NCBI RefSeq assembly: GCF_024296665.1
Contig: NZ_CP100762.1
Coordinates: forward strand, 1,550,001 to 1,614,000
From: Salinilacihabitans rarus
GTDB taxonomy: Archaea > Halobacteriota > Halobacteria > Halobacteriales > Natrialbaceae
Reading direction: 5' to 3'
DNA: 64,000 nucleotides
Under the pieces are notes generated by a model. That model searched no databases and was not told the DNA's origin. It was given only the letters and a program-made list of their open reading frames with translations. Below, one piece after another: positions 1-64,000 of this stretch (positions are counted from its first letter, which is position 1; each line of letters begins with the position of its first letter). The position numbers and the translations under genes are program-made.

Positions 1-1
1 G

Positions 2-376
2 CAGACCATCGCCATCGACGCGCTCGGCCCGGGCGTTCCGATCGCCGCCGTCGACGAGGCGGTGTGGTCGTACTTCGAGGAGCAGGGCGTGACCGACCTC
101 GCCCAGCACCACGTCGGCCACAACATCGGGATGGAGGGCCACGAACCGCCGTACATCGACCGCGGCTGGGGCGACCACTGCGAGTCCGACCACACGAACT
201 ACGACGCCGACGACGCCGCGATGCGCCCGGGCCACGTCTACACGATCGAACCCGGCATCTACACCGACGCGTACGGCTACCGCCACTCGGATACGGTCGC
301 GATCACCGAGGACGGCACCGAGCGGCTCACCTACTTCCCGCGGGACCTCGACGGGAACGTGATCCCGGTCGAGTAG
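2..376 (+). CDS. M24 family (Xaa-Pro peptidase-like) protein, C-terminal part
   Basis: The gene is cut by the left edge; 124 residues of the C-terminal pita-bread domain are visible, in frame from base 2. The motif HNIGMEGHEPP and the later TIEPGIY supply a metal-ligand His and Glu as in aminopeptidase P and prolidase. At the place where peptidases usually have R-x-E-D, this protein reads YRHSDTV, so the last Glu ligand appears to be Ser, a variant also seen in creatinase-like or non-peptidase M24 proteins. It could therefore be a dipeptidase or a M24 relative with altered metal use. Its stop codon abuts the stop of the convergent gene on the minus strand. Confidence 0.88.
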   Translation, partial: QTIAIDALGPGVPIAAVDEAVWSYFEEQGVTDLAQHHVGHNIGMEGHEPPYIDRGWGDHCESDHTNYDADDAAMRPGHVYTIEPGIYTDAYGYRHSDTVAITEDGTERLTYFPRDLDGNVIPVE

Positions 377-784
377 TCAGCGGTCGGTCGCCGGTTCGCG
401 CTCCCGCGGCCGTTCCCGCTCTCGCCGCCCGCCAGCCCGCTCCGGCACCCCGTCTTCCGTCTCCAGCAGGCGCTCGAGACCGCGCTCGAACTCCGCCTCG
501 CCGATCTCGCCCCGGGCGTAGCGCTCGCGCAGGGTCTCCAGCGGGTCCGCGGTCCGCTTCCCGTCGCCGTCCTCGATGCCGAGCATCTCCTCGGTCACGA
601 CCCCGGCGAGGGGCAACAGCCCGATCCAGCAGAACGCGAGGGCGAAGGCCGCGGCGCCCGCGGCCGCGGCGGGCCCGAACGTGAGCCAGACGACGGCGCC
701 GACCAGCATCGCGAGCGGGAGCGCCCCGACGGCGATGAGCGCGAGAACCGTCGATCGAAACCGACGACGACCGTTCCTATCCAT
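377..784 (-). CDS. SHOCT-domain membrane protein
   Basis: A 135-residue protein. The basic N-terminus (MDRNGRRRFR) is followed by two hydrophobic helices at roughly residues 12-33 and 37-62, then a short SHOCT motif around residues 81-108 (DPLETLRERYARGEIGEAEF), then a charged Arg/Glu-rich tail. SHOCT is a short oligomerisation motif common in haloarchaeal two-helix membrane proteins of unknown role. The ATG at 784 is chosen because everything upstream in the long open frame is anti-sense shadow of the HAD gene. It is convergent with the M24 gene, with no spacer between the stops. Confidence 0.85.
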   Translation of the reverse strand: MDRNGRRRFRSTVLALIAVGALPLAMLVGAVVWLTFGPAAAAGAAAFALAFCWIGLLPLAGVVTEEMLGIEDGDGKRTADPLETLRERYARGEIGEAEFERGLERLLETEDGVPERAGGRRERERPREREPATDR

Positions 785-877
785 GCGCCGAGATGTTCGA
801 CGAACCGAAAAAGCGTTACGGGGGACGGCGCCCGCGCGACCGCGGGAGTAAAGTAAACTTGTGCTAGTCACACGAAC

Positions 878-1504
878 GTGGCAGTATCGTTCGACCTCTT
901 CGGCACGCTCGTCGACGTCGACCGGCCGGTAGAGCCCGCGGCGGCGGTCGCCGACGAACTCGCGGCCCGCGGCGTCGCGGTCCCGGACGGCTGGGCGGAC
1001 CTGTACGCGTCCGCCCACGTCGACGCCCCCGCGGGCGCCGAGGTGCCGCTCCCCGCACACGTCGGCCGGGCGCTCGCGAGCGCCGGCGTCGACTACGAGG
1101 CCAACGCCGTCAGGCGCGCGGTCGTCGCGGCGTTCGACCCCGACGTCGGGACCCGGGACGGCGCGCCCGCGGCGGTCGCCGCCGCCCGCGAGCGCGGCCC
1201 CGTCGCCGTCTGTTCGAACTGCAGCGTTCCGGAACTCGTCTCGCGGACGCTGATCCGCTCGGCCCTCGACCGCGACGCGTTCGACGCCGTCGTCACGAGC
1301 GTCGCCTGCGGCTGGCGCAAGCCCGCGCCCGAGATATTCGAGACGACGGCGGACCGACTCGGCGTCGACCCCGCCGACCTCGTCCACGTCGGCGACGACC
1401 CGGAGACCGACGGCGGGGTCGAGGCGGTCGGCGGGACCGCGGTGCTCCTCGACGAGACGCCGCTGGCCGACGTGCCCGCCGCACTCGAGGTGATCTCGGC
1501 GTGA
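878..1504 (+). CDS. HAD-superfamily hydrolase at the head of the cobalamin operon
   Basis: A 208-residue HAD subfamily IA protein starting with GTG. Motif I is FDLFGTLVD near residue 6, motif II lies in AVCSN, motif III is the Lys of WRKPAPEIF, and motif IV is VGDDPETD. The residue two after the nucleophile Asp is Phe, not Asp, so the usual acid/base of HAD phosphatases is absent; this DxFGT form occurs in haloacid dehalogenases and some other members. It lies 34 bases before cbiB and probably shares its transcript. A weak TATA-like AGTAAACT about 25 bases upstream suits a leaderless start. Substrate unknown; a role in corrinoid dephosphorylation is a guess from position only. Confidence 0.85.
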   Translation: MAVSFDLFGTLVDVDRPVEPAAAVADELAARGVAVPDGWADLYASAHVDAPAGAEVPLPAHVGRALASAGVDYEANAVRRAVVAAFDPDVGTRDGAPAAVAAARERGPVAVCSNCSVPELVSRTLIRSALDRDAFDAVVTSVACGWRKPAPEIFETTADRLGVDPADLVHVGDDPETDGGVEAVGGTAVLLDETPLADVPAALEVISA

Positions 1505-1538
1505 GACGGACCCCTTCCGGGCCGGGACGGAGGGCCCC

Positions 1539-2489
1539 GTGACGGCGACGACGCTCGCGGTCCTCGGGCTGGCGTTCAGCCTCGACCTCCTGCTCGGGGA
1601 ACCGCCGAACGCCCTCCACCCGGTCGCGTGGTTCGGACGGCTCGTCGCCGCCGTCGACCGCGAGCGGCCCGCCGGCGGGCGGCGACGGCGGCTGGCCGGC
1701 GTCGCGGTCGCCGCGGTCCTCCCGCTGGTCGCCGCGGCGGTCGCCGGTGGATTCGTCCTCGCGGCCGGCCTCGTCGGCCCGCTGGCCGGCTCGGCCGCCG
1801 CCGCGCTCGTGCTCTTTTCGACGACCAGCCTGCGGCTGCTGCTCGACCTGACGGGCGAGGTGGTCGACGCGAGCGACGCGGACCCGGCGTCGGCCCGCGA
1901 GGCGGTCCGCGGGCTCGTCGGCCGCGACGCCGCGACGCTCTCGCCCGCCGAGATCCGGAGCGCGGCGGTCGAGAGCGCGGCCGAGAACCTCGCCGACGGG
2001 CTGGCCTCGACGCTGCTCCCGTTCGCCGTCCTCGCGCCGCTCTCGCTACCGCTCGCGGCGGCCGCGGCCGCGTGGGTGAAGGCGGTCAACACCCTCGACT
2101 CGATGCTCGGCTACCCCGACGAGCCACTCGGGACCGCGAGCGCGCGGCTGGACGACCTCGCGATGTGGCTCCCCGCCCGGCTCTCGGCGGGTGCGATCGC
2201 GCTCGCGGCGCTCGACCCGGCCGCGGCCCGGCGGGCCCGCCGGTGGGCGCGCGTCCCCGCCTCCCCGAACTCGGGGTGGCCGATGGCGACGCTGGCCTGC
2301 GCGCTCGACGTCCGCCTCGAGAAGGCCGGCGCGTACGTCCTCCACCCGGAGGCCGCGCTCCCGACCGCGGCCGACGGCGAGCGCGCCGTCGCGGTCGTCG
2401 GCCGGGCGGCCGTCCTCTCGGTGGCGCTCGCGGCCGCCCTCTCGCTGGCCGCGCCGGCGCTCGCGCGACTCGCGGGGGTGAGTCCGTGA
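1539..2489 (+). CDS. cbiB: Adenosylcobinamide-phosphate synthase CbiB
   Basis: A 316-residue multi-span membrane protein with the family signature LLLGEPPNALHPVAWFG at the N-terminus and the conserved central part LGRDAATLSPAEI-like, here GLVGRDAATLSPAEIRSAAVES, ending in VNTLDSMLGYP. CbiB attaches (R)-1-amino-2-propanol O-phosphate to adenosylcobyric acid, the step just after CbiZ in salvage. The start is GTG 1539, giving the conserved N-terminus. The stop overlaps the GTG of cobS by 4 bases, indicating translational coupling. Length and order match the haloarchaeal cob operon. Confidence 0.93.
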   Translation: MTATTLAVLGLAFSLDLLLGEPPNALHPVAWFGRLVAAVDRERPAGGRRRRLAGVAVAAVLPLVAAAVAGGFVLAAGLVGPLAGSAAAALVLFSTTSLRLLLDLTGEVVDASDADPASAREAVRGLVGRDAATLSPAEIRSAAVESAAENLADGLASTLLPFAVLAPLSLPLAAAAAAWVKAVNTLDSMLGYPDEPLGTASARLDDLAMWLPARLSAGAIALAALDPAAARRARRWARVPASPNSGWPMATLACALDVRLEKAGAYVLHPEAALPTAADGERAVAVVGRAAVLSVALAAALSLAAPALARLAGVSP

Positions 2490-3253
2490 TCGTGCTCTCG
2501 CCGGCCGCGCTGCGCGGGGCGTTCGCCTTCCTGACGCGACTGCCCGCCGGCGGCCGCGACGCCGAGGCCGACTGGGCGGCGTTCCGGGCGACGCCGGCGA
2601 CGTTCCCCGTCGTCGGCTGGGTCGTCGGCGCCCTCGCCGCGCTCCCGCTGGTCGCCGCGGGGACGCTCCCGGCGCCGACGGTCGCACTCGGCTACCTGCT
2701 CGCGGTCTACCTCCTCACCGGGATCCACCACCTCGACGGCGTCGCCGACTGCGGCGACGCGCTGGTCGTCCACGGCGGCGCCGACCGTCGACTGGCGATG
2801 TTGAAGGATACGACGACCGGCGTCGGCGCGCTGCTCGCCGTCTCCGTCGTCGTCGCCGGCGTCGCCCTCGGCGGCCTCGGCCTCGCGGGGCTCCCCGTCG
2901 CGGCCGCGGTCGGAATCGCGGTCGCCGCGGAGGTCGGCGCCAAGGTCGGCATGGCCGCGCTGGCCTGCCTCGGGCGCGCGGCCCGCGAGGGCCTCGGCTC
3001 GCGGCTGACCGCCGCGGCCGACCCCGCCGCGGTCGTCGCGCCCGTCGCGCTCGGCCTGCCGGCCGCCGCCCTCGGGTGGCCCCACCCCGCCCCGGCCGTC
3101 GCAGCCGGCGGCGCCCTCGCGGGCGCGGCCCTCCCGTGGGCGTGGGCGCGTCGGCGCCTCGGCGGCGTGACGGGCGACGTCTTCGGGGCGGCCAACGAGG
3201 TCGGTCGCGTCGTCGGCCTCCACGCGGGGGTGATCGCGTGGACGCTCTGGTGA
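2486..3253 (+). CDS. cobS: Adenosylcobinamide-GDP ribazoletransferase (cobalamin 5'-phosphate synthase) CobS
   Basis: A 255-residue polytopic membrane enzyme that joins adenosylcobinamide-GDP to alpha-ribazole or its phosphate. It begins [19 protein letters not shown], the usual FLTRLP signature, and has the metal/phosphate motif [13 protein letters not shown] near residue 76 and the [11 protein letters not shown] segment. The GTG at 2486 overlaps the cbiB stop, and the gene overlaps cobY by 16 bases. The C-terminal [12 protein letters not shown] motif is conserved in the family. No anomalies. Confidence 0.93.
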
Positions 3254-3846
3254 TGTGCGGCGGCCGCGGCACCCGCCTCGAAAGCGCCCGCGAGAAACCC
3301 CTGCACCCCGTCGCCGGCGTCCCGATGGTCGACCGCGTCCGCCGGGCGCTGGCGGCGAGTGCGGTCGAGACCGTCCGCGCGGTCGTCTCGCCGAACGCCC
3401 CCGAGACGCGCGCGCACCTCGAAGCCGCCGGCGTCCGGACGGTCGAGACGCCCGGCGAGGGGTACGTGACCGACCTCGGCGTCGCGCTCGACGCGCCCGG
3501 CGTCGAGACGCCCGCGCTGACCGTCGCGGCGGACCTGCCGCTGCTCGACGGCCCCGCGGTCGACGCGGTCCTCGCGCGCCACCGCGGCGACGCCTCGCTC
3601 GCCGCCTGCGTCCCGACGGCGCTGAAACGCCGGCTGGGCGCCGGCGGCGAGACGACGCTCGACGACGCCCCCCACCTCGCGCCGACCGGGGTCAACGTGG
3701 TCGGCGGTTCCGATCGACGAATGACACACACGAGCTACGACCCACGACTCGCGATCAACGTGAACCGACTCGAAGACGCCCGCGTCGCGGCGGCGCTGCT
3801 CGAACGCGACGGCCCGGAGACGAGGGGGGAGGACCCGTGCGAGTGA
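3238..3846 (+). CDS. cobY: Adenosylcobinamide-phosphate guanylyltransferase CobY
   Basis: A 202-residue nucleotidyltransferase of the archaeal CobY type, which replaces bacterial CobU and forms adenosylcobinamide-GDP from the phosphate form. The glycine-rich GTP loop [10 protein letters not shown] is near residue 6, followed by [14 protein letters not shown] and the Asp-containing VAADLPLLD. The GTG at 3238 gives the standard [11 protein letters not shown] start and lies inside the cobS end; a shorter ATG start at 3253 would remove residues of the loop strand. It overlaps the next gene by 10 bases. Presence of cobY with cbiZ marks archaeal-style cobinamide salvage. Confidence 0.93.
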
Positions 3847-4862
3847 TCCTCGCCGCGGGGACGACCGAGACCGCGCTGATCGACGGCATCAGCGCCGCCG
3901 GCGCCGCGCCGGCGCTGACGGGCCACACCCCCGCGGCCGACGCCGAGATCCTCGTCTACGGCGAGCCGACGGCGGCGCCCGTGACGCCCGTCAGCCCGAC
4001 CGGCTGTCCGACGCCCGCGGCGATCACGCGCGCGGTCCGCGAGGTCGTCGGCTTCGACGCGACGGTCCTCGACGCCGGCCTCTCGGAGCCGACCGCGGCG
4101 CCGACGGTCGACCTCGACGCCGCGCCCGGCCGCGACGTCCGCGAACCGGCGGCCGTCCCCGGCGCGGCGACGATATTCGAGCGTGCCCGCGCGTTCGGCG
4201 CCGGACTCCCGGACGACGAGGTGCTGGTCGGCGAGACGATTCCCGGCGGGACGACGACCGCGCTCGGCGTCCTCGCGGCGCTCGGGGAGCCGACCGGCGT
4301 CTCCTCCTCGCTCCCGGAGAACCCCCTCGAACGCAAGCGACGGATCGTCGCGGAGGGACTGGCCGCGAGCGGCGTCGACCGCGGCGACTGCGCCGACGAG
4401 CCGTTCGAAGCGGTTCGGCTGATGGGCGACCCCGTCCAGACCGCGGTCGCCGGCGTCGCCGCCGGCGCGCTCGCGGCCGGGACCGACGTGACCCTCGCCG
4501 GCGGCACCCAACTGGTCGCCGTCGCGGCCCTCCTCCGTCGCGCCGGCGTCGACGCGCCGCTGCGGCTGGCGACCACCTCGTTCGTCGCCGCCGACCGGGG
4601 CCGCGACCTCGAAGCCGCCTGCGAGCGCCTCGACTGCGACCTCGTCGTCACCGACCCGGATTTCGACGCGTCCGACCACGTCGCGATGGCCCGCTACCGC
4701 GCGGGCGAGGCGAAGGAGGGCGTCGCCATGGGCGGGGCGCTCTCGCTCGTCCCGGCGTGGGCGATGCCGACGGTCCGGACACGGATCGAGACGGTCTGCG
4801 AGCGACTGGGGGTCGCGGAGGCGGTCGCGGACGCCGCGGGAGGTGAGCCCCGTGGACCCTGA
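3837..4862 (+). CDS. Nicotinate-nucleotide-dimethylbenzimidazole phosphoribosyltransferase, archaeal UPF0284/CobT type
   Basis: A 341-residue protein beginning [22 protein letters not shown], a signature of the UPF0284 branch of CobT-like transferases. The family activates the lower-ligand base as alpha-ribazole phosphate from nicotinate mononucleotide. Other recognisable parts are [30 protein letters not shown] and the glycine-rich [19 protein letters not shown] segment. Start GTG 3837 sits 10 bases inside cobY, and the stop lies inside the cobD start region. The function is inferred from family and operon place; the exact base substrate in haloarchaea is not shown by the sequence. Confidence 0.88.
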
Positions 4863-5880
4863 CGCGATCCGCGAGTCCGGGCGCGTCCCCCACGGCGGCG
4901 ACCCGGACCCGTCGGTCCTCGACTTCTCGGCCAACGTCAACCCCCGGACGCCCGACGGCGTCGCCGAGGCGTACGCCGACGCGCTCGACGCGGCCCGCCG
5001 GTACCCCGACGACGGCTACCCCGCGTTCCGCGCGGCCGCGGCCGAGTACGTCGGCTGCGACCCCGAGGCCGTCGTCCCGACCCCCGGCGGCCTCGCCGCG
5101 ATCCGACTCGTCTGCGAGGTGCGCCTCGGGCCGGGCGACGAGGCGCTCGTCCCCTACCCGAGTTTCGGCGAGTACGCCCGCGAGGTGCGCCTGCAGGGCG
5201 CCCGGCCGCGGTTCGTCCGCCGCGACGACCTGTTCGAGGTGGGCGAGGCGGTCCTCGACCGCTGTGCGCTCGCGGTCGTCTGCACGCCGAACAACCCGAC
5301 CGGCGAGGCGGCCGACCCGGACGCGCTCGCGGCGTTCGCCGACCGCTGCGCGGCGGCCGGGACGACTCTGCTCGTCGACGAGGCGTTCCTCGGCTTCACG
5401 GACGTGCCGTCGCTCGCCGCCGCCGAGCGGGAGAACGTCGTCGTCGCGCGCTCGCTCACCAAACTCTTCGGCCTGCCGGGGATCCGGGCGGGGTTCGCCG
5501 TCGCCCGCGGCGGGACGCGCGACGCCCTCCGGACCGCCCGGCGGACGTGGAACCTCGGGACGCCGGCGGCGCGAGTCGGCGCGCACTGCATGCGCGACGA
5601 GGCGTTCGTCCGCGAGACGCGCGAACGGGTGGCGAGCGAGCGCGAGCGGCTGTTCGCGGCCTTCGAGGCCGATCCGCGGTTCTCCCCGTCCCCCTCGGAC
5701 GCCCCGTTCCTGCTGTGTGACGTCGCGGGCGCCGTCGACGACGTGCTCGACGCGGCGCGCGAGCGCGGCGTCGCGCTCAGGGACGCGCGGACGTTCCGCG
5801 GCCTCGACTCGCACGTCCGCGTGGCGGTGAGAGCGCGCGAGGCGAACGACCGGCTGCTGGAGGTGCTGTGCCGTGACTGA
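4852..5880 (+). CDS. cobD: L-threonine-O-3-phosphate decarboxylase CobD
   Basis: A 342-residue class I/II PLP enzyme that makes (R)-1-amino-2-propanol O-phosphate, the substrate of CbiB. It begins [16 protein letters not shown] with the usual LDFSANVNP motif. The PLP Lys is in [15 protein letters not shown], preceded by CTPNNPTGE and LVDEAFLGF. An almost perfect Shine-Dalgarno sequence GGAGGTGA at 4839-4846 lies five bases before GTG 4852, which decides this start over GTG 4843, which is itself inside that sequence. The gene overlaps the previous one by 11 bases and cbiZ by 8. Histidinol-phosphate aminotransferase is the main look-alike, but the operon argues for CobD. Confidence 0.9.
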
Positions 5881-6622
5881 GCCGTTCCCGGCGACGCGCG
5901 TCGACGGCGTCCTCCGGGTGTGCCGGCCCGACGCGGAGTGGCTGCACACGGGCTGGAACGGCGGCCGCCGCGTCGCCGACGTCGCCTACAACGTCTCCGT
6001 CCCGGAGGGGTGGGCCTGCGACGACGTCGAGTCCTACGTCGCCGACCGTCTCGACCGGGCGGGATTCGACGGCGACGGCCCCGTCCTGCTCACGGGCGTC
6101 GACCTCGAACACGCCCGCGGCGCCCGCTGCGGGCCCGTGACCGCGTACGCGACCGCGGGCGTCTCGAACCCGGCGGCGCTGCCGATAGAGCCCGCGGGCG
6201 GCGCGTTGCCCGACGGGCGACTCGAACGAGGGGACGATGCGGCCGGTACCGTGAACCTCGTCGTCTGCACGACGCGGGCGCTCGGGGACGGCGCGCTGGC
6301 GAACCTGGTCGCCGTCGCCGCGGAGGCGAAGGCGGCGACGCTGCTCGCCGAGACGGGTTTCCCGGGGACGACCACGGACGCGGTCGTCGCGGGCCACGAC
6401 CCCGCGGGCGCGCCCGCCGAGTTCTCCGGAAGCGCGACGCCGGTCGGCGCCGCCGCGCGGGCCTGCGTCCGCGAGGCGCTCCGGGCGGCCCTGCGCTCGC
6501 GCTACGCGGGGACCGACGCGACGCTCCCCGACTCGGTCGCGGCGGCGGCCTCCGGCGTCTCGACGGACGTCCGCGCCGACGTGTTCCGGCCCGAAGCGGC
6601 GCGACCGGACCCGGAACCCTAA
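5873..6622 (+). CDS. cbiZ: Adenosylcobinamide amidohydrolase CbiZ
   Basis: A 249-residue protein that hydrolyses the aminopropanol amide of adenosylcobinamide to adenosylcobyric acid, so that incomplete corrinoids taken up from outside can be rebuilt by CbiB. Family features are the LHTGWNGGRR start region, LTGVDLEHARGARCGPVTAYATAGVSNP and the later NLVVCTTRALGDGALANLV. The GTG at 5873 overlaps the cobD stop by 8 bases. CbiZ is diagnostic for salvage; no corrin-ring synthesis gene and no BtuFCD transporter is present in this window. Confidence 0.92.
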   Translation: MTEPFPATRVDGVLRVCRPDAEWLHTGWNGGRRVADVAYNVSVPEGWACDDVESYVADRLDRAGFDGDGPVLLTGVDLEHARGARCGPVTAYATAGVSNPAALPIEPAGGALPDGRLERGDDAAGTVNLVVCTTRALGDGALANLVAVAAEAKAATLLAETGFPGTTTDAVVAGHDPAGAPAEFSGSATPVGAAARACVREALRAALRSRYAGTDATLPDSVAAAASGVSTDVRADVFRPEAARPDPEP

Positions 6623-6647
6623 ACCGACGCGCGTCCAAGGCCCGCCG

Positions 6648-7094
6648 ATGGCAGGCGACCCGTCGGCGATCCGCTCGCTCGCGGTCTCGGCCGAGGACGT
6701 CGTCGACGCCTTCGTCTACGGGCGCGAGAACCCCGGCGAGGCGGTCCTGCGCGTCACGCCGCCGTTCCACGGCCGGATGCGCGCGCGCCTGCACGCCTAC
6801 CGCGTCGACGACGCCCCCGAGACGGGGTCGATCCACCTCGATCCCGCGAGGCTGCTCGACGACGACGTCGTCGACGACTACCCGACGGTCGAGGCGGCGC
6901 GGTCGCGGGTCGGCGACGATGGCGACGATGACGCCGACCGCGCGGGCGGCGACCCCCCGCCTGAGCGGGTGCGCGAGGCCCACGCCGCGGCCCTCGAACG
7001 CTGGCGCGAGCGGGCGCTGGATTCGATCGTCGACGCGGTCGCGATCGAGACCGACGCGGGACCGCACCTCGTCGACGTCAAGCGCCTCGGGTGA
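6648..7094 (+). CDS. Conserved haloarchaeal protein of unknown function
   Basis: A 148-residue acidic soluble protein that I do not recognise beyond a general haloarchaeal look. Residues 1-85 form a compact N-terminal region (VVDAFVYGRENPGEAVLRVTP, then GRMRARLHAYRVDD), followed by a disordered DDGDDDADRAGGDPPPE linker and a C-terminal helix ERWRERALDSIVDAVAIET. No signal peptide, membrane span or cysteine cluster. It starts 25 bases after cbiZ on the same strand, so it may be cotranscribed with the cob operon, but nothing in it suggests a corrinoid role. Confidence 0.75.
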   Translation: MAGDPSAIRSLAVSAEDVVDAFVYGRENPGEAVLRVTPPFHGRMRARLHAYRVDDAPETGSIHLDPARLLDDDVVDDYPTVEAARSRVGDDGDDDADRAGGDPPPERVREAHAAALERWRERALDSIVDAVAIETDAGPHLVDVKRLG

Positions 7095-7175
7095 ACGCGG
7101 CCCCGACGCCTCGCCGCACTTTCACTTTCACCGTACACGGGTCGGTTTGACGTACCGTCGCGTCGACCGACGGGT

Positions 7176-7360
7176 ATGCACATCGGAGCGGATCGGGCAG
7201 AAACGGAACCGCGGGCGTCCGGACGCGGAGTCGCGACGACGGATCGACGTCACCGACTTGGACGCCCGCGGCGTTCGGGAGTTCGTCCGCAACGGCGTCG
7301 AGACCGACCGCGTCTCGCTCGAACACCGCGGCGGACACCTTCCTCGTCGTCGAGGCCTAG
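7176..7360 (+). pseudogene. Small ORF broken by one or two frameshifts
   Basis: Between the 148-residue protein and dhaM, three reading frames in turn show typical haloarchaeal coding sense. The first starts ATG 7176 (MHIGADRAETEPRASG), the second reads RRRIDVTDLDARGVREFVRN then GVETDRVSLEHRG up to about 7333, and the third gives GDTFLVVEA and a stop at 7358-7360. A single small protein of about 60 residues, disrupted twice, or a sequencing error, would explain this. The middle part has strict G/C third positions. The terminal CTAG is shared with the convergent dhaM stop. I do not recognise the family. Confidence 0.45.
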
Positions 7361-7746
7361 AGCTTCGAGACGTCGCGTGCGTCCTCGGCGGCCTGCTTTA
7401 CCGACTCGACGCTCGCGCTCGCCGACGTCGCCGTCACGGCCGCGTTGAGCGCCCCTTCGAGCACCGGCGCGTCCGCCATGACGACCTCGCCGTCGACCTC
7501 GGCCATCTCGATCGCCAGTTCCGCGTTCATCACCGCGCTGCCGAGGTCGACCACGACGACCACGCCGTCGCCGTCGCTCCCGGCGGCCTCGATCGCCTCG
7601 CGGATGGGGTCGGGGGTCGTCCCGACGCGGCCGTCCTCGGTGCCGCCGACGGCGTTGACGCTCCCCTCGCCGCCCATCTCGTCGGCGATTTCGGCGATCC
7701 CCTCGGCCGCCTTCCGGCTGTGGGAGACGACGACGATGCCGACCAT
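7357..7746 (-). CDS. dhaM: PTS-dependent dihydroxyacetone kinase phosphoryl donor subunit DhaM
   Basis: A 129-residue EIIA-mannose-like domain. The phospho-accepting His is His9 in VVVSHSRKAAEG; other family parts are MGGEGSVNAVGGTEDGRVGT, VVVVDLGSAVMNAELA and ADAPVLEGALNAA. DhaM passes phosphate from HPr to ADP bound on DhaL, so the cell must also have EI and HPr, which are not in this window. It is only the EIIA domain, without the HPr and EI fusions of some bacterial DhaM proteins. It is third in the operon and abuts dhaL directly. Confidence 0.95.
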   Translation of the reverse strand: MVGIVVVSHSRKAAEGIAEIADEMGGEGSVNAVGGTEDGRVGTTPDPIREAIEAAGSDGDGVVVVVDLGSAVMNAELAIEMAEVDGEVVMADAPVLEGALNAAVTATSASASVESVKQAAEDARDVSKL

Positions 7747-8489
7747 CAGGCGCCTCCGGCGCCGTCGCCGCCCTCGGCGGCCTCGGCGGCCTCCTCGAGT
7801 TCCTCGGGTTCGACGTCGGCTTCGGCGTCGGTCTCGAGTTCGGTCTCGCCGTCGAGGTAGTTCGCCGCGACGTCGAGTAGTTCCTCCATGATGTACAGCG
7901 TGCTCGTCGCGCCGGGGTCCTGGTGGCCGACCGACCGCCAGCCGAGGTAGGAGGCTCGCCCCTTCTTCGCGCGGATCGGCGTCGTGAACGCGACGCCGCG
8001 CTCGGCGGCGTCGACGGCCTTCGCGAGCGCCTCGAGCGGTTCGAGGTCGTCGGTCTCGATCGACTTCTTGTAGGTGTGGACGGCCGGGGTGAGCGCGTCG
8101 AGCATCGTCTTGTCGCCGACCGAGGCCTTCCCGCGGTTCTCGACGGTCTCGATGTACGTCTCCGCGAACGCGACCGTCGCCTCGGGGGTGATCCCGTCGT
8201 CGAGTTCCTGGCTCGCCTTCATGATCGACCCGCCGTACAGCGGGCCGGAGGCCCCGCCGACCTCCGAGACGAGCGTCACGCCGACGGTCTTGACGAGGTC
8301 GGCGGGGTCGTCGTCGGCGTCCGCGACGCGCTCGGCGGCGGCGCCGAAGCCCCGGTCCATGTTCGCGCCGTGGTCGGCGTCGCCGATCGCCGAGTCGAGT
8401 TCGGTCAGGTACTCCTTCTCCTCGTCGAGTCGCGCCGCGACGGCCTCGACCGCTTCGACGACCGCCTCGCGCTGGGTGTCGAGATCCAT
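7746..8489 (-). CDS. dhaL: Dihydroxyacetone kinase ADP-binding subunit DhaL
   Basis: A 247-residue subunit that keeps ADP as a cofactor and transfers phosphate from DhaM to dihydroxyacetone on DhaK. The Mg-binding Asp triad is in LDSAIGDADHGANMDRGF (Asp30, 35 and 37). GKASVGDKTMLDAL and RASYLGWRSVGHQDPGA are further family signatures. A Glu-rich acidic tail of about 35 residues (DAEADVEPEELEEAAEAAEG) extends beyond the usual C-terminus, a common haloarchaeal addition. It lies 10 bases after dhaK. Confidence 0.95.
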   Translation of the reverse strand: MDLDTQREAVVEAVEAVAARLDEEKEYLTELDSAIGDADHGANMDRGFGAAAERVADADDDPADLVKTVGVTLVSEVGGASGPLYGGSIMKASQELDDGITPEATVAFAETYIETVENRGKASVGDKTMLDALTPAVHTYKKSIETDDLEPLEALAKAVDAAERGVAFTTPIRAKKGRASYLGWRSVGHQDPGATSTLYIMEELLDVAANYLDGETELETDAEADVEPEELEEAAEAAEGGDGAGGA

Positions 8490-8499
8490 CGCCCCGTGA

Positions 8500-9507
8500 T
8501 CACTCCTCGTCCGCGACGGTCAGCGCGGGCGTGTCGACCGAGTACGCGAGCAGTTCCTTCAGTTCGTCGTCGACTTCGAGCACCGTGATCGAACAGCCCA
8601 TCATGTCCAGCGAGGTCATGTAGTCGCCGACCCAGACGTCCCAGGTGTCGAGGCCGTGCTCGTCGAGTAGCTGCTGGACGCGGCGGTTGACGACGTACAA
8701 CTCCATCAGCGGCGTCCCGCCCATCCCGTTGACCATCGTGACGACCTCCGCGCCCTCGTCGAGGTCGAGGTCGTCGAGGACGGCCTCGGTGAGGTGCTCG
8801 GCGACCTCGTCGGCGCTCATCACCTCGGTGCGCTCGGTGCCCGGTTCGCCGTGGATGCCGATGCCGAGTTCGATCTCGTCGTCGCCGAGTTCGAACGTCG
8901 GTTCGCCCTTCTCGGGGGTCACACAGGAGGTCAGCGCCATTCCCATCGTGCCCACGTTCTCGTTTGCCTTCTCGGCGACGCGCTTTACCTCCGACAGGTC
9001 GCCGCCCTGGTGGGCCATCGCGCCGGCGATCTTGTGGACGAAGATGGTGCCGGCGACGCCGCGACGACCGGAGGTGTACAGCGAGTCCTCGACCGCGACG
9101 TCGTCGTTGGTGACGACGTAGTCGACCTCGGTGTCGGCCTCCATCTCGGCCATCTCCATGGCCGTCTCGAAGTTCATCACGTCCCCCTCGTAGTTCTTGA
9201 CGACGCAGAAGACCCCCTCGCCGCCGTCGCAGGCCTGGATCATCTCGCTCAACTGGTCGGCCGTCGGCGAGGTGAACACCTGGCCGGCCGCCGCCCCGTC
9301 GAGCATTCCGTCGCCGATGTAGCCCGCGTGGGTCGGTTCGTGGCCGCTGCCGCCGCCGGAGACGATGCCGACCTTGCCGTCGACCGGCGCGTCGGCGCGT
9401 ACGACCACTTCCGTCCCGTCCAGGCGCCGCAGTTCCGGGTGTGCCGCGACCATACCGTCGAGCATTTCGTCTACGACCGCCTCGGGTTCGTTGATCAGTT
9501 TCTTCAT
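8500..9507 (-). CDS. dhaK: Dihydroxyacetone kinase substrate-binding subunit DhaK
   Basis: A 335-residue subunit that binds dihydroxyacetone covalently. GGGSGHEPTHAGYIG holds His56, and the hemiaminal His is in GIGIHGEPGTE. The operon lets haloarchaea feed overflow dihydroxyacetone (for example from Salinibacter or Dunaliella) into glycolysis. ATG 9507 gives the conserved MKKLIN start and has a purine-rich GGTGGGAAG just upstream; the longer GTG start at 9519 would overlap that site. A TATA-like TTATCG at about 9544-9549 is a candidate promoter for dhaKLM. Confidence 0.95.
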   Translation of the reverse strand: MKKLINEPEAVVDEMLDGMVAAHPELRRLDGTEVVVRADAPVDGKVGIVSGGGSGHEPTHAGYIGDGMLDGAAAGQVFTSPTADQLSEMIQACDGGEGVFCVVKNYEGDVMNFETAMEMAEMEADTEVDYVVTNDDVAVEDSLYTSGRRGVAGTIFVHKIAGAMAHQGGDLSEVKRVAEKANENVGTMGMALTSCVTPEKGEPTFELGDDEIELGIGIHGEPGTERTEVMSADEVAEHLTEAVLDDLDLDEGAEVVTMVNGMGGTPLMELYVVNRRVQQLLDEHGLDTWDVWVGDYMTSLDMMGCSITVLEVDDELKELLAYSVDTPALTVADEE

Positions 9508-9696
9508 TGCACTTCCCACCTGTTACGTGTCCCCATGAGACGATAAGTGTGCCTGCGACTGCAACCGCGTCCGGGCGCCCCCCGGTGGGCCGCGGGTCCG
9601 GTTCGCCGGCCGTCCCCGGCGTCTCGGCAATAGCATTCTCACGAGTCGCGGACTATCTCGCCCGGCTACCGGTCGGTCGACCTGACCGTTCGGATG

Positions 9697-9978
9697 TCAG
9701 GACCGCCACCGGCGCACGCGCTCGGTGTCGGCGACCTGGACGCGGTCGGGGTCTGCCTTCCGGAGCCACCGGACGAACTTCGCCATCTCCTCGTGCTCGC
9801 GGAGTCGCTCGACGGTGTGGTAGTACTGCTTGAGGTCGTGGTGGGTGAAGACGGCGTGGACCTGATCGTGACACGGCTGACAGAGGTCCACGGTCGGACT
9901 CCCCGTCCGGTTCTTGGGGATCAGGTGGTGGCGCGTCGTGGCCGCGACCGCCCGTTCGCAGAGTTCGCACTCGGGCAT
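9697..9978 (-). CDS. Small HNH-type nuclease domain protein
   Basis: A 93-residue protein with CELC near the N-terminus, the HHLIPKN box at residues 17-23, and CQPCHDQVH near residue 33, the pattern of the HNH/beta-beta-alpha-metal fold with paired Cys zinc knuckles. The C-terminal half is helical and charged. Stand-alone HNH proteins of this size are common in haloarchaea; some are nicking nucleases and many have no assigned target. No toxin-antitoxin or restriction partner is adjacent. Stop and start are clear, with ATG at 9978. Confidence 0.85.
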   Translation of the reverse strand: MPECELCERAVAATTRHHLIPKNRTGSPTVDLCQPCHDQVHAVFTHHDLKQYYHTVERLREHEEMAKFVRWLRKADPDRVQVADTERVRRWRS

Positions 9979-10080
9979 TCGACGCCTCGACTAGGGGCGG
10001 CGGTCGCTTGAGGGTGTCGCGACGGCGGCTCGCTCACCTCGCCTCGCTCGCGGGTCGCTTCCGTTCCCCGCTCGCGTTTC

Positions 10081-10097
10081 CGAGGGCGTCGCCTTCG
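10081..10097. repeat. Near-palindrome in a low-complexity spacer
   Basis: CGAGGGCGTCGCCTTCG is an inverted repeat with 8-base arms and one mismatch pair. It lies in a run of CTCGC/CTCCGCTC-type sequence at 10011-10103 downstream of the rhodanese gene. Similar sequence (TTCCGAGG, palindrome, CGCTCC) is found inside the deoxyhypusine synthase gene near 56836-56870, which suggests a dispersed element. Confidence 0.4.
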
Positions 10098-10103
10098 CTC
10101 CGC

Positions 10104-10997
10104 TCAGTCGCCGCCCTCGCCTCGCTCTATCGGCGCCCGGATCAAGTTCCCCCACTCGGTCCACGATCCGTCGTAGTTGTGGACGTCCTCGTAGCCCAGC
10201 AGTTCGTGCAGCGCGAACCACGCGATGGCCGACCGCTCGCCCACCCGGCAGTAGGTGACGACCGACTCGTCGCCGTCGATGCCCTCCTCGGCGTACATCC
10301 GTTCGAGTTCGTCGGGTTCCTTGAACCGGCCGTCGTCGCGCAGGTTGGTCTTCACCGGGACGTTCGACGCGCCGGGGATGTGGCCGCCGCGCTGGGCGGT
10401 CTCCTGTAGGCCCTCCGGGGCGAGAATCTCGCCGGTGAACTCCTCGGGCGAGCGCACGTCGACCATCGGGACGCCGGCCTCGCGGGCCTTGTCCACGTCG
10501 TCTTTGTACGCGCGGATGCTCTCGAACGGCCCTCTGGCCTCGTACTCGACGGCGTCGAACTCCGGTACCGCCTCGGTCAGCGGGTAGTCGTTGTTCACCC
10601 AGTAATCCTTCCCGCCGTCCAAGACGCGGGCGTCGTCGTGGCCGTAGTACGTGAACTCCCAGTAGGCGAACAGCGCGAACCAGTTGGGAATCCAGCCGTT
10701 CCCGTAGAAGACGACCGTCGAGTCCGCACTGATCCCGTGGTTCCCGACGACCTCCTCGAAGTCCGCCTTCTTCAGGACGTCCCGCTGTTGCTGGTCCGAG
10801 AGGTCCTCGTCCCACTGGAGGCCGATCGCGCCCGGAACGTGGCCGTCGTCGTACCGCGACGGGAAGTCGCCCTCCTCGGGGGACTCGGGGCTGTTCACCT
10901 CCACGATACGGTAGTCGGGGTCGTCCGCCTGAAACTCGTCCAGGTGGTCTTCGACCCAGTCCGCCGAAACCAGGACGTCGTTGTCGGAGTCAGCCAT
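10104..10997 (-). CDS. Thiosulfate/3-mercaptopyruvate sulfurtransferase, two rhodanese domains
   Basis: A 297-residue tandem rhodanese. The N-terminal domain (about 1-140) is inactive: the loop reads VVFYGNGW with no Cys. The C-terminal domain has VDVRSPEEF and the active loop YCRVGERS with Cys250. It moves sulfane sulfur from thiosulfate or mercaptopyruvate to cyanide or thiols. The ATG at 10997 is the only good start, with a 5' region shared with the divergent YkgJ-type gene. The CRVGER loop is of the thiosulfate-type sulfurtransferase of haloarchaea; the physiological acceptor is unknown. Confidence 0.92.
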   Translation of the reverse strand: MADSDNDVLVSADWVEDHLDEFQADDPDYRIVEVNSPESPEEGDFPSRYDDGHVPGAIGLQWDEDLSDQQQRDVLKKADFEEVVGNHGISADSTVVFYGNGWIPNWFALFAYWEFTYYGHDDARVLDGGKDYWVNNDYPLTEAVPEFDAVEYEARGPFESIRAYKDDVDKAREAGVPMVDVRSPEEFTGEILAPEGLQETAQRGGHIPGASNVPVKTNLRDDGRFKEPDELERMYAEEGIDGDESVVTYCRVGERSAIAWFALHELLGYEDVHNYDGSWTEWGNLIRAPIERGEGGD

Positions 10998-11096
10998 GCG
11001 AGGCGACCTCCAACGAGCAGCGACAAAAGCCTAACAGCGCGGGTCCGACGCGTCCCGGTGGAAAGGCACAAGCGTCCACGGGCCCTCGACGCGAGC

Positions 11097-11636
11097 GTGA
11101 GCGCCGACGTCCCGGACGGCGACGAGGAGTCGAGCGACCCCCGCCGCGTCGAGGTTCGCCCCGGTCGCGAGGTCGTCGTCGAGTTCGACCCCGACCTCAC
11201 CTTCGAGTGCGTCGACGACTGCACGTGGTGCTGTCACCACGGCGTCCTCCTGTACGACCGCGACCTGCTCGAACTCGCCGAGCGGGCGAACCTCGTCGAG
11301 ACGACGACCGACTTCCGCGGCGAGAAGTTCGTCGCCCGCGAAAAGAAGGATCGCGAGGAACACGTCGCCGACGACGGCCACGCCTGCGCGTTCCTGCGCG
11401 AGGACGGCCTCTGTTCGTTGCACCTCGACCACGACTGGAAGCCGACGCGGTGTTCGGTGTTCCCGCTCGGCGTCTGGCTGGAGGACGGGGACCTCCACGT
11501 CGACGTCCGCGACTCCGCCCACGAGCACTGCGAGGGGCTGAACGTGAGCGAGCGGCGCGTGATCGACGACCTGGCGGCGTTCCTGCCCGACCTGCTGTGG
11601 GACCTCGAGAACCCCGACAGCGACCGGGAACTCTGA
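11097..11636 (+). CDS. YkgJ-family cysteine-cluster protein
   Basis: A 179-residue protein with the CxxCxxC-like cluster of this family: CVDDCTWCCHHGV near residue 39, then ACAFLREDGLCSLH and RCSVFPLGVW. These Cys residues are expected to bind zinc or an iron-sulfur cluster. Function of the family is not settled. GTG 11097 is chosen because it opens the acidic N-terminus MSADVPDGDEE; an upstream in-frame GTG at 11058 would add a basic stretch that looks like anti-sense of spacer. It is divergent from the rhodanese gene. Confidence 0.85.
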   Translation: MSADVPDGDEESSDPRRVEVRPGREVVVEFDPDLTFECVDDCTWCCHHGVLLYDRDLLELAERANLVETTTDFRGEKFVAREKKDREEHVADDGHACAFLREDGLCSLHLDHDWKPTRCSVFPLGVWLEDGDLHVDVRDSAHEHCEGLNVSERRVIDDLAAFLPDLLWDLENPDSDREL

Positions 11637-11733
11637 CGGCCGCGGCCGCGCCTACTCATCGCCGTCGCCACCCCATCGGCGTACTGCACGGGGCAGCGCG
11701 CCGGCGACCTACGGACTTCTCCACGGCGACCCG

Positions 11734-12435
11734 TCACCGGGTCGCCTGCCGCCACTCCCGCAACCCGATCACGTCTCCGTCGAGGGACTTCGGGTCGGCC
11801 GTCGCCGCCCAGACGAACATCGGCGCCACGTCGGCGGGGTCGCGCCCCTGCCCGCCGGTCAGTTCCGTCGCCACGATTCCGGGATCGAGACAGCGGACGA
11901 CGTGGTCCGTGTCGGCGGCGAACCCCCGGACGACGGCCTCGGCGCCCGCCTTCGAGATGGCGTAGGAGCCGTAGCCCGGCTTCCCCTCGCGGGCGACCGT
12001 CCCCGAGGGGACGAGCACGCGCGCCCCGTCGGTCAGGTGCGGCAGCGCCTCGCGGACCGTCGCGAACACCCCGCGGGCGTTCGTCCGCCAGTGGTCGTCG
12101 AAGGCGGCGTACGACTCCCCGTCCGTCGGCGTGTGACCGCTCTCGCCGTGGTAGACGCCCGCGGCCGCGACGACGACGTCGATCCCGGCCGCGTCGCCGG
12201 CCCGCGAGGCGGTCTCCATCAGCCGCTCGACGTCGAACTCGTCGCGCACGTCCGCGCGCAGGCCCGCGGCGTCCGCGTTCCCGTTCGCGTCTCGAAGCGC
12301 CTCGACGGTCTCCTCGACCTCGGCCCCGTCGCGGGCGGCGACCACCACGGTCGCGCCCTCGGCGGCGAAGGCCTCGGCGACCGCCCGTCCGATCCCGCGC
12401 GTCCCGCCGGTCACGACGACTGTCGTCTCGTCCAT
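11734..12435 (-). CDS. Short-chain dehydrogenase/reductase
   Basis: A 233-residue classical SDR. The cofactor loop TGGTRGIGRA is at residues 9-18, NNAG-equivalent VVAAAGVYHG in the middle, and the catalytic YGSYAISK (Tyr-x3-Lys) follows PSGTVAREGK. The acidic residue usually at the end of beta-2 is replaced by ARDGAEVE, so NADP versus NAD use is uncertain. It is divergent from crtD, sharing a 93-base spacer that contains an inverted repeat and the crtD promoter. Substrate unknown; proximity to carotenoid genes may be accidental. Confidence 0.9.
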   Translation of the reverse strand: MDETTVVVTGGTRGIGRAVAEAFAAEGATVVVAARDGAEVEETVEALRDANGNADAAGLRADVRDEFDVERLMETASRAGDAAGIDVVVAAAGVYHGESGHTPTDGESYAAFDDHWRTNARGVFATVREALPHLTDGARVLVPSGTVAREGKPGYGSYAISKAGAEAVVRGFAADTDHVVRCLDPGIVATELTGGQGRDPADVAPMFVWAATADPKSLDGDVIGLREWRQATR

Positions 12436-12475
12436 ACCCGTCGTACGGGCGCGGCGTACAGGAATCCACCGGCGG

Positions 12476-12490
12476 CCTTACCTCGTAAGG
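12476..12490. promoter_or_regulatory. Perfect inverted repeat upstream of the crtD promoter, candidate operator
   Basis: CCTTACCTCGTAAGG has 6-base perfect arms around CTC. It ends 7 bases before the crtD TATA element, the place where archaeal activators or upstream activating sites usually sit. No second copy was seen upstream of crtB or bat. Confidence 0.5.
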
Positions 12491-12497
12491 ACACACG

Positions 12498-12503
12498 TTT
12501 ATC
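12498..12503 (+). promoter_or_regulatory. TATA element of crtD
   Basis: TTTATC centred 28 bases before ATG 12529 in a GC-rich background; this spacing predicts a leaderless transcript starting at or one base before the ATG. Confidence 0.6.
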
Positions 12504-12528
12504 ACCCGACCGAAACGTATGGTGGGGC

Positions 12529-14010
12529 ATGGAATCGCTTGACGGTGCGTCGGTCGTCGTGATCGGCGCCGGCATCGGCGGCCTCTCGACGGCCTGCTAC
12601 CTCGCCGACGCCGGCGCCGACGTGCGCGTCATCGAGAAGAACGAACAGCTCGGCGGCCGGGCCAGCCGCCTGGAGCGCGACGGCTTCCGGTTCGACATGG
12701 GCCCGTCGTGGTACCTGATGCCGGACGTCTTCGAGCGTTTCTTCGGTCACTTCGACCGCACGCCGTCGGACTACTACGAACTCGCCCGCCTCGATCCCCA
12801 CTACCGGATCTTCTTCAAAGACGGCGACCGGGTCGACGTGACCGCCGACCTCGAACGGACCAAGCGGATCTTCGAGACGTACGAGGACGGCGCCGGCGAG
12901 GCCCTCGAACGCTACCTCGAGAAGTCCCGCGAGAACTACGAGGTCGGGATGAAACACTTCGTCTACGAGGACCGCTCGCGGCTGCGGGACTTCCTCGACC
13001 TCGACGTGGCCCGGCAGGCCCGGGGGCTCTCGCTTCTGGGCTCGATGCAGGGTCACGTCGAGGACTACTTCGACCACCCGAAGCTCCAGCAGATCATGCA
13101 GTACACGCTGGTATTTCTGGGCGGCTCGCCGCGGAACACGCCGGCGCTGTACAACCTGATGAGCCACGTCGACTTCAACCTCGGCGTCTGGTACCCCGAG
13201 GGCGGACTCGGCGCGGTGATCGACGGCATCGCGGAGATGGGGTCGGAACTCGGCGTCGAGTACGAGACGAACCGGCCGGCGACGGCGATCAAGGGCCGCG
13301 AGGGCGCGTTCCTCGTCGAGACGCCCGACGGCGACCTCCGGGCGGACCTCGTGGTGAGCAACGCCGACTACGCCCACACCGAGCAGGACCTGCTGACCCC
13401 CGAACGCCGCGGCTACGACGCCGACTACTGGGAGTCCCGGACGTACGCTCCCTCGGCGTTCCTGCTCTACCTCGGCGTCGAGGGCGACGTCCCCGAACTC
13501 GCCCACCACACGCTCGTGCTGCCGACCGGCTGGGACCGCCACTTCGAGCAGATATTCGACGAGCCGGCCTGGCCCGACGACCCCGCCTACTACCTGTGTG
13601 TCCCCTCGGAGACCGACGACGACGTCGCCCCCGAGGGCCACAGCAACCTGTTCGTGCTCGTCCCCATCGCGCCGGGGCTGGAGGACACCCCCGAGCGCCG
13701 CGAGGAGTATCGAGACCGGATCCTCGACGACATCGCCAGACACACCGGCGAGGACCTGCGCGACCGGATCGTCCTCGAGGAGACGTTCTGCGTCGCGGAC
13801 TTCGCCGACCGCTACAACAGCTTCCGGGGGACCGCCCTCGGGATGGCCCACACCCTCCGCCAGACGGCGCTGTTTCGCCCGCCTCACCGCTCGAAGGAGG
13901 TCGACGGCCTCTACTTCGCCGGCTCGTACACCACGCCCGGTATCGGCGTCCCGATGTGTCTCATCAGCGGTCAACTGACCGCTGAGAAGGTGTTCGAGGA
14001 TCACGGGTGA
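12529..14010 (+). CDS. crtD: Carotenoid 3,4-desaturase (CrtI/CrtD family)
   Basis: A 493-residue phytoene-desaturase-family flavoprotein. FAD is bound through VVVIGAGIGGLSTACYLAD at residues 10-28 and the C-terminal YFAGSYTTPGIGVPMCLISG box; FRFDMGPSWYLMP is the usual second signature. In Haloarcula and Haloferax the desaturase in the trio with lyeJ and cruF acts as CrtD, making the 3,4 double bonds of bacterioruberin, so I call it CrtD rather than the phytoene desaturase CrtI; sequence family alone does not separate them. ATG 12529 is leaderless. The gap to lyeJ is 104 bases. Confidence 0.88.
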   Translation: MESLDGASVVVIGAGIGGLSTACYLADAGADVRVIEKNEQLGGRASRLERDGFRFDMGPSWYLMPDVFERFFGHFDRTPSDYYELARLDPHYRIFFKDGDRVDVTADLERTKRIFETYEDGAGEALERYLEKSRENYEVGMKHFVYEDRSRLRDFLDLDVARQARGLSLLGSMQGHVEDYFDHPKLQQIMQYTLVFLGGSPRNTPALYNLMSHVDFNLGVWYPEGGLGAVIDGIAEMGSELGVEYETNRPATAIKGREGAFLVETPDGDLRADLVVSNADYAHTEQDLLTPERRGYDADYWESRTYAPSAFLLYLGVEGDVPELAHHTLVLPTGWDRHFEQIFDEPAWPDDPAYYLCVPSETDDDVAPEGHSNLFVLVPIAPGLEDTPERREEYRDRILDDIARHTGEDLRDRIVLEETFCVADFADRYNSFRGTALGMAHTLRQTALFRPPHRSKEVDGLYFAGSYTTPGIGVPMCLISGQLTAEKVFEDHG

Positions 14011-14017
14011 TCGCGTG

Positions 14018-14066
14018 CGGGTGCGAACGCGAACGCGAGTACGAGAGCGAGCGCAGGCGCGAGACG
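14018..14066. repeat. Degenerate GCGA-type tandem repeat in the crtD-lyeJ spacer
   Basis: About eight imperfect units of the GCGAxC/GAGCGA kind run between the two carotenoid genes. It is low complexity and may have arisen by slippage; no function is visible. Confidence 0.4.
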
Positions 14067-14114
14067 TTAACGGGCTGCGCGTCGTACCGCGGGTGAACGC
14101 GTGCTGACGGACGC

Positions 14115-14987
14115 ATGAACGGGGAACGGATCCACACGAGCGACCGTTCGGTCGCCGACGACCTCGCGTACCTGCTGACGCTCTCGCGGCCGCGGTTCTG
14201 GCTCTACCTCGCCGGGCCGGCGCTCGTCGGCGTCGCCTACGCCGCCGACTCGACGGCCGACCTCGTCGCTCCCGCCGCGGTCGCGCTGTTCGCGTACTTC
14301 CTCGTCCCGGCGAACGTCTTCCTCTACGGGATCAACGACGTCTACGACCGCGATATCGACGCCGCGAACCCGAAGAAGGAGGGCCGCGAGGCGCGCTACG
14401 AGGGCCAGCGGTTCGTCCCCGCCGCGGTCGCCCTCTGTGCCGCCGTACCGCTCGCGTTGCTGCCGGTCGTCCCCGCGCCCGCGTGGCCGTGGCTCGCGGC
14501 CTTCCTCGTCCTCGGGGCGGCCTACAGCGCGCCGCCGGCCCGGTTCAAGACGACGCCGCTTCTCGACTCGGTCTCGAACGGCCTCTACGTGACGCCGGGG
14601 GCCGCCGCCTACGCGGCCGTCGCCGGGAGCCAGCCCCCCGCACTCGCCGTCCTCGGCGGCTGGCTCTGGGCGATGGGGATGCACACCTTCTCCGCGGTCC
14701 CCGACATCGAACCCGACCGCGCCGCGGGAATCCGGACCACCGCGACGGTCCTCGGGAAGCGGCGCACCTACGCCTACTGTGGCGCCTGCTGGCTCGCCGC
14801 CGCCGGCGCGTTCGCCGCCCTCGACTACCGGCTGGGGGCGCTCTTGCTCGTCTACCCCGCGCTCGTCGCCGGCGTCGCGACCGCGAGCGTCGCGGTCGAC
14901 CGCGCCTACTGGTGGTTCCCCGCGATCAACACGGCCGTCGGCACCCTGCTGACGATGGGCGGCCTCTGGAGGCTGGTCTATGGATAG
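14115..14987 (+). CDS. lyeJ: Lycopene elongase/1,2-hydratase (UbiA family)
   Basis: A 290-residue membrane prenyltransferase. The first Asp-rich motif NDVYDRDID is at residues 74-82 and the second is PDIEPDRAAGIRTTATVLG, both needed for Mg-diphosphate binding. LyeJ adds dimethylallyl units and water to lycopene, the first committed steps to C50 bacterioruberin. About eight or nine hydrophobic helices follow the RPRFWLYLAGPA start segment. It overlaps cruF by 8 bases, so the two are translationally coupled. The neighbours make lycopene elongase far more likely than other UbiA reactions. Confidence 0.93.
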   Translation: MNGERIHTSDRSVADDLAYLLTLSRPRFWLYLAGPALVGVAYAADSTADLVAPAAVALFAYFLVPANVFLYGINDVYDRDIDAANPKKEGREARYEGQRFVPAAVALCAAVPLALLPVVPAPAWPWLAAFLVLGAAYSAPPARFKTTPLLDSVSNGLYVTPGAAAYAAVAGSQPPALAVLGGWLWAMGMHTFSAVPDIEPDRAAGIRTTATVLGKRRTYAYCGACWLAAAGAFAALDYRLGALLLVYPALVAGVATASVAVDRAYWWFPAINTAVGTLLTMGGLWRLVYG

Positions 14988-15855
14988 CACGACCGCGACG
15001 ACCCGGGCGGGCGACTCGCGTCGCGAGGCGCTACAGCGGCGTCTCGACGCGCTGATCCGCGAGAATCGGTTCACCATCGCGGTCGTCTTCCCGCTCGTCG
15101 GCGCGGTGACGCTCGTCGCGAGCGCCGAGGGGTTGTTGCCGCCGGCGCTGTCGTTCGACCCGCTGCTGATCCTGTTCGGGACGCTCGTGATGCGCTCGCC
15201 GCTCGTCGTCGGTCTCCTGCCGCGGATCGGCCGGCGGGCGCTCGCCTGTCTCGGCCTGCTGGTCGCCTACGCCTACGCGGTCGAGTTCGTCGGCGTGCGA
15301 ACGGGCTGGCCGTACGGCCACTTCGAGTACGGCGTCGACCTCGGGCCGATGGTCGCGGGCGAGGTACCCCTCGGGCTGCCGGTCTTTTTCGTCCCGCTGG
15401 TACTGAACGCCTACCTGCTCACGCTGCTGACGCTGCGCGGGCGGGCGGCGTCGACGCCCCTCCGGCTGGGGGTCGCGCTCGCGGCCGTCCTCGCGGTCGA
15501 CCTCGTGCTCGACCCCGGCGCGGTCGCGCTCGGCTTCTGGGCGTACGAGCCGCCGGGGCCGTACTACGGCGTCCCGGCGTCGAACTACGCCGGCTGGCTC
15601 CTCTCGGGGGCGGTCGCGGTCGTCCTCGTCGACCTCGCGTTCGATCGCGCGGCGCTGCTCGACCGCGTCCGCGACTGCGAGTTCGTCCTCGACGACCTCG
15701 TGAGCTTCGTCCTGCTGTGGGGCGGTGTCAACGCGCTGTACGGCAACCCGATCCCCGTCGCCCTCGCCGTCGGCTTCGGGGCCGCGCTGGCGCGGACCGA
15801 CCGCTACGACGTGCAGTTCCTCCGGACGGGGCTGCCCGCGGCGCTCGACCGGTGA
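14980..15855 (+). CDS. cruF: Bisanhydrobacterioruberin hydratase CruF
   Basis: A 291-residue polytopic membrane protein of the CruF/carotenoid-biosynthesis family with the signature AVEFVGVRTGWPYGHFEYG and LDLVLDPGAVALGFWAYEPPGPYYGVPASNY in shorter pieces. It adds water to the terminal double bonds and forms the hydroxyls of bacterioruberin. ATG 14980 lies in the lyeJ end. The stop is 7 bases before the convergent crtB stop, closing the carotenoid operon. Confidence 0.92.
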   Translation: MDSTTATTRAGDSRREALQRRLDALIRENRFTIAVVFPLVGAVTLVASAEGLLPPALSFDPLLILFGTLVMRSPLVVGLLPRIGRRALACLGLLVAYAYAVEFVGVRTGWPYGHFEYGVDLGPMVAGEVPLGLPVFFVPLVLNAYLLTLLTLRGRAASTPLRLGVALAAVLAVDLVLDPGAVALGFWAYEPPGPYYGVPASNYAGWLLSGAVAVVLVDLAFDRAALLDRVRDCEFVLDDLVSFVLLWGGVNALYGNPIPVALAVGFGAALARTDRYDVQFLRTGLPAALDR

Positions 15856-15862
15856 GCGCCCG

Positions 15863-16813
15863 TCAGCGCGTCGGCACGCCCTCGCCGTGGCCTGCCCCCC
15901 TCGGGCCGGCTTCGAGCGTGGGGACGGCGGAGACGCGCCGGAAGACCGCCTCGGGGTCGCGGTTCCAGCGCCAGTGCCAGCGCGTCTTGAGCAGACACCA
16001 GAGCTTGCGCGTCGACGAGAGCTGGGGGGTCTCCGAGAGGACGTCGTACCCTCGCGCGCGGATGAGCCGGTGGTGTTCGGCGTACAGCACGGCCGCCAGC
16101 AGGACGGGGAGCTGGCAGTCCTCCGGCAGGTAGCGGATGCCGGCGACGCCCTCGCGGTAGAGCGCCTCGGTTCGCTGGAGTTCCTCGGCCATCGCCGCCG
16201 CGAACGACTCGGACATCTTCAGGTTCTCGACCTGCTCGTCGGGGACGCCGTGGGCGCGCAGCGTCTCCCGGGGGAGGTAGATGCGGTCGCGCTCGCGGAC
16301 GTCCTCGCGGACGTCCCGCAGGAAGTTCGTCATCTGGAACGCCTCGCCGAGCGCGACGGCGTGTGGGAGGGCGGTCTCGGGGTCCTCGGGCTCCATGATC
16401 GCGGTCATCATCACGCCGACGGCCGCCGCCGACCCGCGCATGTACGCCTCGAGTTCCTCGTAGCTGTCGTACCGGCTCGTGTGGATGTCCGTCTTCATCG
16501 CGTCGACGAACTCGTGGACCTCCTCGTCGGCGATGTCGTAGCGCTCGCGGAGGGTCGCGAACGCGTCGAGGACCGGGTCGTCCGGGTCGGCCTCGCCGAG
16601 CGCCTGCGCGCGCAGCGCTTCGAGGCGCGCAGCCTGCTCGTCGGGGGGGACGCCGGCGGCGTCGTCGACGACTTCGTCGGCGATCCGGAAGAACGCGTAG
16701 AGGACGTGCGTCGCGTTCCGGACGCGCTTCGGTAGAAAGCGCGTCGCGAGGTAGAACGTCTTCCCCGTTCGTCGCTGAATCTCCTTGCCTGCTTGGATAT
16801 GTTCCTGGTGCAT
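15863..16813 (-). CDS. crtB: Phytoene synthase CrtB
   Basis: A 316-residue head-to-head prenyl synthase that condenses two geranylgeranyl diphosphates to phytoene. The two Asp-rich motifs are RIADEVVDD near residue 44 and NFLRDVREDVRERDRIYLP in the middle. ATG 16813 gives the conserved MHQEHIQAGKEIQ start; the longer open frame runs through the promoter. It is convergent with cruF and immediately downstream, on the same strand, of the Bat-like regulator, with its own TATA box between them. Confidence 0.93.
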   Translation of the reverse strand: MHQEHIQAGKEIQRRTGKTFYLATRFLPKRVRNATHVLYAFFRIADEVVDDAAGVPPDEQAARLEALRAQALGEADPDDPVLDAFATLRERYDIADEEVHEFVDAMKTDIHTSRYDSYEELEAYMRGSAAAVGVMMTAIMEPEDPETALPHAVALGEAFQMTNFLRDVREDVRERDRIYLPRETLRAHGVPDEQVENLKMSESFAAAMAEELQRTEALYREGVAGIRYLPEDCQLPVLLAAVLYAEHHRLIRARGYDVLSETPQLSSTRKLWCLLKTRWHWRWNRDPEAVFRRVSAVPTLEAGPRGAGHGEGVPTR

Positions 16814-16865
16814 TCTCACTCTCGTCGGCTCGCTGACAGCGACTCGATTATCCGTTCGACTGACG

Positions 16866-16874
16866 AATATAAAA
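16866..16874 (-). promoter_or_regulatory. TATA element of crtB
   Basis: Minus-strand TTTTATATT lies four bases beyond the stop of the upstream regulator gene, about 57 bases before the crtB ATG. This predicts a transcript with a leader of roughly 30 bases rather than a leaderless one, and expression independent of the bat-like gene. Confidence 0.6.
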
Positions 16875-16877
16875 GGG

Positions 16878-18515
16878 CTATCCCTCACCAGGCTGGCTTC
16901 GCTCGAAGAGTTCGTCCAGCAGTTTTCGCTGGGCGGCCCGCAGGTGCTGGTGGAACGTCGACCGCGAGATGCCCATCGACTCGGCGAGTTCCTCGCCGGA
17001 GACGCCGCGGGGCCAGTCGAAGTAGTCGGTGTAGTAGGCCTTCTCGAGGGCCATCCGCTGGCGGTCGGTCAGCGTCGATTCGAGGCGGGCGGCGACGTCG
17101 CTCGGGGTCCGCGGCGGCCGCTCGCGCTCGTGGTAGCTGAGCAGTTCGACGACATCGTACCGCCGTTCGAGCAGGTCGTACAGCGAGCGGGCGGCCTGCC
17201 CGTTCGAGAGGTCGACGTCGAGGGTGGTGACGCCGTCGGCGACGTCGAAGCGCCTGATGACCGCCCCGTGTTCGACCAGCGCGTCGAGCAGGGGGTCCTC
17301 GACGGCGAGTTCCAGCGTCACCTCGCCGTCACGCTCCGAGAGCACCGACGCCGCCTCGACGCCGTCGACGGCCGCGGCGGCCTCGCGGGCCGCCGTCTCG
17401 TCCCCGCGGTCGACGCGGACGAACAGCAGCGGCGGGCCGCCGTCGCCGTGGGTGAGACCGCCGTAGGAGACCGGCGTCCCGAGCGCCGCCGACAGCGTCG
17501 AGAGGACGACCGAGGGGTCTTCGATGGCCACTTCGACCTCGACGACGGTGTCGGCGGTCAGCAGGCGGCGAGCGTCGATGGCGTTGATCGCGGTCGCGAT
17601 GGTCCCCGCGAGCGACTCGAGGACGGCCAACTCGCGCGTCTCGAAGGCGTCGGGTTCGTCGGCGAAGACGACCAGCACGCCGTAGGTGACGTCGCCGTAG
17701 GCGACCGGGAGCGCCGCAATCGACCGAAACGCGTCGCCGGCGCCCGACGGCCACCACCGGTCGGCCTCCGGGAACGTCGTCACCTCCTGAACGACCGCGG
17801 TCTCCCCGGTGTCGAGGGCCCGGACCGCCGGGTGACTCCCGTCGGCTTCGAGGACGAGCGTCCCGTCTTCGAGCGGGACGTCGCCGTCGGCCGCCCACTC
17901 GCGGGGGGCCAGCCGGCGGCCCGCGACGTCGACCCGGCCCATCCACGCGAGGACGTACGGGTCCGACGCGACGAGGCGCTCGCAGACGCCCCGTTCGAGT
18001 TCCGTCCGCGACCGCGCGTCGACGGCGACGTCGGTCACTTCGCGGACGACGCCGTCGATCCGTTCGAGGACGTGTTCGAGGGTGCGTCGCTCCCGGCGGA
18101 GGCGGTCGGCGGTCTCCTCGACGTCGAGTTCGGCGAGTTTGCGGCCGGTGATGTCGAGGTGGGTGACCGAGACGTACGGCTCGTCGTCGACGGGGAACCG
18201 CTTCGCGCGCATCAGGAACCATCGCTTCTCCGTCGGCGAGTGACACGGGTACTCCATCGAGAACTCCTCGCGGTCGCCGTCGAGTACCGATTCGAGCCCG
18301 TCGACGGCCCGGCGGGCGTGCTCGTCGTCGGACGCCGCCGCGGCCGCGACGTAGTTCATCCCCACGTCGTCCTCCTCGGCCGTGCGTCCCTCGCTCGTCC
18401 CGAACTCCCGCCATGCCCGGTTGGTGAGCCGAATGTCGCCGTCTTCGTCGAGGACGGCGACGGTGAGTGGCAGGGTGTCGAGCGTCGCCGCGGCGAGGGA
18501 GTCCCGTCGAACCAT
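16878..18515 (-). CDS. Bat-like regulator: PAS, GAF and HTH_10 domains
   Basis: A 545-residue cytoplasmic regulator related to the bacterio-opsin activator. A PAS domain covers about 8-125 (VAVLDEDGDIRLTNRAWREFG, then MRAKRFPVDDEPYVSVTHLDITGRK), a coiled segment follows, a GAF domain spans about 165-305, a Bat-type beta-rich domain about 315-465, and the HTH_10 domain about 478-530 (LTDRQRMALEKAYYTDYFDWPRG, SGEELAESMGISRSTFHQHL). Bat controls opsin and carotenoid genes with oxygen and light, so placement next to crtB fits control of carotenoids. No opsin or brp gene is in the window. Confidence 0.88.
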   Translation of the reverse strand: MVRRDSLAAATLDTLPLTVAVLDEDGDIRLTNRAWREFGTSEGRTAEEDDVGMNYVAAAAASDDEHARRAVDGLESVLDGDREEFSMEYPCHSPTEKRWFLMRAKRFPVDDEPYVSVTHLDITGRKLAELDVEETADRLRRERRTLEHVLERIDGVVREVTDVAVDARSRTELERGVCERLVASDPYVLAWMGRVDVAGRRLAPREWAADGDVPLEDGTLVLEADGSHPAVRALDTGETAVVQEVTTFPEADRWWPSGAGDAFRSIAALPVAYGDVTYGVLVVFADEPDAFETRELAVLESLAGTIATAINAIDARRLLTADTVVEVEVAIEDPSVVLSTLSAALGTPVSYGGLTHGDGGPPLLFVRVDRGDETAAREAAAAVDGVEAASVLSERDGEVTLELAVEDPLLDALVEHGAVIRRFDVADGVTTLDVDLSNGQAARSLYDLLERRYDVVELLSYHERERPPRTPSDVAARLESTLTDRQRMALEKAYYTDYFDWPRGVSGEELAESMGISRSTFHQHLRAAQRKLLDELFERSQPGEG

Positions 18516-18541
18516 CTCATCGTTCGATTAGTGGGCCGACG

Positions 18542-18547
18542 TATTAA
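18542..18547 (-). promoter_or_regulatory. TATA element of the bat-like gene
   Basis: Minus-strand TTAATA centred about 29 bases before the ATG at 18515, predicting a leaderless transcript. Confidence 0.5.
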
Positions 18548-18636
18548 CGGCCGTGGGGGTGTCACCCGAGGGGTCGCGACGGCCGCGCCGACGAGATAGA
18601 TACTTGTCACCGCGCGAGAAACCGAACGGACGAGCC

Positions 18637-19452
18637 GTGTCACGAGCCCCACTCCTCGTCGCCCTGCTCGTCGTCCTCGCCGGCTGTGGCGCCCTCCCGG
18701 GAGGCGACGCGCAGGCGGACCGCGAACCGTACGGCGTCGACGAACCCGTCGATCCCCCGTCCGGCCCGCCGGGGTTCTCCGCGGACGGGCTCGAAGACCC
18801 GGCGGCGCTGTGGGCCGCCCACGAGGAGACGCTCGCGGACCGGTCGTACGCGGTCCGCGGCGAACGGGAACTGACCTACGAGAACGGCACGGTCTACCGC
18901 GCGGTCGAGTACGCCACGCTACTGGACCGCGGCGACGACCGGGGGTACACCCGCGAGGCGTGGCGGGGTACGGACGTCGACGACGGCGACGCCGTCGAGA
19001 CCGAACGCTGGACCGACGACCGCGGCGTCGTCGTCCGCGAGCGCTTCGCGAACGGCTCGGTCGAGTACCGCGAGGGGACGGGGTTCGCGCTGGCCAGCAA
19101 CGAGCGTCGCCTCCGGGCCATCCTCTCCGTCGTCGAGGACCCCGACGTGATGGTCGCCGAGGACGGCACGTACGTCATCGAGGCGTCGGAGGCGTCGGCG
19201 GCCAGTATCGTCGCGGACGAACCGTTCCACGCCGAGATTCGCGTCCACGAGGCCGGCGTCGTCGAGTACGCCGAACTCGAAGGGACGGTCGACTACGACG
19301 GCGAGCGCCTGCGGATCTCCGAACGGGTGGGGATCGACGCCGTCGACGGGACGACCGTCGTGGCTCCCGACTGGGTCGACGAGGCGCGGGCGGCGCCGGC
19401 CGAGGGGAGCGCGGACGAAGACGAGGGCGAGGGCGAACCGCGGGGCGACTGA
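18637..19452 (+). CDS. Exported lipoprotein of unknown function
   Basis: A 271-residue protein with a short signal peptide and lipobox: MSRAPLLVALLVVLAGCGAL, with the lipidated Cys at residue 17. The mature part is acidic and predicted beta-rich (ERELTYENGTVYRAVEYATLL, then a repeated GERLRISERVG pattern), which resembles haloarchaeal LolA/LppX-like secreted lipoproteins of the DUF7537 kind; this placement is tentative. GTG 18637 is chosen because it starts the signal peptide exactly. The C-terminus is a poly-acidic tail (SADEDEGEGEPRGD). Confidence 0.8.
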   Translation: MSRAPLLVALLVVLAGCGALPGGDAQADREPYGVDEPVDPPSGPPGFSADGLEDPAALWAAHEETLADRSYAVRGERELTYENGTVYRAVEYATLLDRGDDRGYTREAWRGTDVDDGDAVETERWTDDRGVVVRERFANGSVEYREGTGFALASNERRLRAILSVVEDPDVMVAEDGTYVIEASEASAASIVADEPFHAEIRVHEAGVVEYAELEGTVDYDGERLRISERVGIDAVDGTTVVAPDWVDEARAAPAEGSADEDEGEGEPRGD

Positions 19453-19459
19453 CCGCCGG

Positions 19460-20686
19460 TCAGTCCAGCAACTCGTCGGCGAGCAGCGGCAGGAAGGCGC
19501 CGATGTCGGTGACCATCCCGATGGCGTGGGCGCTGCCGCGGTCGAGCAACTGGGTGACGGTGGCCGGGTTGATGTCGACGCAGACTGTCTTCGTGGTCGA
19601 GGGGAGGCAGTTGCCGACCGCGACCGAGTGCAACAGCGTCGAGAGCATCAACACGAGGTCGGCCTCGTGGGCCTGCTCGCGGATGGCGTCCTGGGCTTCG
19701 ATCGCGTCGGTGATCGTGTCGGGCAGGGGGCCGTCGTCGCGGATCGACCCCGCCAGCACGTAGTCGACGTCGTTCTCGACGCACTCGTACATGACGCCGC
19801 TCTCGACGCGACCGTCCGCGACGGCCGCCTCGATGCCGCCGGCGCGAACGATCTCGCTGATCGTGTAGATGTGGTGTTTGTGGCCCTTCCGGGGGTGTTC
19901 GAGCGTCTCGGTGTCCACCCCAAGCGAGGTGCCGTAGAGGTCACGCTCTACGTCGTGGACGGCGAAGCCGTTGCCGGCGGAGAGCGCGTCGACGTAGCCC
20001 GCGCGCACGAGGTCTGCGAGCGCCTCCCGGCCGCCGGAGTGGACGATCGCCGGCCCGCAGACGGCGAGTACGTTCCCGCCGCGCTCGCGGACCTCGCGCA
20101 TCTCGTCGGCGATTTCGGCGATCAGCGACGCCGACGGCCGCTCGCTCGAAACGCCCCCCTGCATGAAGCCGAAGGCGCCGCCTTTCCCCCGGGGGCGCTC
20201 CGGGGGCTGGACCCGGATGCCGGTGTCGCCGACCACGACGAGGTCGCCCTCCTCGACGGCGTTGAGCACCCGCGTCCGCACTCGCGTCTCGCCGCCGTCC
20301 TCCTCGACGACGAGCGCGCAGTCCATCTCGACGTCCTCGACGGGGAGCCACTCGCCGTCGACGCGCACGTCGGTCGGGTGGTTGGTCGTCGAGTAGAAGT
20401 CGACGGGGACGACCCGGTCGTCGGGCGCCGGTTCGAGCGTCGCGTCCTCGGGGCCGGCGACGGTCGCGCCGTTCTGGTTCAGTTCGTGGAGGATCTCGCG
20501 GAGGGTGTCCTCGTCGTCCGCGGAGACCGTCATCCGGCAGTACGACTCCTCGTGGGTGTGGCGGCCGACCTCGAACGCCTCGACGTCGAACTCGCCGCCG
20601 AGGTCCATGACGGCGCCGAAACACCGCGCCATCGTCCCCGAATCGATGATGTGCCCCTCGAGTTCGACCGTGCGTCGTGCAGTCAT
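19460..20686 (-). CDS. Archaeal ornithine cyclodeaminase-like protein (TIGR00300, LOR/SDH-type domain)
   Basis: A 408-residue protein matching the archaeal family described as ornithine cyclodeaminase in Methanococcus maripaludis. The N-terminal part (1-110; LEGHIIDSGTMARCFGAVMDLGG, then HTHEESYCRMTVSA) is the LOR/SDH conserved domain; the C-terminal part has a Rossmann-like region VLAVCGPAIVHSGGREALADL and STLLHSVAVGNCLPSTTKTVCVD in pieces. It would convert ornithine to proline with loss of ammonia. ATG 20686 gives the conserved TARRTVELEGH start. No arginine-catabolism gene is adjacent, so the assignment rests on the family. Confidence 0.82.
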   Translation of the reverse strand: MTARRTVELEGHIIDSGTMARCFGAVMDLGGEFDVEAFEVGRHTHEESYCRMTVSADDEDTLREILHELNQNGATVAGPEDATLEPAPDDRVVPVDFYSTTNHPTDVRVDGEWLPVEDVEMDCALVVEEDGGETRVRTRVLNAVEEGDLVVVGDTGIRVQPPERPRGKGGAFGFMQGGVSSERPSASLIAEIADEMREVRERGGNVLAVCGPAIVHSGGREALADLVRAGYVDALSAGNGFAVHDVERDLYGTSLGVDTETLEHPRKGHKHHIYTISEIVRAGGIEAAVADGRVESGVMYECVENDVDYVLAGSIRDDGPLPDTITDAIEAQDAIREQAHEADLVLMLSTLLHSVAVGNCLPSTTKTVCVDINPATVTQLLDRGSAHAIGMVTDIGAFLPLLADELLD

Positions 20687-20750
20687 CGAGGGACGTTGGC
20701 GGCGGGCTACCGTCAATCTGTGCGTCGGCGCAGCCGTCGCCGGAGTTCCG

Positions 20751-21269
20751 TCACTCGAAGAGGTCGCCGTGGCGGGCCGCGAGGTTCGTGTACTCGCCGG
20801 AGGAGTACTCCTCGAAGGTTTCCTCGGGGTCGACGGTCGTCTCCGAGAGGGGGACGACGGACGCGGGAACGCCTCTGGCGAACGACTCCGGCGGAATCTC
20901 GAAGCCGTCGGGGACGACGGTCCCCGAGGCGACGATGCACCGCTCGCCGACGCTGACCCCGGAGTTGAGCGTGGCGTTGAAGCCGATCAGGGCGCCGTCG
21001 TCGACGACCGCGTCGTTGAGGACGGCGCCGTGGCCGCACATGACGCGCTCGCCGACGCTGGACGCGTGCAGCGTCGCGTTGTCGCCGACGTGAGCGCCGC
21101 GGCCGATCCGGACGGGCGCGACGTCCCCGCGGAGGACGACCCCCGGCCAGACGCTGGCGTCGGCCTCGACGGTCACGTCGCCGACGAGCGTCGCCTCGCG
21201 GCTGACGCGGGCGTCCTCGTCGATCGACGGGCGCGAACCTTCGAACTCGTAGCGTCTTCGGTCGGTCAC
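20751..21269 (-). CDS. Gamma-class carbonic anhydrase-like protein with one metal ligand replaced
   Basis: A 172-residue left-handed beta-helix protein with about seven hexapeptide-repeat rungs (ATLVGDVTVEADASVWPGVVL onward in pieces). Compared with Cam, the ligand His81 matches His68 in ATLHAS and His117 matches His80 in CGHGAVL, but the third ligand position (His122) is Asn85 in VLNDA. It may thus be inactive as a carbonic anhydrase or use a different site. GTG 21269 is chosen because it starts the domain at the usual length; an ATG 57 bases upstream adds a non-conserved leader. Confidence 0.82.
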   Translation of the reverse strand: MTDRRRYEFEGSRPSIDEDARVSREATLVGDVTVEADASVWPGVVLRGDVAPVRIGRGAHVGDNATLHASSVGERVMCGHGAVLNDAVVDDGALIGFNATLNSGVSVGERCIVASGTVVPDGFEIPPESFARGVPASVVPLSETTVDPEETFEEYSSGEYTNLAARHGDLFE

Positions 21270-21385
21270 GCGCGTCCCGACCACGACCAGCGCCAAAGGT
21301 TTTGCTCGCTCGTCGACGACGTTCACAGCCGCTTACGCGCGGGAACGTCGCGACTAACGAAGGGTCTCGGGAGCCGACTGGGGAT

Positions 21386-22108
21386 ATGATCCGCGACCGC
21401 GAACTGGTCGAGAAGTGGCACACGCAGGTTCTCGAACCCGCGCGCGCGGAGGTCGAGCAGTTCCTCGCGCGGTTTCCCGACCGGCGGACCCTGTCGATCC
21501 CCTTCGAGCGCTGTGGCACGGACTACCGGTTCACGCGGCCGCTGTTGCGCGAACCCGACCGGACCCTCGGGGCCGGCCGGCGCGCGCTCGGCGAGTTCGT
21601 CGACGCGGAGTACGACGCCGACGTCGAGGACGACGACCGGATCTACCTGCGGATCTCGGACCTGCCCGAGAGCGCCCGCTGCGCGCTCGGCGAGGTCGGC
21701 GCCGACCACCTCAACCGGCTGCTCGTCGTCGAGGGGACGGTCGCGGCGACGGCCGAGAGCGCCCCGCGGCTCGTCACCGCGGCGTTCCAGTGCGAACGCT
21801 GCGGCGAGGTCGAGACGGTCGTCCAGCGCACCCGCCGGCTCCGCCGGCCGGGGGGCTGTTCGTCCTGCTCGCGGGGACGGCTCGCGCTGTCCCCGCGGCG
21901 ATCCGAGTACGTCGACGCCCGCGAGGTCCGCCTGCGCGACGGCGAGCGAACGCTCCCGGTCCACCTCGAACACGACCTCGTCGACGCGGTCGGCGTCGGG
22001 GACGAGGTCGACCTCGTCGCGATTCCCCGGGCGCGGGCCGACGACGAGACGACGGCCGTCGACCTCGAACTCGAAGGGATCAGCGTCGCGCGCGCGACGT
22101 CCGCGTGA
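21386..22108 (+). CDS. Stand-alone MCM N-terminal (OB-fold, zinc) domain protein
   Basis: A 240-residue protein that looks like the first part of an archaeal MCM helicase without the AAA+ motor. It has the helical N-terminal subdomain, then GADHLNRLLVVEGTVAATAESAPRL (the MCM OB-fold entry), zinc Cys pairs at 136/139 (CERCG) and 158/161 (CSSC), and the return strands ending LEGISVARA. Full MCM would continue for another 400 or more residues, but a normal stop is followed by unrelated sequence. Haloarchaea carry such MCM-N paralogues beside the real mcm gene. It may bind single-stranded DNA or the helicase. ATG 21386 is the first good start. Confidence 0.85.
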   Translation: MIRDRELVEKWHTQVLEPARAEVEQFLARFPDRRTLSIPFERCGTDYRFTRPLLREPDRTLGAGRRALGEFVDAEYDADVEDDDRIYLRISDLPESARCALGEVGADHLNRLLVVEGTVAATAESAPRLVTAAFQCERCGEVETVVQRTRRLRRPGGCSSCSRGRLALSPRRSEYVDAREVRLRDGERTLPVHLEHDLVDAVGVGDEVDLVAIPRARADDETTAVDLELEGISVARATSA

Positions 22109-22195
22109 GCCGTGAGCCCGCGAACGACGCTCACAGGGGCTGACAGGCCGCGCAAGGCTTTTGTAGCCGTTCGTGGACTCCCCCCGTGATCACTC

Positions 22196-22744
22196 GTGTA
22201 CGAACGAACTCCCTCCCCGAAGACGGTCGAACTCTGGCTGCGGTCGTTCGCGCCCGCCGCGGCGGGCCCGAACCACGAGCGAGCGCTCGCGCACCTCGAG
22301 CGACTGGAGTCCCGTCCGGAGGTCACGCGGGTCGACGTCGGGGTCTGGGGGGCGGAGGTCGAGTGGACGCCGCGGACCGAGCGCATCTCCCAGTTGCGGA
22401 CCATCCGGTCGCGTCTGGAGGCGTTCGACGCGTGGGCCGACCGGACCGACAGGAGCCTCGAACCGTTCTTCCGGGAGCGCCACGTCGAGTCGACGATCAC
22501 GGGCGAGTCCTACGACGTCCGCCGGCTACCGACGCTGGCGGTCGCCGAGTACCGCGGCGGGGAACTGGTCCACGTCGCCCCCTCGCGCGACGGGGAGGCG
22601 GTGGTCGACGCGCTCGACCGCCTCGACGCGCTCGCGCGGGGCGAGGCCGACGACCCCGTCCTCGCGTACGGCCACGAACCCGGCGGCCGGGACGACTCCG
22701 ATCCGGACGCCGGCGAGCGACTCGAACCCGCCTCGCCGCGCTAG
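22196..22744 (+). CDS. Conserved haloarchaeal protein of unknown function
   Basis: A 182-residue acidic soluble protein. The first 110 residues mix helices (TVELWLRSFAPAAAG, RALAHLERLESRPE) and strands (VTRVDVGVWGAEVEW); a second part, LPTLAVAEYRGGELVHVAPS, looks like a small sandwich domain, and the last 30 residues are disordered (GGRDDSDPDAGERLEP). I see no cysteines, membrane helices or known catalytic motif. The GTG at 22196 is the only start that keeps the hydrophilic N-terminus. It lies between the MCM-N protein and a small zinc-finger protein, all on one strand. Confidence 0.72.
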   Translation: MYERTPSPKTVELWLRSFAPAAAGPNHERALAHLERLESRPEVTRVDVGVWGAEVEWTPRTERISQLRTIRSRLEAFDAWADRTDRSLEPFFRERHVESTITGESYDVRRLPTLAVAEYRGGELVHVAPSRDGEAVVDALDRLDALARGEADDPVLAYGHEPGGRDDSDPDAGERLEPASPR

Positions 22745-22787
22745 AGCCGTGAAAACGCATATGATGATTCGTGACTAATACGAACCC

Positions 22788-22949
22788 ATGAGCGGAGAAT
22801 CCGCAACCGTCGGACGGTCACGGTGTCTGAACTGCGGCTTCGAAGCGCCGAGTGGCGACGACGCGTGGCTCCGCCTCGACGTGCCGGGGCTCGGCCGGAT
22901 GACCCAGTGCCCGGAGTGTAACAGCACGAACATCATCACGGGCCGTTAA
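22788..22949 (+). CDS. Small CPxCG-type zinc-finger protein
   Basis: A 53-residue protein with CLNCGFE near residue 17 and CPECNSTN near residue 43, i.e. two CxxC knuckles forming one zinc ribbon. Such micro-proteins are abundant in haloarchaea and some affect swarming, biofilm and stress phenotypes, but their targets are mostly unknown. A TATA-like CATATGAT lies about 28 bases before the ATG, which suggests a leaderless transcript of its own. Too short for most gene finders; the reading frame is confirmed by the paired Cys and clean stop. Confidence 0.85.
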   Translation: MSGESATVGRSRCLNCGFEAPSGDDAWLRLDVPGLGRMTQCPECNSTNIITGR

Positions 22950-23007
22950 TGTGGCCGACGGCGGGGTCGCAGACAGACACTTACGCGTCCCCGCCGTACG
23001 CCGGTCC

Positions 23008-23409
23008 ATGAGTCAGGAACCCGAAAATCTCCCCGACAGCGACAGCGAGTGGCGCGACCGACTCTCCGAGGAGGAGTACCGAATCCTCCGCGAGGCGGGA
23101 ACCGAACCGCCGTTCAGCGGCGAGTACGTCGAGCACGACGAGGACGGCGTCTACCGGTGTGTCGGCTGTGGGACGGTCCTGTTCGACTCGGAGACGAAGT
23201 ACGAGTCCCACTGTGGCTGGCCGAGTTTCTACGACGTCGACGACGACCGGATCGAGACCCGCCTCGACACGAGCCACGGGATGCGCCGGACCGAGGTGCT
23301 GTGTGCCAACTGCGGCGGCCACCTCGGCCACGTCTTCGAGGACGGCCCCCAGCCGACCGGCGAGCGCTACTGTATCAACTCCGTCGCGCTGGAGTTCGAC
23401 GACGAGTAA
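23008..23409 (+). CDS. msrB: Peptide methionine-R-sulfoxide reductase MsrB
   Basis: A 133-residue stand-alone MsrB that reduces the R epimer of methionine sulfoxide in proteins, using thioredoxin. It has both zinc CxxC pairs (CVGCGTVLFDSETKYES and CANCGGHLGHVFEDG), the substrate motif HCGWPSF and the catalytic Cys in GERYCINSVAL. The ATG at 23008 gives the usual short acidic leader. No msrA is adjacent. The 208 bases that follow hold only a possible ORF remnant. Confidence 0.95.
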   Translation: MSQEPENLPDSDSEWRDRLSEEEYRILREAGTEPPFSGEYVEHDEDGVYRCVGCGTVLFDSETKYESHCGWPSFYDVDDDRIETRLDTSHGMRRTEVLCANCGGHLGHVFEDGPQPTGERYCINSVALEFDDE

Positions 23410-23504
23410 CCCGCCGCGAGTGCAGGCCCCACCCTTCGTCGCCGAAAGCGGCGCAGGCCGGTCCATGGCAGGGGAGTCGCCGTCGGCCGGAAACCGCGTG
23501 CGGG

Positions 23505-23624
23505 ATGGCCGTTCGAATCGTCCGGAGCGATCGGGCCGTCCGATCGGCGGCCCGCGAACCGCTCGTCGACGCCCTCGCGCTCGGCGTTCGCGTCTCCGTC
23601 GTCACCGCCGAGTCCGATCAGTCC
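23505..23624 (+). pseudogene. Possible 3'-truncated ORF
   Basis: From ATG 23505 about 39 codons show haloarchaeal codon use (MAVRIVRSDRAVRSAAREPL, then VDALALGVRVSVVTAESDQ) before the frame enters the anti-sense of the ERCC4 gene. It could be the head of a gene cut by rearrangement, or chance. I do not recognise the family. Confidence 0.25.
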
Positions 23625-24283
23625 GCGTCGATGGGCCGGTCCCGCAGCGCCGTCTGGATCGCCCGGGCCCGCGTCTCGCCGATGCCCTCCACGGCCGTGA
23701 GTTCCGCGCGGTTCGCGGCGACGAGTTCGGCCACGGTGGGGAACGCCTCGTAGAGCGCGTCGGCGAGTTCCGGGCCGATCCCCTCGATGCAGGCGTACAT
23801 CCGCTTGGCCGTCGGCTCGTACCGCGCCGGCACCGAACTCACCGGGGGCGGCCGCGTCGAGGGGTCCTCGGCGTGCTTTCGGCCGAGACGGATCGCGTAG
23901 TCGACGAGTCGCCGCCGGTCGGTACAGGGGACGACCGGCGTCCCCTGTCGGGCGGTGATCGACGCCATCGAGCCGTAGATGGCCGCGGGCGAGATGCCCG
24001 TCCGCATCGACTCGACCGACCGGAAGTCCGCTTCGAGCAGGACGTAGGCGTGGTCGTAGCCGGCGGCCATCCGCTCGGCCTGCTCCCGGAGGTCCGGCCC
24101 GGAGCGTCCCATCACCCCGTTGACGTAGTCGCGCAGGGTCTTGCGCTCGAAGCCCACCGAGTCGATGGCGAGGTCGCCCGCCGACAGGCGCTCGACGCCC
24201 ACCTCGATCACGTCCGGGTGAGAGCGGACGGCCTCGCGGACGGCGGCGGGTTCGCGGTCGTCGACGGTGACGGCGACGCGCAT
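23618..24283 (-). CDS. ERCC4-domain nuclease with C-terminal helix-hairpin-helix
   Basis: A 221-residue protein. Residues 1-140 form an XPF/Hef-type nuclease domain with VTVDDREP and the signature VGFERKTLRDYVNG (ERKxxxD); residues 165-215 carry two helix-hairpin-helix elements (GIGPELADALYEAFPTVAELV, VEGIGETRARAIQTAL). It resembles the nuclease half of archaeal Hef/XPF without the helicase part and likely cuts branched or flap DNA. ATG 24283 is chosen because it opens the first strand; the longer frame is anti-sense spacer. Confidence 0.9.
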   Translation of the reverse strand: MRVAVTVDDREPAAVREAVRSHPDVIEVGVERLSAGDLAIDSVGFERKTLRDYVNGVMGRSGPDLREQAERMAAGYDHAYVLLEADFRSVESMRTGISPAAIYGSMASITARQGTPVVPCTDRRRLVDYAIRLGRKHAEDPSTRPPPVSSVPARYEPTAKRMYACIEGIGPELADALYEAFPTVAELVAANRAELTAVEGIGETRARAIQTALRDRPIDAD

Positions 24284-24431
24284 GCCCGCGGTAGGGGTTC
24301 GAGCGAGGAACGCGTGTCGCTTTCGACCGCCGCGGTCCCGTGGAACCGTCGGTCGACCGTCCGGTCTGCCCTCACGACCGTCAGCGATTTCACGAATGCC
24401 GATTATGCGACTCCGCGTCATACGGTAGCGT

Positions 24432-25859
24432 ATGACAGAGAGTGCCGACCATCCGGGAGCGGCGGCGCGTTCGAGGCTACCCGCGGCCGCGGTCGACGGG
24501 CTTTGCGACCGACTCCGCGGCGAGGTGATCCTGCCCGTCGACGCCGCGTACGACGAGCGCAGACGAGTCTGGAACGGGACGATCGACCGCTACCCGGCGC
24601 TGATCGCCGCGTGTCGGGGGACCGCCGACGTCGTCGACGCGGTGGCGTTCGCCCGCGAGCACGACCTGCCGCTGTCGGTCCGGGGCGGCGGGCACAACGT
24701 CTCGGGGAGCGCGGTTTTCGACGGCGGACTGGTCGTCGACCTCTCGGCGATGCGCGGCGTCCGCGTCGATCCCCGGGCGCGGACGGCCCGCGTCGAGGGC
24801 GGCGCGGAACTGGGCGACGTCGACCGGGAGACCCAACTGTTCGGCCTCGCGACCCCGCTCGGGGTCGTCTCGGAGACCGGCGTCGCGGGGCTGACGCTCA
24901 ACGGCGGCGTCGGCCACCTCCGTCGAGCGCACGGGCTGGCGTGTGACGCCCTCCGATCGGTCGACGTCGTCACCGCCGACGGCGCGGTCGTCACCGCGAG
25001 CGCCGAGGAGCACGCGGATCTCTTCTGGGCGGTCCGCGGAGGCGGCGGTAACTTCGGCGCCGTCACCTCCTTCGAGTACGACCTCCACCCGGTCGGCCCG
25101 GAGGTGTACGGGCTGTTCGCGTGGTTCCCCGGGGCGGTCGCGACGGACGCCCTCCGGCGGTTCCGCGAGTACGCGGCGACCGCCTCGACCGAGGCGAGCG
25201 TCCTCGCGTTCACGGCGACGGTGCCCGACCTCGAGGAGTTCCCGGCCGACGCGCGCGGCGAGTCGGCGATCGTCTTCCTCGGTTGCCACCTCGGCGACCC
25301 GGAGACCGCCGAGGCGGAGTTCGAGCCCTTCCGGACGGTCGCGGCGCCGATCGCCGACGCCAGCGGGCCGACGCCGTACGTCGACCTCCAGTCGCTGCTC
25401 GACGAGGACTACCCCGACGGACTGCGCTACTACTGGAAGTCCGTCTACGTGGACGACCTCACCGACGACCTGATCGAGGCGGTCGTCCGCCTCGGGGCGG
25501 AGTCGCCCTCGGACCTCTCGACGGTCGACATCTGGCACCTCGGGGGCGCCGTCGCCGACGTCCCCGCGGACGCGACCGCGTTCGCCCACCGCGACCGGCC
25601 GTACATGCTCACGCTCGAGGCGAACTGGGAGGCACCCGCGGACGACGACGCGAACGTCGCCTGGGCCCGCGAGGGCGTCGCCGAGGTGCGCGACCTGCCG
25701 GGCGTCTCCGGCGGCTACGGCAACTTCCCGGGGTTCGACGAGGACCCCGCGAAGGCGATCTTCGGCGAGAACTACGAGCGCCTGCGCGCGGTGAAACGCG
25801 AGTACGACCCGACGAACCTGTTCCGGCCCAACGGGAACGTCCCGCCCGCGGCGGAGTGA
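24432..25859 (+). CDS. FAD-linked oxidoreductase of the berberine-bridge-enzyme family
   Basis: A 475-residue flavoprotein. The PP-loop FAD domain (about 55-235) contains SVRGGGHNVSG, whose His is the usual site of 8-alpha-histidyl FAD; the second covalent Cys of bicovalent members is not seen near LNGGVGHLRRAHG. The C-terminal BBE segment is YGNFPGFDEDPAKAIFG followed by YERLRAVKREYDPTNLF. Members oxidise sugars, alcohols or alkaloids with oxygen as acceptor. Substrate unknown. No signal peptide. A TATA-like GATTATGC lies about 28 bases before the ATG. Confidence 0.9.
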   Translation: MTESADHPGAAARSRLPAAAVDGLCDRLRGEVILPVDAAYDERRRVWNGTIDRYPALIAACRGTADVVDAVAFAREHDLPLSVRGGGHNVSGSAVFDGGLVVDLSAMRGVRVDPRARTARVEGGAELGDVDRETQLFGLATPLGVVSETGVAGLTLNGGVGHLRRAHGLACDALRSVDVVTADGAVVTASAEEHADLFWAVRGGGGNFGAVTSFEYDLHPVGPEVYGLFAWFPGAVATDALRRFREYAATASTEASVLAFTATVPDLEEFPADARGESAIVFLGCHLGDPETAEAEFEPFRTVAAPIADASGPTPYVDLQSLLDEDYPDGLRYYWKSVYVDDLTDDLIEAVVRLGAESPSDLSTVDIWHLGGAVADVPADATAFAHRDRPYMLTLEANWEAPADDDANVAWAREGVAEVRDLPGVSGGYGNFPGFDEDPAKAIFGENYERLRAVKREYDPTNLFRPNGNVPPAAE

Positions 25860-25915
25860 GGCGCTCGGTCGCGGCCCCCGGCGATATACGTCGCTCGCGA
25901 CCGTAGCGGGACGCG

Positions 25916-26542
25916 ATGCTCGTCCTCGGCGACGCCCACGCGAGCGACCCCGACGGCCGAGCGGCGCTGCTCGACGCCTACCGCGAAACCGACCCCGACG
26001 CGGCGTTGCAGGTCGGCGACCTCCAGCACTACGACCTGCCGGCGCCGACGTGGTTCGTCGCCGGGAACAACGAGGACCTCGACGTGATCGAGGCGATGCG
26101 CCGCGGGGAGCGCCCGCCGGGCGTCGAGAACGCCCACCTGCTCGCGAGCACCGCGGCCGAGGTCGCGGGCCTGCGCGTCGCCGGCCTGTCGGGCAACTAC
26201 GCGCCGACGAAGTACGAGACGCCCCGCGCGGACCTCGCGGGCGGCCGCCGCCGGCACTTCGTCCGCGAGGACGTCGAGCGCGCGGCCGCCCTCGACGACG
26301 TCGACGTCCTCCTGACCCACGAGGCGCCGACGGGCCTGCTGTGGTACGGCTACGACCCCGGTTGCGAGCACGTAAACGGCCTCCTCGCCGCCCTCGACCC
26401 CGACCTCTGTCTGGTGGGCCACCACCACCGCCACCGCGAGGGCGAGGTCGGGGGCGTCCGGGTCGTCAGCCTCGCGCCGGTCCGCGAGCGCTCCTACGAA
26501 CTCGACCCGGCGACGCTGACGCTGGCGGCGCGCGGGCGGTGA
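25916..26542 (+). CDS. Metallophosphoesterase
   Basis: A 208-residue calcineurin-like phosphoesterase with the ordered metal motifs LGDAHASD, VGDLQHYD, AGNNEDLD, LLTHEAP and GHHHRHREG. The family is broad (protein phosphatases, cyclic-nucleotide and nucleotide hydrolases); GNNE in place of GNHE in the third block is a known variant. It is convergent with the phosphoribosyltransferase gene, 4 bases apart. No hint of substrate. Confidence 0.9.
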   Translation: MLVLGDAHASDPDGRAALLDAYRETDPDAALQVGDLQHYDLPAPTWFVAGNNEDLDVIEAMRRGERPPGVENAHLLASTAAEVAGLRVAGLSGNYAPTKYETPRADLAGGRRRHFVREDVERAAALDDVDVLLTHEAPTGLLWYGYDPGCEHVNGLLAALDPDLCLVGHHHRHREGEVGGVRVVSLAPVRERSYELDPATLTLAARGR

Positions 26543-26546
26543 CCGG

Positions 26547-27185
26547 TCAGGAGGTCGACCGGTCGCGGTCGAGGTACGCCATCGCCTCCTCGTCGCTGAC
26601 CTGTCCGAACGTCCGGTAGTACTGACCGACCGCCCGGAAGTCCGCGGGTTCGAGCAGCGCGACCACCTCGTCGGCCTCGGACTCGAGGTCGGCGAGCGAG
26701 TCCGGCGAGCCGACGGGGACCGCGAGGGTCACCCGCTCGGCGTCCGCGTCGCGGACCTGCCGCAGACAGGCGATGGCGGTCGCGCCCGTGGCGACGCCGT
26801 CGTCGACGACGACGACGCGCTTCCCGGAGAACTCCGGCAGTCCCTCGGTCTCTCGGTATCGGTCGGCCTTCCGGCGGGCGTTCCCGGCCTCCTCGGCCCG
26901 CACTTCTTCGAGGTACTCCTCGGTGACGCCCAGCCGTCGGACGAGGGCGTCGTTGTACCAGACGGCGCCGTCGCTCGCGACCGCGCCCAGCGCGAGTTCG
27001 GGGTTGCCGGGCGCGCCCAGTTTCCGCGCGACGACCACGTCGAGGTCGGCGTCGAGCGCGTCCGCGACCGGCCGGGCGACGGGCAGTGCCCCCCGCGGGA
27101 TGCCGAGGACGACGTCGGCGTCGAGGCCGCGTCGGTCGAGTTCCGCGGCGAGCCGTTCGCCGGCGTCGGTTCGGTCGTCGAACAT
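26547..27185 (-). CDS. Phosphoribosyltransferase-family protein
   Basis: A 212-residue protein of the type I PRT fold. The PRPP loop is VVVVDDGVATGATAIACLRQ and an upstream ARKLGAPGNPELALGAVASDG segment is typical of the large family of predicted phosphoribosyltransferases found also fused to dienelactone-hydrolase domains. It starts MFDDRTDAGERLAAELDRRG at ATG 27185; the extra upstream frame is anti-sense. The base substrate is unknown. It is divergent from the sugar-kinase-fold gene with a 113-base spacer. Confidence 0.88.
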   Translation of the reverse strand: MFDDRTDAGERLAAELDRRGLDADVVLGIPRGALPVARPVADALDADLDVVVARKLGAPGNPELALGAVASDGAVWYNDALVRRLGVTEEYLEEVRAEEAGNARRKADRYRETEGLPEFSGKRVVVVDDGVATGATAIACLRQVRDADAERVTLAVPVGSPDSLADLESEADEVVALLEPADFRAVGQYYRTFGQVSDEEAMAYLDRDRSTS

Positions 27186-27298
27186 GGGAATCCCTCGGTC
27201 GTGGCTACGGCGAGGAGACGTTTGGTCGTTACCCCGCGGGGCCGACGGCCGGCAGTGGCGGGCCGAAGGGCTACCCGTGGCCGTCGCGACCCGCACTC

Positions 27299-28081
27299 AT
27301 GGAACGACTCCAGCGGACGCTCTCGGGCACCGAGGAGACGACGGGCGCGGACAACGGCGGCGTCGGCGTCGTCGGCGGGAGCGTCGACTACCCGAACCAG
27401 CCGGCGCTCGTCTGCCGGGCCGCGCTGCGGACCGGGTCGGACGACGCGCGGGCGCTCGTCTCCGAGACGATCCACCCGATCGTCGCGGGCCACGAGCCGA
27501 ACGCGCTGGTCAGCGGCTACGCCGGCGAGCGGTTCACCGCCGCGAACGTCGACCGCGCCCGCGAGGTGGCCGCGGCGGTCGACGCGCTCGTGATCGGCCC
27601 CGGCCTCGCCGACGCCGACCCCGCCGCGGTCCGCGAGGTCGTCGCCGCCGTCGACGTGCCGACGGTCGTCGACGCGCTCGCGATCGACCCCGTCCTCGAC
27701 GGCGAGGTCGACCTCTCCTCGGCCGTGCTCACCCCGAGCGGCGCCGAGGACGACCCGATCGTCGACGCCTACGGCTCGCTCGAAGCGTTCTCGACGGAGA
27801 CGGGCGCGGCCGTCGCGCTCACGGGCGACGTCGACGTGATCGTCGCCGGCGGCGAGCGGGTGCGCAACGAGACCGGCACGTCGGCGCTCAGCGTCGCGGG
27901 CACCGGCGACACGCTGACGGGTATCGTCGCCTCGCTGCTCGGTCAGGGGATGGATCGACTGGAGGCGGCGGAACTCGGCGCGTGGATCCTCGGGAAGGCG
28001 GGCGAACTGGCGACGGCCGACCGCGGCCCGGGCGTCGTCGCGACCGACGTCGTCGACCGGCTTCCGGACGCGATCCGCTGA
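27299..28081 (+). CDS. ADP-dependent NAD(P)H-hydrate dehydratase-like protein (YjeF C-terminal family)
   Basis: A 260-residue ribokinase-fold protein. It has the signatures VVGGSVDYPNQPAL near residue 25, ALVIGPGLADADP in the middle and the anion-hole motif SVAGTGDTLTGIVASLLGQG near the C-terminus. The family repairs hydrated NAD(P)H using ADP. The usual fused epimerase (NnrE) half is absent here, and several lysines of the substrate site differ, so the role could be another small kinase. ATG 27299 gives the conserved helix MERLQRTL. Confidence 0.8.
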   Translation: MERLQRTLSGTEETTGADNGGVGVVGGSVDYPNQPALVCRAALRTGSDDARALVSETIHPIVAGHEPNALVSGYAGERFTAANVDRAREVAAAVDALVIGPGLADADPAAVREVVAAVDVPTVVDALAIDPVLDGEVDLSSAVLTPSGAEDDPIVDAYGSLEAFSTETGAAVALTGDVDVIVAGGERVRNETGTSALSVAGTGDTLTGIVASLLGQGMDRLEAAELGAWILGKAGELATADRGPGVVATDVVDRLPDAIR

Positions 28082-28137
28082 CGGGGTGGAGAGACGGGGA
28101 AACCGTTACCCGCGCGTCCGTCGTGGGTGCAAACGAC

Positions 28138-28818
28138 ATGGCTCCCTCGGACGACTCGGCCGCGGCGGCCGCCGATCCGGTCTCCCACCCGGCGTTCGCC
28201 GCGCTCTACGACCGCTGTATGCCCGACCGGTTCCTGGTCGCGCCCCACCGGGAGTACCTCGCGGCCGACCTCTCCGGGCGCGTCCTCGACCTCGGGGCGG
28301 GCGACGGCGCGACGTTCCCCTACGTCGCCGAGGCCAGCGACGCGGCCACGATCGAGTACCACGCCGTCGAACCCGACCCGAACATGCGCCGGCGCGCCGC
28401 GGAGACGGCCCGGGAGACGGACCTCGACGTCCACCTGCGCGACGCCCGCGGGGAGTCGCTGCCGTACGCCGACGACGCCTTCGACGCCGTGCTCTCGGGG
28501 CTGGTCTTCTGTACGATCGCCGACCCCGACGCGGCCCTCGACGAGGTCGCCCGCGTGCTGCAACCCGACGGCGAGTTTCGCTTCCTCGAACACGTCCGCG
28601 CCGACGGCTGGCGCGCGTCCGGTCAGGAACTGCTGAACCCGGTCTGGAAGCGCGCCGCGGGTGGCTGTAACCTGACCCGCGAGACGGTCGCGCGCTTCGT
28701 CGGCCACGACGCGTTCGCCGTCGAGGAGGTCGAGCGCGTGGCCCTCGGGATCTTCCCCGCGTCGCCGATGCACCGAGGTCGCCTCCGGCGGACCCGCGAC
28801 GCCGTCGGATCGCGGTGA
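28138..28818 (+). CDS. Class I SAM-dependent methyltransferase
   Basis: A 226-residue Rossmann-fold methyltransferase. Motif I is VLDLGAGDGATFPYVAEA, motif II VEPDPNMRRRA, motif III/IV DARGESLPYADDAFDAVLSG, and the post-motif LDEVARVLQPDGEFRFLEHV. The last third (NPVWKRAAGGCNLTRETVARF) resembles METTL7/UbiE-like enzymes acting on small lipophilic or thiol substrates. ATG 28138. It follows the NAD(P)H-hydrate gene by 56 bases on the same strand. Substrate unknown. Confidence 0.88.
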   Translation: MAPSDDSAAAAADPVSHPAFAALYDRCMPDRFLVAPHREYLAADLSGRVLDLGAGDGATFPYVAEASDAATIEYHAVEPDPNMRRRAAETARETDLDVHLRDARGESLPYADDAFDAVLSGLVFCTIADPDAALDEVARVLQPDGEFRFLEHVRADGWRASGQELLNPVWKRAAGGCNLTRETVARFVGHDAFAVEEVERVALGIFPASPMHRGRLRRTRDAVGSR

Positions 28819-28866
28819 GCCGTCGGCCCGGAGGTGTTTTACCCCTCCGCGGCCGTCCCTTCGAGC

Positions 28867-29937
28867 ATGACCGAGGACCGCCTGCGGATGACCCCCGGAC
28901 CGACCGAGGTGCCGGCGCCGGTGCGCGAACGGACGGCCGACCCCGCGCCGAACCCGGACGTCGAACCGGAGTTCGTCGAGTTCTACCGCGACCTGACGGC
29001 CAAACTCGAAGCGATCTACGGCGACGACGACGTCGCCGTCCTCGGCGGCGAGGGCATCCTCGGCCTCGAAGCGGCCGTCGCCTCGCTCGTCGACGAGGGC
29101 GACCGCGTGCTCTGTCTCGCCAACGGCCTCTACGGCGAGGGGTTCGCCGACTTCGTCGAACTCTACGGCGGCGAGGCGGTCGTCTGTGACGCCGACTGGA
29201 CCGGCCCGCTCGACCGCGAGGCGGTCGCGGCCGAACTCGACGACGGCGAGTTCGACGTCGCCACGATGGTCCACTGTGAGACCCCCACCGGGACGCTGAA
29301 CGACCTCGACCCGATCCTCGACCTGCTCGACGAGCACGACGTACTCGCCGTCGTCGACGCCGTCTCCTCGCTCGGCGGGACGCCCGTCCCGACGGAGAAG
29401 ATGGACGTCTGCCTCGGCGCCAGCCAGAAGTGCTTCAGCGCGCCGCCGGGGCTGACCGTCCTCTCGGTGAGCGACCGGGCGTGGGAGCGAGTCGAGTCGT
29501 TCGAGACCCGGTCGTTCTACGCGGACCTCGAACCGTGGCGGGCCGCCGCCGACGAGGGCTGGTTCCCGTACACCCACCTCGCGTCGAACCTGCAGGGGCT
29601 GGACGCGGCGGTCGACCTGCTGCTGGAGGAGGGCCTCGATTCGGTCTTCGCGCGCCACGAGGCCGCGGCCGAGCGGTGTCGCGAGCGCGCCCGCGACCTC
29701 GGCCTGTCGCTGTACCCCGAGCGCGAGGAACTGGCCTCGCCGACCGTGACGGCGCTGCACGTCGAGGGCCGGGCGGTCGAGTTACAGGAGCGGGTCCGCG
29801 ACGAGCACGGAATCGTCCTCGCGACGGGGCTTGGCGACCTCACGGACGACGTCCTCCGGGTCGGTCACATGGGACACAACGCCCGGATCGAGCGGGTCGA
29901 GCGGACGATGGACGCGCTCGAAGCCGTTCTCGGATAA
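28867..29937 (+). CDS. Class V PLP aminotransferase (alanine/serine-glyoxylate type)
   Basis: A 356-residue fold-type I PLP enzyme. It starts RMTPGPTEVPAPVRE, has VLGGEGILGLEAAVASLV, VHCETPTGTLNDLDPI, VVDAVSSLGGTPV and the PLP-lysine motif LGASQKCFSAPPGL; the C-terminus GLGDLTDDVLRVGHMG is also typical. It may work in alanine-glyoxylate or serine-pyruvate transamination, or as a phosphonate-type enzyme. ATG 28867 is preferred over one 33 bases upstream because the conserved MTPGPTE then lies at the usual distance. Confidence 0.9.
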   Translation: MTEDRLRMTPGPTEVPAPVRERTADPAPNPDVEPEFVEFYRDLTAKLEAIYGDDDVAVLGGEGILGLEAAVASLVDEGDRVLCLANGLYGEGFADFVELYGGEAVVCDADWTGPLDREAVAAELDDGEFDVATMVHCETPTGTLNDLDPILDLLDEHDVLAVVDAVSSLGGTPVPTEKMDVCLGASQKCFSAPPGLTVLSVSDRAWERVESFETRSFYADLEPWRAAADEGWFPYTHLASNLQGLDAAVDLLLEEGLDSVFARHEAAAERCRERARDLGLSLYPEREELASPTVTALHVEGRAVELQERVRDEHGIVLATGLGDLTDDVLRVGHMGHNARIERVERTMDALEAVLG

Positions 29938-30023
29938 CGCCGGGGCTGGTTGGCCACGTCGACGCGTACCACGGCGCCGGCGGAGGGAAAGCCGTTTAGC
30001 CGGCCCGGTCTCCACGACGGGTA

Positions 30024-31223
30024 ATGAGCAGGAGTTACCGGATCGGACTCGTCGGCAAACCCTCCGTCGGCAAGTCCTCGTTTTTCAACGCCGCGACGAT
30101 GAACGACGTGCCCGAGGGGGCCTATCCGTTCACGACCATCGACCCCAGCGTCGGCGAGGCCTACGTCCGCGTCGACTGTGCCGCCCCCGAGTTCGACGAG
30201 CAGTGTACCCCCAGCGTCGGCTTCTGCGACGGCGGGACGCGGTTCGTCCCCGTCAAACTCGTCGACGTCGCGGGGCTGATTCCCGGCGCCCACGAGGGGA
30301 AGGGACTGGGCAACCAGTTCCTCACGGACTTGAACGAGACCGACGTCCTCGTCCACGTCGTCGACTTCTCCGGGACGACGGACGCGGAGGGCGAACCCAC
30401 CGAGGGCCACGACCCTCGCGAGGACGTCGCCTTCCTCGAAACCGAACTCGACCAGTGGTACCTCGACGTTCTGGAGAAGGGGATCGAACGGTACGCGTCG
30501 GGGTACACCACCGAGGACGACGCCATCGAGGCGGAACTGGCCGAGCAGATGAGCGCGTTCAAGACGACCGAGGACGAGATCAAGCGGCTGATCCGTCGGG
30601 TCGGGATCGGCTTCGACCCCGAGGAGTGGGACGACGAGGACAAACTCGCGCTCGCCCGCGAGATCCGCACGGCGACCAAGCCGGTGGTGATCGCGGCGAA
30701 CAAGATGGACACGCCCGAGGCGCAGGCGAACTACGAGGCGATCACGAACGATCCCGACTACGACCACCTGACGATCGTTCCCTGCAGCGCCCACGCCGAG
30801 CAGGCGCTGAAGTCAGCGGACAAGGCGGGCGTCGTCGACTACCGGCCCGGCGACGCCGACTTCGAGATCACCGGCGACGTCTCGAACGAGCAGGAGGCGG
30901 GCCTCGAACGGATTCGCGACTTCCTCGTCGACTACGGCGCGACGGGCGTTCAGGCGGCGCTCGAAACCGCGCTGTTCGACGTACTGGGCGTGACGCCGGT
31001 GTTCCCGGGCGGCGCGAACGGTCTCGGCAACGAGCGCGGCGAGGTGCTGCCCGACTGTTACCTGCTGCCGCCGGCGTCGACGGCCGAGGAGTTCGCCTAC
31101 AGCCTCCACTCGGACATCGGCGACGGCTTCCTCCACGCGATCGACTGCCGCTCGAACCGCCAACTGGGCAAGGGGTACGAGGTCAAGCCCCGGGACGTGA
31201 TCGAGGTCGTCACGACGAACTGA
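30024..31223 (+). CDS. YchF/OLA1-type P-loop GTPase/ATPase
   Basis: A 399-residue OBG-family protein. G1 is GLVGKPSVGKSSFFNAATM, G3 DVAGLIPGAHEGKGLGNQFL, G4 AANKMDTP, with the alpha-helical insert of YchF in the middle (LEKGIERYASGYTTEDDA). The C-terminal TGS domain ends LGKGYEVKPRDVIEVV. Members hydrolyse ATP or GTP, bind ribosomes and respond to redox state. The archaeal form is essential or near-essential in many species. Start ATG 30024 is unambiguous. Confidence 0.95.
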   Translation: MSRSYRIGLVGKPSVGKSSFFNAATMNDVPEGAYPFTTIDPSVGEAYVRVDCAAPEFDEQCTPSVGFCDGGTRFVPVKLVDVAGLIPGAHEGKGLGNQFLTDLNETDVLVHVVDFSGTTDAEGEPTEGHDPREDVAFLETELDQWYLDVLEKGIERYASGYTTEDDAIEAELAEQMSAFKTTEDEIKRLIRRVGIGFDPEEWDDEDKLALAREIRTATKPVVIAANKMDTPEAQANYEAITNDPDYDHLTIVPCSAHAEQALKSADKAGVVDYRPGDADFEITGDVSNEQEAGLERIRDFLVDYGATGVQAALETALFDVLGVTPVFPGGANGLGNERGEVLPDCYLLPPASTAEEFAYSLHSDIGDGFLHAIDCRSNRQLGKGYEVKPRDVIEVVTTN

Positions 31224-31269
31224 GGGAGCGGAGACTGGGGCTTTAGGTTCCGGGCGACGTACCGTCGGT

Positions 31270-31749
31270 ATGCTCTCGCCTCCGTCGCGGGCCCGCCTGA
31301 CCGACGTCTTCCTGCGGGACCTCCGCCGGTTCGTCCTCTCGGTCCGCGGGCGGTTCTTCACGAGGCCGAAGCCGGCCGAACCCGCCGTCCTCGTCCCGCG
31401 GTCGGCCGACGAGGTCGAACGGCTGCTCGGCGAGCGCCACTTCGAACCCAACTGGGACCTGTCGTTCGCGTACTTCGGGGAGGTGTGTAACCTCCGGCGC
31501 GTCGAGTACGTCGCCGACCACCCGACCGGCTACGAGTGGTGGCAGGTCCACGTCCGGGGCTACCACCACCCCGAGGGGATCGAACTGACCGCGCACTTCG
31601 AGACCGACCCGAGCGAGTCCCCCGACGCCCACGTCGACCGGGTCGGCATCGACGTCGAGCGCGGCCTCGCGGCGCTCGAACGGACCCTCGACGCCGCGGA
31701 CGTCGGGTACCGGCGACTCTCGCCGGCCGAGGTCGCGACGCTCGACTGA
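31270..31749 (+). CDS. Conserved haloarchaeal protein of unknown function
   Basis: A 159-residue protein. After a basic N-terminal helix (RARLTDVFLRDLRRFVLSVRG) there is a mixed domain with CNLRRVEYVADHPTGYEWWQ, VHVRGYHHPEGIELTAHFE and a final helix. The His pair and single Cys do not form a known site. It starts 47 bases after the YchF gene on the same strand, and its stop is 66 bases before the membrane spermidine-synthase-like gene. No function is suggested. Confidence 0.78.
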   Translation: MLSPPSRARLTDVFLRDLRRFVLSVRGRFFTRPKPAEPAVLVPRSADEVERLLGERHFEPNWDLSFAYFGEVCNLRRVEYVADHPTGYEWWQVHVRGYHHPEGIELTAHFETDPSESPDAHVDRVGIDVERGLAALERTLDAADVGYRRLSPAEVATLD

Positions 31750-31814
31750 CGGCGGGTCGCCGGAATCGATCGGACCCAACAGGTACTCACCGCTGGAGGT
31801 CTTCGAACAGCCTG

Positions 31815-33479
31815 ATGGACGCGGCCCGCTCGACGTACCGACCGACGAAACCCGAACTCGCGGTGTTCGTCTCGGGCGTCGCCAGCATGGGACTCGAGAT
31901 TCTCGCCGGCCGGATCGTCGCGCCGCAGTTCGGCAGCAGCATCTACACGTGGGGCAGCATCATCACGGTCTTCCTCGCCGCCTTGAGCCTCGGCTACTGG
32001 CAGGGCGGCAAGCGGGCGTCGAGGGCGACGGTCCGTCGGCTGACGTGGCTCCTGCTCGCGACGGCCGCCTACGTCGCCGTCGTCGTCTACGCCGGCGACC
32101 TCCTCGTCCGCGTCTCGGCGACGCTGCCGCTGCCGCCGCGGTACGCCTCGCTGCCGGCCGTGATCGCGCTGTTCGGCCCGCCGACGTACCTGCTGGGCTT
32201 TATCAGCCCGTACGCGGCCGAACTCTCGACGAAGGAGGGGATCGGCGAGGCCTCCGGCCACGTCTACGCCCTCGGGACGATCGGCAGCATCGTCGGCGCG
32301 GGCGCCACGACCTACTTCCTGATCCCCGCGCTCGACATCGACGGCATCGGCCTGCTGTTCGGCCTCCTGCTCGTCGGGACGGCCGTCGCGACGGCGCTCC
32401 CCTCGCCGGACCGCGAACCGGCGGTCGCGAGCGTCCTCGTCGCGCTGTTGCTCGTCGGCGCCGTCTTCGGCGGGTCGGTCGGCTTCGACCCCCGCGGCGA
32501 CGTCGTCTACCAGACCCAGACGCCCTACCAGGAACTCGAGGTGATCGACGACGGCGACGTCCGCACGCTGTACCTCGACGGCTCGCGCCACAGCGCCACG
32601 GACCTCGACGACCCCGACCGGCACGTCTTCGCGTACACCCGCTACTTCCACCTCGCGATGCTGATGCACGAGAACCCCGAGGAGGTCGACCGGGTCCTCT
32701 TTATCGGCGGCGGGGGCTACACCGGCCCGCAGGACTTCGAGCGGCGCTACGACGTGACCGTCGACGTCGTCGAGATCGACCCCGAGGTGACCGAGACGGC
32801 GGAGACGTACTTCGGCCTCGACCGCGCGGACGACGACCTGCGGGTCCACACCGCCGACGGCCGGCGGTTCCTCGCGGAGAGCGACGAGACCTACGACGTC
32901 ATCGTCCTCGACGCCTACAAGCAGGATCAGGTGCCGTTTCACCTGACGACCGCGGAGTTCATGGAACTCACCGAGAGCCGCCTGAGCGAGGACGGCGTGT
33001 TGCTGGCGAACGTCATCTCCGCGCCCAGCGGCCCCGCCTCGGAGTTCTACCGCGCCCAGTACGCCACCGCGGCGGCGGCGTACCCGCAGGTGTACGCCTT
33101 CCGGACCTCGGAGTCGAGTTCGATCCAGAACGTCGAACTCGTCGCGACGAAAGACGAGACGCGCCTCTCAGAGACCGACCTCGCCGAGCGGAACGCGAAC
33201 GGCCACCTCCCGACCGACATCGACCTCGCCGACGAGGTCGACGGCTACCTCGCCGAACCGGAGACCGACGACGTCCCCGTCCTCCGGGACGACAGGGCGC
33301 CCGTCGACAGCCTCCTCGACCCGATGATGGGCCAGCGGTACGTCATCGAGGAGACCCACGACGGGGGCGACGCGTCCGATTCCGATCCAGAACCGGACCC
33401 GGCGATCGCACCCCCGGCGCCGCTCGCCGTCGACGCCGCGCCCGCGAGGACGGCGGCCGCCGGGGCCGTCGCCCCCTGA
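31815..33479 (+). CDS. Membrane-anchored spermidine-synthase-like protein
   Basis: A 554-residue protein with about seven hydrophobic helices in residues 10-215 (VFVSGVASMGLEILAGRIVAP is the first) and a C-terminal SpeE-like Rossmann domain with VLFIGGGGYTGPQDFERRYD, VDVVEIDPEVTETA, DGRRFLAE and VIVLDAYKQDQVPFHLTT. The fused-MFS/SpeE family is widespread; the aminopropyl-transfer activity is mostly untested. A disordered Asp/Pro/Ala tail follows. ATG 31815. Confidence 0.88.
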   Translation: MDAARSTYRPTKPELAVFVSGVASMGLEILAGRIVAPQFGSSIYTWGSIITVFLAALSLGYWQGGKRASRATVRRLTWLLLATAAYVAVVVYAGDLLVRVSATLPLPPRYASLPAVIALFGPPTYLLGFISPYAAELSTKEGIGEASGHVYALGTIGSIVGAGATTYFLIPALDIDGIGLLFGLLLVGTAVATALPSPDREPAVASVLVALLLVGAVFGGSVGFDPRGDVVYQTQTPYQELEVIDDGDVRTLYLDGSRHSATDLDDPDRHVFAYTRYFHLAMLMHENPEEVDRVLFIGGGGYTGPQDFERRYDVTVDVVEIDPEVTETAETYFGLDRADDDLRVHTADGRRFLAESDETYDVIVLDAYKQDQVPFHLTTAEFMELTESRLSEDGVLLANVISAPSGPASEFYRAQYATAAAAYPQVYAFRTSESSSIQNVELVATKDETRLSETDLAERNANGHLPTDIDLADEVDGYLAEPETDDVPVLRDDRAPVDSLLDPMMGQRYVIEETHDGGDASDSDPEPDPAIAPPAPLAVDAAPARTAAAGAVAP

Positions 33480-33494
33480 CGACGGCGAGCGGGG

Positions 33495-33920
33495 TCAGAA
33501 GACGCTGTCCGCGGTCGCCGCGCCGACGACGCTGAAGATCGAGCCGACGCTGACCGCCTTGAACGTGGTCAGCGCCGACTCGGTGATCGTCGCGTCGAGG
33601 AACGTGTCGGGGGCGCCGAACAGCAGCGCGAGCAGGGTGACCGAGCCGAAGGCGGCGCCCATCAGCGAGAGGAACCGGATCGGGACGCCGACGACCTCCC
33701 GTTCGTCGTCCGGGTCGCGGCCCGTATCGGCCTTGTACAGCGCCGCGTAGCCGATCGCGAAGACGACGACGACCGTGAGCAGGGCCTGCAGGACGTTCAT
33801 GTTGTCCGCGAGCTGCCAGACCTCCTCGGTGACGACGAACGGGCCGGCCAGCAGGAAGCCGCCGACGAGTTGCTGGGCCGAATCGGCGGGCCGGAACCGT
33901 CGGTTCCGTCGGAATTTCAT
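33495..33920 (-). CDS. DUF2391-type integral membrane protein
   Basis: A 141-residue protein with a basic N-terminus and four hydrophobic helices: LVGGFLLAGPFVVTEEVW, ALLTVVVVFAIGYAALY, FLSLMGAAFGSVTLLALLFG and TFKAVSVGSIFSVVGAAT. The sequence pattern fits the DUF2391 family, for which no function is known. ATG 33920; convergent with the spermidine-synthase-like gene with a 15-base gap. Confidence 0.83.
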   Translation of the reverse strand: MKFRRNRRFRPADSAQQLVGGFLLAGPFVVTEEVWQLADNMNVLQALLTVVVVFAIGYAALYKADTGRDPDDEREVVGVPIRFLSLMGAAFGSVTLLALLFGAPDTFLDATITESALTTFKAVSVGSIFSVVGAATADSVF

Positions 33921-33960
33921 GCGCGTCGGTGCGCCCGGAGCGGCAAAACGCTGCTGGTTG

Positions 33961-34563
33961 TCAGGCGCCGGTCGGCGCGTCGGGCAGGTCGTGGCGCTCG
34001 GTCTCGATCCCGAGTTCCTCGAGGGCGGCTTCGAGGTGGTCCTCCGTCGCGTAGTCGGCGCCGTCCGCCTCGCGGAGGCGCTGGGCGGTCGCGAGCACCT
34101 CGCCGCGGCGGTCGTCGGGGACGGAGAACTTGTCGGTCGCGAGTTCGATCGTGAGGCCGTTGTGGTCGCGGGTGTACAGCGAGTGGAAGATGCCGCGGTC
34201 GAACTCGTTGTAGCCGATCCCGGCCTCCTCGAGGGCCTCGCGGACCTCGACGAACCGCTCGGGGTCGACGCTGAACGCGAGGTGGTGGACCGATCCGACC
34301 TGGTGGCGAAGCGGCGCGGGGTCCGACTCCCGGTCGCGGACGAAGAACGTGAGGATCCGGCCGTCGCCGGTGTCGAAGAAGAGGTGCGTCGAGGTCGGGT
34401 CGTCGAGGTTCGGCTGGCGGAGCACGAGGGGCATCCCGAGCAGGTCCCGATAGAACTCGATCGTGTCCGCCTCGTTGCTCCCGATCAGGGTGACGTGGTC
34501 GGTGCCCGAGAGGTGGATCGGACTCTCCGGCGGTTCGGCGGTGATCTCCGGCGCGTCGGTCAT
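33961..34563 (-). CDS. VOC-family (glyoxalase/dioxygenase fold) protein
   Basis: A 200-residue protein with a VOC core: GTDHVTLIGSNEADTIEFYRD, then STHLFFDTGDGRILTFFV, VHHLAFSVDPE and DHNGLTIELATD. His34 region, the central His (VGSVHHLAF) and Glu (IEL) are the expected metal ligands. The last 35 residues are a helical acidic extension. Family members include ring-cleaving dioxygenases and glyoxalases, and the length fits the dioxygenase-like group. ATG 34563 starts the acidic leader; the frame beyond it is spacer. Confidence 0.88.
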   Translation of the reverse strand: MTDAPEITAEPPESPIHLSGTDHVTLIGSNEADTIEFYRDLLGMPLVLRQPNLDDPTSTHLFFDTGDGRILTFFVRDRESDPAPLRHQVGSVHHLAFSVDPERFVEVREALEEAGIGYNEFDRGIFHSLYTRDHNGLTIELATDKFSVPDDRRGEVLATAQRLREADGADYATEDHLEAALEELGIETERHDLPDAPTGA

Positions 34564-34672
34564 GGCCCCACTAGCGGAGCCGGACACATACGTCTCACCC
34601 ACGGGGCAATCCGCTCGGACGCGGCCGACGTCGCGGGGAACCTATTAGCCGCCCGATACCGTCACCCGAGAC

Positions 34673-35113
34673 GTGACCGACGCGACCCTGACCCTCCGGC
34701 GGGCCGACGCGGACCTCTCGTACGTCGAGAGCCTGCTGGACGCGAACGACCTGCCCTCGCGGGACGTACGGGAGAACCCCGACTGCTTCTACGTCGCGTC
34801 CGACGGCGACGACCGGGTCGGCGTCGGCGGGATCGAACGCTACGGCGCCGACGGCCTCCTCCGGTCGGTCGTCGTCGAGCGATCGGCGCGCGGGAACGGC
34901 TTCGGGACGGCGCTCTGCGAGGCGCTGGAGGCCGAGGCCCGCGCCGACGGCGTCGAGCGACTCTACCTGCTCACGACGACCGCGGCCGGGTTCTTCGCCG
35001 CCCGCGGCTACGCTGAGGTCGAGCGGGCCGACGCGCCGCCCGCGATTCGGCGGACGACCGAGTTCGACGAGTTGTGTCCCGCGACCGCCGCCTGCATGCG
35101 GAAGTCGCTGTGA
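34673..35113 (+). CDS. arsN2: ArsN2-like GNAT acetyltransferase
   Basis: A 146-residue GNAT protein. Motif A is LRSVVVERSARGNGFGTALC, and the C-terminal LYLLTTTAAGFFAARGYAEV followed by PPAIRRTTEFDELCPATAACM is typical of ArsN2, a N-acetyltransferase usually linked to organoarsenical (arsinothricin-like) resistance. No ars operon gene lies nearby, so the specific role is inferred only from the C-terminal pattern; it could also be a general GNAT. GTG 34673 is the start. Confidence 0.82.
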   Translation: MTDATLTLRRADADLSYVESLLDANDLPSRDVRENPDCFYVASDGDDRVGVGGIERYGADGLLRSVVVERSARGNGFGTALCEALEAEARADGVERLYLLTTTAAGFFAARGYAEVERADAPPAIRRTTEFDELCPATAACMRKSL

Positions 35114-35137
35114 CGGCGACGCGCCGACGGGCGCCGC

Positions 35138-35145
35138 TTATAAAA
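35138..35145 (+). promoter_or_regulatory. TATA element upstream of the two-helix membrane gene
   Basis: TTATAAAA in an otherwise GC-rich 93-base spacer. The next start codon is GTG 35207, so a leader of about 35-40 bases is implied. Confidence 0.5.
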
Positions 35146-35206
35146 CACACACCGGGACAGGCGAAGGCGTATCCGCGCCCCGTCTCGACGTGCGAACGAT
35201 CCCTCC

Positions 35207-35686
35207 GTGCAACTCGATTCTCCCTCCGAGCGATCGACTCGAAGCGAGGCGGTGCCGAACGCCCTCGACGCGCGCGTGCTCGCCGTCGTCGTCGGGGCGG
35301 CCGCCCTCGCGGCGTCGCTGAACGTCCCCTACGGCGGTCAACTCGCGGCCGTCGCCGCCTTCGTCGTCCTCGCCGCCGCGGGCGTCGTCGGCCACCTCGT
35401 CGGCGAGCGCAGACTGCGACGGCTCACCGGCGACCTCGTCGAGCGGTGGGCCGACGCGGGCGGCCGGATCGAGGACGTGACCCGCTCGTCGGCGGGCCTG
35501 CGGACCGAGTGGACCGTCCGCACGCCCGAGGGGCCGGTCACCGTCGGCGGACTGGCGCTGGCGCCGATCTCGCGGCTCTCGGTCGAGTGGCGGGGGACGG
35601 GCGACGCGTTCCCGGCCGCCGAGGTCGAGGCCGACCTCGACCGGTTCGCCGAGCAGTGGCACGCCGAAATCTTCGACCTGCAATAG
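35207..35686 (+). CDS. Two-helix membrane protein of unknown function
   Basis: A 159-residue protein. Residues 24-68 contain two hydrophobic helices (VLAVVVGAAALAASLNVPYG and LAAVAAFVVLAAAGVVGHLV), and the rest is a soluble domain (GGRIEDVTRSSAGLRTEWTV, TPEGPVTVGGLALAPISRLS). No known motif. The stop is four bases before the end of the convergent alpha/beta hydrolase. Function unknown. Confidence 0.75.
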   Translation: MQLDSPSERSTRSEAVPNALDARVLAVVVGAAALAASLNVPYGGQLAAVAAFVVLAAAGVVGHLVGERRLRRLTGDLVERWADAGGRIEDVTRSSAGLRTEWTVRTPEGPVTVGGLALAPISRLSVEWRGTGDAFPAAEVEADLDRFAEQWHAEIFDLQ

Positions 35687-35690
35687 GGCC

Positions 35691-36500
35691 TCACCGCGAC
35701 TCCGTCCGGCCGGCGATCGCCCGCCGGTCGAACCGCTTCAGGGCGTCGACGTAGCCCTCCGGCCGGTGGAGGTTACAGATGTGGCCGGCGTCCGCGAGCA
35801 CCTCCACGCGGGCGGTTCGCGCCGCGGCGGCGTGGTCCTGCTCGCCCCGGCGCATGACGAGGTCCGTCTCTCCGTTGAGCACGAGCGACGGCCCCGGGTA
35901 GGCGGCGAACGCGGCCCGGAAGTCCCGGCCCGCGAGGTGGGGGCCCGCGACGCCGAACTGCCGCGGGTAAAAGCCCGACTCGACGATCTCGCGTTCGACC
36001 TCGGGGTCGAGGTCGCGCGAGCGGACCCAGCGCTCGGCGAAGTCGCGGACGCGCCCCTCGATTCCGTCGCTGCGGGTCGCCAGCCGCGCGAGGGCGCCGG
36101 TCGCTCGCGTGAGGAGGTTCATCCCGCCGACGGGGTTGGCGCTGCTGCCCGAGATCACCAGCCCGTCGACGTCCTCGGGGTTGCGGCGGGCGTACTCCGT
36201 CGCGAGGTAGCCCCCGAGCGAGAGGCCGACGAGCAGCGTCCCGCCGTCGGTCGCGCCGGTCTCGGTCGCGATCACCCCCTCGAGGAGTTCCAACGCGGGT
36301 TCGAAGGCGAACGTCTCGTCCGCCCGGTCGCCGTGGCCGGGCAAATCCGGCGCGACGACCCGGTACTCCTCGGCGAGCGCCCGCCGCTGGGGCGCCCACA
36401 TCGCTCGCGTCATCGCCGCGCCGTGGACGAACACGACCGGCTGGCCGTCGCGGGGGCCGACGACGTCGACCCCCCGTCGCTCCGGTGTGCTTCCGCTCAT
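35691..36500 (-). CDS. Alpha/beta hydrolase
   Basis: A 269-residue hydrolase. The oxyanion HGAAMTRAMW region is near residue 26, the nucleophile elbow GLSLGGYLA holds the Ser, the acid is in LNGETDLVM and the His in DAGHICNLHRPEGY. The fold is of the esterase/lipase or enol-lactone-hydrolase kind; substrate unknown. ATG 36500. It is in the same direction as the GH13 gene but the spacing and promoter region do not suggest a shared operon. Confidence 0.9.
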   Translation of the reverse strand: MSGSTPERRGVDVVGPRDGQPVVFVHGAAMTRAMWAPQRRALAEEYRVVAPDLPGHGDRADETFAFEPALELLEGVIATETGATDGGTLLVGLSLGGYLATEYARRNPEDVDGLVISGSSANPVGGMNLLTRATGALARLATRSDGIEGRVRDFAERWVRSRDLDPEVEREIVESGFYPRQFGVAGPHLAGRDFRAAFAAYPGPSLVLNGETDLVMRRGEQDHAAAARTARVEVLADAGHICNLHRPEGYVDALKRFDRRAIAGRTESR

Positions 36501-36553
36501 CTCGTCCGACGTACGGTTCTCCGGCCCGTAAACCCCATGCCGGCGACGGCCGC

Positions 36554-38227
36554 TTACCGAGTGCGCTCGTACACCCGCGCCTCGTAGGGCCGCAGGGTCA
36601 CCGCGCCGTCGTCCCCGTCCGTGCCGTCGTCGGGGTAGTTGCCGATCAGGAGGGCGGCGTCGGCGAGGCCCGGCACCTCGACGGTCGGCTCGCCGTCGAA
36701 GAAGTTACAGGCGACGACTAGCTGCTCGTCGTCGAGCGTCCGGCGGTAGGCGAACACCTCGGGGTGGTCCGGCAGGAGGTGCTCGTACTCGCCGTAGACG
36801 AAGACGTCCCGGTCGCCGCGGAGTTCGATCAGGTCGCGGTAGTAGTGCCAGACCGAGTCGGGGTCGGCGCGGGCGGCCTCGACGTTGATCTCGTCGTAGC
36901 CGTCGTTGACCCCGATCCACGGCTCGCCGTCGGTGAAGCCGGCGTGCTCGTCGGCGGACCACTGCATCGGCGTCCGGGCGTTGTCCCGCGAGCACTCCTC
37001 GACGATCGGGCGGACCTCCTCGTAGGCGTCGGACGCGTCCGACGCGAGCGCCTCCGCGACGAAGTTCTCGGCCCAGACGTCGCGGATCTCGTCTGGGTCC
37101 TCGAACGTCGCGTTCGTCATGCCGATCTCCTGTCCCTGGTAGACGAACGGCGTCCCCTGCAGGGTAAAGAGGACGGTCGCCAGCATCTTCGCGGACTCCT
37201 CGCGGTGGCGGCCGTCGTCGCCGAACCGCGAGACGGCCCGGGGCTGGTCGTGGTTGCTCCAGTACAGGCAGTTCCAGGCCTCGCCGGCGAGTTCGGTCTG
37301 CCAGCGCGAGAGGATCGCCTTCAACTCGACCAGATCGAGGTCGACCGGGTCGTACTTGCCGTCGCCGCGGTCGACGCTCACGTGCTCGAAGTGGATGGCC
37401 ATGTTGAGCGCCCGGTCGTCGCCGACGTACTCGGTGGCCGTCTCGGCGGCCATGCCGACCGTCTCGCCGACGGTCACCGCGTCGTACGCCGAGAGCACCG
37501 CCTCGTTCATCTCGGCGAGGTACTCGCCCAGTCGAGGGCCGTTCACGAACCGGTCGGCGCCGACCGGCCACACGTCCGGGTCGCCGTCGGGCAACCCCTC
37601 GGGTTTGGAGACGAGGTTGATGACGTCCATCCGGAAGCCGTCGATGCCCTTCTCCAGCCACCACGTCATCATCTCGTAGACGTCCTCGCGGACGGCCTCG
37701 GTCCGCCAGTTCAGGTCTGGCTGGCTCTCGTCGTAGAGGTGCAGGACGTACTGCCCGCGCTCCTCGTCGTACCGCCACGCGGGGCCGCCGAAGAACGATT
37801 CCCAGTTGTTCGGCGGTTCCTCGCCGCCGTTCCGGCCGTCGCGCCAGTAGTAGTAGTCGGCGTAGGCCTCGTCGCCCTGTCGCGAGTGGACGAACCAGTC
37901 GTGTTCCTCGGAGGTGTGGTTGACCACGAGGTCCATGATCAGCCGCATGTCCCGGTCGTGGAGTTCGGCCAGCAGCGTCTCCCAGTCGTCCATCGTGCCG
38001 AACGCCGGGTGGATCGACCGGTAGTCGGCGATGTCGTAGCCGTTGTCGGCCATCGGCGACTCGTAGACGGGGTTGAGCCAGACGACGTCGATACCCAGGT
38101 CGTCGAGGTAGTCGACCTTCTCGACGATTCCCGGGAGGTCGCCGACGCCGTCGCCGTCGCTGTCGTTGAAGCTCCGCGGGTAGACCTGGTAGACGACCGC
38201 CTCCTTCCACCATGCGCGTTCGGTCAT
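36554..38227 (-). CDS. GH13 alpha-glucosidase, oligo-1,6-glucosidase-like
   Basis: A 557-residue GH13 enzyme. The N-terminal calcium loop NDSDGDGVGDLPGI, DLVVNHTSEEHDWF, the nucleophile GFRMDVIN (Asp201), the acid/base VTVGETVG (Glu255) and SNHDQPRAVSRF are all present. The residue after the nucleophile is Val, as in oligo-1,6-glucosidases, where maltases usually have Thr or Ala, so isomalto-oligosaccharides are a plausible substrate. No signal peptide, so it acts in the cytoplasm. ATG 38227. No sugar transporter lies next to it. Confidence 0.92.
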   Translation of the reverse strand: MTERAWWKEAVVYQVYPRSFNDSDGDGVGDLPGIVEKVDYLDDLGIDVVWLNPVYESPMADNGYDIADYRSIHPAFGTMDDWETLLAELHDRDMRLIMDLVVNHTSEEHDWFVHSRQGDEAYADYYYWRDGRNGGEEPPNNWESFFGGPAWRYDEERGQYVLHLYDESQPDLNWRTEAVREDVYEMMTWWLEKGIDGFRMDVINLVSKPEGLPDGDPDVWPVGADRFVNGPRLGEYLAEMNEAVLSAYDAVTVGETVGMAAETATEYVGDDRALNMAIHFEHVSVDRGDGKYDPVDLDLVELKAILSRWQTELAGEAWNCLYWSNHDQPRAVSRFGDDGRHREESAKMLATVLFTLQGTPFVYQGQEIGMTNATFEDPDEIRDVWAENFVAEALASDASDAYEEVRPIVEECSRDNARTPMQWSADEHAGFTDGEPWIGVNDGYDEINVEAARADPDSVWHYYRDLIELRGDRDVFVYGEYEHLLPDHPEVFAYRRTLDDEQLVVACNFFDGEPTVEVPGLADAALLIGNYPDDGTDGDDGAVTLRPYEARVYERTR

Positions 38228-38275
38228 GCGACCCGTTCGTTGGGGGCGGGGATACTCGTTCTCATCGGCCGACCG

Positions 38276-39598
38276 TCACTCCGGGAGGTCGGCCGTCGCG
38301 CCCTCGCGGACGACGACCTCGGTGACGCGCGAGCCGTCGACCGCGGCGACTTCGAGGGCGTGGTCGCCGACGGTGACGCGGTCGCCGGCTTCGGGGACGC
38401 GACCCAGCCGTTCGAGCACCAGTCCGCCGATCGTCTCGACGTCGTCGCTCTCGAACGCGGTCCCGAGCGTCTCGTTGACCGCCGCGAGCGGGAGGCCCCC
38501 CTCGACGGCGTGGGCGCCGTCGGCGACCGTCTCGATCGGCGTCCGGCCGTCGTCGGGGTCGAACTGGTCGCGGATGTCGCCGACGATCACCTCGACGAGG
38601 TCCTCGACGGTGACGACCCCCTCGAACGAGCCCCACTCGTCGATCACGGCGGCGACCTGCCGGCTCTCGTCTTGCAACTGCGCGAGGAGGTCGTCGACGC
38701 GCGTCGTCTCCGGGACGACGGTGATCTCGCGGGCGAGGTCGTCCGCCGTGGTCGACGGGTCGGCCGAGTCGAGCGCCAGCAGGACGTCCTTGACGTCGAC
38801 GAGGCCGACCACCTCCTCGTCCTCGCCGACGACGGGGTAGCGGGTGTGGCCCTCCTCGGCGACGACGGCCCGGAGTTCCGACAGCGTGGCGTCGGCGGGC
38901 ACGCTCACCACGTCGGGCCGGGGGATCATCACCGCGCGGGCGGTCGTGTCGTCGAGTTCGAAGACGCGCTCGATCATCTCCACCTCTTCGGCGTCGACCT
39001 CGCCTTGCCGGCCCGACCGCGAGAGGACCATCCGGATCTCCTCCTCGCTGAGGGTCTCCTCGGTCTCGGAGGCCGGCGAGACGCCGATCAGCCGGGTGAA
39101 GTAGTTGGCCGTGCCGTTGAAGACGACGATGCCGGGGACGAACAGGTAGTAGAAGCCCTTCATCGGCGCGGCGACCAGCAGCGAGATGCGTTCGGCCTCC
39201 TGGATGGCGATCGTCTTCGGCGCCAGTTCGCCGAAGACGACGTGCAGAAAGGTGATGGTGCCGAAGCCGATCCCGAACGCCGCGAGGTGGATCGCGCTCT
39301 CCGGGAGGACGGGCCCGAGCGCCGCTTCGATCAGCGCCGCGACCGCGGGCTCGCCGATCCAGCCAAGGCCCAGCGAGGAGATCGTGATGCCGAGTTGGGT
39401 GACCGCGAGGTAGTCGTCGAGGTTGTCGACGGCCTCCTGCAGGACGGTCGCGCCCGGCCGTCCCTCCTCGACGAGCGTCTCGACGGTCGTCGACCGGATC
39501 CGGACGAACGCGAACTCGGCGGCCACGAAGAAGCCGTTGAGGAACACGAGGAAGAACGCGACCAGTAGCCGGGCCGCGGAGAACGCGACGTCTACCAT
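38276..39598 (-). CDS. CNNM/CorC-type membrane protein (DUF21, CBS pair, CorC_HlyC)
   Basis: A 440-residue protein. The DUF21 transmembrane domain covers 1-185 (LLVAFFLVFLNGFFVAAEFA; VAVTQLGITISSLGLGWIGE-like segment; ELAPKTIA), the tandem CBS domains about 200-335 (VMIPRPDVVSVPADATLSEL; VVGLVDVKDVLLAL; WGSFEGVVTVEDLVEVIVGD) and the CorC_HlyC domain the end (PLAAVNETLGTAFESDDVET). Relatives move Mg or other divalent cations or sense nucleotides. The ATG at 39598 starts the first helix. Confidence 0.92.
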   Translation of the reverse strand: MVDVAFSAARLLVAFFLVFLNGFFVAAEFAFVRIRSTTVETLVEEGRPGATVLQEAVDNLDDYLAVTQLGITISSLGLGWIGEPAVAALIEAALGPVLPESAIHLAAFGIGFGTITFLHVVFGELAPKTIAIQEAERISLLVAAPMKGFYYLFVPGIVVFNGTANYFTRLIGVSPASETEETLSEEEIRMVLSRSGRQGEVDAEEVEMIERVFELDDTTARAVMIPRPDVVSVPADATLSELRAVVAEEGHTRYPVVGEDEEVVGLVDVKDVLLALDSADPSTTADDLAREITVVPETTRVDDLLAQLQDESRQVAAVIDEWGSFEGVVTVEDLVEVIVGDIRDQFDPDDGRTPIETVADGAHAVEGGLPLAAVNETLGTAFESDDVETIGGLVLERLGRVPEAGDRVTVGDHALEVAAVDGSRVTEVVVREGATADLPE

Positions 39599-39757
39599 AC
39601 TCCCCTCCGTCTCTCGAGGGCCGGGCCGGTGTGACACCCCTCGCTTGGACGCGTCGGGGTCCCGACGGAGCCGGACCGCTCGAAGGAACCGTCGATCATA
39701 CCGGCCATAGTCATCGCCATCACAAAACGATGGCGTCGTGGTCGCCGGGGGTCGGCG

Positions 39758-39940
39758 CTACGTCGCCTCGGCGTCGCGGGGGACCACGTCCTCGCCGCCG
39801 CAGTTCGGACACCGGTCCCGGGGTGCGTACAGCAGTTCGCCGCAGTCGCGACAGACGTGGCTCGCCTCGTCTTCGGCTACGTCCTCGACCTTCCGCTTGA
39901 ACCGCTCGACCCGCTCGCCCAGATCGCGAAACAGGCTCAT
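39758..39940 (-). CDS. Small zinc-ribbon protein
   Basis: A 60-residue protein. A charged N-terminal helix (LFRDLGERVERFKRKVEDVA) leads into one zinc ribbon with CRDCGELLY and CPNCGGEDV. The arrangement helix-plus-ribbon is common in uncharacterised haloarchaeal mini-proteins. It is followed on the same strand by nothing for 159 bases, and preceded by the 60-residue zinc-finger gene at 40014. Confidence 0.82.
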   Translation of the reverse strand: MSLFRDLGERVERFKRKVEDVAEDEASHVCRDCGELLYAPRDRCPNCGGEDVVPRDAEAT

Positions 39941-40013
39941 CGATCGCCCACCGCCGTGAAGGGCCGTGCCATGTACCGACGTGGCGGGCGAGGCGGATAA
40001 ACGCTGGGTTCGG

Positions 40014-40196
40014 TCAGCCGCTCCACTCGCCGGCGAGGTCGCCGGCGACGTTCTCCCGCCAGACGCCGAAACTCGACTCGCAGTCGGCGCTCTCGGCGAG
40101 GTGGTCGACGAAGCCGGCGCCGGGATCCGCGAGGTCGCCCCCGCAGAAGGGGCAGGTCCCGGGGTCGCTCCAGTTCGTGGTCGTGTTCACTGCCAT
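40014..40196 (-). CDS. Small zinc-finger protein (DUF7501-like)
   Basis: A 60-residue protein with CPFCGGDL near residue 15, His in VDHLAESADC and a last Cys in ADCESSFGVW, giving a C2HC-type zinc site. The call to a DUF is from memory of this short pattern and is tentative. A minus-strand ATTATAT at 40220-40226, 27 bases upstream, predicts a leaderless transcript from the AT-rich spacer. Confidence 0.78.
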   Translation of the reverse strand: MAVNTTTNWSDPGTCPFCGGDLADPGAGFVDHLAESADCESSFGVWRENVAGDLAGEWSG

Positions 40197-40210
40197 ACCC
40201 GGACGTTCGC

Positions 40211-40290
40211 CGGCATCGCATATAATGTTAATCGGTTAATATATAATATTCTTAGTATGTGGTTATATCCCGATAATATACTTTGTATCC
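40211..40290. promoter_or_regulatory. AT-rich bidirectional spacer with several TATA-like elements
   Basis: About 80 bases are mostly A and T inside a very GC-rich region. The stretch holds the minus-strand ATTATAT for the zinc-finger gene, the direct repeat GTTAAT/GGTTAATAT, and the plus-strand elements TTATAT and ATAATATAC. The next plus-strand gene begins 129 bases later, after GC-rich sequence, so what the plus elements drive is unclear. Confidence 0.5.
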
Positions 40291-40418
40291 GTCGCGACGG
40301 CGCCGGCGTTCGGCCTCGGGGCCGTGGTCGAGGCCCTCGTCCACGTCGATCCCGTCGGCGCCCGGAAGGGGCCGGGTACGGCTATTTCCGGCCCCGTCAC
40401 GATCGTTGCGGCGAGTCG

Positions 40419-42281
40419 ATGTCCGAGCGGCGAGCGGCCGAGCGACCGTCGAAGCGGATTCGGAGAGTCGTCGCGGCGCCGCTCGCGCCGTTGCGGTTCG
40501 CGTTCCGGACCCGCCGGGATCGGATCGCGGTCGCCGTCCTCCTCGTCGCCGGCGCGTACGTCTACTACGTCGACCTCGGCGGGTTCACCCTCCAGTCGTA
40601 CGACGAGGCGATCTACGCGAACCTCGCCCGGGGGCTGATCCGGGGCGGGCCGTGGATCGTCCCGCGGGTCGACTGGGCGGCCGACGGCGCCGTCGTCTCG
40701 GAGATGCCGTTCCTCCAGAAGCCCCCGGGCGCGTTCTGGCTCGAGGCGCTCTCGATGCTCGCGTTCGGGGCCACCGAGTTCGGCGCGCGCTTCCCGTCGG
40801 CGACGTTCGCGGTCGCCACGGGCGTCCTCGCGTACGTCTTCGGGCGCGACGTCTTCGACCGGCGGGCGGGGTTCGTCGCGGGGCTGGTCTGGCTGACGAC
40901 GCCGCAGGTCTTCGCGGGGATGAACGGCGGGCGCAACGGCGGCACCGACACCGCGCTCGTCTTCTTCGGGACGCTGTTCGTCTACCTCGTCTGGAAGGGC
41001 GTCGCGGAGGACCGCCGGTTCCTCGCCTACGCGGGACTCCCGGCGGCGGGCGCGCTCCTCGTCAAGGGGCCGGCGGCCGGCACCTACCCGCTCGCGCTCG
41101 TCCCGCTCGTCGCCGCCGACCTGGCCGGCCGGCGACGGCTGCTCTCGCGGGCGGCGGCCGTCGGCGCCGCGACGACCGTCGCGCTCGCGCTCCCGTGGGC
41201 GCTGCTCGCCTGGGGTCGCTACGGCGACCTGTTCGTCGAGGAGTACCTGATCAAGCACGTCCTCGACCGGGCGGGAGGCTCGTTCGGCCCCGCCCGGGAG
41301 GCGACGTTCGGCTTCATGGCGTACCCCTACTTCCGGCGGCTCCCCTCGTACTTCGACCCGTGGATCTACTTCCTGCTGCCGGCGGTCGTCGCGACCGCCG
41401 TCGTCGCGGTTCGCTCGCGGGGCGCCGACCGGCGCCCCGGACGCGACCCCCTCCGGGACGCGCTCTTTCTCGCGTGGTGGTTCGGTGCCGTCCTCGGCTT
41501 CTACGCGGTCACCGGCAACCAGGCCTGGTACGTCCTCCCGATCTACGTCCCGGCGGGGCTGCTGATCGGCCGTCTGGTCTCGCTGGCCGCGAGCGCCCGG
41601 GGGGCCGACCGGGCGCTCGCGCGGGCCGGCCTGCTCGCCGGCGGCGCGCTCGCGCTGACCGTCACGTACCGCCTCGACGTCCGCCCCCTCGTCGAGTACC
41701 GCCTGCAGGCCTCGGTTCCGGGCGGGATCGCGTTCGCGCTCGCGCTCGGCGCCGCGGTCGCCGTCCTCGTCGCGGAGCCGCGACTCGACGCCGCGCTCCG
41801 CCGGCGACTCCCCTCGCCGGACGCCTCGCGGGTCCGTACGGCCGCGTTCGTGCTGCTCTCCCTGCTGGTGGTCGCGACGGTCGCTACCCCCGTCTCGATG
41901 GGCGGGAGCGACCTGCAGCGCCAGCAGGAGGCCGTCGGCGCGCTGATCGACGAGCAGGCGCCCCCGGACGCCACCGTCTACGTCGTCCCCGAGAGCACGC
42001 GCGCCGGCGGCTTTCACGCCCTCGCGTTCTACGCCGACCGGCCGATCGAACCGGCGACGCCGGAGCGACTCGCCTCCGGAGGCGAGGGCGAGGCCGCGTA
42101 CCTGTTCGCCCGCGCGGGAGACATCTCCGGCCTCGATCGAGAGGTCCGCGTCGTCGGCACCGTCCGGGCGGACGGCGAGACGTACGTCCTCCTCGAACTC
42201 GCGCCGGTCGCGTCGTCGGAACGCGTCGCGGCCCGTCATCCCCCGAAGAACGAAGCCCGGGGTACGTCGGGGACCGGGTGA
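40419..42281 (+). CDS. GT39-like integral membrane glycosyltransferase (ArnT/PMT fold)
   Basis: A 620-residue polytopic protein. The first extracytoplasmic loop has SYDEAIYANLARGLIRGG, with the Asp-Glu pair used by dolichol-phosphate-sugar dependent transferases, and PFLQKPPGAFWLEALSMLAF (lipid-sugar entry). About eleven or twelve membrane helices follow. It probably moves a sugar from a dolichol carrier to protein or lipid outside the membrane. ATG 40419 is chosen because it opens the basic leader; the upstream frame has no conserved sense. A TATA-like CTATTTCC lies about 35 bases before it. Confidence 0.87.
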   Translation: MSERRAAERPSKRIRRVVAAPLAPLRFAFRTRRDRIAVAVLLVAGAYVYYVDLGGFTLQSYDEAIYANLARGLIRGGPWIVPRVDWAADGAVVSEMPFLQKPPGAFWLEALSMLAFGATEFGARFPSATFAVATGVLAYVFGRDVFDRRAGFVAGLVWLTTPQVFAGMNGGRNGGTDTALVFFGTLFVYLVWKGVAEDRRFLAYAGLPAAGALLVKGPAAGTYPLALVPLVAADLAGRRRLLSRAAAVGAATTVALALPWALLAWGRYGDLFVEEYLIKHVLDRAGGSFGPAREATFGFMAYPYFRRLPSYFDPWIYFLLPAVVATAVVAVRSRGADRRPGRDPLRDALFLAWWFGAVLGFYAVTGNQAWYVLPIYVPAGLLIGRLVSLAASARGADRALARAGLLAGGALALTVTYRLDVRPLVEYRLQASVPGGIAFALALGAAVAVLVAEPRLDAALRRRLPSPDASRVRTAAFVLLSLLVVATVATPVSMGGSDLQRQQEAVGALIDEQAPPDATVYVVPESTRAGGFHALAFYADRPIEPATPERLASGGEGEAAYLFARAGDISGLDREVRVVGTVRADGETYVLLELAPVASSERVAARHPPKNEARGTSGTG

Positions 42282-42282
42282 T

Positions 42283-42536
42283 CGACGGAGACTGACACGG
42301 CGAGCGGCCCTCCGGGCTGGCCTCGCGGGAGCGACGGCGTCCGCGGCCGTCGCGGGGAGCCGAGGCGAACGCACCGACTTCGAGACGATACGGGTCCCGC
42401 GGGACCGGCCGACGGTTCAGGACGCCGTCGACGCGGCGAGCGAGGGAGACCTCGTGCTCGTCGACGAGGGGAGCTACGAGGAGGCCGTCGAGGTCTCGAC
42501 GCCGGGGCTCACCGTCCGCGGCGTGAGGGAGAGCCG
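42283..42536 (+). pseudogene. Truncated Tat-exported beta-helix (NosD-like) protein
   Basis: Directly after the glycosyltransferase stop, a frame reads TRRAALRAGLAGATASAAVAG (Tat-like signal), then FETIRVPRDRPTVQDAVDAA, SEGDLVLVDEGSYEEAVEVS and TPGLTVRGVR. This is the start of a right-handed parallel beta-helix protein of the NosD/CASH type. It has no clear ATG or GTG and stops making sense at about 42533 where the convergent zinc-ribbon gene ends. The rest of the gene is gone, so it is a remnant lacking both ends. Confidence 0.7.
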
Positions 42537-42707
42537 TCACTCGTCCTCGCGGCCGCCGAGGAGCCACCGACTGAGGCCCGTGAACGTGCCGCTGCAGGCG
42601 TCACAGCTGCCGCAGTCGAGGACCGAGCAGTTCAGCGGGCTCCCACAGCGGGGGCACCGCGCGTGGTCGAACCGATCGATTTCGTAGTCGCAGGTTGGAC
42701 ACTTCAT
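42537..42707 (-). CDS. Zinc-ribbon protein of the feo operon
   Basis: A 56-residue protein with three Cys pairs: CPTCDYE, CPRCGSPL and CSVLDCGSCDACSG. Its ATG overlaps the feoB stop by four bases (ATGA), so the two are translationally coupled. It may act as FeoC does in bacteria, as a partner or iron-sulfur or zinc regulator of FeoB, but it is not homologous to FeoC by sight. The extended frame upstream is feoB anti-phase and is not used. Confidence 0.82.
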   Translation of the reverse strand: MKCPTCDYEIDRFDHARCPRCGSPLNCSVLDCGSCDACSGTFTGLSRWLLGGREDE

Positions 42708-44608
42708 AGGAAACTCACCACCGTCGCGAGGATCGCCCCGACGAGGAACGCCACGATCCACGAGCCGACCCACATGAGCACGCCGCTGGCGAGGCTGCGC
42801 TCCTTGACGATCATCGCCATCGAGAGCACGCAGGGGACGAACAGCGTGATGACGACGAGGCCGACGAACGTCTCCGCCGGGGCGAGCGCGAGGTCGGTCA
42901 TCCCGGCGGCGGCGAAGTCACGCCGGACCAGCCCGAGGACGAGCACCTGCCCGAACTCGGCGGGGAGGCCGATCAGGTCGGTCAGCGGACGCAGGCTCCG
43001 GACGACGGCGGCCAGATAGCCCGCGTACTCCGCGACCGAGATGAGGACGGCCGTGACCGCAAACAGCGGGATCGCCTCCGCGAGGAACCCCTTCGTGCGC
43101 GTCGCCGTCTTCCGGAGCACGTCGCCCGCGCGGGGGCGTCGCAGCCGCGGCAACTCGGTCACGAGCCCCTGGCTCTCGCCGGGCAGGGTGCGGTCGAGGA
43201 ACGCGCCGGCGACGCCGAACACGAGCAGGATCACCCCGACGTAGGCGAACCACCAGCCGAGTCCGAGGGCGCCCAGCAGGCCGAGGATGATCCCGAGCTG
43301 TGCCGAACACGGGATGGCGAGGCCGAGCAGGGCCGTCGAGATGAGCCGCTCGCGACGCGAGCCGGCGATCCGGGTCGAGATGACGGCCATCGTCACGCAG
43401 CCGAGGCCGACGATCATCGGGATGACCGCCCGGCCGTTGAGGCCGATCCGCGACAGCCCCCGGTCGGTGAGCACCGCGATCCGGGGCAACAGCCCGGAGT
43501 CCTCGAGGGCCCCGATCACGAGGTAGAAGGCGACGACGAGGGGGAGCAACACCCCCAGGAGGTACTGGACGGTCACCGTGAGCAACCCGAGGTTGTCGTT
43601 GACGAGGACGAACCGGAGCGGCTCGGCCGCCCCGCCCGCCGGCAGGAGTGCGTCGACGACGTCGACGACCCACGGGACGTAGTACGCCTCGAAGACCGCG
43701 AGTTCGAGGAAGTCGACGAGCCGCTGGGCGACGAGGTCGCCGACGAGCAGGTAGATCAGGCCGACGCCGACGAGTGCCAGCGGGGTCCCCGTCCGCGGGT
43801 CGAGCAGCAGGTCGTCGACCGCGTCCGCGAGGGCGCGACCGTCGCCGGTCGACGACCGCACGGCCTCGACGGTCGCGTCGACCCGCCGGCGCCGGTGTTC
43901 GTAGACCTCGTCGCGCAGCGACGGCAACTCGACCGTCGACGTGCCGCCGTCGACGCGCACGTCCGCGTCCGTCACGCGGTCGAGCGTCGGCCGGTCCTCC
44001 TCCGCGAGCAACACCCGCTCGGCGCGCGTGGCGTCGACGTCGGGGAGGCGGTCGAACCACTGCTGCACCGGCGTCTCCTCGGGAGCGGTCGCCTCCGCGA
44101 CGGCTTCCCGGAGGTCGTCGACGCCCTCGCCGTCGACCGCGACGGTCGGCACGACGGGAACGCCGAGTTCGGCCGACAGCGCGTCGACGTCGATCTCGTC
44201 GCCGTTGCGCCGCGCCTCGTCTATCACGTTGAGCGCGACGACGGTCGGAACGCCCATATCGAGCAGCTGGTAGGTGAGAAAGAGGTCGCGGTCGAGCTGG
44301 GTCGCGTCGACGACGTTGATCACCGCGTCGGCGTCGAGGACGACCTGCCGTGCCACCCGCTCCTCCTCGGAGAACGACGAGATGCCGTACGTGCCCGGCG
44401 CGTCGACGAGGTGTCCGCCGTCGAACGTCCCGGCGGTGGCCTCGACGGTCGTCCCCGGGTAGTTCGAGACGTCGACCTCGCGGTCGGCGAGCGCGTTGAA
44501 CAGCGCGCTCTTGCCGACGTTCGGCGCCCCGACGAGCGCGACGGTCCGCGTCGCGTCCGCTCCGGGCGCCCCCCGTTCCCGTTCGTCACCGCCGTGGTGG
44601 TCGTGCAT
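42704..44608 (-). CDS. feoB: Ferrous iron transport protein FeoB
   Basis: A 634-residue membrane protein. The N-terminal G domain has GAPNVGKSALFNAL (G1), VEATAG preceded by YPGTT (G2), DAPGTYGIS (G3) and NVIDEA (G4). The membrane part has the two Gate halves, including SGLLPRIAVLTDRGLSRIG-like and GCVTMAVISTRI segments and FLAEAIPLFAVTAVLI. It takes up Fe(II), chiefly under oxygen limitation, which suits the neighbouring anaerobic respiration genes. It begins one base after the feoA stop. Confidence 0.95.
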   Translation of the reverse strand: MHDHHGGDERERGAPGADATRTVALVGAPNVGKSALFNALADREVDVSNYPGTTVEATAGTFDGGHLVDAPGTYGISSFSEEERVARQVVLDADAVINVVDATQLDRDLFLTYQLLDMGVPTVVALNVIDEARRNGDEIDVDALSAELGVPVVPTVAVDGEGVDDLREAVAEATAPEETPVQQWFDRLPDVDATRAERVLLAEEDRPTLDRVTDADVRVDGGTSTVELPSLRDEVYEHRRRRVDATVEAVRSSTGDGRALADAVDDLLLDPRTGTPLALVGVGLIYLLVGDLVAQRLVDFLELAVFEAYYVPWVVDVVDALLPAGGAAEPLRFVLVNDNLGLLTVTVQYLLGVLLPLVVAFYLVIGALEDSGLLPRIAVLTDRGLSRIGLNGRAVIPMIVGLGCVTMAVISTRIAGSRRERLISTALLGLAIPCSAQLGIILGLLGALGLGWWFAYVGVILLVFGVAGAFLDRTLPGESQGLVTELPRLRRPRAGDVLRKTATRTKGFLAEAIPLFAVTAVLISVAEYAGYLAAVVRSLRPLTDLIGLPAEFGQVLVLGLVRRDFAAAGMTDLALAPAETFVGLVVITLFVPCVLSMAMIVKERSLASGVLMWVGSWIVAFLVGAILATVVSFL

Positions 44609-44609
44609 C

Positions 44610-44852
44610 TCAGTCCGCGTCGGACGAGACGGTGATCCGGTCGGCGACGGACGCCCCCAGCGCCACCGTCGTCCCGTTTCGCTCGACGATCACCGGGCCG
44701 TTCGAGATGCGGCTCCGACAGGTGACCGGCCCGTCTAGCAATCCGATCCGCAGCAGGTGCGCCCGGACATCGTCGTCGGGCACCGTCCGGATGCGAACCC
44801 GCTGGCCGGCGTTCACTCCCGACAGCCGCCGTGCCGACGTCGTCACGCCCAT
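44610..44852 (-). CDS. feoA: FeoA-family SH3-like protein
   Basis: An 80-residue FeoA domain: VNAGQRVRIRTVPDDDVRAH, then LLRIGLLDGPVTCRSRISNG and GTTVALGASVADRITV. FeoA is thought to regulate or stabilise FeoB. Its ATG lies one base downstream of a perfect DtxR-type palindrome. The operon order is feoA, feoB, zinc ribbon. Confidence 0.92.
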   Translation of the reverse strand: MGVTTSARRLSGVNAGQRVRIRTVPDDDVRAHLLRIGLLDGPVTCRSRISNGPVIVERNGTTVALGASVADRITVSSDAD

Positions 44853-44870
44853 CTTTAGGTGTCCCTAAAG
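44853..44870. promoter_or_regulatory. DtxR/IdeR-type operator of feoAB
   Basis: CTTTAGGTGTCCCTAAAG has perfect 7-base arms around TGTC and begins one base upstream of the feoA ATG. The arm TTTAGG with CCTAAA is close to the TTAGG-CCTAA core of DtxR-family iron or manganese regulators. If the transcript is leaderless the site covers the start of transcription, so a metal-loaded repressor could block it. Confidence 0.65.
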
Positions 44871-44967
44871 TCGGAGGAGACTTGTACCGTCTCACCCGTT
44901 CCCGTCGGCTGGCCACCGTCGGAACGTTTATTGTTCACGACCGGACGGCCGCCGATCCGTCGCCTTC

Positions 44968-45006
44968 TCACCCGGTGGGAAACGTGTGAGTACCTATCAC
45001 CCGGTG
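44968..45006. promoter_or_regulatory. Direct repeats around the dmsR promoter
   Basis: TCACCCGGTG occurs at 44968-44977 and again at 44997-45006, 29 bases start to start; an imperfect copy TCACCCGTT is at 44892. The second copy overlaps a TATA-like ACCTATCA that is about 27 bases before ATG 45022. The repeats may be an activator or autoregulatory site of dmsR. Confidence 0.45.
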
Positions 45007-45021
45007 CTCGTAAGCTCGCGT

Positions 45022-45687
45022 ATGCGCCTCGAGCGTTCGGGCGCCGAAGTCGGTTCGGACGACCACCCGATGGAAGAGCGTCCCCTCCGGGTGGTCCTCG
45101 AGGTCGACCGCGGCGGGCCGTGTTTCATGGACGACCTCGACGGCCACGTTATCGACGTCGACGTCAGGTTCGACGACGACCGGTGTAACTGCGACGTCAC
45201 GATCAGGGAACGCGGCGCGGACGGCGAGCGGGTCTGTACGCGGTTCTCCTCCAGCGACATCTGCGATCACTGTCCCGGCGTCGTCTTCTCCGAGTACGGC
45301 TGCATCCCCCGTTACCTCAAAGTCGACGCCGGCTCGTTCGTGATGGAGACGTACGTCGAGGACACGGAGACGGTCGCGTCGCTCGTGGCGGACATCCGCG
45401 CGGTCTGTCGGCGGGCCACCGTTCGGAGCATCGTCTCGACGGCCGACGTCGAGTTCGACGAGATCAGCTACGTCGACGTCTCGAAGCTGACGGCGAAACA
45501 GCGGGAGGCCGTCCACTGGGCCAAGCGGGCCGGCTACTACGACCCCGACTCCGACGTCTCGCTCCGGGAACTCGCCGGGAAAGTAGGCGTCTCCCCGTCG
45601 GCGCTCTCCCAGCGGCTCCAGCGGGCCGAGGCGAACGCGATGCGCCAGCTCTCCTGTGAGTGTCGCTGCTGGCGGGACGGCGACTGA
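45022..45687 (+). CDS. dmsR: DmsR-like cysteine-rich HTH_10 regulator
   Basis: A 221-residue regulator. The N-terminal part is rich in Cys (GGPC, DRCNC, CDHCP, YGCIPR), suggesting a metal or redox sensor. The C-terminal HTH_10 domain reads LTAKQREAVHWAKRAGYYD, LRELAGKVGVSPSALSQRLQRA, with the end SCECRCW. Position ahead of the dms-like genes matches dmsR of Halobacterium, which is needed for DMSO/TMAO respiration. ATG 45022 is preferred to GTG 44986 because of the TATA spacing. The next gene is 83 bases downstream of its stop to the leader ORF. Confidence 0.85.
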   Translation: MRLERSGAEVGSDDHPMEERPLRVVLEVDRGGPCFMDDLDGHVIDVDVRFDDDRCNCDVTIRERGADGERVCTRFSSSDICDHCPGVVFSEYGCIPRYLKVDAGSFVMETYVEDTETVASLVADIRAVCRRATVRSIVSTADVEFDEISYVDVSKLTAKQREAVHWAKRAGYYDPDSDVSLRELAGKVGVSPSALSQRLQRAEANAMRQLSCECRCWRDGD

Positions 45688-45734
45688 CCCGCCGGAGGCC
45701 GGAGAGGCGACGAGTCGTCGCCGGCCATCTCGAA

Positions 45735-45754
45735 CGGTTATAAAACCTTAACCG
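45735..45754. promoter_or_regulatory. dmsEABCD promoter: TATA box inside an inverted repeat
   Basis: The TATA box TTATAAAA (45738-45745) sits within the inverted repeat CGGTTA(8 bases)TAACCG at 45735-45740 and 45749-45754. A regulator bound there would compete with or position TBP. The spacing places transcript start at or next to 45771, the ATG of the leader ORF. Confidence 0.6.
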
Positions 45755-45770
45755 GTCCCGAGTTCGGCCT

Positions 45771-45812
45771 ATGCCGGCGACCGACGTGGTTCGACGTGTG
45801 GGCCACGTATGA
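45771..45812 (+). CDS. Leaderless 13-codon leader ORF before dmsE
   Basis: MPATDVVRRVGHV starts at the predicted first base of the mRNA, about 30 bases after the TATA box, and its TGA overlaps the dmsE ATG (ATGA). Ribosomes that read it would end exactly where dmsE begins, so it could deliver them by termination-reinitiation. Too short to say if the peptide itself matters. Confidence 0.45.
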   Translation: MPATDVVRRVGHV

Positions 45813-46033
45813 CCCTCGACGACCAGAACCCGCTCGAGCGCCTCGAAGCGCTCGACACCGAACCGGAACCGGGCGAGTACGATCAGGATCTCGGTCGTCG
45901 GATCGGACGGGACGCCGTCCGCGTCTGGCGGGGCGAGCTCTCCGAGGCGGAGTTCTATCGCCGGTACGACGAGGCGCTTCGCGCGACGTTCGGCGACGAG
46001 TACCGCCCGCCCGAGGTGATCGCCGATGAGTGA
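45809..46033 (+). CDS. dmsE: Small DmsE-like protein of the DMSO reductase operon
   Basis: A 74-residue acidic protein: LEALDTEPEPGEYDQDLGRR, then IGRDAVRVWRGELSEAEFYR and YDEALRATFGDEYRPPEV. It has no Cys. Similar proteins precede dmsA in other haloarchaea and are sometimes annotated as a ferredoxin N-terminal domain. The helical region could dock on the dms complex or its chaperone. It overlaps dmsA by 8 bases. No function can be read from the sequence. Confidence 0.8.
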   Translation: MTLDDQNPLERLEALDTEPEPGEYDQDLGRRIGRDAVRVWRGELSEAEFYRRYDEALRATFGDEYRPPEVIADE

Positions 46034-48317
46034 CTCCTGGCGGGACGACGCCGGACTCACCCGCCGAACCCTCCTGAAGACGACGGGCGTCGTCGCGGGA
46101 GCGGCCGGCCTCGGCGGCTGCCTCTCGGGACGCTCCCCGGCCGACGCCGCGACCGGCGCGGCGTTCAAGGGCGAGACCGCCTTCGGCAACTGCTGGATCT
46201 GCTATCACAACTGCGGCCAGCAGGTGCGGGTCAGAGACGACACGGTCGTCGACGTCACCGGCGTCGACGGCCACCCGCGCGGGAGCGCGGGGGCGGGGCG
46301 AAACGGCACGGTCTGTCCGAAGGGGCAGACGCAGGTCGACAAGACCCACGACCCGGAGCGGATCAAGCGGCCGTACGTCCGCGAGGACGGCGAGCTCCGG
46401 GCGGCCACGTGGGACGAGGCGTTCGAGTACGCCGCCCAGCGGCTGCAGGCGTTCGACGAGGAGCACGGCGCGGAGACGTTCCTCGACGCGACGAGCTGGG
46501 CGGAGACGCCGATCACCACCCAGCTGTGGCGCAACCTCTACGGGACGCCCGAGCGGATCAGCCGCGGCGTCCACGTCTGTGCCGGCCCCACGTTCGTCGC
46601 GGGCGGGATGATGGGCGTGGGCTCGAACAGCCGGGTGCCCGACTACCAGAACGCCGAGTACCTCATCATGTGGGGGCGTAACGTGTTCGAGTCCTTCGCC
46701 GGCCAGTTCGAGGCGAAAGGCGTCCTCGAGGCGCTCGAGAACAACGGCGCGACGCTGGTGACGATCGACCCCCAGCACACCGAGACCGCCCAGAAGTCGG
46801 ACGTGTGGCTGCCGATCGAGCCCCGGACCGACGGCGCGCTCGCGCTAGCGATGGCCAACGTCATCGTCGAGGAGGGGCTGTACGACGAGACGTTCGTCGA
46901 GGAGCGGACCTACGGCTTCGACGCCTACCGCGAGGCGGTCGAGGACAAGACGCCGGAGTGGGCCGCCGAGATCACGGGGCTCGACCCCGGCGACATCCGC
47001 GAGGTCGCCGTCGGCTTCGCGGAGGCGGCTCCCAGCGCCGGCATCAGCGTCTGGACGGGGACCGCACAGGTCGGCAACGGCTGGAAGGCCGCCCAGAACA
47101 TCATCGCGCTGAACGGGCTGGTCGGCAACGTCGACCGGCCCGGCGGGCTCCGCATGTGGCAGGGGACGCCGCTCGCGGACCCGTTCGAGGTCCGCGGGGT
47201 CGACCTGCCGAACAACGCCGCGGGGAAGACCCCCGCGCTCCAGCGATACGACGAGTACGCCGACTACCCGGTCCGACACCTCGTGGGGATCGCGCACAAC
47301 CTCGTCCCGGAGATGGTCGAGAACGGCCACATCAACGGCATCTACTGCCACCACGACATGCCGCTGAAAGACGGCAACGCGGAGGCGTGGCTGGCGGCCA
47401 TCGAGGAGATGGACCTCGTGATCGCCGTCGACGTCTACTGGAACGGCGTCAGCCGGAACGCGGACGTCGTGCTCCCGGAGGCGACCCAGCTAGAGAAAGA
47501 CACCCTCGGCACCGGCAGCTGGAGCGCCTACAACGACCGGCAGTGGGTCACGGGGTCGAAAGCCGCCGTCGACCCGCAGTTCGACACGAAACCCGACTTC
47601 GACATCGTCGTCGGCATCGCCGAGGCGATGGGCTGGGGCGAGTACTTCCCGTGGGACTCCCACGAGGAGTTCATCGACGACCAGCTCTCGGTCCACGACC
47701 TCACCCTCGCGGAGGTGAGCGGCGGCGACCGGAACTACGAGCTCCTCGGGGAGTACGGCTACGAGCAGTGGACCGACGACGAGGGCTGGGTGTTCCGGTT
47801 CGACCTCGACGAGGTGCCGGCGTTCGCGCAGGCGGCCGAGGAGGCCGGGATGGACACCGCCCCCGAGTGGGTCCCACCCGGCACGTACGGGGACGAGACC
47901 GACGAGGAGTACCCGCTCGAGTTCTACGACACCCGGGCGGTGTTTTTCTCCCACGGCAGCACGCAGGCCCGGCCGCGCTCGCGCGAGGCGTACGCGAGGC
48001 GCCACGACCTCGCGGACCGGGACTACCGCGGCAACTACCTCGTCATCAACCCGAGAGACGCGGCCGAGCGGGGCATCGAAACCGGGGACATGGTCGCCGT
48101 CGAGTCGGCGACCGGACGCGGCGAACTGATGGCCTACGTCTCCGAACGGACCCGACCCGGGTTCGTGACGACGGAGTACGGCTTCGGCGAGGGGTCGACC
48201 CAGCCCGACGAGGAGGGACTGAACAGCATGCGACTCCACGACACCCAGATGGACCCGATCACCGGACAGCCCGACAGGCACCTCGCCGTGGACGTCTCGC
48301 CGACGGGGGGTGAGTGA
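46026..48317 (+). CDS. dmsA: Tat-exported molybdopterin oxidoreductase, catalytic subunit (DMSO reductase family)
   Basis: A 763-residue complex-iron-sulfur molybdoenzyme. The leader TRRTLLKTTGVVAGAAGLGG carries the twin Arg13-Arg14 and a lipobox with Cys32, so it is a lipoprotein outside the membrane. An iron-sulfur cluster is bound by Cys56, 59, 63 and 97. In the metal-ligand loop, ISRGVHVCAGPTFVAGG, Cys185 falls where formate dehydrogenase has Sec/Cys and polysulfide/thiosulfate/arsenate enzymes have Cys; true E. coli-type DmsA has Ser. The C-terminal molydop-binding domain begins near NYLVINPRDAAERG. Context gives the dms name; the substrate is open. Confidence 0.9.
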   Translation: MSDSWRDDAGLTRRTLLKTTGVVAGAAGLGGCLSGRSPADAATGAAFKGETAFGNCWICYHNCGQQVRVRDDTVVDVTGVDGHPRGSAGAGRNGTVCPKGQTQVDKTHDPERIKRPYVREDGELRAATWDEAFEYAAQRLQAFDEEHGAETFLDATSWAETPITTQLWRNLYGTPERISRGVHVCAGPTFVAGGMMGVGSNSRVPDYQNAEYLIMWGRNVFESFAGQFEAKGVLEALENNGATLVTIDPQHTETAQKSDVWLPIEPRTDGALALAMANVIVEEGLYDETFVEERTYGFDAYREAVEDKTPEWAAEITGLDPGDIREVAVGFAEAAPSAGISVWTGTAQVGNGWKAAQNIIALNGLVGNVDRPGGLRMWQGTPLADPFEVRGVDLPNNAAGKTPALQRYDEYADYPVRHLVGIAHNLVPEMVENGHINGIYCHHDMPLKDGNAEAWLAAIEEMDLVIAVDVYWNGVSRNADVVLPEATQLEKDTLGTGSWSAYNDRQWVTGSKAAVDPQFDTKPDFDIVVGIAEAMGWGEYFPWDSHEEFIDDQLSVHDLTLAEVSGGDRNYELLGEYGYEQWTDDEGWVFRFDLDEVPAFAQAAEEAGMDTAPEWVPPGTYGDETDEEYPLEFYDTRAVFFSHGSTQARPRSREAYARRHDLADRDYRGNYLVINPRDAAERGIETGDMVAVESATGRGELMAYVSERTRPGFVTTEYGFGEGSTQPDEEGLNSMRLHDTQMDPITGQPDRHLAVDVSPTGGE

Positions 48318-48319
48318 CG

Positions 48320-48949
48320 ATGGGCGAGCAGTGGATGTTCTACTTCGATCCGAACCGCTGTCTCGGCTGTCAGGCCTGCTCGGTGGCGTGCAAGGTCCGC
48401 CACGGCCGGGACCCCGACGCGGACGAGTGGCGGACGGTCCACCACCTCCGGCGCGGCGAGTACCCCGACTTCGAGGACGTGCCGATCTCGATGTCGTGCA
48501 TGCACTGTCACGACGCCCCCTGCGAGAAGGTGTGTCCGCCCAACGCCATCGAGAAGCGCGAGGAGGACGGCATCGTCACCGTCGACCGGGACCGCTGTAT
48601 CGGCTGTCACTACTGCGGGTGGGCGTGTCCGTACGGCGCGCCGACGTACGGCGACGACGGCCTGATGTCGAAGTGCAACCTCTGTCTCGGCGAGGGGCCC
48701 GGCGGCGGCGCCGGCCAGCCCGAGCGGAAGACCCCCGAGGAGGGCGGCTCCACCCCGGCCTGCGTCGACAACTGCGTCGGCGAGGCGCTGAAGGCCGGCC
48801 CCCAGAGCGAGGTGATGGCGGAGGCCTCCCGGGCGGCCGCCGAGCGCTTCGAGAACGGCGTCTACGACGGCCGGGTGATCGTCGAACCGGTGCGGGAGGA
48901 CGACGAGGCCGACGCGCTCGCCGACGGCGACGGGTGGCTCGACGGGTGA
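48320..48949 (+). CDS. dmsB: Four-cluster ferredoxin subunit of the molybdoenzyme
   Basis: A 209-residue electron-transfer subunit with four [4Fe-4S] sites: CLGCQACSVACK, CMHCHDAPCEKVCP, CIGCHYCGWACPYGAP and CNLC with CVDNCVGEA. It links quinol oxidation at the membrane subunit to DmsA. It has no signal and would be exported with DmsA. ATG 48320 has a strong SD-like GGGGGTGAG six bases upstream, which decides against GTG 48314. Confidence 0.93.
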   Translation: MGEQWMFYFDPNRCLGCQACSVACKVRHGRDPDADEWRTVHHLRRGEYPDFEDVPISMSCMHCHDAPCEKVCPPNAIEKREEDGIVTVDRDRCIGCHYCGWACPYGAPTYGDDGLMSKCNLCLGEGPGGGAGQPERKTPEEGGSTPACVDNCVGEALKAGPQSEVMAEASRAAAERFENGVYDGRVIVEPVREDDEADALADGDGWLDG

Positions 48950-48954
48950 TCGCC

Positions 48955-50031
48955 ATGAGCGTCACACTCCAGCCGCTGTTCGTCGAGTACCACTGGCTCC
49001 CGGCCGACTACTGGGACCTCTCGATCGCGGTCTACCTCTTCCTCGCGGTCGTCGCCGGGGGCGGCTACCTCGCCGGCGCGTCCGCGTCCCTCTGGCGGAC
49101 GGTCGCGAGCGACGCGTCGGCCGCGGCCGACCGCCGGCGGGCGGAGATCGCCCGCTGGGGGTTCCTCGTCGCGGTCGTCGGCGCCGCGGGCGCGGGGCTG
49201 GCGGTGCTCTCGCACCTCGCGGCGATCTCCCGCGCGCTCCTGTTCCCGATCTACCTCACGAACGCCGGCTCGTGGATCACGATCGGGACCTGGATCCTCG
49301 TGGCCCTCTCGGCGGTCGCCGTGCTCTCGCTGGTCCTGGAACTGTTCGGCGAGGAGGCCGCCACCGCCGAGGGCGCGGGCCTGTTCCCGCGGGCCGTCGC
49401 GGCGGCGATCGGGCTGTGTGACCCGCTGGACCGGCTGGTCGACCGCCTCGATCCGTCGCCCGCGACGACCGCCGCGGTGTCCCTGCTCGGGAGCCTCCTC
49501 GCGGTCGGGACCCTCTACACCGGGTTCGAGCTGGCGGTCGTCGAGACGGTGCCGCTGTGGAACCGGCCGACGTTGCTGCCGCCGGCGTTCCTCGCGAGCG
49601 GGGTCGCCGCGGGGACGGGGCTGGCGCTCGCGCTGGCGTTGCTGTTCGAACGTCGACTCGACCGGGTGGCGGGCGCGTACGCCGTCGCCGTCGCCACCCT
49701 CTCGGGGGCCAGCCTCGGGATCGTCTGGGGCGGCTGGACCGACCTCGCGGCGAGCGACGCGCCCGCCGCCGAGGCGTCCCACGCCGCGCTCGCCGGGGGG
49801 ACGCTCGAACCGGCCGTCTGGCTCGTCGTCGCCGGGTTCGTCGTCCCGCTGGTCGTCGGTCTGGCGGTCGGGCTCGGCGCGCTGTCCGAGCGGCTCTCGC
49901 CGGGGTTCGAACGGGTCGGCGGCCCCGCGCTGATCGGCTCGGTCGCGCTGCTGTTCGCGGGCGGGCTCGCTCTCAGGGTGGTGCTGTTGCTGGCGGCCGC
50001 ACAGGACCCCGTGGTGGTGGTGCTCCCGTGA
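48955..50031 (+). CDS. dmsC: NrfD/PsrC-type quinone-binding membrane subunit
   Basis: A 358-residue polytopic protein with about eight to nine helices, beginning VEYHWLPADYWDLSIAVYLF then LAVVAGGGYLAGASASLWRT. The family NrfD/PsrC oxidises or reduces menaquinone for the iron-sulfur subunit, as the E. coli DmsC does, but is a different fold group. PsrC-type anchoring with a Cys-ligand catalytic subunit is the arrangement of polysulfide and thiosulfate reductases. ATG 48955 follows the dmsB stop by 6 bases. Confidence 0.88.
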   Translation: MSVTLQPLFVEYHWLPADYWDLSIAVYLFLAVVAGGGYLAGASASLWRTVASDASAAADRRRAEIARWGFLVAVVGAAGAGLAVLSHLAAISRALLFPIYLTNAGSWITIGTWILVALSAVAVLSLVLELFGEEAATAEGAGLFPRAVAAAIGLCDPLDRLVDRLDPSPATTAAVSLLGSLLAVGTLYTGFELAVVETVPLWNRPTLLPPAFLASGVAAGTGLALALALLFERRLDRVAGAYAVAVATLSGASLGIVWGGWTDLAASDAPAAEASHAALAGGTLEPAVWLVVAGFVVPLVVGLAVGLGALSERLSPGFERVGGPALIGSVALLFAGGLALRVVLLLAAAQDPVVVVLP

Positions 50032-50651
50032 CGTCCGAGGCGTCGCCCGGAACCCGGACGCCGGCGGCGACCGCGGACCGTCTCGAACGGCTCGCGGAAC
50101 TGTACGCGCTGCTGTCGCGGGTCTTCGCGTTCCCCGACGACGACGTCGTCGAGGCGCTCGACGACGGGCGCTACGAGGCCGCCCTCCGCGACCGCGCCGA
50201 GGCACTCGGCGTCGAGGTCGAGTCGCCCCCGCGGGCGGGGTCTCCCGGGGAGCTCCGGGAGGAGTACCTGCGCAGCTTCGAGGCGTACGAGGGCGCGTTC
50301 GCGCCGCCCGTCGAGTCGGTCTACGAGCCCTGGTGGGACGGCACCGAGCGCGAATTGCTGTCCGGCCCCACCGCGGTCGACATGCGGCGCCGGTACGAGG
50401 CGATCGACGCGGACCTCCCGTCCGGGTACCCGCCCGATCACGTCGCGTTGCTGCTGGAGTACGGGAGCCTCCTGCTCGAGGCGGGCGAACGCGAGGCGTA
50501 CGAGCGGTTCCACGAGGCGCACTTCGACTGGATCCCGTCGTTTCGCCGCCGGGTCGAGCGCACGTCGGAGTCGGCGTTCTACCGGTGGGCGGTCGCGTCG
50601 CTCGACCGCGTCACCGGAGCGGCCGACGGCGCGGTGTGCGGTCGCGAGTAG
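50028..50651 (+). CDS. dmsD: TorD/DmsD-type cofactor-insertion chaperone
   Basis: A 207-residue all-helical protein of the TorD family: RLAELYALLSRVFAFPDDDV, then LREEYLRSFEAYEGAFAPPV and YPPDHVALLLEYGSLLLEAG. It binds the Tat leader of DmsA and helps molybdopterin insertion before export. GTG 50028 overlaps the dmsC stop by four bases. This closes the operon. Confidence 0.9.
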   Translation: MTSEASPGTRTPAATADRLERLAELYALLSRVFAFPDDDVVEALDDGRYEAALRDRAEALGVEVESPPRAGSPGELREEYLRSFEAYEGAFAPPVESVYEPWWDGTERELLSGPTAVDMRRRYEAIDADLPSGYPPDHVALLLEYGSLLLEAGEREAYERFHEAHFDWIPSFRRRVERTSESAFYRWAVASLDRVTGAADGAVCGRE

Positions 50652-50976
50652 CCGGTCGGCGGCCGGTTCCGCCGCCGGAAGGCGGGGCCGCGCGACGTCC
50701 GTTCGATCCGCGACCGCCGTTCGGCGTTTTCCTTCGATGCGTTCACGCCGCGTCGTCCGAACGCACCGTGAAACGCGTTCGGCGCATACCGTGATGTTCG
50801 TGGCCCTCGCGAGGGCCGCGTTTCCGGGGCTCGCCTACCGCGTCGACGACGTCTCCTCGCGTCTCGGCGACGCCGACACCTCACGGGGTGTCACCGCCAC
50901 CCGACCGCCCTCATAACTGGGTTAATAATTCCGTCGAAGGGTGATGGGGACCGTCACCCAACGTCCGAACGGGAAC
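50652..50976. other. Spacer with no convincing gene, containing the promoter of the OYE-type gene
   Basis: About 325 bases. A 40-codon open stretch (50794 onward, MFVALARAAFPGLAYRVDDV) has some coding sense but no recognised relatives or continuation. TTAATAAT at 50922-50929 is the likely TATA box for the gene starting at 50977, giving a short leader, or a leaderless product if ATG 50944 is used. Confidence 0.4.
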
Positions 50977-52956
50977 ATGACGGAGCACGAGATACTCTTC
51001 GAGCCGACGACGATCGGGGAGATGGACGTCCGAAACCGGCTGGTGATGCCGCCGATGGGCACCAACTACGCCGACGAGAACGGCGCCGTAACCGAGCGGA
51101 TGCTCGATTACTACGCGGAGCGCGCTCGCGGCGGCGTCGGGATGGTCGTCGTCGAGGTCGCGGCGGTCGAGTACCCGGCCGGCAAGGCAATCACCAGACA
51201 GCTGCGGATCGACGACGACAAGTACGTCGCCGGGCTCTCCCGGCTGGCCGACCGCATCGGCGCCCACGGCGCCCGGAGCGTCGTCCAGATCCACCACGCG
51301 GGCCGGCAGACGACGACGGGGACGACCGAGGGGGTCCGGCCGGTCGCGCCGTCCGCGGTTCCCGACGGGTTCCTGGGGACCGAGCCGCGACCGCTGGAGG
51401 CGGCCGAGGTCGAAGCGATGACCGAGCGGTTCGTCGACGCCGCCGAGCGGGCGCAGGCCGCCGGATTCGACGGCGTGGAGCTCCACGCCGCACACGGCTA
51501 CCTCGTCGGGCAGTTCATCTCGAGCCGCACTAACCGCCGCGACGACAGGTACGGCGGCGACCTCGAGGGTCGCATGACGTTCCCGCTCGACATCGTGGAC
51601 GGGATCAGAGAGCGGGTCGGCGACGGGTTCACGGTCGGCGTCCGGCTCAGCGCCGACGAGTTCGTCGAGGGGGGCAACGACCTCGCGGACGCGAAGCGGG
51701 CCGCGAGCACGTTCGAGGAGTCGGGGGTCGACTACGTGAGCGTCACCTCGGGCATCTACGAGTCGATGCCGAAGCTCCTCGAACCGATGCGCTTCGAGGA
51801 GGGGTGGCGGACGTACCTCGCCGACGAGATCGGCGACGTCGTCGACGTGCCGACGATCGCCGTCGGCTCCATCCGGCAGCCGTCGACGGCCGCCGCGACC
51901 CTCGAGGCGGGCCACGCGGACCTCGTCGCCGTCGGCCGCGGGCTGATCGCGGACCCCCACTTCCCGCGGAAGGCGAAGGCGGGACGGGTCGCCGACATCA
52001 ACCGGTGTATCGGCTGTAACCTCGGCTGTCTCGGCGAGGGGATCTTCGCCGACCGGACGATGGGCTGTACCGTCAACCCGACGGTGGGCCGCGAACGCGA
52101 GTTCGCGACCCTCGAGAAGGCGCCCGAGACGAAGCGGGTGCTCGTCGCCGGCGGCGGCCCGGCGGGCGCCGAGGCCGCCGCGTGGGCCGCCGTCCGCGGC
52201 CACGACGTGACGCTGTACGAGGAACGCGAGGCGATCGGCGGCCAACTCGAACTCGCGGCGGCGCCGCCGGGACGGGGGAAAATCGAGTGGTTCCGGGAGC
52301 ACCTGGAACGCGAACTCGACCGACACGAGGTCGACGTTCGCCTCGGCGAACGCCTCGACCGTGAGACCGTCGAGCGGGCTGACCCGGACGCCGTCGTCGT
52401 CGCGACGGGTGCCCGCCCGGGCGTCCCGGACGTCGACGGCGCGGCGGACGAGGACGTCCTGCAGGTCTGGGACGTCCTGACCGGCGCGGTCCCCGACGAC
52501 GCCGACTCGGTCGCGATCGTCGGCGCCGGGCAGGCGGGCATCGAGACCGCGGAGTTCCTGGCGGATCGTGGCATCGAGGTGACGCTCCTCGAGATGCGCG
52601 ACGAGATCGCCCCCGAGATGGAGGCGATCACCCGGTTCGACGTGCTCGAACGGTACGGGGAGCGAGACGACATCTCGTGGCACACCGGCGTCCGGGTGAC
52701 GGCGATCGAGGACGGGACCGTCGTCGCGGCGGCCGAGGACGGGACGGAACGGCGGTTCGAGGCCGACGCGGTCGCGCTGGCGACCGGCAGCGAGCCGAAC
52801 GACGGCCTCGTCGAAGCGCTCGCGGACGTCGACGCGGACGTCTACGTCGTCGGCGACGCGCGCGAGCCCGGGAACATCCTGCACGCGGTCGAGGAGGGCT
52901 GCGAGACCGGGCTCTCGATCGGCGCCCGCTACCCGACTACCAGTCCGACGCGGTAG
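50977..52956 (+). CDS. Old-Yellow-Enzyme-type NADH:flavin oxidoreductase (2,4-dienoyl-CoA reductase-like)
   Basis: A 659-residue enzyme. The FMN TIM barrel (1-360) begins LFEPTTIGEMDVRNRLVMPP and has the active-site HHAGRQT and GVELHAAHGYLVGQF. The [4Fe-4S] motif is CIGCNLGCLGEG and a last Cys in MGCTVNP. The second half has two nucleotide folds, VLVAGGGPAGAEAAAWAA and VAIVGAGQAGIETAEFLA. It reduces enals, dienoyl-CoA or trimethylamine-like amines with NAD(P)H. ATG 50977 gives the family start. It may be a detoxification or catabolic enzyme; substrate unknown. Confidence 0.92.
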   Translation: MTEHEILFEPTTIGEMDVRNRLVMPPMGTNYADENGAVTERMLDYYAERARGGVGMVVVEVAAVEYPAGKAITRQLRIDDDKYVAGLSRLADRIGAHGARSVVQIHHAGRQTTTGTTEGVRPVAPSAVPDGFLGTEPRPLEAAEVEAMTERFVDAAERAQAAGFDGVELHAAHGYLVGQFISSRTNRRDDRYGGDLEGRMTFPLDIVDGIRERVGDGFTVGVRLSADEFVEGGNDLADAKRAASTFEESGVDYVSVTSGIYESMPKLLEPMRFEEGWRTYLADEIGDVVDVPTIAVGSIRQPSTAAATLEAGHADLVAVGRGLIADPHFPRKAKAGRVADINRCIGCNLGCLGEGIFADRTMGCTVNPTVGREREFATLEKAPETKRVLVAGGGPAGAEAAAWAAVRGHDVTLYEEREAIGGQLELAAAPPGRGKIEWFREHLERELDRHEVDVRLGERLDRETVERADPDAVVVATGARPGVPDVDGAADEDVLQVWDVLTGAVPDDADSVAIVGAGQAGIETAEFLADRGIEVTLLEMRDEIAPEMEAITRFDVLERYGERDDISWHTGVRVTAIEDGTVVAAAEDGTERRFEADAVALATGSEPNDGLVEALADVDADVYVVGDAREPGNILHAVEEGCETGLSIGARYPTTSPTR

Positions 52957-53182
52957 TCGTTCGACGCTCGCGTCGGTCGTGCGGTGATTCTTCCGCTCTG
53001 GTGTTAGGTTAGAAACGTGGCCTCGGCACTCATAGGGCTCGTCACCGCCGGGTGCCGAGTCCGGCTCGGAGCGGGTGCGTCGTCATCGGCCGGCCGAGGG
53101 TACGAACGCCACCGAAAAGACGGTTCGGGTCGCCGTCCCGGAGGGTGAGGCTTAAGCGGCGTCGGCGACGACGACCCGACCG

Positions 53183-53869
53183 ATGCCCGCGCGCCCCCTC
53201 GAATGCGATACCGACCCGGTCGTCAGCTTCGTCGTTCCGGCGCGAAACGAGGCGGCGTACCTCCGGGGAACGCTCTCGAGCCTCGCCGCGCTCGACACGG
53301 CCTACGGGTACGAGGCCGTCGTCGTCGACGGGAACTCCACGGACGCGACCCCGGAGATCGCCCGCGAGTACGGCGCGCGGGTGGTCGCCGGCGACGGGGA
53401 CGGGGTCGCCAGCGCGCGCAACCGCGGCGCCGAGCGCGCCGCCGGCGAGTGGCTGGCGTTCGTCGACGCCGACACCGCGGTGCGGGCGAACTACCTCACC
53501 GCGATGCTGGGGTTCGTCGAGGCCGAGGGGATGGAGGCGGCCTCCTCGTACTGCCGGATCACCGGCCCCCGCCGCGGGAAGCTGGTGGAGGCGACGATCA
53601 ACCACGTCTTCTCGCGGCTCCGGCGACCCGTCCTGCCGGGGTTCAACTTCTTCGTCCGCCGCGGGACGTTCGAGGCGGCCGGGGGCTTCCCGGACGTGCC
53701 AAACGAGGACACCGCGCTGAGCCGCGAACTCGCCCGCGAGGTGCCGACGGGCTACTGCCGGCGGGTGCTCGTCGAGAGCTCCGGCCGGCGGATCGCCGCG
53801 AGGGGGCTGACGGGGACGCTGTGGTACTACGCCCGGCTGGACCGGGAGCGGATCGCCGCGGACTACTGA
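53183..53869 (+). CDS. Glycosyltransferase family 2
   Basis: A 228-residue GT-A enzyme: VVSFVVPARNEAAYLRGTL, VVVDGNSTDATPEIARE, SARNRGAERAAGEWLAFVDADT (the DxD-like Asp pair) and NEDTALSRELARE. It lacks membrane helices and would use a nucleotide sugar. The gene has a TATA-like CTTAAG about 30 bases before ATG 53183, so it is probably transcribed alone. Acceptor unknown. Confidence 0.9.
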   Translation: MPARPLECDTDPVVSFVVPARNEAAYLRGTLSSLAALDTAYGYEAVVVDGNSTDATPEIAREYGARVVAGDGDGVASARNRGAERAAGEWLAFVDADTAVRANYLTAMLGFVEAEGMEAASSYCRITGPRRGKLVEATINHVFSRLRRPVLPGFNFFVRRGTFEAAGGFPDVPNEDTALSRELAREVPTGYCRRVLVESSGRRIAARGLTGTLWYYARLDRERIAADY

Positions 53870-53915
53870 GTGCCAGACCGCGGGGCTTCTTGTCCGTCGC
53901 CACGAGAGCCGACGT

Positions 53916-54680
53916 ATGAACCTGCCAGCCGTCGGACTCGGGACGATGGGGATCGAGGAGCCGGCCCCGATCGAGACCGCCCTCGAACTGGGCTACCGGC
54001 ACCTCGACACCGCCCAGATCTACGGCAACGAAGCCGTCGTCGGCGAAGCGATCGCCCGGAGCGACGTCCCCCGCGAGGCGCTGACCGTGGCGACGAAGGT
54101 GTGGGCCGACAGCCTCGCGCCCGCGGACGTCCGCCGGACGACCGCGGAGAGCCTCGACCGGCTGGGGCTGGCGTCCGTCGACCTGCTGTACGTCCACCGG
54201 CCGATCGAGACGTACGACCCCGAGACCACCCTGCCCGCCTTCGACGCCCTGCGCGAGGCGGGGACGGTCCGCGGCGTCGGCCTGAGCAACTTCACCCTCG
54301 CGGACCTCGGGACCGCCCGCGAGGTCCTCGACGCGCCGATCGCCGCCCATCAGGTCGAGTTCCACCCGCTGTTCCAGCCCGACGCGCTCCTCGATCACGC
54401 CCGCGAGCGCGGCTACCCGCTCGTCGCCTACTCGCCGCTCGCCGGCGGCCGCGTCCGCGACGTCGAGGAAGTCGTCGCCGTCGCCGAGAAACACGACGCC
54501 ACGCCCGAGGCGGTTTCGATCGCGTGGCTGTGCGGGAAGGAGAACGTGGTGCCGATCCCGAAAGCGAGCAGCCGAGCGCACCTCGAAGCGAACCTCGCCG
54601 CCCGGGACCTGGACCTCGACGACGAGGACGTGCGGGCGATCGACGGGATCGAGCGCACCGAGGAGCTGTTCCCCGAGTGA
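53916..54680 (+). CDS. Aldo/keto reductase
   Basis: A 254-residue AKR with the tetrad Asp and Tyr in RHLDTAQIYGNE, Lys in VATKVWAD and His in LLYVHRPIE, plus VVPIPKASSRAHLEANLAA in the NADPH site. Small single-domain form. It may reduce methylglyoxal or 2,5-diketo compounds. ATG 53916. Confidence 0.92.
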   Translation: MNLPAVGLGTMGIEEPAPIETALELGYRHLDTAQIYGNEAVVGEAIARSDVPREALTVATKVWADSLAPADVRRTTAESLDRLGLASVDLLYVHRPIETYDPETTLPAFDALREAGTVRGVGLSNFTLADLGTAREVLDAPIAAHQVEFHPLFQPDALLDHARERGYPLVAYSPLAGGRVRDVEEVVAVAEKHDATPEAVSIAWLCGKENVVPIPKASSRAHLEANLAARDLDLDDEDVRAIDGIERTEELFPE

Positions 54681-54739
54681 GCGCCGAGGTGCGATAGAGG
54701 CGGCCCGGAAACTTTGTCGCTACGCGTCGTGGAGTCCTC

Positions 54740-55126
54740 GTGACCGAGATCCCCGACGAGGCCGAACGGCTGTTAGAGAGCGAGCCGCTGATGGCCCACC
54801 TGGCGACCAGCGTCGACGACCGCCCGCACGTCGCGCCGGTCTGGTACCACTACGACGACGGGACGGTCGAGATCGTGACCACCGGCCGGAAACTCGGAAA
54901 CGTCCGCGAGAACCCGCGGGTCGCGCTCTCGGTCCAGAAGGACGAGGACGGCGACCCGCGGTGGGCCGCGACGATGCTCGGCCGCGCCCGCGTCGTCGAC
55001 GACGAGACCGAGAGCCGGGCGGCGAGACGCCGGATCAACGAGAAGTACGGCGCCGACCCGGACGCCTACCCGGAGAACGCGCTCGTCCGGATCGACCTCG
55101 GCTCCGTCGCGTACTGGACGTACTGA
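54740..55126 (+). CDS. Pyridoxamine 5'-phosphate oxidase-fold protein
   Basis: A 128-residue split-barrel flavin or F420-binding protein: LMAHLATSVDDRPHVAPVWY, then TTGRKLGNVRENPRVALSVQ and IDLGSVAYWTY at the end. The fold is used by FMN, F420 and heme proteins. GTG 54740 gives the usual short acidic start. It is convergent with the flavoprotein gene. Confidence 0.88.
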   Translation: MTEIPDEAERLLESEPLMAHLATSVDDRPHVAPVWYHYDDGTVEIVTTGRKLGNVRENPRVALSVQKDEDGDPRWAATMLGRARVVDDETESRAARRRINEKYGADPDAYPENALVRIDLGSVAYWTY

Positions 55127-55132
55127 CGGCGG

Positions 55133-56221
55133 TCACTCCTCCGTCTCCGGCCGCGGCTCGCGGAGCCCGGGCAGCGGTTCGAGGTCGCGCAGGCGGCGCA
55201 TCCGCGCGCGGAGGTCCGGGGGCGCGCCCGGCGGGCCGTCCGCGTCGGCCGACTCGCCCGCCAGTTCGTCGAGCGACTTCGGATACGGCCGGAGGTCCTT
55301 GTGGATCGCGATACCGGCGCGGGCGCCGTCGCCGATCGCGATCGTCGTCTGGTTCTGGCCGTGGGTGACGTCGCCGACGGCGTAGGCACCCTCGACGCTC
55401 GTCTCGCGGCGCTCGTCGACGGCGACGGCGCCGTCGCCGTCGAGGTCGCAGCCGAGGTCGGCCGCCAGATCGGAGGCGTACTCGGTGCCGTACATCGCGA
55501 AGCCGCCGCGGTAGTCGCGGTCGGCGCCGTCGGCGAACGAGAGGCCGCCGAGTCGGGGCTCGTCCTCTTCCGCCTCGCCGTCGGCGTAGACGGAGACGAC
55601 CTCCGCGTCGACGCGCTCGATCGGGTGCGCCTCCACGAGGGCGCCGGTCTCCTCGTCCCACTCGGGGTCGCGGCCGTCCAGCAGGAGGTCGACGTCGTCG
55701 GTGAAGTTGCACATCGTCATCGCCACGTGGGCCGCGTGCTCGTCGTGGCCGAGGACGAAGACGGGCGCGTCGCCGAGCGCGTAGGCGTCGCAGTGCAGAC
55801 AGTAGTGCAGCCCCCGGCCGGTGAACCGGCGCAGGCCCGACACCTCGGGGGGCAGGTCCCTGAAGCCGGTCGCGAAGACGACGCGCTCGGCCGCGAGCGT
55901 CCCGCGGGAAGCCTCGACGCGGAACCGGTACCCGTCCGCGCTCCCTTCCTCGCCGTCGACCCGTTCCACCCGCTCGACGGCGTCCGGGTAGAAGTCGCCG
56001 CCGTAGGTTTCGAGCTGGCGGACGCCGTGTTCGGACAGTTCGCTGCCCGAGACCGCCTCGGAGACGCCGAGCAGGTTGTGGACGTGGCTGACCGCCGCGT
56101 GGCGGCCGCCTTCCTTCTCGACCACCGCGGTCCGGTGGCCGAGTCTGGTCGTGTACAGCGCCGTCGTCAGGCCGGCGGGGCCGCCGCCGATCACGACGAC
56201 GTCGTATCGAGGCTCGCTCAT
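55133..56221 (-). CDS. Thioredoxin-reductase-like FAD/NAD(P) oxidoreductase
   Basis: A 362-residue flavoprotein with IGGGPAGLTTALYTTRLGH at the N-terminus and VYAVGDVTHGQNQTTIAIG-like GAYAVGDVTHGQNQTTIA near the end. The redox pair is CLHC at 141-144, not the CATC of thioredoxin reductases. The middle NADP domain lacks the full GGGxxA pattern (FVLGHDEHAAHVAM). It may be a ferredoxin- or quinone-linked disulfide or bacillithiol-type reductase. ATG 56221. Confidence 0.85.
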   Translation of the reverse strand: MSEPRYDVVVIGGGPAGLTTALYTTRLGHRTAVVEKEGGRHAAVSHVHNLLGVSEAVSGSELSEHGVRQLETYGGDFYPDAVERVERVDGEEGSADGYRFRVEASRGTLAAERVVFATGFRDLPPEVSGLRRFTGRGLHYCLHCDAYALGDAPVFVLGHDEHAAHVAMTMCNFTDDVDLLLDGRDPEWDEETGALVEAHPIERVDAEVVSVYADGEAEEDEPRLGGLSFADGADRDYRGGFAMYGTEYASDLAADLGCDLDGDGAVAVDERRETSVEGAYAVGDVTHGQNQTTIAIGDGARAGIAIHKDLRPYPKSLDELAGESADADGPPGAPPDLRARMRRLRDLEPLPGLREPRPETEE

Positions 56222-56280
56222 ACGTCGTCGCTCGGGCGCCGGTCAGTTGAGCGTGCCCCGCGCGTGTGCACCGGGCCCGC

Positions 56281-57366
56281 CTACTCGCCCCCCTCGCTCC
56301 CCTCGACGCGCTCGCGCGCCGCCGCCACCACGAGCGGGAGCGTGATCGTCGCGTCGGCGTAGACCGAGACGTTCCGGGCGTCTTTCTCGAGTTTCCCCCA
56401 CGAGCGCGCCTCGTCGAGCGTCGCGCCCGAGAGGCCGCCGGTCCGCGGCGGGTCCATCGTCAACTGGACGGCGTAGTCGTACGCCCGCGGCGTGACGAGC
56501 ATCGTCTGGAGGGTGAAGTTCTTCGGGACGCCCCCGCCGACGACGAACGCGCCGGCCTCGTCGGCCTCGAAGGCGAGGTCGGTCAGCGCGGTCATATCCG
56601 CGAGCGCGTCGAGGGTGAACGCGGTGGTCTGGGAGTACATCCACGCCTGCAGCCCCAGCACGGAGTCCTGCACGGCGGGACAGTAGATCGGCACGTCCGA
56701 CTCGTAGGCCGCGGCGGCGATGCCGGGGTCCTCGGCGACGTCCTCGCGTTCGTTCACCTCGGCGTTCGCCCGGCCGAGTTCCTCGGTGAGTCGCCGGATC
56801 GAGACCGCGCCCTCGCGGTTCGCTCCGCTCGGCTCTTCCGAGGCGCGTTGCGCCTCGCGCTCCTCGCACTCGGCTTCGAGGACGGGGAACACCTCCTCGC
56901 GGAGGTGTCCCTCGAACGCGGCGAAGTGCTCCTGCGGGAGGTAGACGTTGTAGATGCGGTCGACGCCCTCCTCGCGCAGGGTCTCGTCGTGTTCGCGTTC
57001 GGTCTTGCCCTCGGCGTGGACCTCGCCGTGGTGGTGCTTGCCGCCGATGGCCTCGATCGAGTCGTGGGTGAGGTTCGCCCCCGTCGTCACGAGCGCGTCG
57101 ACGTAGCCGTCCCGGATCAGGTCCGAGACGATCTTTCGCATCCCCGTCGGGACCATCGCCCCCGCGAGGCCGAGGAAGACGGTCACGTCGTCGTCGAACA
57201 TCGCCGCGGTCACGTCGACCGCCTCGTGCAGGGTCGCCGCGCCGACGCCCGCCTTGCCGTACTCCGCGGCGAGTTCGCCGACGGTCATCCCCGCGCGCGC
57301 CTCGGCGTGGCCGACCGGGTCGTGGGAGAAGGTCTCCCGCTCGGGTTCGTGGTGCTCGTCGCTCAT
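56281..57366 (-). CDS. dys: Deoxyhypusine synthase
   Basis: A 361-residue enzyme that moves the butylamine part of spermidine (agmatine in some haloarchaea) onto a Lys of aIF5A. It has LGLAGAMVPTGMRKIVSDLI, DALVTTGANLTHDSIEAIGG, and the catalytic Lys in GGGVPKNFTLQTM. Between PVLEAECEERE and VSIRRLTEELGRAN there is an extra stretch, about 15 residues (AQRASEEPSGANREGA), coded by a palindromic low-complexity repeat; see findings. ATG 57366 gives the MSDEHHEPER start. Confidence 0.93.
   Translation of the reverse strand: MSDEHHEPERETFSHDPVGHAEARAGMTVGELAAEYGKAGVGAATLHEAVDVTAAMFDDDVTVFLGLAGAMVPTGMRKIVSDLIRDGYVDALVTTGANLTHDSIEAIGGKHHHGEVHAEGKTEREHDETLREEGVDRIYNVYLPQEHFAAFEGHLREEVFPVLEAECEEREAQRASEEPSGANREGAVSIRRLTEELGRANAEVNEREDVAEDPGIAAAAYESDVPIYCPAVQDSVLGLQAWMYSQTTAFTLDALADMTALTDLAFEADEAGAFVVGGGVPKNFTLQTMLVTPRAYDYAVQLTMDPPRTGGLSGATLDEARSWGKLEKDARNVSVYADATITLPLVVAAARERVEGSEGGE
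56815..56876. repeat. Palindromic low-complexity insert inside dys
   Basis: The stretch contains GAGGCGCGTTGCGCCTC at 56840-56856, a perfect 7-base-arm hairpin with GTT loop, between CGCTCCGCTCGG and CGCTCCTCGC. Similar wording occurs in the spacer at 10070-10110. It keeps the reading frame of dys. Confidence 0.5.
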
Positions 57367-57676
57367 GGTCCGAGGTGGGCGAGCCAGCGGTTTCAACGCC
57401 GCGATTCGGCTTCGTACTCGGTTTGCGGGGACGTCGATCGTTCCTCGGTCGGGTCGGTTTCGGTCGAGCGTCGTCGTTTTCAGGTATCAGTACCATCGGT
57501 AGCATCGTGCTGAATACAGAGCGCGAATGCGGCACGAACCGAGGACGATCAACTCGGTTGGCTGACCGCTCAGTACGTAGCTGCCGGAGTGGGAATCTCC
57601 CAAAAACAGCGTCTGACACGCCTCTTTTTGAAGGACACGATTTCAATACGGAGATGGGTAGAACGGGGAAAACCAC
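57367..57676. other. Spacer without gene between dys and the acquired hydrolase
   Basis: About 310 bases, lower in GC toward the right. No ORF with coding sense was found. A minus-strand T5 run (57602-57606) about 70 bases after the hydrolase stop may be its terminator. No clear TATA for dys was seen. Confidence 0.4.
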
Positions 57677-58510
57677 TCAGTCTACTTCGCTGATGAAGGA
57701 CAGCACCTCGTCTGTGAAGCGGTCCGGTGCGACGATGTTTGCTGCGTGTCCGTGTCCATCGAAGGTAGTGAGTCGACTGCTGGGCAACGTGTCGTGGAGT
57801 TCTTCGCCTGTCTCTTTGAGGTGCCCGCTCTCGCTCCCGACGAGCAGTAACGTCGGCGTGGAGAGGTCCTCGAACGTCGTGAGATCCCACTCGTGCTCCT
57901 CGAACGTTTCGAGCCCGGGGAGAAGTGTTTGGTGGAACGTGTTCACGTGCGCGTCCCATATCGGTGCCGATCGAAGTTCATCGAGTTCGTCCGCCGTGAG
58001 CTGGGCGACGTCGCCGAGGAATAGTGCGAGCGCCCGCTCGTTTCGTCCCTCGTCTAACAGCGCTATCATCTCTGCGATCGTCTCCTCGACGTCATCTACG
58101 TCCTCGTCGGACGGGATGTAGGGTTCGTACAGAATCAGACTACGCAAATTGTCGATTCGCGGGGCCGCACCCAGTGCAAAGTTGGCTCCCCCGGAGTGCC
58201 CGAGCAGGTGTACTGGCTCGTTGATCGACTCGACGACCGAGACCACGTCGTCAAACTGGGGTTCCACACCATACGCTTCGGGATGCTCGCTGTCGCCGTG
58301 ACATCGCCGGTCCATGGCGTAGACCGTGTTGTGTTCTGCGAACGTGGAGCGGACGTCGCCGAGTTCCCATACTGTGCGATCGAAGATGGCCCCGTGGACG
58401 AGCACGAGCGGCGGACCACTTCCCGACCGCTCGTACGCGATTTCAGTCCCATCCGCGGACGTAACTGTCGCCAACTCCTTCTCGTCATCCGGCGCTGTTA
58501 CTTTCGGCAT
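57677..58510 (-). CDS. Alpha/beta hydrolase of lower GC, probably acquired
   Basis: A 277-residue hydrolase: VLVHGAIFDRTVWELGDVRS, AMDRRCHGDSEHPEAYGVEP, the nucleophile LLGHSGGANFALGAA (Ser), the acid near LLLVGSESGHL and the His in FDGHGHAANIVAPDRF. Relatives include chloroperoxidase-like and 3-oxoadipate enol-lactonase-like proteins. Codons use A/T at third positions more than any neighbour. ATG 58510; the upstream frame is low-GC spacer. Confidence 0.88.
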   Translation of the reverse strand: MPKVTAPDDEKELATVTSADGTEIAYERSGSGPPLVLVHGAIFDRTVWELGDVRSTFAEHNTVYAMDRRCHGDSEHPEAYGVEPQFDDVVSVVESINEPVHLLGHSGGANFALGAAPRIDNLRSLILYEPYIPSDEDVDDVEETIAEMIALLDEGRNERALALFLGDVAQLTADELDELRSAPIWDAHVNTFHQTLLPGLETFEEHEWDLTTFEDLSTPTLLLVGSESGHLKETGEELHDTLPSSRLTTFDGHGHAANIVAPDRFTDEVLSFISEVD

Positions 58511-58826
58511 GTGGCATCTCACCTCTAGTCCCCTATGCGAGTCGATCACATAGCGGCAACTGATGACGGATCTGCACACGCTAAACGAAATCCAGTCGGT
58601 GATCGATATACGGATGAGTTCAGCACGGTAGTTTTGTTTCATGGACACAACTACGCACGAAATCGGAGGCACCCAATCTCCTACCGATATCTATACACTC
58701 CGCATCCGATATCCGTTCGTTCACTGAAGCGTGGGACCCCTGTATCGAGCATCGACCCGGACCGACTGCAGGTACACAGGTACGCACGCACACCGTTCAA
58801 GATGGCGGCGAACCACCACGTCAGTA
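58511..58826. other. Low-GC spacer without gene
   Basis: About 316 bases. Base composition is near even rather than GC rich, with AT-rich words such as GATATCTATACAC. All short frames lack coding sense. It belongs with the hydrolase gene to one low-GC block and may be the edge of an acquired segment. Confidence 0.45.
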
Positions 58827-59270
58827 ATGAGAGGCGGGGGGATCTACCGGGTTCTCCGTCCGGACCGCTACGTGCTGATCGTCTCCGGGTTCTTCGTCCT
58901 GTTTCCCGCCTTCGTCGACGTCGTCACGCCGGACGTCGGCTACGGCCACGCCGGGGGGACCGTCGACGCACAGGGGAACGTCGTCGCGCGGTACGAGGGC
59001 ACGACCGCGCTGCAGTACCGGTGGTACTACCCGATTCTCTACCCGTTCGTCCTCGTCTGGTACGTCGCCGTCCTGCTCTTCGACGTCGCCGACCGACTGG
59101 TGCCGGCGGCCGGGATCTGGTACTTCTCGCTCCGGGCCGCGTACTTCCACCTGCTCGCCGCTGTGCTCGTCGCGCTCCTCCGGCACGCGCTGGCCGCGGT
59201 CGGGTCACTCCGCTCGCGGCGGCTACGCGGTCGCTGGGCCGATCACAGCCCCGTCGGCACGTCGAAGTAG
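58827..59270 (+). CDS. Small membrane protein of unknown function
   Basis: A 147-residue protein with three hydrophobic parts: YVLIVSGFFVLFPAFVDVVT, YPILYPFVLVWYVAVLLFDV and YFHLLAAVLVALLRHALAAV, and a short extracellular-like loop with GYGHAGGTVDAQGNVVARYE. ATG 58827 opens the basic leader MRGGGIYRVLRPDRY. The last nine codons overlap the end of the convergent Nif3-like gene. Confidence 0.75.
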   Translation: MRGGGIYRVLRPDRYVLIVSGFFVLFPAFVDVVTPDVGYGHAGGTVDAQGNVVARYEGTTALQYRWYYPILYPFVLVWYVAVLLFDVADRLVPAAGIWYFSLRAAYFHLLAAVLVALLRHALAAVGSLRSRRLRGRWADHSPVGTSK

Positions 59271-60010
59271 GTCGTCTCCAGGCCCCAGTCCTCGACTACC
59301 TCCTGTAGCGCCCGGACGCCGAACGTCTCGGTCGCGTAGTGGCCCGCGAGGGCGACGTTCATCCCCGCCTCCTTCGCCTCGTGGTAGACCTTCGCCTTCC
59401 CCTCGCCGGTGACGAGCGCGTCCGCGCCGACGGCGACCGCCTCGTCGAGCCAGTCGGTCCCGCTGCCGGTGACGATCGCCACGTCCTCGATCGCGTCGGG
59501 GCCGAAGTCGAGGACGGGGACGGGCCGGCCGCCCGTGTCGAGCGCCGACGCGAGGCGGGCGGCCAGCGAGTCGGGGTCGTAGGGCTCGCTGGCCGTCCCG
59601 CGCTGGCCGACGTACTCGGGGCCGTACTCGCCGAACGGGGCCCGGTCTTCGAGACCGAGGGCGTCGGCGACGCCCGCGGCGTTCCCGAGTTCCTGGTGGC
59701 CGTCCAGCGGCAGGTGCGAGACGTACAGCGCGCAGTCGCCCTCGATCAGCGGTGCGAGTCGCTCGTAGGTGCGGCCGGTCACGCGCTCGAACCCGCCCCA
59801 CGAGAGGCCGTGGTGGACCACGAGGACGTCCGCGTCGGCCTCGACGGCCCGGTCGATTGTCTCGCCGACGCCGTCGACGGCGAAGGCGACGCGCTCGACC
59901 GTTCCCCCGTCGGGGCCGACCTGCAGGCCGTTCGCGCTCGCGTCGAGGTCGGCGTAGTCGTCGGTCCGCAACTTCGCGTCGAGTCTGTCGGCGAACTCCG
60001 AGAGGTCCAT
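59243..60010 (-). CDS. Nif3-like dinuclear-metal-centre protein
   Basis: A 255-residue Nif3/DUF34 protein. Metal ligands are in VLVVHHGLSWGG (His pair), the Asp/His region SHLPLDGHQELGNA, and the C-terminal GHYATETFGVRAL. The family forms hexamer rings with two metals and may be a GTP cyclohydrolase-like or nucleotide hydrolase; the function is unresolved. ATG 60010. Divergent from the acetamidase gene. Confidence 0.92.
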   Translation of the reverse strand: MDLSEFADRLDAKLRTDDYADLDASANGLQVGPDGGTVERVAFAVDGVGETIDRAVEADADVLVVHHGLSWGGFERVTGRTYERLAPLIEGDCALYVSHLPLDGHQELGNAAGVADALGLEDRAPFGEYGPEYVGQRGTASEPYDPDSLAARLASALDTGGRPVPVLDFGPDAIEDVAIVTGSGTDWLDEAVAVGADALVTGEGKAKVYHEAKEAGMNVALAGHYATETFGVRALQEVVEDWGLETTYFDVPTGL

Positions 60011-60071
60011 GCGCGGGGGTTCGAGCCGCGGCGGCTTGTATCCGTTCGGTTTCGACCGGCGCGGAGTCCGA

Positions 60072-60078
60072 TTTAATA
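60072..60078 (+). promoter_or_regulatory. TATA element of the acetamidase gene
   Basis: TTTAATA lies 24-30 bases before ATG 60102, predicting a leaderless transcript. Confidence 0.6.
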
Positions 60079-60101
60079 CGCCGCCCCGAAAACGCCGACA
60101 C

Positions 60102-61010
60102 ATGGCACGACGGACGGTTTCCCACGAGGACGGCACGATCTACGAGTTCGCGCCCGACCTCGACGGCGTCGCGACGGTCGACCCGGGGACGCGGCTGACA
60201 GTCGAGACGGTAGACAGCCTGGAGGGGACCGTCGGGGCGGAGTCGGACCTCGTCGAGTCCGTTCCCGAGGAGGTCAACGCCGCGACGGGCCCGATCGAGG
60301 TCGCGGGGGCGAGCCCCGGCGACGTCCTGCGCGTCGAGATCGAGGCGATCCGGATCGCAGAGGACCGGGGCCGGGTGATCACGATGGAGGGGTTCGGCCT
60401 GCTCGACGGCCACGAGGGGATCGAGGCGCCGCGGACGCGCATCACGCCCGTCGAGGACGGCGCGATCGAGTTCGCGGGGATCGAGGTGCCGGTCGACCCG
60501 GTCGTCGGGACGATCGGCGTCGCCCCCGAATCGGAGTCGTACACGACGCTCGTCCCCCACGACCACGGCGGGAACCTCGACACGACCGCGATGACCGCGG
60601 GGAACGTCGCCTACTTCCCCGTCTTCCAGGAGGGTGCGATGCTCGCGATGGGCGACTGCAAGGCCGCGATGGCCGACGGCGAGATGTGCGGTACGGGGTC
60701 GGAGATCGCCACCGAGATCGACGTCACCGTCGACGTGGTCGAGACCGCCCGCGGGATCGACCGCCCGCTCGTCGAGACGCCCGACGCGTGGACGGCCCTC
60801 GCCAGCGCCGAGACGCTCGAAGAAGCCTGCGAACTCGCCAATCGGGACGCCGTCTCGTTGCTCGCGGCCGAACACGGCCTCGACGCCACGGACGCCTACA
60901 TGCTCTCGAGTCTCGTCGGCGGCCTCGAGATCAGTCAGGTGGTCGACCCGCTGGTGACGGTGCGCAACGCGATCCCGAAGGCGTACCTCTCCGATCCGTT
61001 CGGCCGGTAG
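60102..61010 (+). CDS. Acetamidase/formamidase family protein
   Basis: A 302-residue FmdA_AmdA family enzyme. Family signatures are GPIEVAGASPGDVLRVEIEAI, VVGTIGVAP, HDHGGNLDTTAMTAGN, VFQEGAMLAMGDCKAAMADGE and LSSLVGGLEISQVVDP. It should release ammonia from acetamide or formamide. ATG 60102 is leaderless. It stands alone, without urea or nitrile genes. Confidence 0.93.
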   Translation: MARRTVSHEDGTIYEFAPDLDGVATVDPGTRLTVETVDSLEGTVGAESDLVESVPEEVNAATGPIEVAGASPGDVLRVEIEAIRIAEDRGRVITMEGFGLLDGHEGIEAPRTRITPVEDGAIEFAGIEVPVDPVVGTIGVAPESESYTTLVPHDHGGNLDTTAMTAGNVAYFPVFQEGAMLAMGDCKAAMADGEMCGTGSEIATEIDVTVDVVETARGIDRPLVETPDAWTALASAETLEEACELANRDAVSLLAAEHGLDATDAYMLSSLVGGLEISQVVDPLVTVRNAIPKAYLSDPFGR

Positions 61011-61159
61011 CGGCCCGGTCGGCGTAGCCGATTTTCGTTACGTCGCCGAGCCGACGAACCCGGTCTGCGCGGACGGAGACGGGAGGCGCCGGGCCGTGAA
61101 ACCTGACGCGGTTACGTCGGATCAAAAGCTATTTGCCACGCCGCTTCGTCGAAGTATCC

Positions 61160-62083
61160 ATGACGATACAACGCCGAGCGTTCCTCGCGACGGCCGGCGG
61201 CGCCCTCGCCGCGGGGCTGGCGGGTTGCTCGTCCAGTGAAGGTGACTCCGAGGCGGACGGGCCGACCGTCGCCGGCGAGACGCTCACCCTCGCGACGACG
61301 ACGAGTACCTACGACACGGGGCTGCTCGACGAGGTGAACGCGGCGTTCGACGAGCGATACGGCGTGACCGTCGACACGATTCCGGACGGGACCGGCGCGG
61401 CCCTCGACACCGGTCGTCGTGGCGACGCCGACGTCGTGATGGTCCACGCGCGCTCGCTCGAGGACGAGTTCACGCGCGAGGGGTACGGCGTCAACCGGCG
61501 GGACCTGATGTTCAACGACTTCGTGATCGTCGGGCCGGCGGACGACCCCGCGGGGATCGACGGCGGCGACGACGCGCCGGCGGCCTTCGCCGCGATCGCC
61601 GACGCGGAGGAGACGTTCGTCTCCCGGGGCGACGAGTCGGGGACCCACACCAAGGAACTCGCCATCTGGGACGTATCGCGGGCCGACCCCGCCGGCGGGT
61701 GGTACCGCGAGACCGGCCAGGGGATGGGCGACGTGCTCGTCCAGGCGGACCAGTCCGGCGGCTACACACTCTCGGACCGCGGAACCTACCTCTCGATGCG
61801 GAGCGATATCGACCTCGAAATCCTCGTTCAGGGGCCGATCGAGGGCGGCCCGGAACTGCTCGCGAACCCCTACGGGATCGTCGCGGTGAACCCGGCGGTC
61901 CACGACAACGTCGAGTACGACCTCGCGATGGCCTACATCGGCTTCCTCACGGGTCCGGCGGGACAGGCGATCATCGAGGAGTACACCGTAAACGGCGAGC
62001 AGTTGTTCTACCCCGAGGCGCTCTCCGAGGATCCGAAGTTCCAGCAGTACGTCCCCGAGGGCTGGTCGAGCGACGAGGGGTGA
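61160..62083 (+). CDS. tupA: Tungstate ABC transporter substrate-binding lipoprotein
   Basis: A 307-residue lipoprotein. The leader [20 protein letters not shown] has twin Arg and a lipobox Cys. The mature protein starts with [20 protein letters not shown], the oxyanion-binding [11 protein letters not shown] loop of TupA/WtpA-like proteins, and has [18 protein letters not shown]. It binds tungstate (or molybdate) outside the cell. ATG 61160. Two copies of GTTACGTCG lie upstream (61037 and 61111). Confidence 0.93.
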
Positions 62084-62090
62084 TCGGGCC

Positions 62091-62837
62091 GTGTCCGCGA
62101 CCCTCGACGCGGCCGCGCTCGTCGCCCTCGCCGACGCGGCACACGCGCCGCTGTTCGTCGAGTTCCCGTACGGCAGCGAGTACGTCACGAGCATCGTGCG
62201 GGTCTCGCTGTACGTCAGCCTCGTCGCCGTCGGCCTGAGCACGCTCGTCGGGGTGCCGGTCGCGCTCGTCGTCGGCGTCGGGGAGTTTCGCGGCAAGCAC
62301 CTGCTGACGTCGATCGTCACGACCGGAATGGGCTTTCCGAGCGTCGTCGTCGGTCTGGTCGTGCTGCTCGCGCTCTCGAACGAGGGGCCGTTCGGCCCGC
62401 TCGAACTCCTCTACACCCCCGAGGCGATGATCGTCTCCCAGTTCGTCCTCGCGACCCCGGTCGTCACCGGCGTCAGCCTCGCGGCGGTTTCGGGCGTCGA
62501 GGGAACCGTCCGCGACGCCGCGTTCGCCCTCGGCGGCACCCGCCTCGACGTCGCGCTCGTGACGATCAAGGAGGCCCGCTACGGCATCGCGACGGCCGTG
62601 CTCGCGGGCTTCGGCCGGGCGATCAGCGAGGTCGGCTCCGTCCTGATCGTCGGCGGCAACATCGTCAGCCCCGGGGGGACCTCGAAGACCCGGACGCTCA
62701 CGACGGCGATCCAGCGCGAGGCCCGGCAGGGCCGGTTCGAGACGGCGCTGGTCCTGGGCGCGATTCTCGTCGTCCTGGTACTCGTCGTCAACGCCGTCGT
62801 CGTCCGGTGGGGCGACGGGGGAGGGCGGTACGGATGA
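62091..62837 (+). CDS. tupB: Tungstate ABC transporter permease
   Basis: A 248-residue permease with about five helices: [20 protein letters not shown], and the EAA-like loop [20 protein letters not shown], then [23 protein letters not shown] 62091 lies 7 bases after tupA, and the stop overlaps the tupC ATG by four bases. Confidence 0.93.
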
Positions 62838-63610
62838 CGACCCGGACGGTCCGCGCCGTCGACGTCGGCCACGGCCACGGGAACGGCCGGCTCTTCGAGG
62901 GCGTCTCGCTGGCGGTCGAACCCGGCGAGGTCGTCGCCGTCATCGGCCCCTCCGGCGTCGGCAAGACCACCCTGTTGCGCCTGCTCGCGCTGTTCGAGCC
63001 GCCCGAGGCGGGGACGGTCCGGTTCGACGGCGAGGACGTCTGGGCCGGCTCCGAACGCCGACGGCTCGCCTCCCGCCGCCGGATCGGGATGGTCTTCCAG
63101 GAGGCCAGCCTCTTCGACGCGAGCGTCCGCCGGAACGTCGAGTACGGCCTCCGGGTCCGCGAGCGCTGGCCCGAACGGCTCCGCCGGGCCGCCGCGGACC
63201 TCCTCGGGCGGTCGAACGGCGCCCGCCCCGCCCGGGAGGCGCTCGACGTCGTCGGCCTCGCGGACGAACTCGACCGCGACGCGGCCTCCCTCTCCGGCGG
63301 CGAGGCCCAGCGGGTCGCGTTCGCGCGGGCGGTGGCCTACGACCCGGACGTGCTGTTGCTCGACGAACCCACCTCGGATCTGGACCCGCGGAACACGGCG
63401 ATCATCGAGGACGCCGTCCGCGAGGCGAGCGCCCGCGGCATCGGCGTCGCCGTCGCCACCCACGACATGAACCAGGCCGAGCGGATCGCCGACCGCGTCG
63501 CGCTCCTGCTCGACGGCCGCATCGTCGAGGTCGGCCCCGCCGACGCCGTCTTCGAGGACCCGCGCGACGAACGCACCCGGAAGTTTATCGACGGGGAGTT
63601 GGTATACTGA
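62834..63610 (+). CDS. tupC: Tungstate ABC transporter ATP-binding subunit
   Basis: A 258-residue ABC ATPase: Walker [16 protein letters not shown]-loop [13 protein letters not shown], signature [19 protein letters not shown], Walker [14 protein letters not shown] and the H-loop VATHDMNQ. An extra helix in the helical domain ([20 protein letters not shown]) is slightly longer than usual. ATG 62834 overlaps the tupB stop. Confidence 0.95.
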
Positions 63611-63650
63611 TGCGACGAGAACCGGGACGGGCTTTCCCGTCCGACCCGCC

Positions 63651-64000
63651 ATGACAGTGGAGAAGGGCTTTCGGACCGAGCTATCGGTCGACGGCGTCAC
63701 CATCGACCGGCGGGACGTCGAGATGCTGGAGGCGATCGACCGCCACGGCTCGATGCACGCCGCCGCCGAGGAACTCGGCCGGTCGTACGCCCGCCTCCAG
63801 CGGCGGATCGTCGAGATCGAGGAGGCCGTCGGGCCGGTCACCGAGCGCCGCCGCGGCGGCAGCGGCGGCGGCGGGACCGAGCTCACCTCCGCGGCCGATC
63901 GGCTGCTGCGGCGGTTCAGCCGCCACCGGGCCGAACTCGACGGGGTCGCGACGGTCACCGAGTCGGTCCTCCCCGGGCGCGTCCGGGAGCGCGACGGCGA
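63651..64000 (+). CDS. ModE-like molybdate/tungstate-responsive regulator, N-terminal part
   Basis: The gene runs off the right edge. The visible 116 residues are a winged-helix domain: TIDRRDVEMLEAIDRHGSMH, AAAEELGRSYARLQRRIVEI and a Gly-rich wing (RRRGGSGGGGTELTSAADRL), as in ModE and LysR-type winged helices. The end VTESVLPGRVRERDG looks like the start of a TOBE domain that binds the oxyanion. Adjacency to tupABC supports control of the transporter by tungstate or molybdate. Confidence 0.85.
   Translation, partial: MTVEKGFRTELSVDGVTIDRRDVEMLEAIDRHGSMHAAAEELGRSYARLQRRIVEIEEAVGPVTERRRGGSGGGGTELTSAADRLLRRFSRHRAELDGVATVTESVLPGRVRERDG

Follow-up and report, generated by a model that had tools for sequence, protein, structure and literature searches.

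The dys gene for deoxyhypusine synthase (56281..57366, minus strand; open reading frame and NCBIfam NF002630, E 7.8e-159), located in the window, i.e. the entire 64,000-nucleotide stretch of Salinilacihabitans rarus DNA that was analysed, is host to an in-frame palindromic element. The whole element is the 48-nt sequence CGCGAGGCGCAACGCGCCTCGGAAGAGCCGAGCGGAGCGAACCGCGAG (56812..56859, minus strand). Relative to the nearest empty genes, which read TGC GAG GAG GAG GGG GCC at this site, the net gain is 45 nt or 15 codons (56815-56859, minus strand), encoding the peptide REAQRASEEPSGANR. An earlier sequence-only reading had drawn attention to a perfect hairpin, GAGGCGCGTTGCGCCTC, adding about 15 residues to dys, and in both respects this is confirmed: the hairpin lies at 56840-56856, in frame, and with its flanks forms an 8-bp stem with a 3-nt loop (CGAGGCGC-AAC-GCGCCTCG, followed by a conserved 3' GA; 56837..56857, minus strand). 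However, the element is not the single 17-nt palindrome of that reading but a unit of about 48 nt with two hairpins, the second of which falls in the region CGAGCGGAGCGAACCGCGAG (56812..56831, minus strand) and has the stem GCGG/CCGC in the dys copy.

The expectation that the 15 residues would be absent from relatives was likewise borne out: none of the 80 dys loci retrieved from titled haloarchaeal genomes contains the insert, and 27 of the 29 other loci read in the family also lack it. Among 125 genomes of the family the same position is filled in two others, in G034 by GSEASRASESSSGANREK, which is clearly the same element, and in G056 by GGEVEATSDAAGGTSREGGP, a worn copy. When the insert is left out of the dys tree the three filled genes fall on separate branches, requiring three presence/absence changes, at least two of which are forced. 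In an AlphaFold model of the protein, whose mean pLDDT of 56 is too poor for placing the loop, the insert lies between two predicted helices. As a separate observation, a close dys homologue was not found in many family genomes, including single-contig ones (g2, g11, g13, g14, g15, g17 and g22); these possess only a second DHS-like protein with 35-39% identity. Either dys has been replaced in these genomes or it has diverged highly, which would be odd for a gene thought to be essential.

The similarity noted earlier between the dys element and a spacer at 10070-10110 is real, though the spacer copy is looser than supposed and lies at 10047-10099 on the minus strand. This diverged intergenic relative (GCGAAGGCGACGCCCTCGGAAACGCGAGCGG...CCCGCGAG), recovered by a joint pattern and with a weak fold, begins right behind the TGA (plus-strand 10104-10106) of the upstream minus-strand gene, whose orientation it shares. 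It shows the layout of the dys copy and the common tail, with a different and imperfect first stem. In 464 kb of the genome these two copies are the only matches to the joint pattern TCGGA-N2-8-CGARCGG-N3-16-CCGYGAG. The step from two copies to a dispersed repeat is hardly justified by the window alone, where the core with up to 3 mismatches matches twice against 1.86 expected from shuffles, and TTCGCTCCGCTC with up to 1 mismatch twice against 1.36 expected. Thus, the two copies in the window are by themselves not beyond chance, whereas the core is far beyond chance both genome-wide and class-wide.

Wider searches with the 22-nt core CGAGGCGC-NNN-GCGCCTCGGA, using the reversed core as control, bear out the dispersal. 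In the genome of the window's organism the core with up to 3 mismatches matches 39 times, both strands included, and the control 3 times; 9 copies have at most 1 mismatch. At the latter threshold the 125 family genomes contain 490 matches, a figure in which some palindromic copies count once per strand, compared with 3 for the control. Across the class Halobacteria the core is present in 287 of 394 genomes, with 8 control matches. A search of the whole genome for the palindrome with a free loop recovered 11 loci, 7 of which share the 8-bp stem, the 3-nt loop, the 3' GGA, the host strand and the codon phase. The general excess of perfect hairpins is small. In a 400 kb sample of this genome that is partly non-random, some stretches having been picked around known matches, k-mer enrichment missed the element because it is low-copy and variable, and mainly recovered a CRISPR array; the array has 41 copies of GTTTCAATCCCGTGCTGGGTTTTCTGGTCTCTGCGAC (G000:C1 ~561,100-564,100; L095, minus strand).

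The copies are identical at the level of DNA and not merely of the encoded peptide. When a pattern with the synonymous positions left free (GARGCNCNNNGCGCNTCNGAN) was run on 61 genomes, all but ~13 of the ~150 matches listed kept the consensus GAGGCGC...GCGCCTCGGA. In addition, 94-95% of copies have G two bases ahead of the core GAG, at a position that the search pattern does not cover. The synonymous positions are therefore fixed in a manner indicating a repeat copied as DNA rather than peptide convergence. The element is ~44-55 nt long, typically about 48, carries no gene of its own and is ordered as (A/C)GCGAG..., hairpin 1 (CGAGGCGC-NNN-GCGCCTCG), GA, a short spacer, CGA, hairpin 2 and GAG. 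The stem of hairpin 2 differs in sequence among copies (GCGGC/GCCGC, GCGGT/ACCGC, GCGGGC/GCCCGC, GCGGGG/CCCCGC and ACGGC/GCCGT were seen), yet its pairing is kept by covariation: 66 of 74 inner pairs are Watson-Crick, a count somewhat inflated by related copies, against 23 expected under independence (permutation p below 5e-5), and stems of at least 5 bp are present in 99 tails as compared with 36 control segments. Some copies have alternative first hairpins of the form CGCGGARC-NNN-GYTCCGCG, encoding AExSSAD in the same codon phase. The consensus is free of stop codons in all frames, and just one frame encodes an acidic, flexible and halophile-compatible peptide, SEAxxASDxSSGDEPRE. A search of Rfam recovered no curated RNA family above threshold, SAM-IV being a sub-threshold match (E 0.69). 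We also observed that the 3-nt loop of hairpin 1 is non-random and shows reverse-complement pairs (CAC/GTG, GTA/TAC, GAA/TTC and AAC/GTT), as if the loop were invertible.

To examine location, 177 distinct copies from this and other genomes of the class, in a sample leaning to the first genomes listed, were read individually. While the occurrence of both coding and noncoding copies proposed earlier holds, nearly all lie in genes: 168 are on one strand and in one codon phase (162 assigned automatically, from open frames whose third-position GC is haloarchaeal, and 6 by eye), a single copy (locus L312) has a different phase, and ~8 do not lie in genes. The shared phase is GAG GCG Cnn nGC GCC TCG GA, corresponding to the peptide motif SEAxxAS[DE]...SGxxPR[DE]. 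The 8 noncoding copies out of 177 are fewer than expected (p 1.4e-4, binomial, with 13% noncoding sequence assumed). As identified by NCBIfam and Pfam, hosts in the window's genome include the RNA polymerase subunit A'' (rpoA2), GpmI, PurN/PurH, PurK, an acyl-CoA dehydrogenase and an HAE3/MMPL transporter, and those elsewhere include TrpA, SufD, an E2 acyltransferase, PHA synthase, aspartate aminotransferase and a large helicase. Further hosts elsewhere are siroheme decarboxylase, IleRS (ileS), LeuRS (leuS), IlvD, PurL and threonine synthase, along with the annotated CobN of Natronococcus occultus and FAD-linked oxidase of Halorussus aquaticus. The window's genome additionally has worn copies in an apparent FAD-linked oxidase (L158) and PurL (L161), at sites used in other genera.

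Presence and absence could be followed most closely in purK. Among 70 genes, 25 are filled, with 16-23 residues in the compared stretch, 41 have an empty site of six residues (e.g. FETSDG) and 4 are of odd lengths; the element is also absent from bacterial PurK structures. There is a single insertion point, ACG AGC GAC GGC becoming ACG [AGC GAG GCG ... CGA GAG] AGC GAC GGC. The purK tree requires at least 14 presence/absence changes, gains and losses counted together, at this one codon with clean empty sites, and gene pairs that are ~96% identical, such as those of G060 and G061, differ in the presence of the element. In the purK empty sites no target-site duplication is separable from the element's own GCGAG ends. 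Some of these sites read ACG CGC GAG GGC, which might represent the footprint of recombination between two GCGAG ends.

These observations support the reading of the dys insert as part of a dispersed, in-frame palindromic repeat. We consider it probable that it is one copy of a gene-less DNA element of the class Halobacteria, which is mobile or copied and is tolerated in loops. Under such a model, insertions in the wrong frame, in the wrong orientation or in a folded core would be removed by selection, and the survivors would be those copies situated in loops of conserved proteins, where an acidic, flexible frame might be tolerated in high salt. Copies would then come and go at fixed permissive sites with a near-neutral effect on the host protein. 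Mobility could be provided by an enzyme acting in trans or by hairpin-driven copying during replication or repair, and loss could come about when the GCGAG ends recombine with each other. No enzyme that would mobilise the element was found.

Two features fit this model less well. One is that random insertion followed by selection predicts more intergenic copies than 8 of 177, unless those have drifted beyond the search pattern; the other is that copy number is unrelated to Y1 transposases, which would be the obvious movers of hairpins. With so few intergenic copies, an adaptive role or a mechanism biased to coding sequence is conceivable. The element might be an adaptive module, kept or spread because an acidic, disordered loop helps in high salt or because hairpins in the mRNA tune the expression of the host gene. 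Consistent with this are the near-confinement of copies to genes in one phase and strand, the compensatory pairing of hairpin 2 within coding sequence and the fact that in several genera purK, purL and dys are each filled repeatedly at one and the same codon. Nevertheless, most relatives are empty at any given site, even in ~96% identical genes, so no site needs the element; moreover, the host functions are scattered, and the fixed synonymous positions favour copying over selection for a peptide. Hence, we regard an adaptive module as unlikely. A related form, in which the element is domesticated in the sense that its copying is biased to coding sequence or its retention is selected, is comparably doubtful. 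If true, it would mean that haloarchaea share a transferable ~16-acidic-residue cassette, precisely gained and lost at fixed positions of essential enzymes.

The patchy distribution might alternatively stem from homologous recombination, moving insert-bearing segments between haloarchaeal species after few original insertions. Haloarchaea recombine frequently, and one site is filled across many genera; however, trees of 300-nt segments require as many presence/absence changes at the purK site (16-17) as elsewhere (15-18), filled purK genes are often locally closest to empty ones, and the local trees show no hint of flanks moving along with the insert, making this explanation rather improbable. 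An IS200/IS605- or RAYT-type Y1 (HUH) transposase acting on a single-stranded hairpin, as proposed for REP elements, which are linked to RAYT Y1 transposases, would be in keeping with the conserved bases flanking the hairpin and with the presence of Y1 transposases in 93 of the 125 family genomes. Against it, copy number in these genomes is uncorrelated with Y1 count (rho 0.03, p 0.74), on which ground such a transposase was rejected as the driver, median matches are 3.5 in genomes lacking Y1 and 3.0 in those with it, and the window's genome has zero Y1 genes; thus, we consider its involvement quite improbable. That GC-rich, codon-biased sequence by chance yields palindromes and the dys insert is an ordinary change in loop length accords with the window-only counts and with Halorubrum, where the same dys loop varies in length through shorter inserts unrelated to the element, but is refuted at genome scale by the excess over the reversed control, the fixed synonymous choices and the clean empty sites of dys and purK, with the large viral collection IMG/VR giving one unrelated site only, and is accordingly extremely improbable. 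That IMG/VR match (one site on three contigs) is in another frame and was judged a chance match, not a copy of the element.

To our knowledge, Rickettsia (and Wolbachia) are the main genera in which in-frame palindromic elements have been described. The Rickettsia palindromic elements (RPEs) are bacterial stem-loops of 105-150 bp, dispersed in frame in conserved, unrelated genes as well as intergenically, for which a mechanism of movement is not established (PMC2229807, PMC10969869). The likeness to them suggested by the sequence-only reading stands as an analogy rather than as demonstrated sequence homology: the haloarchaeal element is also many-copied, dispersed and palindromic, occurs in frame in conserved genes and occasionally between genes, and is absent from homologues of its hosts. 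In contrast, it is archaeal, ~48 nt long with two small GC-rich hairpins, in one phase and nearly always in genes; by this analogy it appears to work like the RPEs but is not classed as one. The REP, BIME and REPIN sequences are similarly short palindromes of 20-40 nt in many dispersed copies (PMC3733652, PMC3116915). The haloarchaeal element is not a REP because REPs are extragenic by definition and rarely overlap genes (PMC12306157), whereas it is intragenic (~8 of 177 outside genes), with a copy number independent of Y1 count. MITEs, reported from Halobacterium and Haloquadratum (PMC10969869), are likewise small non-autonomous repeats, but the in-frame element is much shorter, and at purK any target-site duplication would be inseparable from its own GCGAG ends. 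The perfect inverted repeats of up to 284 bp in protein-coding genes of Nematomorpha mitochondria (PMC6649704) differ in that the haloarchaeal copies constitute one dispersed family with a common sequence. No earlier description of the haloarchaeal element was found in the open-access library searched.

The element thus extends such insertions to a different domain from Rickettsia, as an archaeal family found across a whole class, in hundreds of copies, often in essential genes, and with many filled/empty pairs. The long-standing question of whether such an element is a selfish passenger or a source of new protein sequence can thereby be tested in organisms that are free-living and genetically tractable. 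It should also be borne in mind that inserts seen in haloarchaeal proteins could be copies of it, with consequences for indel-based taxonomy, alignments and the interpretation of loops in structures.

Certain loci have more than one copy. In purH of the window's genome (L150) a single insert, EARSASDASSAERSSADSRAAEPRDDGDQPR, is made up of two different stacked subfamilies of the element, which suggests insertion into or beside an older copy. Tandem amplification within one gene is seen in a helicase-like gene (L212 ~1000-1190), with four copies at 57-nt spacing, and near the C-terminus of another (L292 ~1000-1165), with four at 48-nt spacing. At L307 two intergenic copies (1501 and 1680), 179 nt apart, have identical 40-nt upstream flanks and are followed by a T-run, resembling a terminator or a piece of a larger intergenic repeat.
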